In this document: piece by piece, positions 1 through 32,268 of the stretch
Layout: the number at the start of each line of letters is the position of its first letter
Position numbering within the stretch: the first letter of the stretch is position 1
Source of the DNA: a virus
Direction: 5' to 3' (one strand)
Length of the DNA stretch: 32,268 nucleotides
IMG/VR virus record: IMGVR_UViG_3300027869_000013
Span: 1-32,268 of that record
Notes under the pieces: model-generated
Databases searched by the model: none
The model's input: the letters and a program-made list of their open reading frames with translations, nothing else
What the model was told of the DNA's origin: nothing
Translations under genes and position numbers: made by a program

Positions 1-1
1 C

Positions 2-226
2 AACTGGCACGATCTGGGCTGGCGGCTGTTTTTGGACGGATCTGGCCTGATGCTCTGGGAAATCTCCCCACAAATGCTTGGTAGCGTCATCGGCCACTTG
101 ATTCCCGTCACCTATGGCACGGCTCCCTTGATGGGCTTCGCGGTCGATCATTTCATTGATTCCAGCGGCTTCATTCTCGGGTTCAGCAAGATTGATATGC
201 CCAAAGTCGCCCCCACGGAGAAGTAA
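2..226 (+). CDS. C-terminal part of unknown late protein (truncated by window edge)
   Basis: An open frame enters from the left edge without a stop and ends at TAA 224-226, directly abutting the endolysin ATG at 227. A TTG at 32 could be read as a start, but it has no Shine-Dalgarno sequence and the frame is open before it, so a partial gene is more likely. The visible 74 residues are rich in Gly, Ile, Leu and Met with a mildly hydrophobic middle, but there is no clean membrane helix. Being immediately upstream of a peptidoglycan peptidase it could be a virion or lysis-associated protein; a holin is possible but not supported. I do not recognise the family. Confidence 0.5.
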   Translation, partial: NWHDLGWRLFLDGSGLMLWEISPQMLGSVIGHLIPVTYGTAPLMGFAVDHFIDSSGFILGFSKIDMPKVAPTEK

Positions 227-712
227 ATGGATACCATAAGCGAGCAGAGACTTGCCCAAGTTCATCCGACTCTTGCCACCAAGATCAGGGCTATGTCTGT
301 AGCCCTGACAGCGCAAGGAATCGCCATCCGAGTGGTGCAAGGATTACGCACGTGGGACGAGCAGGCGTCCCTATACGCTCAAGGCAGAACGGCTCCGGGG
401 AAAATAGTCACCAACGCGCCAGCAGGCTCGTCATACCACAATTACGGCCTCGCCGTAGACGTTGTACCGATGACTCCGCTTGGTCCGGATTGGAATGTGA
501 ATCATCCGGTCTGGCGGAAGATCGTTACGGCCGGACAGGATCAAGGCTTGGTTCCGGGAGCTCCCTGGAGGACGTTTCCGGACTGGCCCCACTTCCAGAT
601 GACAGGCTCTCTCCCTCTATCACCAAATGAGTACGTGAAAAGCGCCTACGTGGAGGATGGGCTTGAAGGCGTCTGGGCAGCAGGAGGGATGTCGGTACCC
701 GACGCAACTTGA
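227..712 (+). CDS. Endolysin: M15-family peptidoglycan L,D/D,D-peptidase
   Basis: 161 residues with the full zinc-peptidase signature of the M15 (VanY/Ply500/T5 endolysin) family. The SxHxxGxAxD motif at residues 69-78 gives zinc ligands His71 and Asp78, and the WPHFQ segment gives His122; Asp119, three residues before His122, sits where the catalytic acid lies in this family. The QGLRTWDEQASLYAQG segment (38-53) is the usual substrate-pocket loop. These enzymes cut the peptide cross-links or stems of peptidoglycan, here most likely for host lysis at the end of infection. There is no signal peptide, so release would need a holin or comparable partner. It starts right after the preceding stop (TAAATG), implying coupled translation. 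A virion-attached cell-wall peptidase is the alternative. The family call is firm; the exact bond cleaved is not known. Confidence 0.9.
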   Translation: MDTISEQRLAQVHPTLATKIRAMSVALTAQGIAIRVVQGLRTWDEQASLYAQGRTAPGKIVTNAPAGSSYHNYGLAVDVVPMTPLGPDWNVNHPVWRKIVTAGQDQGLVPGAPWRTFPDWPHFQMTGSLPLSPNEYVKSAYVEDGLEGVWAAGGMSVPDAT

Positions 713-886
713 CGCCTCTTGCGATTTTTCTCCACCTTGCATGTTCGGCATTGCCGGGTTCCGGTAGGAGTTACGTAAGTATTGGAATCAGTAAATGGAT
801 GCCCATTCAAGCAATGCGTTTTGGCTGCATTCTTGGCAGCTAATGTATCGCCGCGTAAGAGGTTTTCTCTGGAACTGGAGGTATAT

Positions 887-1069
887 ATGGCGAGTTTTTA
901 CAAGTTCATCGAAGCGACCAGCGTAGCTTCCTTGCAGGAAGCAGTGAATAAATTTGTAGCGGACAACCCGGAATACAGGGTGATAAACATGACCTTCGCC
1001 GCCGGTACTGGATTCGTTGCAACGTTAGAGGCTGAGAGACCTGCGGAAGCTGAGCCTCGCGCAGCATGA
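887..1069 (+). CDS. Small phage protein of unknown function (60 aa)
   Basis: The start at ATG 887 is chosen because GGAGG lies at 877-881, five bases upstream; the in-frame ATG at 782 has no ribosome site and would add a Cys-rich, unlikely N-terminus. The protein begins MASFYKFIEATSVASLQEAV, looks like a small alpha/beta fold, and ends with an Ala/Glu-rich tail. The 174-base gap in front of it (713-886) shows no convincing promoter or RNA structure. It converges on the leftward gene ending at 1082. I do not recognise a family. Confidence 0.6.
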   Translation: MASFYKFIEATSVASLQEAVNKFVADNPEYRVINMTFAAGTGFVATLEAERPAEAEPRAA

Positions 1070-1081
1070 GTACCACGTCGA

Positions 1082-1303
1082 TTATCTCTTTTTATGGTTG
1101 ATGCCCTTTTTCGGGGTGGCGCGGGTTACTGGATGTGACTTAATAAGTTTATCCAAAACCGCATCGAATCTGGCTTTTGACACCTTGACCTTGGATTTTT
1201 CCTCTGTTTTTGCGTGTTTTCCTTCCATTTCCACAGTCATCCACAGGTCTAGCCCCTTGCACATAAATCGGGGCAATGCTCGAATCAGGGGATCGGAGGG
1301 CAA
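1082..1303 (-). CDS. Small basic protein, hypothetical
   Basis: 73 residues from a TTG at 1303; internal ATGs at 1264, 1240 and 1228 are alternatives and none has a clear Shine-Dalgarno. The C-terminal two thirds, from about residue 22, is strongly basic and helical (KSKVKVSKARFDAVLDKLIK) with a Lys/Arg-rich end, as in small nucleic-acid-binding phage proteins. A TATAAG box on the same strand at 1325-1330 would start transcription near 1318, just ahead of the TTG, and an operator-like palindrome covers its -35 position. That context suggests a regulated lone gene, possibly a regulator, but this is inference. The opposite-strand frame 1098-1331 is judged a shadow. Confidence 0.45.
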   Translation of the reverse strand: MPSDPLIRALPRFMCKGLDLWMTVEMEGKHAKTEEKSKVKVSKARFDAVLDKLIKSHPVTRATPKKGINHKKR

Positions 1304-1324
1304 CTGGTCGGTACCAGGAGCGGT

Positions 1325-1330
1325 CTTATA
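1325..1330 (-). promoter_or_regulatory. Putative -10 box of leftward promoter
   Basis: TATAAG on the minus strand, placed about 20 bases before the TTG of the 1082-1303 gene. No canonical -35 is present; the -35 position is occupied by the palindrome at 1338-1352, so this may be an activator- or repressor-controlled promoter. Confidence 0.35.
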
Positions 1331-1337
1331 AACCGCA

Positions 1338-1352
1338 GTTCCCGCTAGGAAC
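1338..1352. promoter_or_regulatory. Operator-like palindrome A (GTTCC-CGCTA-GGAAC)
   Basis: Perfect 5-bp inverted repeat around the five-base centre CGCTA. It shares that centre and overall layout with the palindrome at 1456-1472 but differs in arm sequence with matching changes on both sides. It lies at the -35 position of the leftward TATAAG box. Confidence 0.45.
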
Positions 1353-1455
1353 GGTGTTCAACTCACCTGCCCTCCGCACTCCCCTCGCATCACGTTATAC
1401 CACTCAGCACTGACACATTAAAGTGCCCGTTACGCTGACGCGATACAGTGACGCG

Positions 1456-1472
1456 TTTCCCCGCTAGGGAAA
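1456..1472. promoter_or_regulatory. Operator-like palindrome B (TTTCCC-CGCTA-GGGAAA)
   Basis: Perfect 6-bp inverted repeat with the same CGCTA centre as the copy at 1338-1352. It sits about 20 bases upstream of the rightward TATAAT, that is over the -35 region. Paired TGACGCG direct repeats at 1436-1442 and 1449-1455 lie just upstream. Confidence 0.45.
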
Positions 1473-1481
1473 TTGCGAGCG

Positions 1482-1487
1482 TATAAT
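1482..1487 (+). promoter_or_regulatory. Putative -10 box of rightward promoter
   Basis: A perfect TATAAT about 30 bases ahead of the first ATG at 1514. No TTGACA-like -35 is found at 16-18 bases; the expected position is covered by palindrome B, so initiation may depend on a protein bound there. Confidence 0.45.
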
Positions 1488-1513
1488 CCGTGGCCTCCGA
1501 GGGGGAGAAAGCG

Positions 1514-1549
1514 ATGACCCCAAATGCCGATAACGATTCACACCAATGA
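1514..1549 (+). CDS. Possible 11-residue leader ORF
   Basis: ATG at 1514 is preceded by the GGGGGAG ribosome site at about 1500-1506 with ideal spacing, and the frame stops at TGA 1547-1549, inside the next gene. It encodes MTPNADNDSHQ. It may serve only to deliver ribosomes to the overlapping ATG at 1524, whose own spacing from the same site is too long. It is not a proven gene. Confidence 0.3.
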   Translation: MTPNADNDSHQ

Positions 1550-1796
1550 AAAACTGAAGAACGCCGCCTACCGTCTAGAGGAGCATGTTTTCAACGATTG
1601 CACGCTGACAAATTGCCATCTTTTCTTCGACGGCGGGCCTTACCAGTGGGCCAATTGTAAATTTGAGAATTGTCAGTGGAGTTTCCGAGGAGCAGCGAGG
1701 GAGACGATCCAATTGTTATCGACCCTTGGACTGTTGAAGCCCGGACAAATGCCACCAACCACGATGCCTCCGTCAACGGGCGGAATCGTGCACTAA
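1524..1796 (+). CDS. Small protein with pentapeptide-like start, unknown function
   Basis: 90 residues starting MPITIHTNEKLKNAAYRLEE. Residues 20-55 contain the pattern F-x-D-C-x-L-x-N-C-x-L followed by W-x-N-C-x-F-x-N-C-x-W, resembling one or two turns of a right-handed pentapeptide helix, then a short helix and a Pro/Thr/Met-rich tail. Three of the Cys are each preceded by Asn. It is probably a compact beta protein; no enzymatic motif is visible. It lies alone downstream of the TATAAT box and operator-like palindrome and upstream of the terminator at 1903-1931, so it looks like a monocistronic, regulated gene. The start is uncertain because the best-spaced ATG is at 1514 in another frame. 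Confidence 0.6.
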   Translation: MPITIHTNEKLKNAAYRLEEHVFNDCTLTNCHLFFDGGPYQWANCKFENCQWSFRGAARETIQLLSTLGLLKPGQMPPTTMPPSTGGIVH

Positions 1797-1902
1797 GCCT
1801 GCTCTTATTTCTTTCCACTTGACGCTGTGATATTGCCCTGTCACGGCTTGACGATGCTTTCATTTTCCTGCCTCCTGTGTAAAATGCATAATCATCGAGA
1901 GG

Positions 1903-1931
1903 AAGGGCCCCGGTTTATGCCGGGGCCTTTT
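1903..1931 (+). terminator. Strong Rho-independent terminator
   Basis: An 8-bp GC stem (GGCCCCGG at 1906-1913 paired with CCGGGGCC at 1920-1927), loop TTTATG, followed on the plus strand by TTTTCTTATTT, with further A-T pairing at the base. It ends the rightward transcript of the 1524 gene. It also lies directly beyond the end of the leftward operon (1937), where the trailing T-run is weaker, so it may stop both. Confidence 0.85.
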
Positions 1932-1936
1932 CTTAT

Positions 1937-2116
1937 TTATCCCTGCGCCCGATCCCTAGCAATGGCAACGCAGGCGTTTAACTGCTCGTCCGTGTGACTC
2001 ACGATTGGTTTGTCGCAGGTCGGACACGGAGTCTCAGGATCAAGGGGTCGGCCATAGAGCGCCCCATCTGGCATCTGAAACCCACTACTAGAAGCAGTTC
2101 CCTGGGATTTTCGCAT
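1937..2116 (-). CDS. Small CPTC-motif protein, last gene of leftward operon
   Basis: 59 residues from ATG 2116, preceded by AAAGG nine bases upstream; a TTG three codons earlier (2125) is less likely. The motif ETPCPTCDKPIV is a single zinc-knuckle half (CxxC), followed by a helix containing one more Cys. Its first 29 bases overlap the 3' end of the exported-protein gene in another frame, so the two are probably translated together. No family is recognised; it resembles other CxxC microproteins of this operon. Confidence 0.6.
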   Translation of the reverse strand: MRKSQGTASSSGFQMPDGALYGRPLDPETPCPTCDKPIVSHTDEQLNACVAIARDRAQG

Positions 2117-3635
2117 ATTTATCAACCTTTATGTTTGTACACGAGTCCGGGTGTCCTGGAACATAGACAAAAACGTTAGTGAATGGCCCCTTGCCGCAAT
2201 CATCTTTCGCCTCTTTCTCCATCTGGGCCTGTGTAGCTGGATTTTGCCAATGGGTAAATTTCTCGAAGTTCGAAAAGCAATAGGGCACTGTGTTTTCTTT
2301 GCAAGCGCTTTTAAGAGGAGTACATTCAGCGGTTGCCAGCCATCCTCCCGGCTCATAGGCGTACGAAGCAGTTATGTTAGGAGTTCCACTGAACGTGGTG
2401 TAATTCTCAGAGTACACATACATCGGTGGCGATGGTGGACTACTGCTAGCCCCTCCTCCTAGGTTCGCCAGACTTTCACTGCATATCACCGTTCCGGTCG
2501 CCGTAGGGGTACATTGATTGGGGTCTCCAAAGAGAAAGTCACAAGCCGAAGCACTGACATCAAACGAGGACACATTCATCGCGCACGTTGGGCACACGGC
2601 CTGCTGTGACTGCGCTCCATACAATCCGCCCGGTAGTTTAACCTGAATCGTGCCGGTATGCACGACTGTGCCCGTGCAGGGATTGGGCGGCGGGCATCCA
2701 TTCACACTCCCGGTCGTAGTCCCCTGGAGATACGTTCCATACACGTTGAAGTGCCACGGATGCCCTGCGGAATCTAACAGGACCGTTCCCCACCTACTGA
2801 CAGAGGACATGGCGAAAGACTTGGCATCGGGAAGGACTGAAGAGACCCACGTGTTCGTGGTGAAATCGTAGTACGAGATGGCGTCATATGTTTGCACAGG
2901 TCGGCCCGATTGATAAGTGGAGAGCGCATACATCGTAGCTCCCAAATTTGGATCGTTCCCTATGTAGCAAGAGACGGCTGTCCCAAAGGGTTGTGCCGGC
3001 AAGACCGTGAATGTCCCGCTGGTGTAGGACGAGTACTGGTATACCTGCCCGTTTTTCACGCCGCACATATTATTCACATCAGCGGCGGAGGCGGAGACCC
3101 ATCCGGCACTGGTATCGATTTGCAGCCATGTGTTGCCTCCGGGCGGGAGGTAGTACATGTTGTTCAAAGAATTGACGAGCACGATTGTGCCATCGTCGCC
3201 CGCCTGAATTTTGGTGCCACATCCTGAGAGCGCGGTAAGCGTTGTCCCATCCCAGTGAAATGGCGCGTAGCCATTGTATTGCGTGCAGAACGTGGAGGCT
3301 TTTAACAGGTACATGTTGTTTTGAGTGACAACGGCGAGCCCTACCCATCCGGACCCCAAAGCGGCAATCTGGCCCCAGCCATGCGTGGATGTGTTGTAGT
3401 AGTAAATGACATTGTTTGACCCCGGCGTCGTCGTTCCATTGGCAGCGCAGGCCAAATACATGTCGTTGCCGAGCGATGGGATATTGCAGACTCCTCCTCC
3501 CGGCAGCTCGTACCAGAGGTTGGTGGAGGAGGCTTTGGCGCTTAGGTCGCTAACGCCCCATACATAGGCTGTTGAATATTGAGCGTTGAGGGTGAGTGGG
3601 AGAAACAAAAACAACAGTGCTACAATCGTTCGCAT
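2088..3635 (-). CDS. Exported, Cys-rich beta-propeller-like (tectonin-like) protein
   Basis: 515 residues from ATG 3635 with GGAGA seven bases upstream. The N-terminus is a textbook Sec signal peptide: MR, a hydrophobic Ile/Leu/Phe core, then cleavage after LNA before Gln19. Residues ~20-315 contain about six irregular repeats of ~45 residues, each with a variant of N-(N/D)-M-Y-x-L (DMYLA, NMYLL, NMYYL, TMYAL), spaced like blades of a tectonin/kelch-type propeller. Residues ~320-515 form a Cys-rich region with a CPTC motif and a Gly/Ser/Pro linker (GGGASSSPPSPP). Propeller proteins of this kind usually bind sugars or proteins at the cell surface. The gene is the penultimate one of the early operon, on the opposite strand to all virion genes, so it is probably not a tail protein but acts on the host envelope or outside the cell: superinfection exclusion, receptor masking or a host-derived moron are candidates. 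The function is inferred only. Confidence 0.8.
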   Translation of the reverse strand: MRTIVALLFLFLPLTLNAQYSTAYVWGVSDLSAKASSTNLWYELPGGGVCNIPSLGNDMYLACAANGTTTPGSNNVIYYYNTSTHGWGQIAALGSGWVGLAVVTQNNMYLLKASTFCTQYNGYAPFHWDGTTLTALSGCGTKIQAGDDGTIVLVNSLNNMYYLPPGGNTWLQIDTSAGWVSASAADVNNMCGVKNGQVYQYSSYTSGTFTVLPAQPFGTAVSCYIGNDPNLGATMYALSTYQSGRPVQTYDAISYYDFTTNTWVSSVLPDAKSFAMSSVSRWGTVLLDSAGHPWHFNVYGTYLQGTTTGSVNGCPPPNPCTGTVVHTGTIQVKLPGGLYGAQSQQAVCPTCAMNVSSFDVSASACDFLFGDPNQCTPTATGTVICSESLANLGGGASSSPPSPPMYVYSENYTTFSGTPNITASYAYEPGGWLATAECTPLKSACKENTVPYCFSNFEKFTHWQNPATQAQMEKEAKDDCGKGPFTNVFVYVPGHPDSCTNIKVDKYAKIPGNCF

Positions 3636-3709
3636 ACGTTCTCTCCTTCGTTGAGTGAATGTTCCGTCCGGGGCGCTACTTTTCTAGGGTCTGCGCTCCG
3701 GATCGTCCT

Positions 3710-4069
3710 TTACTTGATCTCCTGTGTCTGAGCGAGAGCGGCGCGGGCCCGCAACTCCGATCTCCACCAATATGCGCCTTCGCCTTTTCGGCGCTCCCTG
3801 AAGGACTCGCCTTCTCTCGGTGGATATCCCAACGCCCACGAAATTGCTTCCCGCAACCGCTCGATCTCTTTCTGTGCGGCGGCAAGCACGGCCTCAGCTT
3901 CATCCGCGCACATTCGTAAATCGTTGGCATTAGTCTCAAGTTCGACAGCCCACTCAGGCTCCTTTGCGGAATTAGTCCGCAGCAACATTTCCCATGAACG
4001 GTCTGCACTTGTACGCCATTTAGTAATCAGTTTATGCAGAGCGGTATCGATGTTCTCGCCGGTCGTCAT
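3710..4069 (-). CDS. Coiled-coil hypothetical protein
   Basis: 119 residues. The start is set at ATG 4069, preceded by GGAG at six bases and overlapping the upstream stop as ATGA; the ATG four codons earlier (4081) lacks a ribosome site. The middle is a long amphipathic helix (DEAEAVLAAAQKEIERLREA) followed by a WALGYPPREGE segment and a basic C-terminus. This layout is common among small early phage proteins, but I cannot assign a role. The 74 bases between this gene and 3635 show no clear promoter. Confidence 0.65.
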   Translation of the reverse strand: MTTGENIDTALHKLITKWRTSADRSWEMLLRTNSAKEPEWAVELETNANDLRMCADEAEAVLAAAQKEIERLREAISWALGYPPREGESFRERRKGEGAYWWRSELRARAALAQTQEIK

Positions 4070-4674
4070 TCTTTTCTCCATGGATATTTGTCGCGCCTCT
4101 CATCCAAGTTTTGGAATTCCTTCAAGTCATCTTTCAGACCATCTCGTTCCCTGACGACTCGGGCAAGCGCGGCCTCGGCAGTCTCGGCGCGTTTCTTTTC
4201 GCGTTCGCTCTCCCGCTCGGCGGCGGCAAGCTGCTCGTCAAGCCATAACGCTTCACACTTCCATGAATGCGGCTCACCCGGCAACAAGTGAAAACAGCAC
4301 GGCTTACCAATACACTTGCGCGGCTCGGCGCTCCGAGGAACTGCTGGCGCTACCTCAGTGTCGGGCGCGCCCCCACATTGGTAGCAATAGTCACCTGCCC
4401 ACACATCGTGCTTACAGCGCTCAGCCGGAACTGCTGGCGGGGCGGCGGCTTCGCACATCATGCAACGATCTGTCCCTAGATAGACAGGATGCCCGCACTT
4501 TTTCCACGAAGAATTAGCTATCGGCGCGGACGGAGCCTGAGGCGGGAGAGTGTGCCACGGGTCAAAGCAGAACTTTCCTGGCGGGTCTCCGGCCTTAATC
4601 ATTCGCGGAATAGAGTTGTGTACGTCCGGGTGATTACTGCCGCATCGCGGGCACGTCTCCTGTCTCGTGTTCAT
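4066..4674 (-). CDS. Multi-zinc-knuckle protein with C-terminal coiled coil
   Basis: 202 residues with ATGA junctions at both ends. Residues 1-25 carry CPRCGSNHPDVH; about 60-77 hold a Cys/His pair and CMMC; about 87-101 hold C-K-H plus CYQC; about 120-140 hold a further Cys/His-rich stretch (KCIGKPCCFH). The C-terminal ~60 residues form a charged coiled coil (ERESEREKKRAETAEAAL). Tandem treble-clef or ribbon knuckles usually bind zinc and often mediate protein or nucleic-acid contacts. Linkers are Ala/Pro-rich. It lies in a run of three consecutive zinc-knuckle genes. No named family is recognised. Confidence 0.65.
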   Translation of the reverse strand: MNTRQETCPRCGSNHPDVHNSIPRMIKAGDPPGKFCFDPWHTLPPQAPSAPIANSSWKKCGHPVYLGTDRCMMCEAAAPPAVPAERCKHDVWAGDYCYQCGGAPDTEVAPAVPRSAEPRKCIGKPCCFHLLPGEPHSWKCEALWLDEQLAAAERESEREKKRAETAEAALARVVRERDGLKDDLKEFQNLDERRDKYPWRKE

Positions 4675-4847
4675 CGCGTCACCTTCCTAATCGCCCCGGC
4701 CCAAGCTTTCAACGTGTTGATGAGTTCCCGAGTTGGAGCCATCCCAGCCACATCGTAGGCAATCACGCGAGCTATCGCCTCGGCAGACTTCGGTTTACCG
4801 CGCCAAGTGACTTCGTATGGATCGCGCTCCTGTCTCGTGTCGCTCAC
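4671..4847 (-). CDS. Small hypothetical protein (58 aa)
   Basis: Starts at GTG 4847, overlapping the upstream stop (GTGA), and ends in an ATGA overlap with the next gene. The product begins MSDTRQERDPYEVTWRGKPK and contains two short helices (SAEAIARVIAYDVAGM; ELINTLKAWAGAI). The longer frame to 4985 is rejected because it overlaps the neighbour throughout. Function is unknown; the junctions on both sides are the main evidence that it is real. Confidence 0.55.
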   Translation of the reverse strand: MSDTRQERDPYEVTWRGKPKSAEAIARVIAYDVAGMAPTRELINTLKAWAGAIRKVTR

Positions 4848-5236
4848 TCGCTTATCTTCCTTTCCGCTCCCGCGCTCGTCTCGCAGGGTAGGGCGCGCTC
4901 CACATAAACATTCTCGCCACACTCGCACTCGCCCACGTATGGCGACGATACGCCACGGGGGAATCTGGCTCCGCACTTGTCGCACAATGCGTAGTACCCG
5001 TTGCTCGGCGCTTCCCGCGCTTGCTGCTTCATTTCACTTCTCCCTCTTCTCGATTGGAGACGATTGTTGCAAGGCACCAAGCCGCGAGACTTCACCAACT
5101 TATCGGCACACTGCCAGCAGACCGTTCTTCCGTCTATTTGGCTAGTCTGATCTTCGTACAAGCCAAAGTTGGCATACGGGTTGATCGCAATCAGGCGCTT
5201 ACATTCATCGCAACTTTTGTAATAAACTCCGCTCAT
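4844..5236 (-). CDS. Double zinc-ribbon protein
   Basis: 130 residues from ATG 5236, with GGAGA four bases upstream and an ATGA overlap with the preceding small gene. The N-terminal ribbon has CDEC (about residues 9-12) and CWQC (about 41-44); the C-terminal ribbon has CDKC (about 84-87) and CEC-G spaced about 18 residues further on. The linker is basic (NNRLQSRRGRSEMKQQAR). Two ribbons on a basic linker suggest nucleic-acid or polymerase binding, but no catalytic motif is present. Confidence 0.65.
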   Translation of the reverse strand: MSGVYYKSCDECKRLIAINPYANFGLYEDQTSQIDGRTVCWQCADKLVKSRGLVPCNNRLQSRRGRSEMKQQAREAPSNGYYALCDKCGARFPRGVSSPYVGECECGENVYVERALPCETSAGAERKISE

Positions 5237-5412
5237 TTGCTCTCCAATCCCAAATCCTGAGTCCCCAAGGGGTCCGTGCTCCAATCGACCTCGGAATCTT
5301 CGAGGATTGTCTCTGGGCATTTGCAGCACTTGGGGCAGTAACCGCAACCGTCGCATAGTTCGTCTTTGCGAAAGTACGACCCACACTGGCAAATCCAAGA
5401 TCGCTTACTCAC
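5233..5412 (-). CDS. Cys-rich zinc microprotein (59 aa)
   Basis: A 59-residue frame from GTG 5412 to TGA 5233, with GAGG upstream of the GTG and an ATGA overlap with the next gene. The first 33 residues hold nine Cys, in motifs WICQCGSYF, CDGCGYC and KCCKC, enough for two zinc knuckles or one small cluster. The C-terminal half is acidic (EDSEVDWSTD). Frame, coupling and Cys spacing make it convincing despite its size. Possibly a host-factor-binding protein; function unknown. Confidence 0.6.
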   Translation of the reverse strand: MSKRSWICQCGSYFRKDELCDGCGYCPKCCKCPETILEDSEVDWSTDPLGTQDLGLESK

Positions 5413-5457
5413 CTAAGCACCTCGACAAAGAGAGCCCCGCTCCCCTTGCCACGATGC

Positions 5458-5715
5458 TCACGCGGCATTGCTCTTTCTGGCACTCACAATTCCATACAAA
5501 TAGGCTCGTTCGGCTGGCATCTCTGCTAATTTCAGCAAGCAGAGTCGGCAATCGCTTAGACTGTTCCTAGAATCCAGGAATTGCTTGAGATCGCCTCCCG
5601 GCAACAGGATGTCGTCCATCTGGAATTCGGCATTCTCCACCAGCTTTTCGCACAGGGCCAGCATGTTGACGTGCGGGATCAAGGGGATAGGGGACTTGAT
5701 GAAATGCAACTTCAT
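5458..5715 (-). CDS. Hypothetical protein (85 aa)
   Basis: Starts at ATG 5715 overlapping the upstream TGA (ATGA). The product begins MKLHFIKSPIPLIPHVNMLA, is mainly helical and carries a CRLC pair in its C-terminal half. A 45-base gap follows before the next gene, one of few untranslated gaps in this operon. No family is recognised. Confidence 0.6.
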   Translation of the reverse strand: MKLHFIKSPIPLIPHVNMLALCEKLVENAEFQMDDILLPGGDLKQFLDSRNSLSDCRLCLLKLAEMPAERAYLYGIVSARKSNAA

Positions 5716-6104
5716 GCTCGTAACTCCTCAACCATAGACTTCACGTTGATCTTGATCGGCCCAGCCTGCAAATGCCGAACGATTCTTTCCCATCGCTCCG
5801 GGAACTTCTTGGCAAACCAGTCCAGTCCGAGAATTGGATTATTTCCAAACCATGCGTGGCAACGGTCGCAATGCGCCAGAGAATTGTCGTCATCCCAACG
5901 TAGCGCCAGATAACGCCGCCCCTTGATGTGGGACCACTGAATCACCACGTACCGCTCAATCTCGGCATCCCACTCGCCATGTTTCTTGCCGCATCTCTGA
6001 CAGGTGTTGCCGTCTCGCTCGATGACCGTTCTCTGGCGGCAGGCCGCATCAAGATCCCGGTACATCCGGTTCTTTGCCAACGTGCGCTTGGATTTCCGGA
6101 TCAC
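5712..6104 (-). CDS. HNH/NinG-like nuclease
   Basis: 130 residues from GTG 6104, which has GGGAGA six bases upstream and overlaps the preceding stop as GTGA; the TTG at 6122 is less likely. Motifs in order: C35-x2-C38, His59 (WSHIKGR), Asn74 in RWDDDNS, then C79-x2-C82-H83. This is the beta-beta-alpha metal nuclease layout with a structural zinc held by four Cys, as in HNH enzymes and lambda NinG/Rap-type recombination nucleases. With ERF and YqaJ genes in the same operon it could process recombination intermediates; a free-standing nicking or homing enzyme is the alternative. The fold class is fairly secure, the substrate is not. Confidence 0.65.
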   Translation of the reverse strand: MIRKSKRTLAKNRMYRDLDAACRQRTVIERDGNTCQRCGKKHGEWDAEIERYVVIQWSHIKGRRYLALRWDDDNSLAHCDRCHAWFGNNPILGLDWFAKKFPERWERIVRHLQAGPIKINVKSMVEELRA

Positions 6105-6328
6105 TTCTGCTCTCCCGGCCAATCCCAGTAGGCATCCAAAGCGTTCTGCCTCGTTTCTCTGTGTGGCACCCTAGGAACTTCTCGTATGGCTCGCATGGTC
6201 GTCGCCCGAGGGGAAACATAGACCAGCGTGATTTCCGGCTTCGGCTCATCCATGGCAAACACAACGAGAGCGTTGTACTTTCGCAATCCTCGGACATAGA
6301 TCACTTGGGAACCTGGCTCTGGTTTCAC
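6101..6328 (-). CDS. Small beta-rich hypothetical protein
   Basis: 75 residues from GTG 6328, coupled on both sides by GTGA overlaps. The first half (GSQVIYVRGLRKYNALVV, then EITLVYVSP) alternates hydrophobic and charged residues like a small SH3/KOW-type barrel; the second half is basic and ends in YWDWPGEQK. It lies between the methyltransferase and the HNH-like nuclease. I do not know its function. Confidence 0.55.
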   Translation of the reverse strand: MKPEPGSQVIYVRGLRKYNALVVFAMDEPKPEITLVYVSPRATTMRAIREVPRVPHRETRQNALDAYWDWPGEQK

Positions 6329-7008
6329 TTGAAGTCGAAGACCTCCTGCGACAGTCTGTTGGCAGCGATCTCGCAGTACTTCTCTTCGATCTCTATGCCG
6401 ATGGCGCGGCGCGCTAGTTGTTTTGCCGCGGCCAGCGTAGTTCCCGTGCCTGCAAATGGGTCAAGAATGGTCTGTCCGGGAAGGCTGGCGGTTTCGACTA
6501 CCCATGTCATGAACTCAATCGGCTTCTGGCATGGGTGCTCGTAGGATTCGCCCGTGACGTGCATTCCGGGGTGATAGATGGCCCGGGCAGTCGGGCGCGC
6601 CCCTAGCCCCTCCTGCATGAATGGCGACGTACCATAGAAGGCAACCGGATGGAAGCAGCCAAATCCCCATGCGCTCCTGCCAGCTCCGTTTGGGCAGACA
6701 ATCCCGCCAATATCGGTCGCCGGCGGGTATTCGTGCAGTCGCCTAGTCCCGGTGAAAATTGCTGCCCTCTTGCACAGGCCTAACGCCAAACCAACCCCGG
6801 ATAGCACAACATCTCGGAAATAAGCTTCCGTGTCGTCGTAGACTTCCAGGTCGCCGCGCCGATCGGAATGCTTCGTCATCTTGCCGGCAAATTCAACCCC
6901 GTATGGTGGATCGGTAATCAGGCAATCGACCGCATCAAGTGCTGGCAGAATCTCTCTGCAGTCTCCGTGGTAGATCGTGATTCCGGCATGTTCGTAATAG
7001 GGCTTCAT
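6325..7008 (-). CDS. DNA N4/N6 (amino) methyltransferase
   Basis: 227 residues. The catalytic DPPY motif is at 33-36 and the SAM-binding DPFAGTGTT motif at 183-191, the permuted order of the beta group of DNA amino-methyltransferases; GIEIEEKYCEIA (204-215) is the following SAM-pocket strand. HPCQKPIEFM before motif I is typical of the family. It would methylate adenine N6 or cytosine N4 in a short DNA target. No restriction partner is adjacent, so protection of phage DNA from host restriction or a regulatory mark is likely. A GC-rich hairpin at 7020-7050 lies just upstream of the start and may limit its translation. The target sequence cannot be read from the protein. Confidence 0.9.
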   Translation of the reverse strand: MKPYYEHAGITIYHGDCREILPALDAVDCLITDPPYGVEFAGKMTKHSDRRGDLEVYDDTEAYFRDVVLSGVGLALGLCKRAAIFTGTRRLHEYPPATDIGGIVCPNGAGRSAWGFGCFHPVAFYGTSPFMQEGLGARPTARAIYHPGMHVTGESYEHPCQKPIEFMTWVVETASLPGQTILDPFAGTGTTLAAAKQLARRAIGIEIEEKYCEIAANRLSQEVFDFK

Positions 7009-7019
7009 AGGCTTTTTAT

Positions 7020-7050
7020 CCGGGGCAGTCCGACCCTGGAACCGCCCCGG
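7020..7050 (-). promoter_or_regulatory. Intercistronic GC hairpin before methyltransferase
   Basis: CCGGGGC at 7020-7026 pairs with GCCCCGG at 7044-7050, with two further pairs inside. In the leftward mRNA the 3' arm ends 11 bases before the methyltransferase ATG and holds the only purine-rich ribosome-site candidate (GGAT). It is not followed by a T-run, so translational control is more likely than termination. Confidence 0.45.
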
Positions 7051-7053
7051 TGT

Positions 7054-7239
7054 TCACTCTCCGAAACTCCGCAGAATTTCGTTACTTTTGCAGCGCCGGC
7101 CCTCCTTTCGTGTGGATTCAACCAACACTTCGGAGAGCGTGATCCACTCATCCTGTATGTCTTTCCAGTACAACTCGCGCTCACAGAGAGCTTGCCAAGC
7201 TTCGTCTGGGATCAGCCTAGGCCGTGGATTGGTTTGCAT
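7054..7239 (-). CDS. Small hypothetical protein (61 aa)
   Basis: Start set at ATG 7239, with GGAG eight bases upstream; it overlaps the end of the preceding gene by 23 bases. The product begins MQTNPRPRLIPDEAWQALCE and is a charged helical peptide with a Cys and a basic C-terminus. The longer frame to 7323 is rejected as it lies fully inside the neighbour. No family is recognised. Confidence 0.5.
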   Translation of the reverse strand: MQTNPRPRLIPDEAWQALCERELYWKDIQDEWITLSEVLVESTRKEGRRCKSNEILRSFGE

Positions 7240-7828
7240 TCGGGCGCTCCGTTCTTGGCGACTTGCGCTCAATGCCATCAATTTTCTTGTCCAACTCGTC
7301 CAGCAACTGAGTCTGTTCGGCAAGGGTCATAGGCCTGCCTAATTGGGCTCGCTTGGCTTTGTGCATCCTCCACAGAGCCTTTACGTCGCCGGTGCCGTAC
7401 TGACGTTCACCAGGGCGATCGTCTACGACCGGTCCTTTGCCTTCAACGTGTGGGCACTTTCTCACCGCTCCCAGATCCTGGTCGATTGGGTTGCCTGAGA
7501 TCGTGCGGCCCTCAAATGCTCGAATGAACCCGGTAGGATGACAGAGGGTACAGGTCTGCATCTGGGACGCTGGAATGGGTATTAATTCGCGGATCTTGGC
7601 GATCGTCGGCACGAAGTCCGGGATGTAATCAATTGATCTCTGAATTCCGGCGGCGGTCCTTCCAGATCCGAACTCCCCAACCATGCGATGGATAGCCTCG
7701 ATGTAAGTTCGCGCCTGGTCAGGGTTTTCCTTTGGTCGAAAATTCGAGTAAGCCCCCGCCAATTGCGTTACCATCCGGTCCGTAAAGGCCTTCAGAGATT
7801 CGGGATATTGCTTCACGATTCCCGTCAT
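7217..7828 (-). CDS. Helicase-loader-like replication protein (tentative)
   Basis: 203 residues from ATG 7828 (GGAG nine bases upstream); ATGs at 7852 and 7900 are weaker alternatives. Residues ~10-90 form a helical domain ending DYIPDFVPTIAKIRELIP, resembling the N-terminal fold of phage helicase loaders and inhibitors (G39P type), in which a F/V-P-T-x-x-x-I/L-R-x-L motif closes the domain. A Cys-x2-Cys-His pair (CTLCH) and a later RKCPH may bind zinc. The C-terminus is a charged helix. It follows and overlaps a DUF1376-like gene by at least 110 bases, a gene pair expected for replisome assembly. The assignment rests on motif style and context only. Confidence 0.5.
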   Translation of the reverse strand: MTGIVKQYPESLKAFTDRMVTQLAGAYSNFRPKENPDQARTYIEAIHRMVGEFGSGRTAAGIQRSIDYIPDFVPTIAKIRELIPIPASQMQTCTLCHPTGFIRAFEGRTISGNPIDQDLGAVRKCPHVEGKGPVVDDRPGERQYGTGDVKALWRMHKAKRAQLGRPMTLAEQTQLLDELDKKIDGIERKSPRTERPNANQSTA

Positions 7829-8504
7829 GTTTGGTTTCTCCGTTTGTGCCATTCTTAGGCGGATAAATATCTGTCCAACTGTTAGATACAGATTTTTCAA
7901 TCATTTGCACTACATCGAAGCCCTGTGCGCGATAGACAGTTAGATCCCTGACTTTGAGTTTGCGAGCATGATCCGTCATCGGTGCTTTTTTGCGGACACG
8001 CATTTCCTCGAATGCATCCCAAAGTTCCTTGGGAATCCAGTCTGGAAGCACAAATGGCGGGGGTTTTGCTCTTACTTTCTTTTTCTTGGAAGGTTTAGAT
8101 TCTGACTTACTAGAATCTAAATTAGTAGATAAACCTATATAGACGTTTTTGAGAGCATTATCGTTCTCATATGGTACCGATATGGTACCGTTCTGGGGAC
8201 GAGCAGCGTAATTCGCTCTCTTGTCGAAGGTTCGTTCCATGCCAGGATTCACCCATCGCTCACCTCGTAAAGTCCATGCGGCAAATATCTGTGGTCTAAC
8301 CCGCCTCCAGGTGTCATCTGAAGGGGAGCCTAGCCAGCGAGTAATTGCGGCCATGTCATTAGGAATAGTGCCGGGGGGATCTTCCTGCGTCGAAATGTTT
8401 AAGAGATGGACGTGCATACCTCTCGCATCCCAATCCATTGCGAGAACCTTGTTGTCGCCTAAGTACTGTTTAACGTTCCACTGAATACAGAGCGGCCTGG
8501 GCAA
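7719..8504 (-). CDS. DUF1376/YdaU-like replication initiation protein
   Basis: 261 residues from TTG 8504, with GAGG nine bases upstream. The N-terminal ~100 residues match the layout of the DUF1376/YdaU domain: a W-x-x-x-x-Y-L-x-D start, ARGMHVHLLNISTQEDPPGT, then a P-x-D-x-x-x-I-x-R-W-L-G segment and a WVNPGMER strand. The middle is a Lys/Ser-rich linker (KSESKPSKKKK), and a second helical region (PDWIPKELWDAFEEMRVRKK) precedes a SNSWTDIYP motif common at the end of phage replication proteins. Such proteins bind the phage origin and recruit a helicase loader. The C-terminal part is overprinted by the next gene. Confidence 0.6.
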   Translation of the reverse strand: MPRPLCIQWNVKQYLGDNKVLAMDWDARGMHVHLLNISTQEDPPGTIPNDMAAITRWLGSPSDDTWRRVRPQIFAAWTLRGERWVNPGMERTFDKRANYAARPQNGTISVPYENDNALKNVYIGLSTNLDSSKSESKPSKKKKVRAKPPPFVLPDWIPKELWDAFEEMRVRKKAPMTDHARKLKVRDLTVYRAQGFDVVQMIEKSVSNSWTDIYPPKNGTNGETKHDGNREAISRISEGLYGPDGNAIGGGLLEFSTKGKP

Positions 8505-8599
8505 CTAATCAAACCTCAAAGTGCCTACCTATTTCCCCTGAGACGGCCCTCCAAGACGAAGCACCCAGAGCTAGGCGCTTGGCCCGATGGAGAGCCGCT
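8505..8599. other. 95-base gap within leftward operon
   Basis: Between the exonuclease and the DUF1376-like gene. It holds only frames of about ten codons and a weak stem (AAGCACC/GGCGCTT with one mismatch, near 8557-8580). No promoter is convincing. Confidence 0.3.
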
Positions 8600-9319
8600 T
8601 CAGGGATTCACGGAGAGCGACCTCTGTGAATCTTGATTGGGCAGGGAAGCGGTCAATATGGCCGTCAGATCCCCGCCGTCTTGCAACCGCAAAAGCATGC
8701 GATCGACTTCGACTAAGAACTGTTCAACGGCCCGCTCCATCTCGCCGATCGCCTTGTCGTCCCAATGAAAGCGCCTAACGAACAAGCGGAGACGTTTGGG
8801 CAGCCGCGGATCGAAGGAAACGAAGTCAACCCACTTCCGCCCGGTGCAGGCCATCTCTGCCAGCAGTTGCGGCTTATACTCATCCGGGACCACGCCGGCT
8901 TCTACGTATTGCAGGTGAACCATGGTCGTTGGACACTTGATTTCAAGTAAGCCGTCCGGACCCACCAGTGCGTCAGGCGAGGCTCCGAACCGGGAGATGG
9001 CGTCATGGATGGCAAAACCGATAGGACGCGTTTCTAGGCCCGTTTCCATCTCATAAACCTCCCTTGCAAGAGGCTCGGTGAGGATTCCCCACTCCATCGC
9101 CTTAGTCAGCGGAGTTTCGGCGGACAAACCGGTGAGGCATTCGATGACAATCTCGTAGCGATACTTTTTACGATCACCTGTCTCGTCACCCTTTTTGCCG
9201 TTCTTGCTCTCTCGGGTAAGGAAGCTCATGACTTCCGCCACACGAGAGCCCGTGACCATTCCCACGCGCATCTTGAGCCAGTCGGCGGACTGTTGTTCCA
9301 AATCCTCAATGATTGGCAT
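8600..9319 (-). CDS. YqaJ-like (lambda exonuclease family) recombination nuclease
   Basis: 239 residues from ATG 9319, with AAGGAG five bases upstream; the ATG overlaps the preceding TGA by one base (TGATG). A GTG three bases earlier is also possible. The PD-(D/E)xK core is clear: Asp116 in FGASPDALVG, then Glu126-x-Lys128 in LLEIKCPT. The N-terminal EQQSADWLKMRVGMVTGSR and Glu in GILTEPLAREVYE are the other family hallmarks. These enzymes resect one DNA strand 5' to 3', leaving 3' single strands for the annealing protein encoded just upstream. Together they form a classic phage exonuclease/annealase pair. Confidence 0.9.
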   Translation of the reverse strand: MPIIEDLEQQSADWLKMRVGMVTGSRVAEVMSFLTRESKNGKKGDETGDRKKYRYEIVIECLTGLSAETPLTKAMEWGILTEPLAREVYEMETGLETRPIGFAIHDAISRFGASPDALVGPDGLLEIKCPTTMVHLQYVEAGVVPDEYKPQLLAEMACTGRKWVDFVSFDPRLPKRLRLFVRRFHWDDKAIGEMERAVEQFLVEVDRMLLRLQDGGDLTAILTASLPNQDSQRSLSVNP

Positions 9320-10047
9320 CACAGCTCCTTGGCGCGGGCATTCTTCGCAGTCACCAGCGCCCGCAACGCGGTCGGATTGGTTTCAAACATCCGATAGGCA
9401 TCCTGAAACAGGCTCTTGAGTTCGTCCTTGTTGCGAGCACTGCCAAGCCAGTCAATGCGCTCCTGGAGTTCGCCATTCGTGCCGGCGTCCTGCGCGTCAT
9501 TGTCCTGATTGGCGGCAGCGAGGCCCGTAGCCGCCAACAGCGTGTAGCGCTCCAGATATGTCACCGTCGAACCGATCGCCTGAATCGAGTTCTTGCTGCC
9601 CGATGTATCGGGCGAGCCATACAGCGTGGTTTCTTCGCTGTGGCCCATATCGTGAGTCAGGATGCAGGTCACTTTGATGGAATCCTTGTCCTGATCGACC
9701 TTCCAGCGATGCGAGATGCCATGCTCACTCAGGCCCTTGGTCACGGCCTCGCAAACATGGTCTAACGTGGCATGGCTGTAACTCGTCGCCCGATCCCCGG
9801 AGCCATAAGTGACCGTCTTGTTCTTCGTGATCGACGGGGGATTGGTCTTAAAAGCATTCATGGCCTCTACGAACTTCTTGCGAGCCTCGTTCTTCTCCCA
9901 ACGCTCTTGTAGGTCCATCAACTTCGCCAGCTCGTCAATCGTCGCGCCCCGAGTGACAGCTACGGCCAGCATTTCCATGGGCGTTTTCGGACTGACTTGC
10001 AAAGCTTCATTAATGGGTAAATCGGATTGTGCTTCAATCGTTTTCAT
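9319..10047 (-). CDS. erf: ERF-family single-strand DNA annealing protein
   Basis: 242 residues from ATG 10047 with AGGAG seven bases upstream. The region 45-175 is the ERF domain: KFVEAMNAFKTNPPSITKNK, YSHATLDHVCEAV, then the conserved segment around 154-172 with Q-A-I-G-S and TYLERYTL, followed by a Gly/Ala/Asp-rich loop. ERF proteins (P22 Erf is the type) form rings that anneal complementary single strands. The C-terminal ~50 residues are helical and variable, as usual. Its exonuclease partner follows with a one-base overlap, so the two are almost certainly made together for phage recombination and concatemer formation. Confidence 0.9.
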   Translation of the reverse strand: MKTIEAQSDLPINEALQVSPKTPMEMLAVAVTRGATIDELAKLMDLQERWEKNEARKKFVEAMNAFKTNPPSITKNKTVTYGSGDRATSYSHATLDHVCEAVTKGLSEHGISHRWKVDQDKDSIKVTCILTHDMGHSEETTLYGSPDTSGSKNSIQAIGSTVTYLERYTLLAATGLAAANQDNDAQDAGTNGELQERIDWLGSARNKDELKSLFQDAYRMFETNPTALRALVTAKNARAKEL

Positions 10048-10057
10048 CGTCGCTCTC

Positions 10058-10231
10058 CTAGTTGACTCTCTCTAACTTCAAACCTTTGCCACTGCACTTC
10101 GGCCAGAACTGGGCCACCAATAAATAGCCAATCTCAAAGGCGCTGATCTCGCGACACTTGCCACACGTCAAGCAACTCAACTGGAAGGGCTCGACTGGGC
10201 GTTCGCGTTTGGGAACAAGGGCCAAGGTCAT
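10058..10231 (-). CDS. Small zinc-knuckle protein (57 aa)
   Basis: Start set at ATG 10231, which overlaps the TGA of the preceding micro-ORF (ATGA) and has AAGGG nine bases upstream; ATG 10237 is also possible. The motif LSCLTCGKC and a later PKCSGKG give four Cys, suggesting one zinc ribbon. It directly precedes the ERF gene. No function is recognised. Confidence 0.55.
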   Translation of the reverse strand: MTLALVPKRERPVEPFQLSCLTCGKCREISAFEIGYLLVAQFWPKCSGKGLKLERVN

Positions 10232-10323
10232 CGCCATAATCCCTTCCACAACACGCGCATCAACGCTAACCACAAAGGAAACCCAACCATCACGAACACC
10301 GTCAATCCAATCGGATCATTCAT
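10228..10323 (-). CDS. Tiny membrane protein (31 aa)
   Basis: Frame from ATG 10323 (overlapping the previous TGA as ATGA) to TGA 10228-10230; an ATG two codons earlier (10329) is possible. After MNDPIG it is almost wholly one membrane helix (LTVFVMVGFPLWLALMRVLW) ended by a basic KGLWR. It is coupled on both sides to other short frames. It is too short for homology claims; the hydrophobic run and junctions support it. Confidence 0.45.
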   Translation of the reverse strand: MNDPIGLTVFVMVGFPLWLALMRVLWKGLWR

Positions 10324-10391
10324 CGCCATAAGAGCAACACCCATAAAAGCGCCTGAGAAACACTCGCCAGAACCAAGTAGAGGTATTTCAT
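10320..10391 (-). CDS. Tiny membrane peptide (23 aa)
   Basis: ATG 10391 overlaps the stop of the preceding gene (ATGA) and its own TGA overlaps the next ATG. The product begins MKYLYLVLASVSQALLWVLL and is a single hydrophobic helix with Lys at one end and Arg at the other. It could be a membrane micro-peptide or only a linker frame for coupling. Confidence 0.35.
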   Translation of the reverse strand: MKYLYLVLASVSQALLWVLLLWR

Positions 10392-10564
10392 TGCGTTACC
10401 CACCACGTGCATATCCCGACAATCAAAGCGAAGTAGGCTATCCATCCGGCGGCCATCCACCAGGGCATGGGAATCTCGGCAGTCTGCCATTCCCGTTTCT
10501 GGGCTAACTGCTCCGCTTCCCACTTACGCCAGTAATCTTGGTTATGTGTCAATTGGAACTCCAT
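10388..10564 (-). CDS. Small membrane protein (58 aa)
   Basis: Starts at ATG 10564, directly after the upstream TAA (TAAATG). The N-terminal ~30 residues are a charged helix (YWRKWEAEQLAQKREWQ); residues ~36-56 are one Trp-rich membrane helix (WMAAGWIAYFALIVGICTWW). This is a cytoplasmic-helix plus membrane-anchor layout, as in spanin-like or inhibitor microproteins. The longer frame 10320-10523 on this strand is a shadow. Confidence 0.5.
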   Translation of the reverse strand: MEFQLTHNQDYWRKWEAEQLAQKREWQTAEIPMPWWMAAGWIAYFALIVGICTWWVTQ

Positions 10565-11131
10565 TTAGCAACTGCAAGTAAAGAACGAGCCCCTCACTTC
10601 GGGCGCAACCGGAGTTCCAGTGACGGTTTCGTAGTGAAGCCAGAATTCATCTGGAACGCTCATGCCTTCAAACCTGCCACCCTCACACCAATAATCCGTA
10701 CCTTCACTTTCGACCCAATACTTGGCGTGCTCCATGAGGGTGTCATAATGCTCCGGGATAGATGCCGCGTAATCCCTAAGCCATTTTTCCGAAGAACTAA
10801 GAGGTGAAATACCGCCGCTCACCTCTTCTGGGAAACTGGGATGAGTCCACACATGACGGAGTGAAGTGATCTGGCGCGGATAAACTACTAACCAAAATCG
10901 CTGGCCTTTACGGACTAAGCCCTTAAGAAATGGATCGACAATGCCAACAGGGTTATCGCACGAGCCGACGCCGCCCTCAACGAACCCGACATCATCGCCG
11001 GGACGTAATTGGTGAGCTGCTACGGCAGGTTCCACAGCTAAATGAATGGCGTCACGCTTTTCTTGGTCACCGATAATGGTTCCAAGTGTTTCTAGCGCAT
11101 CGGTGCTAACTAATCTCTTATCCTTGCTCAT
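10565..11131 (-). CDS. Conserved phage protein of unknown function
   Basis: 188 residues from ATG 11131 with GAGGAA about five bases upstream. The N-terminus is a helix (DALETLGTIIGDQEKRDAIH); the centre reads HQLRPGDDVGFVEG followed by NPVGIVDPFLK and RKGQRFWLVVYPRQI. The end contains a Trp/Tyr-rich stretch and a FFTCSC terminus. The wording of the central segment recalls proteins seen in many environmental phages, usually near replication genes, but I know no function. It begins a coupled run that includes the micro-membrane genes. Confidence 0.65.
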   Translation of the reverse strand: MSKDKRLVSTDALETLGTIIGDQEKRDAIHLAVEPAVAAHQLRPGDDVGFVEGGVGSCDNPVGIVDPFLKGLVRKGQRFWLVVYPRQITSLRHVWTHPSFPEEVSGGISPLSSSEKWLRDYAASIPEHYDTLMEHAKYWVESEGTDYWCEGGRFEGMSVPDEFWLHYETVTGTPVAPEVRGSFFTCSC

Positions 11132-11147
11132 AAAAGTTCCTCAGTCT

Positions 11148-11172
11148 GGAGGCCGAATCCCCATGATTCAGG
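11148..11172. other. Possible hairpin in 89-base intergenic gap
   Basis: GGCC-GAATC at about 11150-11158 can pair with GATTC-A-GGCC at about 11164-11173, with one bulged base, around a five-base loop. It lies between the 11221 and 10565 genes (gap 11132-11220), which otherwise has no open frame. No T-run follows, so its role is unclear. Confidence 0.25.
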
Positions 11173-11220
11173 CCCCCAATCCTGCTCCGCTATCCATGGG
11201 GGAGGGCGCTTACGCGGAGA

Positions 11221-11550
11221 TCAATCTGCTCCAATTTGAGCGATTTCGGAGTCACTCATGAGTGGTTCGCATTCCCATTTTTCCTCTTGGACCTTGACGC
11301 AAACTGTGTTGCGCTGAACACGTGCCCAGAGTTCAAGAGGGGCTCCTGTCGTGCGAATTTCCACCTCCGATCCGTCGTAAATCTTTTCCAGCGAGCCCAG
11401 CGATCTAGCCGCAGAGATGAATTTTTCTTTCTCGCCCCGATAGTTACCGAGGTAAAGGGAATGTTCCTTGTTTAGCGTCTCGAACTCGGGACGTGTAAGC
11501 ATCCAATTGCCGAGTTCAATAAGTTGCTGAGCTAACGCGTGGGATTTCAT
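11221..11550 (-). CDS. Hypothetical protein (109 aa)
   Basis: Starts at ATG 11550; GGAGC lies 11 bases upstream, a slightly long spacing. Residues 1-50 are helical (MKSHALAQQLIELGNWML) and end in YRGEKEKFISAARSLGS; residues 60-95 look like beta strands (EVEIRTTGAPLELWARV). No catalytic motif is seen and no family is recognised. It follows the zinc-finger gene by 15 bases. Confidence 0.6.
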   Translation of the reverse strand: MKSHALAQQLIELGNWMLTRPEFETLNKEHSLYLGNYRGEKEKFISAARSLGSLEKIYDGSEVEIRTTGAPLELWARVQRNTVCVKVQEEKWECEPLMSDSEIAQIGAD

Positions 11551-11565
11551 GGTAAAATGTGCTCC

Positions 11566-11748
11566 TTAGTACTTGAATTGGTACGGGTTATCGCCAGAGC
11601 CGCAGGTATGATCCTTGCGGCATTTGGCACATACAAACTTGTGACAGTTGCGGCAGGCAATGAGCGTCTGAGGCGACTCGCAACCAATACAAACCAAACG
11701 CTGCTCGACCATATGGAGTAAGTCGGTGATAGTCAGGCCTGTATTCAT
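11566..11748 (-). CDS. B-box/ribbon-like zinc-finger protein (60 aa)
   Basis: ATG 11748 overlaps the upstream TGA (ATGA). Ligand pattern: CIGC, then CRNC, CAKC, His and a final Cys (RKDHTC), enough for two interleaved zinc sites like a B-box or small treble clef. A short N-terminal helix (LTITDLLHMVEQRL) precedes it. It is probably a protein- or nucleic-acid-binding adapter. It is one of several zinc microproteins in this operon. Confidence 0.6.
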   Translation of the reverse strand: MNTGLTITDLLHMVEQRLVCIGCESPQTLIACRNCHKFVCAKCRKDHTCGSGDNPYQFKY

Positions 11749-12578
11749 GCGACACCCGCCTTCTTTGCGAGAACGGACTCTGGTAACTTTTTGGGCGGAA
11801 GCTTCCCCGACACACTCCCGCCCATAGCCGCCTGCTCATTTACGATCTGTAGGGAAGCGCTGCAAGCGGCAAACTCTTGACTAAGCAACGACTTGCGTTT
11901 CTCGGTCATCGCTTCAAAGACTTGATTGGGGTGTAATCCAAGAACCTGGTAGGTGGCCGCTACGTGAGGTTGTGCATAGCCTCGGAATGCGTATAAGCAC
12001 GTAAGCCACGAGATTCTGAGATCGTCGCGGAGCCAAACATCGGACTCGCCCATCTCCTCTTGCGAGAGGTAGAACAGGACGGACTCTACGTGCTGATTGC
12101 CGGACACTAAAAGCCAGAGCAGGTCAAGCAACAGGGTTTCCCGCTCCGAGCACGCCGCCAAATCCCCGGCGTACTTAATCAACTGCCGCGATAGTTCCGA
12201 GAGCACACAGGCGTCTGTAACGAATCTGGAACAATGAGTAATCTTTCCTCGTGAGGAAACCTTAGATTTAGCGGGACTTGCACTGGCGTTGGTGCAAGGA
12301 GTGACGAAGTTGCGGCTGTCCGGATTCACAGAATCCAAACAAGATGGCGCACTTTGGCGCTTGGGCATGGGGAGGATCTGTCCTTTCAGAGCAAGACCCG
12401 AAAGGAATGGGAGGCCAGAGGTCCAGTGTCGAGCCGTCAAGTCTGCTGTATTTTTCTGGAGGGACGAAGAGAGAGCGAAAGGCCGATTATGGCTCTCGAA
12501 AACGCCTGTCAAATCGCCAGCTTCTGATAACAGGTACATCGTCAATTTGACAGAATCGAGTTGGGCGCTGAGAGCCAT
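11745..12578 (-). CDS. Hypothetical protein (up to 277 aa, start uncertain)
   Basis: The frame runs from ATG 12578, 11 bases after the RHH gene stop, to TGA 11745, but that ATG has no Shine-Dalgarno. The N-terminal ~110 residues are Ser/Pro/Ala-rich with scattered Cys and look low in structure. From about residue 120 the protein is clearly helical (LSELSRQLIKYAGDLAACSE, LLDLLWLLVSGNQHVESVL), then WLTCLYAFRGYAQPHV and a Lys-rich end. A shorter protein starting further in is possible. No family is recognised. Confidence 0.5.
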   Translation of the reverse strand: MALSAQLDSVKLTMYLLSEAGDLTGVFESHNRPFALSSSLQKNTADLTARHWTSGLPFLSGLALKGQILPMPKRQSAPSCLDSVNPDSRNFVTPCTNASASPAKSKVSSRGKITHCSRFVTDACVLSELSRQLIKYAGDLAACSERETLLLDLLWLLVSGNQHVESVLFYLSQEEMGESDVWLRDDLRISWLTCLYAFRGYAQPHVAATYQVLGLHPNQVFEAMTEKRKSLLSQEFAACSASLQIVNEQAAMGGSVSGKLPPKKLPESVLAKKAGVA

Positions 12579-12589
12579 GGGAATCTTTT

Positions 12590-12790
12590 TTAAGCGGTAG
12601 CGAACTCCTGTGGCGGAGTTGAGTCTGGGACTGGCGAAACAGGTTTAATCGGGGGCTGGATGCGATCCTCAACCGTGCGGAGAATGAATTCGTTTAGGGT
12701 CATCCGCGCAATTTTGGCCGCCCTTTTGAAGTCAAGCGCCTGCTTCTTAGTGCGAAACCGGAGATTGAATTGTGGTCTAGTGCTGGGCAC
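12590..12790 (-). CDS. Ribbon-helix-helix (Arc/CopG-like) DNA-binding protein
   Basis: Start placed at GTG 12790 because a near-consensus promoter (12798-12826) ends just before it; the longer frame from TTG 12883 would encode the promoter itself and has no ribosome site. The 66-residue product has a beta strand FNLRFRTKKQALDF followed by two helices (KRAAKIARM; TLNEFILRTVEDRI), the standard RHH layout in which the strand pairs in a dimer to read the DNA major groove. The C-terminus is Pro-rich and disordered. As first gene of the leftward operon it is a natural candidate for its autoregulator. The start is nearly or fully leaderless. Confidence 0.6.
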   Translation of the reverse strand: MPSTRPQFNLRFRTKKQALDFKRAAKIARMTLNEFILRTVEDRIQPPIKPVSPVPDSTPPQEFATA

Positions 12791-12797
12791 GGTGGGT

Positions 12798-12826
12798 ATT
12801 ATGGTGGCCCCACTTGTATATGTCAA
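12798..12826 (-). promoter_or_regulatory. Main leftward early promoter
   Basis: On the minus strand, TTGACA at 12826-12821, a 17-base spacer, then CATAAT at 12803-12798 (11 of 12 consensus positions). Transcription would start near 12791, right at the GTG of the RHH gene, and can feed the whole operon down to 1937. Confidence 0.75.
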
Positions 12827-12900
12827 GACAATTCTGTACGCTTTATTAGCCACGCCCTCAAGCACTTGTGGGTAATGGCCCAAAAGTAATCAACTTTTTC

Positions 12901-12928
12901 TTGCAGTATTTGGCAGTTCTGCTATAGA
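12901..12928 (+). promoter_or_regulatory. Putative rightward promoter (extended -10)
   Basis: TTGCAG at 12901-12906, a 16-base spacer and TGC-TATAGA ending at 12928, i.e. a weak -35 with an extended -10 (TGN). It would give a leader of about 120 bases before the 13059 gene. Confidence 0.4.
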
Positions 12929-12932
12929 GAGG

Positions 12933-13032
12933 CGTATCGATTCATTACGTTGCCGCTGAGGGTGGGTGCGTTGAACTTCAGGGAAGTCTGCGCACCCCAA
13001 ATTAAACGTATCGTTCCGTATTGAACGGTTCA
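12933..13032. promoter_or_regulatory. Control region with paired repeats
   Basis: CGTATCG followed by (A)TTC occurs at 12933-12943 and again at 13007-13016. Palindromes TGAAC/TTCA occur at 12972-12980 and TGAAC-G-GTTCA at 13022-13032. Two spaced copies of two motifs between divergent operons look like regulator-binding sites. Confidence 0.4.
12964..12997 (+). promoter_or_regulatory. Leader RNA stem-loop
   Basis: GGGTGCG at 12964-12970 pairs with CGCACCC at 12991-12997; inside, ACTTC (12975-12979) pairs with GAAGT (12983-12987) around the loop AGG. It would form in the 5' leader of the rightward transcript. No T-run follows, so it is not a simple terminator. Confidence 0.4.
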
Positions 13033-13058
13033 GACATCAGGGCCCACTATTCCCAAAA

Positions 13059-13331
13059 ATGGCTAAGTACTTCGTTCTAGAGGCTCACCAAGACCCTCAG
13101 AGCCAAGCGTATCGCCACGTCAAAAAGTCGGCCGGCGAAACGTTGCTACGCAAGAACCTGGCTCGCCGGATCGCGCACAACATCATTCAACTAGTCGCGA
13201 TTCGAGAAGCTGTGCAAATCCTCGCCCAATCTCACAAACCCATTGAGATCCCCCAGCTCGAGCCCCCACGAACGCCAGACTGGTTTTTCACTTCCTATCC
13301 AATCAAAGACGAGCGCACGCTGATCCTGTGA
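13059..13331 (+). CDS. First rightward gene, hypothetical (90 aa)
   Basis: ATG 13059 has no Shine-Dalgarno, so translation may depend on the leader structure or be leaderless. The product is basic and helical (KSAGETLLRKNLARRIAHNI, IREAVQILAQ) with a Pro-rich C-terminal third (PQLEPPRTPDWFF). A small DNA-binding or regulatory protein is possible from charge and position alone. It ends at TGA 13329-13331. No family is recognised. Confidence 0.5.
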   Translation: MAKYFVLEAHQDPQSQAYRHVKKSAGETLLRKNLARRIAHNIIQLVAIREAVQILAQSHKPIEIPQLEPPRTPDWFFTSYPIKDERTLIL

Positions 13332-13404
13332 CGCTGGAAAGGAGGCGCGGCGGAATTGCCAGAGCATAGAGGGCCGTTTCAGACACGGAGCGGCTCTCTC
13401 CCCA

Positions 13405-13506
13405 ATGACCAACGATCAACACTTTTGGACTGGATTTACGGCTGGGGTCGTCATTACCACATTGGCCTTCTTGGGCTGGGTCTGGTTCTGGCCGTGCATC
13501 CAATGA
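13405..13506 (+). CDS. Tiny membrane protein (33 aa)
   Basis: Frame ATG 13405 to TGA 13504-13506, giving MTNDQHFWTGF followed by one clean membrane helix (TAGVVITTLAFLGWVWFW). The ribosome site is poor (GGAG about 14 bases away). A competing frame from TTG 13356 has a perfect AAAGGAGG ten bases upstream and also has a hydrophobic stretch, so which frame is used is uncertain. Confidence 0.35.
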   Translation: MTNDQHFWTGFTAGVVITTLAFLGWVWFWPCIQ

Positions 13507-13602
13507 AAGCACAAGAGCTTTGTACGCGAAAACCGCCTGGAGATCCCTGTATTTCTCGCATTGCAAGGTTCAGATGCCTTAGCTACGCAGCGAGATCAAA
13601 CC

Positions 13603-13806
13603 ATGCCAGTGCATTACGAATCCAACCCGTTGATTCCGCATACGACTGCTGGCCGAGCGGCTTATTTCGCCGGGACAGCGGCACTAGTGTTAGCTTCGGC
13701 CTATTTCGCCCACAAAACCAAGCATTCAAGGCTGGAAAAGCTGATTCTCTGGGGCGCCATTGGGGTTGAGGCGTATGCGAGTACACGGAGCTGGACGAAC
13801 AAGTGA
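13603..13806 (+). CDS. Small membrane protein (67 aa)
   Basis: ATG 13603 to TGA 13806; a TTG at 13561 would extend it by 14 residues. The product begins MPVHYESNPLIPHTTAGRAA, has one membrane helix (YFAGTAALVLASAYFAH), a basic loop (KTKHSRLEK) and a second hydrophobic segment (LILWGAIGVEAYAS). Its stop overlaps the next GTG (GTGA). The frame before it is open back to the stop of the 33-residue ORF at 13506, so an unusual start upstream cannot be excluded. Confidence 0.5.
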   Translation: MPVHYESNPLIPHTTAGRAAYFAGTAALVLASAYFAHKTKHSRLEKLILWGAIGVEAYASTRSWTNK

Positions 13807-14000
13807 CGAGCGAATCAAACGAAGCGCGTATCGCTCGGCGAGAGATGACCGAGGAGGAGTGGCGCATTTGGCACGAAGGTCATCTGGCTGGTCGTGGCGA
13901 ATTGGCTAGAAGTCTCTTGGAATTTATTCGTTGGGAAGGAAGCGGACGCGCCGTGCTCAACGTGTCGAGTGAGTGGTTACACGAGGTTGCCAAGCTGTGA
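13803..14000 (+). CDS. Hypothetical protein (65 aa)
   Basis: GTG 13803 overlaps the preceding TGA (GTGA) and its own TGA overlaps the next GTG the same way. The product is acidic and helical (RREMTEEEWRIWHEGHLAGR; LARSLLEFIRWEG). No family is recognised; the coupling on both sides supports it. Confidence 0.55.
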   Translation: MTSESNEARIARREMTEEEWRIWHEGHLAGRGELARSLLEFIRWEGSGRAVLNVSSEWLHEVAKL

Positions 14001-14509
14001 GCACACAGCAAATCGCGCCAGAAGTGAAGATTCCGGACGACATCTCGCCAAGACTTAAGCGGAAGCTCGAAAAGCACTTAGCAGCAAAAGAAAAAAAGCG
14101 TGGCGGGAAAAGGATCAACGCTGGGCAAAAGCCTAAATGGGCAAAGCATTTATCCCGAAACACTGCGGCGCTCGTTCTAAAGCAAGTTGATCTTAGGGAA
14201 AGAGTGATAGAGCTTATTGCCACAAGTGACGAGCGTCTGCGCTTCGAAGTCCTGCGTTATCTATGGGATCGCTTGGAAGGCAAGCCCTTTGTCGCGGAGA
14301 ATCCCAACGCTGGCAAGCCTGCGAGTGCATTGCATCAGGACAACCGCTTGCAGCTTGCGATTCAGAACCTGGTGGTGAGTCCGCCAGCGAAGAAACAGCG
14401 TAAAGTCAAGGGTGCCAACGTGATCCAAGCACAGTTGAGTGAAGGCCAGCCGAGCACAGCCGAGACGCACGACACGCCCGCTCCCCCTGACGCTCCGGAG
14501 AATCAATGA
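13997..14509 (+). CDS. Probable small terminase subunit / DNA-binding packaging protein
   Basis: 170 residues from GTG 13997 (GTGA overlap). The N-terminal half is very basic (LKRKLEKHLAAKEKKRGGKR) followed by INAGQKPKW, a variant of the G-(A/x)-G-R-K-P motif seen at the start of many phage small-terminase-like proteins. A helical middle (ALVLKQVDLRERVIELIATS) leads to RFEVLRYLWDRLEGKPF, closely matching the L-x-Y-L-x-D-R-x-x-G-K-P segment of that group. The C-terminus is Pro/Ala/Gln-rich. Its position about 1.2 kb before the large terminase fits. Another DNA-binding role is possible. Confidence 0.5.
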   Translation: MSTQQIAPEVKIPDDISPRLKRKLEKHLAAKEKKRGGKRINAGQKPKWAKHLSRNTAALVLKQVDLRERVIELIATSDERLRFEVLRYLWDRLEGKPFVAENPNAGKPASALHQDNRLQLAIQNLVVSPPAKKQRKVKGANVIQAQLSEGQPSTAETHDTPAPPDAPENQ

Positions 14510-14622
14510 CTTGCCAAGCTTCCGTGGGAACACAGGCGGCATCGAAGCAGCCGCGAAGCCCGGAGGCGGTCAGGAAAATGGACAAGATGGCTGAGATTGT
14601 TGCCGCAGTCTTGACTTGCTAA
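14506..14622 (+). CDS. Micro-ORF (38 aa)
   Basis: ATG 14506 overlaps the upstream TGA (ATGA) and the frame ends at TAA 14620-14622. The product starts MTCQASVGTQAASKQPRSPE and ends in a short helix (VRKMDKMAEIVAAVLTC). It is supported only by the coupling; it may just keep ribosomes moving to the next gene. Confidence 0.35.
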   Translation: MTCQASVGTQAASKQPRSPEAVRKMDKMAEIVAAVLTC

Positions 14623-14642
14623 TCCAGTGTGCACTGCTTATC

Positions 14643-15044
14643 ATGCTTAGCGTGTCAGAGATACACGTGAGGCGGGTGAGTGCGGAACTGCTTCGGGCGG
14701 TAAACGTGGAAGCAGCGAAGAAGGGCGTGACACAGCGCGAGTACGTGCTTACGGCACTGGCGAAGGCGACGGGGTGGGAACATGAGCGTGGTAGCGATTC
14801 TGGAACAGGCGCTGAACGAGGAACTGAACATGCTACGGCAGAACGAAAACCGGCTCGCTCGACTAAGGCAAGAGCGCAGCGAACTTCTGCTAATGTGCAA
14901 GAACAACCGGGAACGGATGAGCGAGTTCTCGGCGGCACTGAGGAAGTTGGGCGCATCACCAGCAATGCCCCTCCCGCGAAGATGATTCCGCCGCCGGGGC
15001 TGACGAGTTCGGAGATGCAGAGATGGCTAAGACAGAACCGGTGA
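14643..15044 (+). CDS. Ribbon-helix-helix protein with long disordered tail
   Basis: 133 residues from ATG 14643; a TTG at 14616 is the alternative and neither has a good ribosome site. Residues 1-40 fit an RHH domain: strand EIHVRRVSAELLRAV, helix NVEAAKKG and helix TQREYVLTALAKATG. From about residue 47 it is Glu/Ala/Thr/Gly-rich and looks disordered, ending PPPGLTSSEMQRWLRQNR. That tail is exactly where another frame (14782-14985) encodes a convincing coiled coil, so this part may have arisen by overprinting. It may act as a DNA-binding regulator or in packaging. Confidence 0.5.
   Translation: MLSVSEIHVRRVSAELLRAVNVEAAKKGVTQREYVLTALAKATGWEHERGSDSGTGAERGTEHATAERKPARSTKARAQRTSANVQEQPGTDERVLGGTEEVGRITSNAPPAKMIPPPGLTSSEMQRWLRQNR
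14782..14985 (+). CDS. Coiled-coil protein nested within RHH gene
   Basis: 67 residues from ATG 14782, with GGGGTGGG just upstream, lying wholly inside the 14643-15044 gene in another frame. It begins MSVVAILEQALNEELNMLRQ and keeps a heptad pattern for about 50 residues (NRLARLRQERSELLLM; NRERMSEFSAALRKLG), which is unlikely for a chance frame. It is Arg/Glu/Leu-rich with no membrane segment. Function is unknown. Confidence 0.5.
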   Translation: MSVVAILEQALNEELNMLRQNENRLARLRQERSELLLMCKNNRERMSEFSAALRKLGASPAMPLPRR

Positions 15045-15431
15045 AGTATCAGGAGTACTCGCGAGAAGAGATAGCGATCATGGAAGCCAATAACACGGCA
15101 CATGTCTACGCAGTTGGGGAATCCCGGGTGACGTGCTGGTGCGGCGAGGATCATGATCCCGGTGAGTACATGGGATGGGCGAGGGACGAATGGCGCATTT
15201 TGGCGCTGGCGCATCGGAGTCGGAATGGGGACGAGTTGCCTAGTCACGTGCTGCGAGATCGTGAGGCCCAAAAGCCGACGAGGACTGAGATTTGGGCGGT
15301 TCTCATGGACTCGCGAGTACGTGCCGCTTTTAAGGCCTGCGAGCTAGAGTACCCGGCACTAGATGACTTGTTTACTGCGGTGGAACGGGAAATGCTAAGA
15401 AAGTAGGGATTTAGTGGATGCAGAGATGGCT
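15014..15431 (+). repeat. Two copies of a 15-base direct repeat 403 bases apart
   Basis: GATGCAGAGATGGCT occurs at 15014-15028 and at 15417-15431. Each copy contains the start ATG of a gene (15023 and 15426), and in another frame both copies encode MQRWLR followed soon by a stop. This suggests a local duplication of gene-start sequence. Confidence 0.6.
15023..15406 (+). CDS. Hypothetical protein (127 aa)
   Basis: ATG 15023 with GGAG eight bases upstream; it overlaps the RHH gene end by 22 bases. The product begins MAKTEPVKYQEYSREEIAIM, has a TCWCGEDHD segment that could hold a metal, and a helical C-terminal half (RTEIWAVLMDSRVRAAFKAC). It precedes the terminase by two genes. No family is recognised. 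Confidence 0.6.
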   Translation: MAKTEPVKYQEYSREEIAIMEANNTAHVYAVGESRVTCWCGEDHDPGEYMGWARDEWRILALAHRSRNGDELPSHVLRDREAQKPTRTEIWAVLMDSRVRAAFKACELEYPALDDLFTAVEREMLRK

Positions 15432-15722
15432 GAGGGAACAGACGTGAATCACCAAACGAATCCATACCGCAACTTAGCCTTAGGGAATATCGTCGAGACA
15501 GGTCAACCGAATGGACAGGTCGATAGAGCCAGTCTTAATCAGGCAGCTCAGGCGATCGTTGAAGCGGTGATGAGCCAGCCGGGGTCGGAGATTGAGTTGG
15601 TAAAACTGGTGAAGGATGGGTTGAATCAGGCTCACCAGTACGAGATGGGCAGTGCGTTTTTCGCGATGGAATTCCTGTTGCGTCATCTAGCCAATAAGTC
15701 CAGTGCCAATCTTCCAAGGTGA
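15426..15722 (+). CDS. Hypothetical helical protein (98 aa)
   Basis: Start taken at ATG 15426, inside the repeated GATGCAGAGATGGCT; a GTG at 15414 is the alternative. The ribosome site is weak. The product has helices SLNQAAQAIVEAVMSQ, EIELVKLVKDGLNQAHQYEM and FFAMEFLLRHLANK. It overlaps the terminase start by 20 bases. A small packaging protein is possible from position only. Confidence 0.55.
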   Translation: MAEGTDVNHQTNPYRNLALGNIVETGQPNGQVDRASLNQAAQAIVEAVMSQPGSEIELVKLVKDGLNQAHQYEMGSAFFAMEFLLRHLANKSSANLPR

Positions 15723-17253
15723 ATTAGACCTCTACGGGGCGCTGGACGCGATCCAGGCCGACCCTTGTAGGATGCCGAAACAGCGAGAGTTTATCTCCTG
15801 TGCCGAGCCGAATGCGGCCTACGTTGGTGGCGTGGGTTCTGGCAAGTCTGTGGCTTTGGTCACGACGGCGATTCTGAACTGTGCCAACGATCCGAACGGA
15901 TTTTCTTTGATTGGGCGGTTGAACATGCCGGCTCTGGAGTCTTCGACCATGAAGACGTTCTTGGAGATGATCCCGGATGGGTATGGGGAATGGGCGGACA
16001 CGAAAAAGACCTACACGTTTGCCAACGGGCATGTGGTGATTTTCAAGCACCTGGATATGACCGACCCGAAGATTGCCGGGCATATCAAGTCCATGAATTT
16101 GAGTGCGGCGTATGTCGATGAAGCCACCGAAGTGTCTGAAGAGATCTACTTCCTGCTCCTGTCGAGACTGCGGCGCAAAACTGCCCCCAGACACATGGTC
16201 CGACTGGCCTCGAACCCCGCGGGTCATGACTGGATCTGGCGGCATTTTTTCGATCCCCAACGAAAGTCCAAGTGGCAGGAAAACAACCGAGGGATCACGG
16301 CGTCTACTTTTGAGAATCCGTTTCTTCCAGCGGAATACATTGAGAACATGGTGAACACGTATCCGCCGGATTGGGCGGACCGGTTCATTTATGGCAACTT
16401 CTCGGACTTCAGTGACTTAGTTTACAAGGAATTCACGGAGGATACCCATGTCTGGGATGCAAGCAAGGGTCATGCGTGTTTTGGGGGTGCGCCAAATCCT
16501 CCCGAGAGCTGGCCAGTCATCGTCGGCATTGACATTGGAAGCGACATCGATCCGTGGGCGTGTGTTCTTGTGGCTGTTGCGCCCAATGGGATGCTATTCC
16601 AGTTCGAAGAAGTCTATGGCAATTCACTTCTCATCCGAAATATTGCCACCGAGCTTCATTCAAAGCTAGGGCCCAGACCCGTTGACGGCATGGCCTACGA
16701 CTATGCCAACCGCCAAGCGGCCCTTGAATTAGCCGAACACGATATTAATGCCTCGCCAGCCATGAAGGAGGTCCGACCTGGACTCTTCAAAACCGCCCAA
16801 TACATGCACATTGATCCCCGACTGGAGCACCCTTTTAAGCAGGGACGAAAGGGAAGTCCACGATTCTTCCTTTCCAGTGCTTGTCTCCATACCCGAAGGG
16901 AGCTTTCTGGTTACAAATGGGCCAAGGATCGGGGTGGGACAGCCACTGGAGAGCCTAGCCATGAAAATTCACATAGCCCTGATGCCATACGGTATGCCTT
17001 GCATACCTTCCGACCTCTTCCCGAGAAGTTGAGCCCGCCAAAATTGTGGGAAAATCCGGCTCTGGATATGGCCTCGGTCATGTACTGGAAGGATTTCGAG
17101 AAATACAAGGACAAGATGGAGAAATTCAAGCCGCATTATGTCTCGGATTCGAGTCCGAGGACGGTGCAAGAGTGGGCAAGGCTGGCGGCAAGTGCTCCGC
17201 GGAAGTTTCAGCGGCCGGCGTTCTCGAAATTCATGAGAGTGGGAAGAGCGTAA
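15703..17253 (+). CDS. terL: Large terminase subunit (packaging ATPase-nuclease)
   Basis: 516 residues from GTG 15703; the ribosome site is poor, so the start could lie slightly inside (ATG 15772 would cut the N-terminus). Walker A GGVGSGKS at 42-49, Walker B AAYVDEAT with Asp139-Glu140, and the coupling motif RLASNPAGH at 167-175 define the ATPase. The RNase-H-like nuclease follows: Asp277 in GIDIGSDIDPW, a second acid in DGMAYDY and a third in HSPDAIRYAL near the C-terminus. It pumps DNA into the prohead through the portal and cuts the concatemer. The last ~60 residues are a charged tail (YWKDFEKYKDKMEKF). It is coupled to the next gene by TAATG. Confidence 0.95.
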   Translation: MPIFQGELDLYGALDAIQADPCRMPKQREFISCAEPNAAYVGGVGSGKSVALVTTAILNCANDPNGFSLIGRLNMPALESSTMKTFLEMIPDGYGEWADTKKTYTFANGHVVIFKHLDMTDPKIAGHIKSMNLSAAYVDEATEVSEEIYFLLLSRLRRKTAPRHMVRLASNPAGHDWIWRHFFDPQRKSKWQENNRGITASTFENPFLPAEYIENMVNTYPPDWADRFIYGNFSDFSDLVYKEFTEDTHVWDASKGHACFGGAPNPPESWPVIVGIDIGSDIDPWACVLVAVAPNGMLFQFEEVYGNSLLIRNIATELHSKLGPRPVDGMAYDYANRQAALELAEHDINASPAMKEVRPGLFKTAQYMHIDPRLEHPFKQGRKGSPRFFLSSACLHTRRELSGYKWAKDRGGTATGEPSHENSHSPDAIRYALHTFRPLPEKLSPPKLWENPALDMASVMYWKDFEKYKDKMEKFKPHYVSDSSPRTVQEWARLAASAPRKFQRPAFSKFMRVGRA

Positions 17254-17483
17254 TGACGGTTTTCACCAAAGTTGATCGCGAAGTCGTGCGTGGAGCGCGA
17301 AAACACATCAAAACCGCGCACTTCGCCATGCATATTGGGTCAATCTCGGCGGCGGTGGAGGCTTTGGAACAGATTTTGGTCGAAAAAGGCGTCTTGCAGC
17401 CTGACGAATTGATGGAACGCCTCGGAAAAGTCCTTGAGAGTCATTACGCCAAGGGCGAATTGATCCCTGCGAGCAACGATTGA
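17253..17483 (+). CDS. Hypothetical helical protein (76 aa)
   Basis: ATG 17253 overlaps the terminase TAA by one base (TAATG), with GGGAAGAG upstream. The product is helical throughout (REVVRGARKHIKTAHFAMHI; AAVEALEQILVEKGVL; ELMERLGKVLESHYAKG). The longer frame from 17046 is a shadow of the terminase. It may assist packaging; no family is recognised. Confidence 0.65.
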   Translation: MTVFTKVDREVVRGARKHIKTAHFAMHIGSISAAVEALEQILVEKGVLQPDELMERLGKVLESHYAKGELIPASND

Positions 17484-17797
17484 GTTCTCCCGGCCTTTTA
17501 CGCAGCCTCTTGAACTACCTGACCGTGCCCGGAGCGCCAAAAGCTCAGGTTCCGGACATGTATCAGACCCGTCAAAACTCCATCCAAGCCGCCCAACAAG
17601 GTTATGACCCCATGGCCCAGCAGATTGTCATGGGCGGCCGCCAGTTGACGAACCCGAATGATGACTTCTACAAGCCCAGATGGGATACCGAGTCGGCGTC
17701 GACCGATCGCATCTCGGCCCCGATGAATACCGAGAACTACCAGAACCAGGCGAAGGCCCAGAAAATCAAAAAGGTCAAGAATGCCCGCGCCGATTGA
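17480..17797 (+). CDS. Small protein with KAQKIKKVK tail motif (1 of 3)
   Basis: TTG 17480 overlaps the upstream TGA (TTGA). 105 residues: short hydrophobic start (SSPGLLRSLLNYLTVPG), then a Gln/Asn/Asp-rich, probably extended region, then a basic tail containing KAQKIKKVKN at 92-101. The following two genes carry the same tail motif. The region between terminase and portal often holds small virion or assembly proteins; a DNA- or portal-binding tail is conceivable. Confidence 0.6.
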   Translation: MSSPGLLRSLLNYLTVPGAPKAQVPDMYQTRQNSIQAAQQGYDPMAQQIVMGGRQLTNPNDDFYKPRWDTESASTDRISAPMNTENYQNQAKAQKIKKVKNARAD

Positions 17798-18068
17798 TCT
17801 GACCCTATTCCGCCCCGGCGGCCCGATGGATGTTTGGGGCCGCTTACTGACTCCGGGGATTAAAAGCGTCACCCCGAGCCCGGAAGATGATCCTTTTTAT
17901 ATGCAGCACATTCAATCGGCCATGTATCCCGGCCCTAGTGCCCCGCAACCTCCCGGTGTCGGCTATGCCCAACAGTTAGCAGGTCAATTTGGCGATACTC
18001 CAACCGCAGCTTCAACAGTAGGCGTCAAGCAACAGAAAGCAGACAAGATCAAGAAGGTGAAGAAATGA
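17781..18068 (+). CDS. Small protein with KADKIKKVK tail motif (2 of 3)
   Basis: ATG 17781, with AAGG seven bases upstream inside the previous gene (17-base overlap). 95 residues: a Pro/Gly-rich body (PIDLTLFRPGGPMDVWGRLL; SAPQPPGVGYAQQLAG) and a C-terminal KADKIKKVKK at 86-95 ending the protein. The N-terminal part differs from its neighbours, so the tail looks like a shared tag on different bodies. Function is unknown. Confidence 0.6.
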   Translation: MPAPIDLTLFRPGGPMDVWGRLLTPGIKSVTPSPEDDPFYMQHIQSAMYPGPSAPQPPGVGYAQQLAGQFGDTPTAASTVGVKQQKADKIKKVKK

Positions 18069-18214
18069 GCAATGTCGGCGGATTAGGCGCGGCCCTCGGA
18101 CCGGTGACAAACGTTGCCGAGAAAGCGGCTAAGGCTCAGAAGCTTAAGAAGGTTTCCCTAAAGCTAAAGTTTGACAAGGGCGCGAAACCCACTAAGCCCG
18201 ATGCAAAAGACTGA
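18065..18214 (+). CDS. Small protein with KAQKLKKV motif (3 of 3)
   Basis: 49 residues from ATG 18065, overlapping the previous TGA (ATGA). It begins MSNVGGLGAALGPVTNVAEK and carries AKAQKLKKV at 22-30 followed by a further basic stretch. A Gly/Ala-rich hydrophobic start plus basic tail could contact membrane or DNA. It is the third consecutive carrier of the motif. Confidence 0.55.
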   Translation: MSNVGGLGAALGPVTNVAEKAAKAQKLKKVSLKLKFDKGAKPTKPDAKD

Positions 18215-18821
18215 CGGGTTCCTGACGTACAAGCCGGAGCATTTGCGTAAGGTCAACGCAATCCGGCGAATCATCTCGGCCCCTGATGCGAAACTGCCTC
18301 CTATCCTCAACAATGGGCAGGTGCTGTTTTCTTCGGCCCTCTCTGCCGGGAACGAACCACGTTCTTGCACGAACTGCGCGTTTTATAACTTTGGACGCTC
18401 TTGTCAGTTGATGAGTCAGGAGATTGAGATTCACAAACTAATCTGGCCCCCAAAGGCGACTCCGGATTCAAAGCAGGTCGAATACTGGCCTGTATGCGGG
18501 TACTGGGTTAAGGGTGATCCGAACTATGGTGTGGAGAAATCCATCGCGGACCTTGATCCGAGTGACGCTGGGCTGGGCTGGGTTAACGCGCCGAAGGTTG
18601 GGCTGGAGTATTCGGGAACATGCTGCGGCGGGCGCAATGGCGGAGACGACTGCGATTTATGGATGTCACCCGAGGCTGACAAGCGTGGTGTAGATACGGC
18701 ATTCTGCCGAGTTCTCCAGAGGAATACCGACAACATGGATTGTTGCTCAGCCTGGGTGGACGACGACTGGGTTTCATGGCAGACCGCCCAAGAGCGATTC
18801 AAGGTGAACGATGGTGAGTGA
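18201..18821 (+). CDS. Cys-rich hypothetical protein (206 aa)
   Basis: Start taken at ATG 18201, overlapping the preceding gene by 14 bases; there is no clear ribosome site. After a basic N-terminal region (LTYKPEHLRKVNAIRRIISA) there are about nine Cys in motifs SCTNCAFYNFGRSC, WPVCGYW, GTCCGGRNGGDDC, FCRVLQ and DCCSAW. The spacing does not match a simple zinc ribbon; a multi-metal or Fe-S-like site, or disulfides in the virion, are possible. The second half is acidic and Trp-rich. No family is recognised. Confidence 0.6.
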   Translation: MQKTDGFLTYKPEHLRKVNAIRRIISAPDAKLPPILNNGQVLFSSALSAGNEPRSCTNCAFYNFGRSCQLMSQEIEIHKLIWPPKATPDSKQVEYWPVCGYWVKGDPNYGVEKSIADLDPSDAGLGWVNAPKVGLEYSGTCCGGRNGGDDCDLWMSPEADKRGVDTAFCRVLQRNTDNMDCCSAWVDDDWVSWQTAQERFKVNDGE

Positions 18822-18848
18822 TTCGGCATCCAAGGGGCGGAGGTCCGC

Positions 18849-19073
18849 ATGAACAAAAAGCGAAAGGCACCTCATGTTCTACGTCCGAAGCAGTCTCATA
18901 GGAGAGTAATCATGGATCACGGAAAAATGGCATTCGAAGCGTATCACGCAGCTCTGGGAGTCGAAGCGGCGTGGGAAACGACGAACGACGAACACAAGGC
19001 CGCATGGCAAGCCGCGGCGGATGCGGTCAGTGGCAAGTCGCACGAAGTGGATGAGGTGGAAGAGTCAGCATGA
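18849..19073 (+). CDS. Small helical protein with two good start sites
   Basis: ATG 18849 has GGAGG five bases upstream, and an in-frame ATG at 18912 has AGGAG seven bases upstream. The long form (74 aa) adds a basic N-terminus (MNKKRKAPHVLRPKQSHRR); the short form (53 aa) starts MDHGKMAFEAYHAALGVEAA and is a helical pair (WETTNDEHKAAWQAAADAV) with an acidic end. Both forms may be made. The short body resembles small phage proteins found near head genes; function is unknown. Confidence 0.6.
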   Translation: MNKKRKAPHVLRPKQSHRRVIMDHGKMAFEAYHAALGVEAAWETTNDEHKAAWQAAADAVSGKSHEVDEVEESA

Positions 19074-19231
19074 TCATCTACCTGAGTTTGCTGGTCGCAT
19101 TGGTGGGCGTGCTCATGTACGCCCTCAGTGCCAATCCGAAGTTGCAGGAGATTGGGCGACTCGCCTACACCTGCGGACTTCTGGCATTCCTCTTTCACTT
19201 CACCGGCCCGAATGTGGGAGTCTTGCGCTAG
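19070..19231 (+). CDS. Small two-helix membrane protein (53 aa)
   Basis: ATG 19070 overlaps the previous TGA (ATGA); the stop is TAG 19229-19231. It consists of two membrane helices (IIYLSLLVALVGVLMYALSA and LAYTCGLLAFLFHF) joined by a short polar turn NPKLQEIGR. Size and layout allow a holin-like role, but such proteins next to portal genes are usually unassigned. Confidence 0.6.
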   Translation: MIIYLSLLVALVGVLMYALSANPKLQEIGRLAYTCGLLAFLFHFTGPNVGVLR

Positions 19232-19443
19232 TGGACGAACTTGAAGCCCGCGTCGCGCAGGAAGCGAAGGAACTGGAATCTGTACCCAAGATTCCGGTGA
19301 ATCGCTACCAGCCCCATACGACCGGATCTGGCGGCCGGTGCCATTGGTGCGGACGCATGGCCCAAGACCTCGTGTACGTGGATAGTCTTCATGGGGTTGA
19401 TCGCTACAAAGGAGTTGAGTGCTGTGGGCAAAGACACCTTTGA
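19231..19443 (+). CDS. Small zinc-knuckle protein (70 aa)
   Basis: GTG 19231 shares its G with the preceding TAG. An N-terminal charged helix (MDELEARVAQEAKELE) is followed by RCHWCG (about residues 36-41) and ECCGQRH near the end, a likely single zinc site. It overlaps the next gene by 20 bases. The longer frame from 19021 is a shadow of its neighbours. Function is unknown. Confidence 0.55.
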   Translation: MDELEARVAQEAKELESVPKIPVNRYQPHTTGSGGRCHWCGRMAQDLVYVDSLHGVDRYKGVECCGQRHL

Positions 19444-19651
19444 TGATTTCCTCGACATAGAAAGCCCCAACAAATACGGCAAGGACGTATACAGTGACCT
19501 TTCTCAATTGGCTGATAGTCTTGCTGGTCGTAACCCTGGCGGCAGTGGTAGTCCTGCTCCTCGTGCTCAATCACCTCGAACGGCTGAAGTGGATGAGAGC
19601 TTTTGGGACGCAGTACGGGATACTGCCGCAAAATATGGAAGCACCGATTAA
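19424..19651 (+). CDS. Hypothetical acidic protein overlapping a membrane ORF
   Basis: GTG 19424 with AAAGGAG nine bases upstream gives 75 residues beginning MGKDTFDDFLDIESPNKYG. The first 25 residues are acidic and well formed; the rest (SLAGRNPGGSGSPAPRAQSP) is low-complexity, then a helix WDAVRDTAAKYG. Its last 158 bases are also covered by the membrane protein ORF in another frame. The strong ribosome site favours it being translated. Confidence 0.5.
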   Translation: MGKDTFDDFLDIESPNKYGKDVYSDLSQLADSLAGRNPGGSGSPAPRAQSPRTAEVDESFWDAVRDTAAKYGSTD

Positions 19652-19751
19652 GCGCGAGCCGGTGGTTCCTCGCGTTGACAAGCGCCAAAGAATCTCGATC
19701 CCCATCCCTGGGGCACAGTTCTTCCAAAAAACTCCTTCCCAAAGACAGTGA
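19494..19751 (+). CDS. Single-helix membrane protein (85 aa)
   Basis: GTG 19494 starts a frame with one very strong membrane helix (WLIVLLVVTLAAVVVLLLVL) followed at once by a basic amphipathic helix (NHLERLKWMRAFGTQYG) and a polar tail. No good ribosome site is visible, but coupling from the overlapping gene is possible. It stops at TGA 19749-19751, eight bases before the next ATG. A membrane-anchored helper or spanin-like role is conceivable. Confidence 0.5.
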   Translation: MTFLNWLIVLLVVTLAAVVVLLLVLNHLERLKWMRAFGTQYGILPQNMEAPIKREPVVPRVDKRQRISIPIPGAQFFQKTPSQRQ

Positions 19752-19758
19752 GCCCAAG

Positions 19759-19938
19759 ATGATCAAGATACAGTTCAAGGTAATCTACACCTCCGCAGGT
19801 CGTGGACGGTTCGCCATCATTCAGCGACCGGGCATTTGTCATACGGCGGTCGAACTACGCTGGGCACGTCCCCGAAGTGACTTCAACCGGCGTCGCGTTC
19901 TCGATGGAATCGAAGCAGTGCAATCCTACCAACAGTAA
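19759..19938 (+). CDS. Small beta-rich hypothetical protein (59 aa)
   Basis: ATG 19759; its TAA abuts the portal ATG (TAAATG). The product is MIKIQFKVIYTSAGRGRFAI followed by basic strands and a C-terminal helix. The ribosome site is weak. Its direct junction with the portal gene supports it. No family is recognised. Confidence 0.5.
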   Translation: MIKIQFKVIYTSAGRGRFAIIQRPGICHTAVELRWARPRSDFNRRRVLDGIEAVQSYQQ

Positions 19939-22344
19939 ATGGCATCCACAGATCAGGGCCTAGGCAGTCTAATTTCCGGCATTGGCGGGAAAGTCACCGA
20001 TTTCTTCAAGAATCGGGACACCATCATCCGCTCCAAGACCGAGAAGCCCAAACCCCAAGATATCGTTCGCGGCTATCCGTTTACCGAGCCGATCGAGAAA
20101 CGAATCTTGTGGCTCTTGGAGTATTACTACCGGGAAGGATCATTCGAGAAAATCCAATTCGCCCGGAAGTGGATGCGGAATGCCTTGATCTATCAGGGCT
20201 ACCACGAACTGGAGTGGTCCGAGATCAACGTTGCGTGGGATGTCATCATGCAGGATTCGGGAGACTACGCTTTCCCGAACAACTACTACCGATCTCTGAT
20301 TCTGCACGGCGTCCGGGCCTACATTCAAAATGAGCCCCTGATTGAGCCCAACCCTTCCTCGGATGATCCCAAAGCGCAAGCCGCATCAAAAGCTGCCAAA
20401 GCAGCCTTGGCGGTAATAAAGCAGTCGGTCAAGTACGACTACCTGCGCGTTATTGAGGCCATCTATCTAAGACTTTTCGGTAACTCTTTCCGGTACACCT
20501 ACTACTCGAAAGACAACCGGTACGGCTATGTCACGGCCCCGGTCTACGAGGACAAAGACGTTCTCTTGTCTCCAGGGGGATCGATTTGTCCGAACCATGG
20601 GCCGATGGAAGGGAACTTCGATGTCTGCCCGATGTGCCAGACGCCGATCTTACAGCACATCCCGCCGGTCGTCGCCAAGCTTCCGCAACAGATCAACGAA
20701 GTGAAGTATCCCCGCGGCGAGATCATGACGGAAGTCGTCAACCCGATGGAGATTTACATTCGGAGTTCGTCTTATGATCTCTGGCACGCGCCTTTTGTTA
20801 TTCGTAATCGAGTGGTGGACCGGCTGGCACTTCAATCAACTTACCCATCTCTACAACTGGCGCCGGCGGGTGATGAGGGAGGGGGAGAAGCCTACTCAAC
20901 TGGCGGCGATCTGGGACTCATCTACCTTCAGTCTTTGGCCGATCTTCCCGGAGACCCAACCCAATATGCTGCATGGTATGAGCGAGCTACCGCCGCCGCC
21001 AAGGCGTTGCTCATCGAGGGGTTCCTTAGACCATCGCTCTACTTTTTCGACAAGGAGTTAGCCAAGAAGTTTCCGGACGGATTGTATGGAGCCAAGACTG
21101 GCGAGACCTTGCTGGAAGCTCGCAATGACACTATCGAGAACCACTGGACGCATTACATATACATTCCGGTGCCCGGAAGGATTTGGGGCGACGGCGACGA
21201 CGACATTATCCCGGAACAGCTTAAACTGGACGAGACGGACCGCCTCATCCTTCGCAATCAGGGTTATAACTCCGCGCCCCTGCTGGCGATTGATTCTCAA
21301 AGGGTAGACAAGAATGACATCATCAACGACCCGAGCACGATCATCGAAGTCAAGCCCGCAGGAAAACCGGTCTCGGACGCCATCCACAACATCCAAAGCC
21401 AGTCACTCTCCCAAGAAACCTGGCAATGGAGAAATTCTCATCTCAGCGATATGTATTTTCACTCGCGGGTATCTCCCTCCGCTGTGGGACTGCATCAACC
21501 GGGAGTTAACACTTTCGGAGGCCAAGAGTCTATGGCCGCCAAATCAGACTCTTCTCTGCTACCAAACCTCGTCCTCTGGAAAACCGCAGATGAACTCTGG
21601 GCGCGGCAAAGCCTCAAACTCGCCGCCGAAAACTGGTTAGACGAACGAGTCAACGCTGTCATGGGACTGAATGGCAAGTGGGAGTTCCAGAAACTGAAAG
21701 GCTCAGCTATTGACTTAGACCGGATCACGATTGTGACTCGCGTCATGCCGATCGACCCCTCGCAGCAAGATTCCATGTCGCAGGCGGTCGCCTCCGGAGC
21801 CTTGGACCCGCAAGATCCACGAGTCAAGCGGAAGATGATGGAATTGTTTCATTTGCCGGTTGAGTTAGACGACTTGTACATGGATCAGAAGAAGCAGTGG
21901 AAAGAAATCGAGCAGATGTCCAACGGCCAGCAAGTGCAACCGCAAATGATCCGAGACAACGATCAGGTGCATATCTCGATTTGCCGGGACTTTCTGAACT
22001 CAGACGAGGCGGATGAGAATCCCCAACTGGCCCAAATGGTCTTACAGCACGCACAGATGCACATCATCAACATGGCGCGGCAACAGGCGATGGCTGCCGC
22101 GGTGCAGGCTTCCGGGCAGCAAGCCATGCAACAGGCTGGCGGAGGTCCACCGCCCGGACAACCCCAAGGTGGGCCTCAAGAACAAGGCGGCAAGCAGCCG
22201 GAAGGACAGAAGCAAGAGCATGGCGGACAAGTGCCCCGCAATCCGGTGAAGCGCCAGCAGCGAGCGGAAAAAGGAGCCATGGCAAAACCTCATCGTCCAC
22301 AGCCTTCCAGTGGGAATGGTAGTCACGTTCAACGCCTGACATGA
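19939..22344 (+). CDS. Portal protein with internal zinc ribbon
   Basis: 801 residues, typical of podovirus portals (P22 type, ~700-800). The N-terminal region (FTEPIEKRILWLLEYYYREG, ARKWMRNALIYQGYHELEW) and the long helical stretch after residue ~480 (SLSQETWQWRNSHLSD, then QPGVNTFGGQESMAAKSDSS) are typical of the wing and crown parts. Within it, Cys217-x2-His220-x9-Cys230-x2-Cys233 forms a zinc ribbon, an uncommon insertion. The last ~110 residues are Gln/Gly/Pro-rich (QQAMQQAGGGPPPGQPQGG). Position after terminase and before scaffold and capsid agrees. It forms the dodecameric DNA channel at one head vertex. Confidence 0.85.
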   Translation: MASTDQGLGSLISGIGGKVTDFFKNRDTIIRSKTEKPKPQDIVRGYPFTEPIEKRILWLLEYYYREGSFEKIQFARKWMRNALIYQGYHELEWSEINVAWDVIMQDSGDYAFPNNYYRSLILHGVRAYIQNEPLIEPNPSSDDPKAQAASKAAKAALAVIKQSVKYDYLRVIEAIYLRLFGNSFRYTYYSKDNRYGYVTAPVYEDKDVLLSPGGSICPNHGPMEGNFDVCPMCQTPILQHIPPVVAKLPQQINEVKYPRGEIMTEVVNPMEIYIRSSSYDLWHAPFVIRNRVVDRLALQSTYPSLQLAPAGDEGGGEAYSTGGDLGLIYLQSLADLPGDPTQYAAWYERATAAAKALLIEGFLRPSLYFFDKELAKKFPDGLYGAKTGETLLEARNDTIENHWTHYIYIPVPGRIWGDGDDDIIPEQLKLDETDRLILRNQGYNSAPLLAIDSQRVDKNDIINDPSTIIEVKPAGKPVSDAIHNIQSQSLSQETWQWRNSHLSDMYFHSRVSPSAVGLHQPGVNTFGGQESMAAKSDSSLLPNLVLWKTADELWARQSLKLAAENWLDERVNAVMGLNGKWEFQKLKGSAIDLDRITIVTRVMPIDPSQQDSMSQAVASGALDPQDPRVKRKMMELFHLPVELDDLYMDQKKQWKEIEQMSNGQQVQPQMIRDNDQVHISICRDFLNSDEADENPQLAQMVLQHAQMHIINMARQQAMAAAVQASGQQAMQQAGGGPPPGQPQGGPQEQGGKQPEGQKQEHGGQVPRNPVKRQQRAEKGAMAKPHRPQPSSGNGSHVQRLT

Positions 22345-22553
22345 CACGCCTCTCGAAGAAAACTCCAAAGGTTCGCTACATCCTGACTTTAACCACGGCG
22401 AACTACGACTTTTTGTGTGTCAAGGCCATGCGGCAAGGCGTGACGATGGCGCGATTGTTGAACGAAGTGATCGAGAGTAATCGCAATAGTGATATCAAAA
22501 GTTGCAATGGAATTCGTTTAAGTCAAATCATGCGAGAGGAAAAATATGTCTGA
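22341..22553 (+). CDS. Ribbon-helix-helix-like protein (70 aa)
   Basis: ATG 22341 overlaps the portal stop (ATGA). A basic start (RLSKKTPKV) is followed by strand RYILTLTTANYDFL, helix CVKAMRQG and helix TMARLLNEVIESN, the RHH order. It overlaps the scaffold start by eight bases. An RHH protein inside a head operon may regulate late genes or bind DNA during packaging; either is inference. Confidence 0.55.
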   Translation: MTRLSKKTPKVRYILTLTTANYDFLCVKAMRQGVTMARLLNEVIESNRNSDIKSCNGIRLSQIMREEKYV

Positions 22554-23418
22554 CGACGTAGCCACACTGCGAGATTCAGTAGTCAACGAGCCCGAAGTTC
22601 AGGCCGAGCCTGCGGTTGAAAGCAAACCGGAGGTTGTTGAAGAACTGAAGTCTCCAAGGATCGTGGAAGAAATCCCGGCCGATGCCGCCGATATTGGCAG
22701 GATCATCCTGCAATCCGGCTACACGCGGGAACAACTCAACGATCTGTTGCAGGCCCCGCAAGCGCTCAATGCCCTGCGCTACGCCATTCAGAATAATCCT
22801 TCCGAATTCCTCAACACGCTAGAACGAGCCGATCCCCGCGCAGGAGAAAGATTCCTCGAGACGATGGCCGACACGTTCCTGCAACGCTATGGAGGGAAAG
22901 AAACTCCGGGCGATAAGGGAAAGCAAGACTCTGTTCCAAACAGTGAAGTGGAAACGCTCAAGGAAAGGTTGAACCGCATGGAGCATGAGCGGACAACCGA
23001 ACGGCAGCAAGCGCAGATCGCCGTAACCCGCCAGCGTTATGAGCAGAGAGTCGAAGACCTGTTCAATCTCAAGGAAGTCAAGGAACTCGGTCTGTCGAAG
23101 GCCGATGTTCGCAACATGCGTGCGCGTGTGGATGTGGAATTAGGGCGAGATCCGGGCGCGGCCCAGCGAGCGTCCTCGGGAAACTTTGTGGATGTTGCCA
23201 AAGTCTTCCAGGTCGTGCTCGATGAGTTCGTCACGGAAAAGAAAACGTCGATCGAAGACCAGAAGAAGACACGAGAGGCCCAGCAAAAGGGAGCGTTCTC
23301 GGAGTTTCAGTCTGGCCCGAATCCTTTCATGAACGTCAAGATTCCTCAGGGAACGGACGACAGTTGGGATGCGACGGAAAATGCCCTCGCCACTGCGCTC
23401 AAACAGACAGCCGTCTAA
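22546..23418 (+). CDS. Head scaffolding protein
   Basis: 290 residues from ATG 22546 with AGAGG six bases upstream. It has the usual scaffold make-up: acidic, Glu/Val/Pro-rich start (VNEPEVQAEPAVESKPEV), a helical middle with coiled coil (EVETLKERLNRMEHERTTER), more charged helices (YEQRVEDLFNLKEVKELG) and a short C-terminal domain. It sits between portal and major capsid, the normal place. It would guide prohead assembly and then leave or be degraded; no protease motif is visible. Confidence 0.75.
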   Translation: MSDDVATLRDSVVNEPEVQAEPAVESKPEVVEELKSPRIVEEIPADAADIGRIILQSGYTREQLNDLLQAPQALNALRYAIQNNPSEFLNTLERADPRAGERFLETMADTFLQRYGGKETPGDKGKQDSVPNSEVETLKERLNRMEHERTTERQQAQIAVTRQRYEQRVEDLFNLKEVKELGLSKADVRNMRARVDVELGRDPGAAQRASSGNFVDVAKVFQVVLDEFVTEKKTSIEDQKKTREAQQKGAFSEFQSGPNPFMNVKIPQGTDDSWDATENALATALKQTAV

Positions 23419-23437
23419 CTATTGAGGAGTGAATCCA

Positions 23438-24718
23438 GTGCCAGCCTTCAACTTAACCGCGGCCATGCCGCTGATGAAGATTTACTTCAACCCCAGAATT
23501 TCCAAGCAATTCAACACGGCAGCGGTCCTCTGGAACCGTTATGCGGACGGGAAAGGCATTCCCATCTCGAACCGCGGCATGGAAATTCCCACGCACCTTC
23601 AGCCCAACGCGAACTTTGACTGGTTCGCTGATGGCGGAACTCTGCCAACGGGCGGGTCTGAAGCCCTGGCCTCGGCTCTCGTGGGCTTCTTCTCCTTCGT
23701 CGAAGCTGTGCAGTTGACCGGTGCCGCGCTCGACGCCGCCGGCAATGATGCGACTACCTATGCCCGCGCCCTGGCATTCAACATCAAGATGGCGACCATC
23801 AACGCCATCAAGTACCTGAACATTTACTCGTTCCTCGATGGGACGGGCTTCATTGGGACTCTCGGGACGGCCGTGCTGACTTCGACTACGGTGAACGCGA
23901 CCTTGGTTGCCTCGGGTTCCATCGAAGGCACGCACTGGCTTCGCCCCGGCATGACGGTGGCAATCCACAACGGCCTGACATCTACGGTACGTGGTACGGG
24001 AACCATCGTCTCTTTGACCAACCCGATTGAAGACGCCACCGGCACGAACTTTGTCATCGGCCCAACCAACGTGGCGTTCACCACGGCCAACGGCGATGGA
24101 ATCACGGTGACGGCAAGTACGGGTGCTTCCGACTCGTTCCAGAACACGATTGCTGGCCTGAAACTGATTGTCGATAACGGTACGGTGGCTTCGACCTTCC
24201 AGAACGTCAACCGCTCCACGAACTCGCAGTACAACGCCGGCGTCATCGCTCTGTCAGGGACTCCGGCTCTGGCGAGAGATCACTTGCGCCGGATGCTGGC
24301 GACCGTGCAAATCCTTCAAGGCAGAGTTTCGCCGACTCTCGAATTCCTGTCACATCCGTCTCAGTTGCACGCTTACATGGATATGGGCTGGACGCTGAAA
24401 CGCTTCAATGATGCCAACAAGAAACTCGATCTCGGCTTCACGGCCGTCGAGTGGGAAGGCTTCCCGTGGATTGTCGACACGGACTGCCCGAAGGATCACA
24501 TCTTTGCCGTGGACCGCGACTTGATGTTCAAGGTCGTTGCCCGCGAACTGAGCTTTGACGATCGCACGGGCTCGATCCTGAGACAGGTGCCCTCGGCGAC
24601 GGCAGGGCAGTACACGGATGCTTTCGTGGCGTACCTACTGTTCCGGGGTAACTTGGGAACGTACATACCAAATGCGCATGTAAAATTAAACGGATTGAGC
24701 GTGCCAACTGGGTACTAG
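23438..24718 (+). CDS. Major capsid protein
   Basis: 426 residues; start at GTG 23438 with GAGGAG eight bases upstream (GTG 23429 would overlap the ribosome site). It follows the scaffold and is the largest head gene. The N-terminal arm (FNLTAAMPLMKIYFNPRISK, then AAVLWNRYADGKGIPISN) and the central helix RALAFNIKMATINAIKYLNI fit the HK97-fold capsid family as found in podoviruses. Residues ~150-230 look like a beta-rich insertion (Thr/Val/Gly repeats), possibly an added surface domain. The C-terminus (AYLLFRGNLGTYIPNAHVKL) is strand-rich. No processing protease is visible, so scaffold-dependent assembly is likely. Confidence 0.85.
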   Translation: MPAFNLTAAMPLMKIYFNPRISKQFNTAAVLWNRYADGKGIPISNRGMEIPTHLQPNANFDWFADGGTLPTGGSEALASALVGFFSFVEAVQLTGAALDAAGNDATTYARALAFNIKMATINAIKYLNIYSFLDGTGFIGTLGTAVLTSTTVNATLVASGSIEGTHWLRPGMTVAIHNGLTSTVRGTGTIVSLTNPIEDATGTNFVIGPTNVAFTTANGDGITVTASTGASDSFQNTIAGLKLIVDNGTVASTFQNVNRSTNSQYNAGVIALSGTPALARDHLRRMLATVQILQGRVSPTLEFLSHPSQLHAYMDMGWTLKRFNDANKKLDLGFTAVEWEGFPWIVDTDCPKDHIFAVDRDLMFKVVARELSFDDRTGSILRQVPSATAGQYTDAFVAYLLFRGNLGTYIPNAHVKLNGLSVPTGY

Positions 24719-24738
24719 GCTATTGATTAGGAGAATTT

Positions 24739-24894
24739 ATGCCGAAACTGAATGAAGACATTTACGGTGGTGATCCGCAGGGAGCCGCCAAGGACATCGA
24801 TACCAAGCTCTCCGTACCCACCCCGACTCTCGATGAGTGGGGCGAGGCGGATGACCGGGCCAAATCAGAAGGCAATCACGGGAAACAGGGGTAG
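24739..24894 (+). CDS. Small MPKL-DIYG protein, copy 1 (51 aa)
   Basis: ATG 24739 with AGGAG six bases upstream. It starts MPKLNEDIYGGDPQGAAKDI and is acidic and polar to its end (SEGNHGKQG). A second gene at 25522 begins MPKLSDIYG and has a similar length and charge, so the two look like paralogs. Placed right after the capsid gene, it may be a small head-decoration or capsid-stabilising peptide. Function is unknown. Confidence 0.6.
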   Translation: MPKLNEDIYGGDPQGAAKDIDTKLSVPTPTLDEWGEADDRAKSEGNHGKQG

Positions 24895-24898
24895 CTAA

Positions 24899-25276
24899 AT
24901 GTCTGCATCCTTCGCGCCACGCGCATCGCTCATTCCAAGCCAGATTCACACCAATGTTGTTCCCGGAGCGTTCTTCGAGGATCTCATTGAAGTGACTGGC
25001 GACAACTCGTATCCGGCGGGTGGATACCTTTTCACCGCCGCCCAGTTGCAGACCATGTACGGCGGGGCGTATTCCACGCTGGTCTCTGTCGACGTGGCGA
25101 ACGATTGGGTCAATACGGCGGGGCCGACTTCCTTTGCTGCCGTCTGGAACAAGGCTACCAACAAACTGATGGCGCAATCGCAGGCAGTCGCGGGCGCGGG
25201 AAACTCGAATGTGGATGTCACGGCGACGACCGACCTCCACTTGTTCGTGGCGACAATCAGAATCCGGTTCTACTAG
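24899..25276 (+). CDS. Head-associated protein (125 aa), possible decoration protein
   Basis: ATG 24899 with AGGGG seven bases upstream. The product begins MSASFAPRASLIPSQIHTNV, is Ala/Thr/Val/Gly-rich with alternating strands (YSTLVSVDVANDWVNTAG; VDVTATTDLHLFVATIRIRF) and ends in a beta strand. This composition fits a small beta-sandwich capsid or connector accessory. No family is recognised. Confidence 0.6.
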   Translation: MSASFAPRASLIPSQIHTNVVPGAFFEDLIEVTGDNSYPAGGYLFTAAQLQTMYGGAYSTLVSVDVANDWVNTAGPTSFAAVWNKATNKLMAQSQAVAGAGNSNVDVTATTDLHLFVATIRIRFY

Positions 25277-25285
25277 GAGAAATCG

Positions 25286-25522
25286 ATGCCAGTCAATATC
25301 CCTGGAATCTCGGTCATTGGCCTGAAGATGGCCTCTGGCAATGTCCAGATGATCTTCCAGAATCCCAATGGCGGGATTCGCTTCGCCGTGGTCATTCCTG
25401 CTGCCGACTTCACGTCTTTCAATACGACCGTGAATGGCGGAGCGACGAATGCGACCTTGACGACAACCTACACGCAGGATCAGAACCGGGGCGACTATCC
25501 CTTTGAGTACTGCCCAAGCTGA
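25286..25522 (+). CDS. Small beta-rich head-region protein (78 aa)
   Basis: ATG 25286 with AGGAG six bases upstream. The product starts MPVNIPGISVIGLKMASGNV, is almost all beta-like with repeated Asn/Gly/Thr (NTTVNGGATNATLTTTYTQ). Its TGA shares a base with the next ATG (TGATG). It is possibly a decoration or spike-base protein; unknown. Confidence 0.6.
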   Translation: MPVNIPGISVIGLKMASGNVQMIFQNPNGGIRFAVVIPAADFTSFNTTVNGGATNATLTTTYTQDQNRGDYPFEYCPS

Positions 25523-25749
25523 TGCCGAAACTCTCGGATATTTACGGGATAGACACGAATGCCATGGCGGAGAAGATTTCCTCCAGCGCTCTGCGTCCAT
25601 CCGGCGATGAGGAGAACTGGGGCGGCTCGACCTTTGATCAGGATGCCCGAGCCAAGGGGAACGTGCCTGAGTTTGAGAATCCCACGGCCAAGGCGACGAA
25701 CACTAACAAGGGCAGTGATTCGCGATCGGACTCGAAGGATAACCACTAA
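25522..25749 (+). CDS. Small MPKL-DIYG protein, copy 2 (75 aa)
   Basis: ATG 25522 overlaps the upstream TGA. It starts MPKLSDIYGIDTNAMAEKIS, like the protein at 24739, then becomes polar and Lys/Asn/Asp/Ser-rich (NTNKGSDSRSDSKDNH). It has no predicted structure beyond a short helix. Its TAA shares a base with the next ATG. The resemblance to the 24739 protein suggests duplication around the two genes between them. Confidence 0.6.
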   Translation: MPKLSDIYGIDTNAMAEKISSSALRPSGDEENWGGSTFDQDARAKGNVPEFENPTAKATNTNKGSDSRSDSKDNH

Positions 25750-26168
25750 TGCCCTCGGCAACAGTTGACATCCTCACTCCGAGCGGTCCGCCCATCCCTA
25801 CGGCGGTCGTCAAGCTGACTCGGGGCTTTCCGGCAAAGCTCGGAACGCTGATTGCGGCCAATACCGCTGTTGCCTTCACGGTTCCGGAGCCCACGCGAGA
25901 CAATCAGGGAGCCCTTCTCGTTCAAGTCACAGGGACAGCCGGAACGACGGCTACGCTGGAAGGCTCGATTGACGGTGGGGTGACGTGGTTTGTCATCCCG
26001 GCTTCCACGACTCCGACCTTGGCAGTCACGGGGCAGTTGACCGGAGATACGGCGACGACGTTCGCGGCGATTTACCAAGTCTCAGGCATGGGTGCCGGGA
26101 CGCTGTTCAAGTTTGGCTATGCCGGAGCTGGTGTACCGACCGCCGTTGTTTGGGCGCTCGTTGGCTAA
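25749..26168 (+). CDS. Beta-sandwich head protein (139 aa)
   Basis: ATG 25749 (TAATG). The sequence alternates strands throughout, with TLEGSIDGGVTWFVIPASTT typical of small Ig-like or jelly-roll domains that take averaged measurements of surface contacts, and TAATFAAIYQVSG-like spacing. No Cys. It would fit a capsid surface decoration or connector sleeve. The exact fold cannot be assigned by eye. Confidence 0.6.
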   Translation: MPSATVDILTPSGPPIPTAVVKLTRGFPAKLGTLIAANTAVAFTVPEPTRDNQGALLVQVTGTAGTTATLEGSIDGGVTWFVIPASTTPTLAVTGQLTGDTATTFAAIYQVSGMGAGTLFKFGYAGAGVPTAVVWALVG

Positions 26169-26561
26169 ATGGAACTCCCTTCTTCCTGGAACCTGAAAAC
26201 CAAGAAGCGACCAGACGGCAGGCTGGATATTGTCGGCAAGGACGATTCTGGCAACCCCTACAAGGTTCGCACAACCGACACTGCGGAAGTCTCCCAGAAA
26301 GATGTCGAAGAACTCAAGCTTGCCGACAGGGAGAATTATCCCAACCGCGAGGCCGGCGTAAGAGCATTCGTCAATCATCTCTGCCCTCCAGACAAAAAAG
26401 AAGCCATTACGTTGAATGACATGACTTCGTTCGATGAGAGCGAGTGGATTGCGGCGGCGGAACCTCTGGTTCATGCCGGGTTGGAACGTAAAGGCTGCAC
26501 GATTGGATCGACTTGGGCCTACCGTCGAGGGTGGGACCGAGCATTTGGAAAGGAAAACTGA
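26169..26561 (+). CDS. Hypothetical protein (130 aa)
   Basis: ATG 26169 abuts the upstream TAA (TAAATG). Residues 1-40 are strand-like (SSWNLKTKKRPDGRLDIVGK); the rest is helical and charged (EVSQKDVEELKLADRE; FDESEWIAAAEPLVHAGLER), ending GWDRAFGKEN. Its place after head accessory genes suggests a virion-assembly role. No family is recognised. Confidence 0.6.
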   Translation: MELPSSWNLKTKKRPDGRLDIVGKDDSGNPYKVRTTDTAEVSQKDVEELKLADRENYPNREAGVRAFVNHLCPPDKKEAITLNDMTSFDESEWIAAAEPLVHAGLERKGCTIGSTWAYRRGWDRAFGKEN

Positions 26562-26563
26562 AT

Positions 26564-27199
26564 ATGGCGTGGCATATCTACTCTACGGAAGCGCTCCCCA
26601 ATCCTGACTTTCAAGGGAAGCCCGGATACACCCCGGACGGCCTCTACATCAAGTGGGGCGGGATTGCCCTCCCTCCGGTCCCTAAGCAAAAGTGGGTGAA
26701 ACTGGAAGACACCTATCCCTCCTTACGTCGTAGGGACTGGACCGACAAGCGCGGAGAGGAAATCGAGATTCCCATTCGCCGGTTCAAGCCCATCGTGGAT
26801 GGAAGATTCGCGGAAATGGGCGTCATCCTCCTGGATCACGAGCCGTCCGAGATTGAGAAAAAGACCCTGGAGGCGACCAGCGCCAACCTGAATCTCAATT
26901 GGAGAAAGCGGCAAATTGAGTTCTTTGAACAGCAACGAGAAGTCGCCATTGCCCGCCAAGGCACGTATCCGGTGACTCCGTACATTGACGAGTGCTACGA
27001 CATCCTGGACATCAAGAAGCCTTACTCGGTCGAGTCTTTGGAAGCGAAACGCGATCCGGGCGCGAAGGCAGCGGCAATGATTGCCAAGGCCATCAAGGAA
27101 GCCCTGTCGCAGACGCACAAGGAAGGCATCGATCAGGCGGTAGAGATTTTGACCAGACCGCAGCCAGAAGAAGTGAAGGTTCCCGCAGCGCGGCGTTAG
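26564..27199 (+). CDS. Hypothetical virion-region protein (211 aa)
   Basis: Start at ATG 26564, nine bases after AAGGA; the longer frame from 26513 lies inside the previous gene. The N-terminal half is Pro/Trp/Lys-rich and strand-like (YTPDGLYIKWGGIALPPVPK; EEIEIPIRRFKPIVDGRFAE). The second half is helical (ANLNLNWRKRQIEFFEQQRE; AAAMIAKAIKEAL). The layout resembles environmental phage proteins between head and tail genes. Function is unknown. Confidence 0.6.
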   Translation: MAWHIYSTEALPNPDFQGKPGYTPDGLYIKWGGIALPPVPKQKWVKLEDTYPSLRRRDWTDKRGEEIEIPIRRFKPIVDGRFAEMGVILLDHEPSEIEKKTLEATSANLNLNWRKRQIEFFEQQREVAIARQGTYPVTPYIDECYDILDIKKPYSVESLEAKRDPGAKAAAMIAKAIKEALSQTHKEGIDQAVEILTRPQPEEVKVPAARR

Positions 27200-27202
27200 C
27201 CG

Positions 27203-28219
27203 ATGCCCGTAGTCCAACCATTACCGGCTCTCAAGAGCCCGCCCACGAACGCCTTTGGGCTTTACCAATACTTAGCCCAAAGAGTGCCTGGATACGATGT
27301 CTCGGAATATCTCCGGGAATTGAATTCAGGCTACGTCCACGTTTGGGAGGAGATTACCAAACTCAAGAACCACTACTTCACCAACATCAAGACGGTCGTC
27401 ACTACCAAAGCGCAGACTCAATACGATCTGATGTTCAACGCGGATGCGGGCCTGAATACGGCTGTTTCCGCGAGGCTCTACCAGATCAGTAAGGTAAGAT
27501 TTCAGGCTCCGGGCGGCGGGTTGTTCATGCCATCGAACTTCATGAGCCCGACCGATCCGGAGTTCACAGCCCTGAACGCCAATCCCACCCAAACCCCATC
27601 GCAGACCGGTCCCTACGACTGTTGGATGAGTGGGCGTAACCAGTTGAATGTGGCCCTGCCTTTGGCGGTCGGGACGACCATTGAAGTCACCTATACCTTT
27701 TGGCCGATCGCCTTGGTCATTCTTGCCAACGGCACCGTGTCTTCTGCCGGTTCGACGGTTACGGGAAATACCACGAATTTCACCAACCTCTTGCAGCCGG
27801 ACTTTCAAAGTTCCTTGCCCTTAATCCAAGGACAAGAAGAGATCCTTGCGGAGTTTGTCTGCAATGGCACGTCTCCTCTGGGCGGGCAGATCTACCGAGT
27901 AGCGACGATTCCAAGTGATACGACACTGACAACGGTCACGGCGGTCAATCCGGCTCTGGCGGCGAACAATGCCTACGTGCTCGCTACTCTTCCCGAGATT
28001 CCACGAGAGCATATCCGAGTCGTCGCGTCTCTGGCTTTAGCGGCGATGTATTCGGTCGCCGGGGACGATGCTCGATCGAGTGAGTGGACGGCCAAATCGC
28101 AGGCCAATATCCAGATGATGAAAGATGCGCTCATAGAGCGGCAGAGCAACAACCCAGCACGCAAGATTCGCTTCCCCGGCTCGATTGCCAACGCCCGTAA
28201 TCGCACGTTCCTTCGCTAA
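27203..28219 (+). CDS. Head-to-tail connector / tail adaptor-like protein (tentative)
   Basis: 338 residues from ATG 27203. The N-terminal ~75 residues are helical (AFGLYQYLAQRVPGYDVSEY; HVWEEITKLKNHYFTN) and the C-terminal ~70 residues too (EHIRVVASLALAAMYSVAGD; NIQMMKDALIERQSN), which recalls podovirus adaptors that plug onto the portal. Between them, about 175-240, is a beta module with GSTVTGNTTNF and TIPSDTTLTTVTAV strands, also present in the next protein. It directly precedes the nozzle-like gene with a one-base overlap. The assignment comes from order and layout. Confidence 0.5.
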   Translation: MPVVQPLPALKSPPTNAFGLYQYLAQRVPGYDVSEYLRELNSGYVHVWEEITKLKNHYFTNIKTVVTTKAQTQYDLMFNADAGLNTAVSARLYQISKVRFQAPGGGLFMPSNFMSPTDPEFTALNANPTQTPSQTGPYDCWMSGRNQLNVALPLAVGTTIEVTYTFWPIALVILANGTVSSAGSTVTGNTTNFTNLLQPDFQSSLPLIQGQEEILAEFVCNGTSPLGGQIYRVATIPSDTTLTTVTAVNPALAANNAYVLATLPEIPREHIRVVASLALAAMYSVAGDDARSSEWTAKSQANIQMMKDALIERQSNNPARKIRFPGSIANARNRTFLR

Positions 28220-30762
28220 TGCCTACTAGGGCCTCACGGAAAATTCAGGGTGCTGCACCAGCGGAAGTCTTGTCTGGTTTGAGTAGCGGATACAACGGCT
28301 ACACAGACCCGACCTTGACCAATCCCAAGATGTGGGCAGCGGCGACGAACGTATTCAGCGGTCCGTTCGGCTACGTGCAAAGGGCAAGGTTTGCCAATGT
28401 CTACACGCAAACTCCGACTGGCCTTCCGTACACAACGTTCAAGTACTTTGGCCTGCCGGGAGTCGGATCGTATCTGATTGCCGATCAAAATTCTCAGCTC
28501 TACTCCTACGACACGAATGCCGGATACGCCCAGACGGTGAGACTGAATCCCTACGTCAATCCCTTGGGTGGCCCGTCGTCTCAGTTGAATGGTCCATGGT
28601 CGCGAGAAGCTTTGGGGAACATTCTCTATGAGATGAATGGGCAAGTGAAGATGGCGGGACGGCTGGCGAATGCCGCGACCATTGAAGGCTGGGGGTTGGA
28701 TGCGCCGGATTCAACACCGCAGGTCATCACGAATACGGTCCTAAGCGAAGCCATCACATCGATCACGCGGGCGAATGGCATTGTCACCGCGACCCTCGGG
28801 CTGGCGACTTCATACCCGAACGAATCGAACGGGCCTCTCATTCTCAATGTGACAGGGGTGGCGGACTCTAGTTTTAACGGATCATTCCAGATCACCAGCG
28901 GAAACGGAACAGCTGTCTTCACTTGGATTCAGTTAGGGCAAGACACAACTTCTCTTGGTGGGACACTCAACAACATCATCACGAAGGCCGTAGGCCGAAG
29001 CTATGCCTACGCTTGGGAAAACGCCAACAAGTTCCACGTCGGTGCCCCGAGTCCAGCGACTCAGTACATTCAGTACACCAATCAGCGAGGCTTCCTGAAC
29101 ATCGTCGAGCCGGGAACGATCTTCAGTACCCATGGAAGCACGCTTATCACTGGCGTCAACACGCAATTCACGTCCGCATGGGTAGGGCGGCATATTTGGC
29201 AGGATCTGAACGGAGATTTGGGCCGCATCGTCTCGGTATCGTCCCCGACCTCGCTAAACTTGGCGACTCCTTGGGCGGGATCATCAAGCAACCTTAGACC
29301 TTGGATTGTCTTCGACCCGCAGGCCACACACATCCGTCTCTATGCCACGGCAGACGGACAGGCGACCTACCTCCGGATTGCAAGAAACGCTTGGGATTCC
29401 ACACAAATCGATCCGTCCCTTGCCGGATTGTTCTTCAACGACAATGCCGATGCCGAGCCGCCCAACTTTCCATTCACCACGGAGCTTGTCCAAGCCAACA
29501 ACGTTCCTCCTCCGGTAGGTCAATTCGTCAATGAGTACCAAGGCCGGTTGGTCGTCTATGGAGTTCAGGGAGCGGGGCAGTCGTTCTTCTACTCGAATCA
29601 GGAATCCACGACCGTAGGCCTTCCACAAGAGTCATTCGCCCCACTGAATCAAGTCACCCTACCAATGCAGAACGCTTCCATGAACGGCATGATCGAATTC
29701 CCCGGCTCGGCGGCAATCTGGTCGGACAAGCAGGACATGTTTCGCCTGACTGGACTTTTGACTGACAACACCGTGACCGGCATTGCTCAGTCGAATGCTG
29801 CCGCTCAGCAGGGAGCAACGATCTCAAGACTGCCTTACAACCTTGGCTGTGCGTCTCCATTCGCTGTGGACATCACGCCGTTGGGGGCGATCTGGGTTAC
29901 GTCCAATGCGGAAATCTGGCTGTTCACTGACAAGTACGCCCCCAGGAATATCGGCAGACCTGTCCAAGACATTCTCGACTCCATCATTCCTGCGAAACTG
30001 AATTTATGCCGGGTAAAGTACTACCACACCAACACACGGAACTGGCTCGTGGTCGCGGTCCCGGCCAACAGCGCGAACTACAACAACACGCTGCTGATTC
30101 TCGACATTGACCAATTGGCCTCGAATGGCTCGCCCTCGTACTTCACGTTCGATATGGCGACTAATTCCCCGGCATGGTTTGTCTTCCAGCCGGGAACCAC
30201 ACAAGTCATCGGCGGCGTTCCCACATGGATTCCTCGATGTGACTCGTTGGAAGTCGTCTACGAGCAGGCCGGCATCGTCCGACTCTTAACCGGACAAGTG
30301 GACCTAATTCAAGATGCCGACTTCTTCCAAGGTGGGACCGGCGTCGAGATCGCCGTGCCCAATGGAACGCTTCTGACCCATGCCTGGGGGAATGACCATC
30401 CATTCGTTCTGACAAGACCGGCGTGGGTGCGCTTCAATACGAACCGTGACCCGTCCATGCTGGCAACCGATGGCTGGTCTTTCGCCGTGCAGGGCATTGA
30501 TGACGACTTCTACACGTTCGTTTCCCCTCTGACAGTCAGTCTTGTACCGGGCGTGAATGATTCTTCGACTCTTGGCGGAAACCCTGACTTCGCCACTTCC
30601 GGCCTGGCTTTTCGGCACAGTCCGGAACTGTTCAGGATTGGCGGAGTGAATTTCGTTATGGGTCGCAGATTGAGATTCCAAGTCAATTTCCCGTCAACGC
30701 CCGGAGTCAATTACCAGTTTCGCAGCGTGCAGATGGGCTTTGCTGCCGATCCCCCGAGCTAA
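28219..30762 (+). CDS. Tail hub/nozzle-like protein (podovirus type)
   Basis: 847 residues from ATG 28219, overlapping the previous TAA by one base. The start (LSGLSSGYNGYTDPTLTNPK, then SGPFGYVQRARFANV and YLIADQNSQLYSYD) follows the pattern of P22 gp10/T7 gp12-type nozzle proteins. At ~175-250 there is an Ig-like domain (NGPLILNVTGVADSSFNGSF), and at ~300-360 the HGSTLITGVNTQF beta module shared with the preceding protein. The rest is propeller-like, as expected of a tail barrel. With no tape measure or tube genes, it is the best evidence for a short tail. Exact homology needs structure comparison. Confidence 0.65.
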   Translation: MPTRASRKIQGAAPAEVLSGLSSGYNGYTDPTLTNPKMWAAATNVFSGPFGYVQRARFANVYTQTPTGLPYTTFKYFGLPGVGSYLIADQNSQLYSYDTNAGYAQTVRLNPYVNPLGGPSSQLNGPWSREALGNILYEMNGQVKMAGRLANAATIEGWGLDAPDSTPQVITNTVLSEAITSITRANGIVTATLGLATSYPNESNGPLILNVTGVADSSFNGSFQITSGNGTAVFTWIQLGQDTTSLGGTLNNIITKAVGRSYAYAWENANKFHVGAPSPATQYIQYTNQRGFLNIVEPGTIFSTHGSTLITGVNTQFTSAWVGRHIWQDLNGDLGRIVSVSSPTSLNLATPWAGSSSNLRPWIVFDPQATHIRLYATADGQATYLRIARNAWDSTQIDPSLAGLFFNDNADAEPPNFPFTTELVQANNVPPPVGQFVNEYQGRLVVYGVQGAGQSFFYSNQESTTVGLPQESFAPLNQVTLPMQNASMNGMIEFPGSAAIWSDKQDMFRLTGLLTDNTVTGIAQSNAAAQQGATISRLPYNLGCASPFAVDITPLGAIWVTSNAEIWLFTDKYAPRNIGRPVQDILDSIIPAKLNLCRVKYYHTNTRNWLVVAVPANSANYNNTLLILDIDQLASNGSPSYFTFDMATNSPAWFVFQPGTTQVIGGVPTWIPRCDSLEVVYEQAGIVRLLTGQVDLIQDADFFQGGTGVEIAVPNGTLLTHAWGNDHPFVLTRPAWVRFNTNRDPSMLATDGWSFAVQGIDDDFYTFVSPLTVSLVPGVNDSSTLGGNPDFATSGLAFRHSPELFRIGGVNFVMGRRLRFQVNFPSTPGVNYQFRSVQMGFAADPPS

Positions 30763-30764
30763 CT

Positions 30765-31253
30765 ATGGCAATGAATCCAGGCAGTATCTCTCTGAACCCA
30801 AGCGGCGGGAGTGGCACGTACACGACCGGTGCCAGTACGGGAACTCCGCGAAAGTCCTTTAATCCGGGGCAACCGTCCACAGGAACCCAGCCCAATGTCA
30901 TTGGCTCCCAGACCGTCAGGGCCACTGGCTCAGGGCCGTATGACAACGCCTACCGTCAGGATCTGGCGACCTATGCCGGAGGATTGGCCTCGCGTCCGGG
31001 AGGGAATCTTAGCTTCAATCCCACGGGCAACTTGTTTGGTAACGCCACGGGCGGTGGAAACGCGCCAGTCATGGGCGGGCCCACGGACTTGCTCTCGGCC
31101 GCTTTGGGTGGGCAGGCGGTGAACACGTCGACACCTCCGCCAGCCCAACCTCAGTCAAGCCAACCCACGAACGGGAATCAAGACTACTGGCAGTTCTGGC
31201 TCAACGGCTACAACAACCTTGGCGCGAATCTGCGCGGCTCGAACACTTTCTAG
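30765..31253 (+). CDS. Gly/Ser/Pro/Asn-rich virion protein (162 aa)
   Basis: ATG 30765 follows the nozzle-like gene by two bases. It is low in charge and complexity (NPSGGSGTYTTGASTGTP; FNPTGNLFGNATGGGNAP), with a Trp/Tyr-rich C-terminus (QDYWQFWLNGYNNLG). It is probably disordered or an internal virion protein. No family is recognised. Confidence 0.6.
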   Translation: MAMNPGSISLNPSGGSGTYTTGASTGTPRKSFNPGQPSTGTQPNVIGSQTVRATGSGPYDNAYRQDLATYAGGLASRPGGNLSFNPTGNLFGNATGGGNAPVMGGPTDLLSAALGGQAVNTSTPPPAQPQSSQPTNGNQDYWQFWLNGYNNLGANLRGSNTF

Positions 31254-31261
31254 GGAAACCC

Positions 31262-32017
31262 ATGTCATCCATGAGCAATCCGCTGACCGGTTCCGGTTGG
31301 GGCGCGACGCCTCAAGGACAAGGACAAAACATGTTTCAGGGCACAAACCCAATCCAGATTCCAGGAATGCCGGGTCCGGGATCTCAAGGGATTTCCAGTC
31401 CCGGCCAGAACTCGGGACAGCCTACGTCTTATGGCAATCCCGGAGGGTTTGGGAATCCCTTAGGGAATACCGAGATCGGCCGAAATGCTGGGTTGAACAA
31501 CATCATTGCGGGGCAGATGAAGAATTACTTGGCTCCGCAGTTTGCCCAATTAATGGGCCAGTACGGGAACCAGGCGGGGAACTTCTTTCAGAACCTGACG
31601 AATCTTGGCAGCCCCTACTACCAGCAGAAGCAGACCGAAGGCTTTCAGCAAGGGGTAAATCAGAACCAGAATGCCATGTCGGGCGCTCTGCAAGGGTTGA
31701 ATGCCTCAGGGTATGGCTATGGGCCGAGCGGGGCGCGGGCGGCGATGATTGGCGGGATGCAACAGCAAGGCTCGCAGAATTTGGCCGAGCAGTACTTGCA
31801 GAACCTTTTCCAGAACGAGCAGATGCAGATGGCTGGGGCGCAAGGGCTTCAGGGCATGGCCAGCATGTTCAATCCGAGTCAGATGCTTGGTGGCACGAGT
31901 GTCGGAACGTACTCGACCCAACCGTCTACCTTCGCCCAGAACTTCAATCAGATTGCGAGTGGGATTGGCGATCTGATGGGCGGCGGCGGTGGCCTAGCCT
32001 CGGGCATGAAGGGATAA
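31262..32017 (+). CDS. Gln/Gly/Asn-rich internal virion (ejection-like) protein
   Basis: 251 residues from ATG 31262 with AGGGA six bases upstream. A Gly/Gln/Pro-rich start is followed by a helical section with regular Gln/Asn (AGQMKNYLAPQFAQLMGQYG; YLQNLFQNEQMQMAGAQGLQ) and a Gly-rich end. Podovirus ejection proteins are often like this, stored in the head and injected to form a channel across the envelope. The overlapping 31219-32223 frame is a by-product of repeated codons. The role is inferred from position and composition. Confidence 0.6.
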   Translation: MSSMSNPLTGSGWGATPQGQGQNMFQGTNPIQIPGMPGPGSQGISSPGQNSGQPTSYGNPGGFGNPLGNTEIGRNAGLNNIIAGQMKNYLAPQFAQLMGQYGNQAGNFFQNLTNLGSPYYQQKQTEGFQQGVNQNQNAMSGALQGLNASGYGYGPSGARAAMIGGMQQQGSQNLAEQYLQNLFQNEQMQMAGAQGLQGMASMFNPSQMLGGTSVGTYSTQPSTFAQNFNQIASGIGDLMGGGGGLASGMKG

Positions 32018-32021
32018 CGTT

Positions 32022-32268
32022 ATGGACGGCGATCAACCAACAAGTCCGTTTCCAATGCCCGGTATCAGTCCGGGGAACACGCTGCCGGGGCAAGCTCCGG
32101 TCGTGGGACAACCGACCAGCCCATTCGACTTCCAGTCGATCATTCAGCAAGTCGCGTCCATGCCTCAGTATCAGCAGGCCATGGGGCAACTCGGGAATGT
32201 CTATGGGCAGGAATCGCAGCTAGCCCAACAGCAAGGAGATCTTGCAGCGCATCCGCCCCAGACGAGAT
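32022..32268 (+). CDS. Gln-rich virion protein, truncated by window end
   Basis: ATG 32022 with AAGGGA seven bases upstream. The visible 82 residues (Pro/Gly/Gln-rich start, then FDFQSIIQQVASMPQYQQAM and NVYGQESQLAQQQGD) resemble the two preceding proteins in composition. It continues past the window edge. Probably another internal virion protein. Confidence 0.6.
   Translation, partial: MDGDQPTSPFPMPGISPGNTLPGQAPVVGQPTSPFDFQSIIQQVASMPQYQQAMGQLGNVYGQESQLAQQQGDLAAHPPQTR

What the first reader, a model, noticed from the sequence alone, without database searches (positions are those of the whole stretch)
2088..3635. Phage-encoded, Sec-exported, Cys-rich propeller protein at the end of the early operon
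A clear signal peptide plus tectonin-like repeats and a Cys-rich C-terminus is unusual for a phage early gene. It is on the strand opposite to the virion genes, so it is likely to act on the host surface (receptor blocking, superinfection exclusion, surface carbohydrate binding) or be a captured host gene.
Basis: partly seen in the sequence, partly recalled or inferred. Interest (0 to 1): 0.7.

Follow-up and report, generated by a model that had tools for sequence, protein, structure and literature searches.

The report
Exported cysteine-rich protein of soil phage
A soil phage carries a gene for a protein built to be exported out of the host cytoplasm, probably a disulfide-held surface-binding protein; related phages carry the same kind of export tag on tailspike-type proteins, which would be a surprising way to make phage attachment parts.

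Summary
The ORF at 2088-3635 (-) is a real gene: 515 aa, good ribosome-binding site, a clear Sec signal peptide (cleavage after Ala18, mature Gln19) and 19 Cys. It is the next-to-last ORF of the minus-strand early block. The propeller is plausible but not shown: Pfam Tectonin reaches E 0.0015-0.0035, below its cut-off, and the single-sequence AlphaFold model is uninformative (pLDDT 36). No homologue was found in the phage, viral, plasmid or genome collections, at the sensitivity used, or in 33 related phage records. Export is well supported; 'acts on the host surface' is inference. The unexpected context is in the relatives. These soil phages carry large Cys-rich proteins with the same kind of signal peptide, mostly on the virion strand. 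Their N-terminal domain, confidently modelled (pLDDT 91), resembles the virion-anchoring domain of podophage tail proteins and the P22 tailspike. A sister clade has the same domain with no signal peptide and almost no Cys. The second Cys of a Cys pair is in 14/14 signal-peptide members of the domain alignment and 0/6 others. This suggests Sec-exported, oxidised tailspike-type proteins. The window gene lacks that anchor; I read it as an exported, probably glycan-binding accessory protein.

The parts
2088..3635 (-). Exported Cys-rich protein, 515 aa, whole ORF
3582..3635 (-). Sec signal peptide, residues 1-18 (MRTIVALLFLFLPLTLNA), predicted cleavage Ala18|Gln19
   Evidence: sequence; score reached by 1 of 918 six-frame starts in the window
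2700..3581 (-). Residues 19-312: beta-rich region with 6 or 7 tectonin/kelch-like repeats of about 35-45 aa (putative propeller)
   Evidence: Pfam Tectonin E 0.0015, below cut-off; 83-aa self-repeat, 12/300 shuffles as good
2091..2699 (-). Residues 313-515: Cys-rich C-terminal region (13 Cys), no known family
3640..3648 (-). Ribosome-binding site AAGGAGAGA; its AGGAG core ends 7 nt before the ATG
1937..2125 (-). Small ORF (62 aa, CPTC motif) overlapping the 3' end; last ORF of the early block
1906..1938 (+). Hairpin GGCCCCGG-TTTATG-CCGGGGCC with T-rich tail on the + strand: terminator-like, between the converging late (+) and early (-) blocks
   Evidence: missed by the pattern scan

Best explanation
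The gene makes a Sec-exported, disulfide-stabilised accessory adhesin. Shown by sequence: an intact ORF with a good ribosome-binding site, a signal peptide, 19 Cys in the mature part, and a place at the end of the early block. Inferred: made during infection, it is threaded through Sec, cut after Ala18 and oxidised outside the cytoplasm. Its N-terminal ~290 residues probably fold as a tectonin-like beta-propeller that binds an envelope or surface glycan, and the Cys-rich tail holds it at the envelope or stabilises it. Most likely effect, least certain: it covers or occupies the phage's own glycan receptor on the infected cell and its debris, limiting superinfection and loss of progeny. Rough step confidences: export 0.9, propeller 0.65, glycan binding 0.5, receptor masking 0.3.
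For: Signal peptide with AxA|Q-type junction, its score reached by only 1 of 918 window starts. All 20 aligned signal-peptide proteins of other soil phages also have Gln at mature +1. 19 Cys in 515 aa (3.7%) against 0-1.2% in TerL and the main head and tail proteins. Tectonin and Kelch_2 sub-threshold matches on different blades. Relatives carry other exported proteins with binding- or sugar-type domains: HpiC1-like/DUF642 (L051 17486-18337, E 2.5e-16), Ig-like (L049 16156-17079, weak), GH123-like (L078 265-2394, weak). Precedent for phage-coded exported receptor blockers: T5 Llp (PMC9586334, title and abstract).
Against: No homologue found, so no conservation test of fold or function. The AlphaFold model is uninformative. 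No lipobox that would tether it to a membrane, and how it would cross an outer membrane is unknown. No glycan-binding evidence. Early timing is inferred from strand and neighbours only; no sigma-70-type promoter was found nearby.
Confidence: 0.35

Rival explanations
1. It is an attachment protein of the virion made by the same unusual route as the relatives' signal-peptide tailspike-type proteins: exported, oxidised, and joined to virions outside the cytoplasm or at lysis.
For: Relatives carry Sec signal peptides on Cys-rich proteins whose N-terminal domain models as a tailspike/tail-fibre anchor (pLDDT 90.7; BFVD matches to phage tail spike and pectate-lyase proteins, top rows E 3e-5 to 1e-4; Z 8-9 to Pan3 and Pam1 podophage tail proteins, about 7.2-7.6 to the P22 head-binding domain). 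Same AxA|Q junction and Cys-richness.
Against: The window protein gives no sequence match to those proteins and shows no anchor domain; it lies on the early strand.
Confidence: 0.22
2. It is a captured host secreted protein, kept for a metabolic or surface role unrelated to adsorption.
For: Looks like a secreted bacterial protein; absent from all related phage records searched; mildly atypical codon usage.
Against: No cellular homologue found (exact-pattern scan only); GC3 0.60 is typical of the phage; several other early genes deviate more in codon usage.
Confidence: 0.2
3. It acts in the periplasm during lysis or on the cell wall, for example binding peptidoglycan or exopolysaccharide as a helper of the endolysin.
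For: A VanY-type endolysin gene lies close by at 227-712; the protein is exported.
Against: The endolysin is on the opposite strand in the late block; no wall-binding or hydrolase domain was found.
Confidence: 0.1

Closest known systems
Tectonin beta-propeller lectins (Pfam PF19193)
   Same: Short beta-rich repeats; one stretch (residues 141-205) matches the profile
   Different: Score 17-18 bits against a cut-off of 30; Cys-rich C-terminal extension; no glycan binding known; blade number unproven
Phage exported receptor blockers (T5 Llp and similar)
   Same: Phage-coded, exported by a signal peptide; proposed envelope action
   Different: Llp is a lipoprotein; this has no lipobox (LNA|Q) and a 515-aa multi-part build; blocking not tested
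Signal-peptide tailspike-type proteins of the related soil phages (this report)
   Same: Sec signal peptide with AxA|Q junction, Cys-rich, beta-rich, same phage lineage
   Different: They carry a tailspike-type anchor domain and lie on the virion strand; the window protein has neither feature
Pantoea stewartii WceF (PMC7949094)
   Same: Exported protein with a resemblance to phage attachment proteins; acts on extracellular glycan
   Different: Bacterial, Tat-exported, trimeric beta-helix enzyme

Membership tests
Tectonin domain (PF19193) | Profile score over the curated cut-off | tested here: not met
   17.3-18.4 bits against 30
Tectonin domain (PF19193) | Tandem repeats closing into a propeller | tested here: inconclusive
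   Repeats suggestive; model pLDDT 35.6
Tectonin domain (PF19193) | Carbohydrate binding | not testable with these tools
   Needs a glycan array or binding assay
Sec-secreted protein, signal peptidase I type | Charged n-region, hydrophobic core, AxA-like cleavage site | tested here: met
   MR-TIVALLFLFLPLTL-NA|Q; score reached by 1 of 918 starts; heuristic, no SignalP
Phage superinfection-exclusion lipoproteins (Llp type) | Lipobox with Cys at mature +1 | tested here: not met
   Mature +1 is Gln19
Phage superinfection-exclusion lipoproteins (Llp type) | Blocks the phage receptor | not testable with these tools
   Needs an adsorption assay
Tailspike/tail fibre with virion anchor | N-terminal anchor domain in the window protein | tested here: not met
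   No phmmer or blastp match to 18 signal-peptide proteins of relatives, anchor-bearing ones included; sequence comparison only
Tailspike/tail fibre with virion anchor | Anchor domain fold in the relatives' signal-peptide proteins | tested here: met
   Model pLDDT 90.7; phage tail spike and tail-machine matches. The fold is a common transthyretin-like one, also seen in carboxypeptidase and pilin domains, so attachment itself is not shown

The most novel reading that the evidence does not exclude
This phage lineage makes attachment proteins outside the cytoplasm: tailspike-type proteins with a virion anchor are exported through Sec, oxidised, and joined to virions in the periplasm or at lysis, and the window gene is an anchorless exported partner of that system.
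Probability: 0.25. Interest if true: 0.85.

Novelty: new variant of a known kind. Interest (0 to 1): 0.55.

Why it matters
Tail fibres and tailspikes are normally thought to be folded in the reducing cytoplasm and fitted there (general knowledge). Signal peptides and Cys on proteins with a tailspike-type anchor suggest a different assembly route in an uncultured group of soil phages, and a ready source of disulfide-held, exported glycan-binding proteins. The window gene adds an anchorless exported protein on the early strand, directly testable as an adsorption modifier.

Tried and rejected
Homologue searches for the protein: viral contigs (three pattern scans), genome contigs, phages (only a chance-level Streptococcus phage match, E=5), plasmids, PDB sequences, NCBIfam, 33 records of related phages: nothing usable. 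PHROG portal match E=0.38 rejected as chance. Single-sequence AlphaFold rejected as uninformative. Tectonin in a Planctomycetes MAG and its relatives, reached through a weak terminase match: nothing rang anywhere, controls included, so uninformative. The signal peptide as an artefact of a wrong start: rejected for the relatives' anchor family because several members have only one possible start. Literature searches found no paper on signal-peptide tail fibres or phage tectonins: searches returned papers that by title and abstract are on other topics, and searches returned none (open-access library only; only PMC7949094 and PMC10975493 were opened, at selected passages). No Rfam match near the gene.

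Full report
What is there. The window is a 32,268-base linear virus record. The minus strand from about 12.9 kb down to 2 kb carries early-type genes: ERF, exonuclease, replication O-like, a methyltransferase and an HNH nuclease. The plus strand carries TerL, portal, MCP and tail genes, and a VanY-type endolysin at 227-712. The two blocks converge near 1.9 kb, where a plus-strand hairpin with a T-rich tail sits at 1906-1938. The finding, 2088-3635 (-), is the next-to-last ORF of the early block; a 62-codon ORF overlaps its 3' end. Several terminase relatives have records of 41-47 kb, so several kilobases between the end and the start of the window are probably missing.

The protein. 515 aa with AAGGAGAGA upstream. 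Residues 1-18 form a signal peptide; by a hydropathy/AxA rule its score is reached by only 1 of 918 six-frame starts, presumably this one. No SignalP was available. 19 Cys lie in the mature part. The composition is rich in Thr, Gly, Ser, Asn and Tyr. Pfam Tectonin matches residues 141-205 at E 0.0035, or 0.0015 without the signal peptide and tail, below the curated cut-off; Kelch_2 matches an earlier blade at E about 0.05. A two-blade self-repeat is equalled by 12 of 300 shuffles. The AlphaFold model without homologues is useless (pLDDT 35.6). So a propeller is the best guess, not a result.

Relatives of the gene. None was found. The three viral-contig scans and the genome scan needed exact 8-residue matches, so distant relatives could be missed. 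None of 33 records of terminase relatives holds it by a translated search; many of those records are fragments. The virion genes are about 40-100% identical in the nine relatives compared, while most lysis and early genes, this one included, had no match there.

The unexpected context. A scan of nine related phage records for signal-peptide ORFs showed large Cys-rich proteins with clear signal peptides, mostly on the virion strand: one group between portal and MCP, one downstream of the tail genes. The mature N-terminal domain of the second group (alignment A2) was used to fetch 41 viral loci. These fall into 20 with a signal peptide and 21 without; the two sets were assigned by reading the translated N-termini. 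Median Cys is 2.36% of the mature protein against 0 (Mann-Whitney p 3e-8); a Cys-pair motif is in 15 of 20 against 0 of 21. These p-values treat loci as independent; the tree shows one split between the two sets, support 100/98, so this is one evolutionary contrast, kept across a diverse clade. In the 20-sequence domain alignment the second Cys is in 14 of 14 signal-peptide members and 0 of 6 others. Several members have only one possible start, so the signal peptide there is not a start-codon artefact. The domain of the group between portal and MCP is homologous to it (hhalign probability 98.6, E 9e-16).

What that domain is. Modelled with its alignment it reaches pLDDT 90.7. Against viral models the top rows (E 3e-5 to 1e-4) include proteins named phage tail spike and pectate lyase superfamily. 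Against solved structures no match passes E 0.001, but the second look gives Z 9.2 and 8.2 to Pan3 and Pam1 podophage tail proteins and about 7.2-7.6 to the P22 tailspike head-binding domain. The fold is transthyretin-like and also common in carboxypeptidase D and pilins (Z 7-8), so the fold alone does not prove virion attachment; the phage context and the tail fibre PHROG matches, one on a signal-peptide protein and one on a signal-less one, point the same way. Disulfide geometry in the model was not measured.

How it most likely works. Export is well supported by the signal peptide, the Cys content and the lineage. The rest is inference: an exported, disulfide-held, probably glycan-binding propeller that acts at the envelope and most likely reduces re-adsorption of phage to infected cells and debris. 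The main rival is a virion or lysis-stage attachment role through the same export route as the relatives' tailspike-type proteins. The window protein lacks their anchor domain by sequence. A captured host gene remains possible; codon usage is mildly atypical but less so than in several other early genes. The host is unknown; a diderm soil bacterium is assumed.

Literature. No paper on signal-peptide tail fibres or phage tectonins was found in the open-access library: searches returned papers that by title and abstract are on other subjects, and searches returned none. T5 Llp (PMC9586334, seen as title and abstract) is the nearest functional precedent; WceF of Pantoea (PMC7949094) is an exported bacterial protein with a tailspike-like fold.

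Verdict. Observation partly confirmed (export signal and Cys confirmed, propeller unproven); interpretation partly supported. Most of the interest lies in the lineage-wide export of tailspike-type proteins, which this gene led to.

Noticed in passing
L061-L078, L080, L081 (gene starts between about 3900 and 4001 in each locus): Signal-peptide, Cys-rich proteins with a tailspike-type anchor domain; a sister clade (L079, L082-L101) has the domain without signal peptide and with 0-3 Cys.
   Followed up: yes
L041 8124-9197, L046 16912-18183, L003 5985-10642: Variable cassette of signal-peptide anchor-type genes between portal and MCP in relatives; the window has none there (portal ends 22344, next gene starts 22546).
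   Followed up: partly
L024 3495-4862: Two adjacent signal-peptide ORFs (269 aa with 12 Cys, and 179 aa) upstream of TerL on the same strand: exported proteins outside the tail module.
   Followed up: no
window 1295-1377 (+): tRNA-Ile with anticodon TAT (ARAGORN), near the end of the late block; it may serve rare ATA codons.
   Followed up: no
window 32268 to 1: The record probably lacks several kilobases of tail genes, the place where relatives keep their signal-peptide tailspike-type genes.
   Followed up: partly
L051 17486-18337: Exported protein with an HpiC1-like/DUF642 domain (E 2.5e-16) in a related phage.
   Followed up: partly
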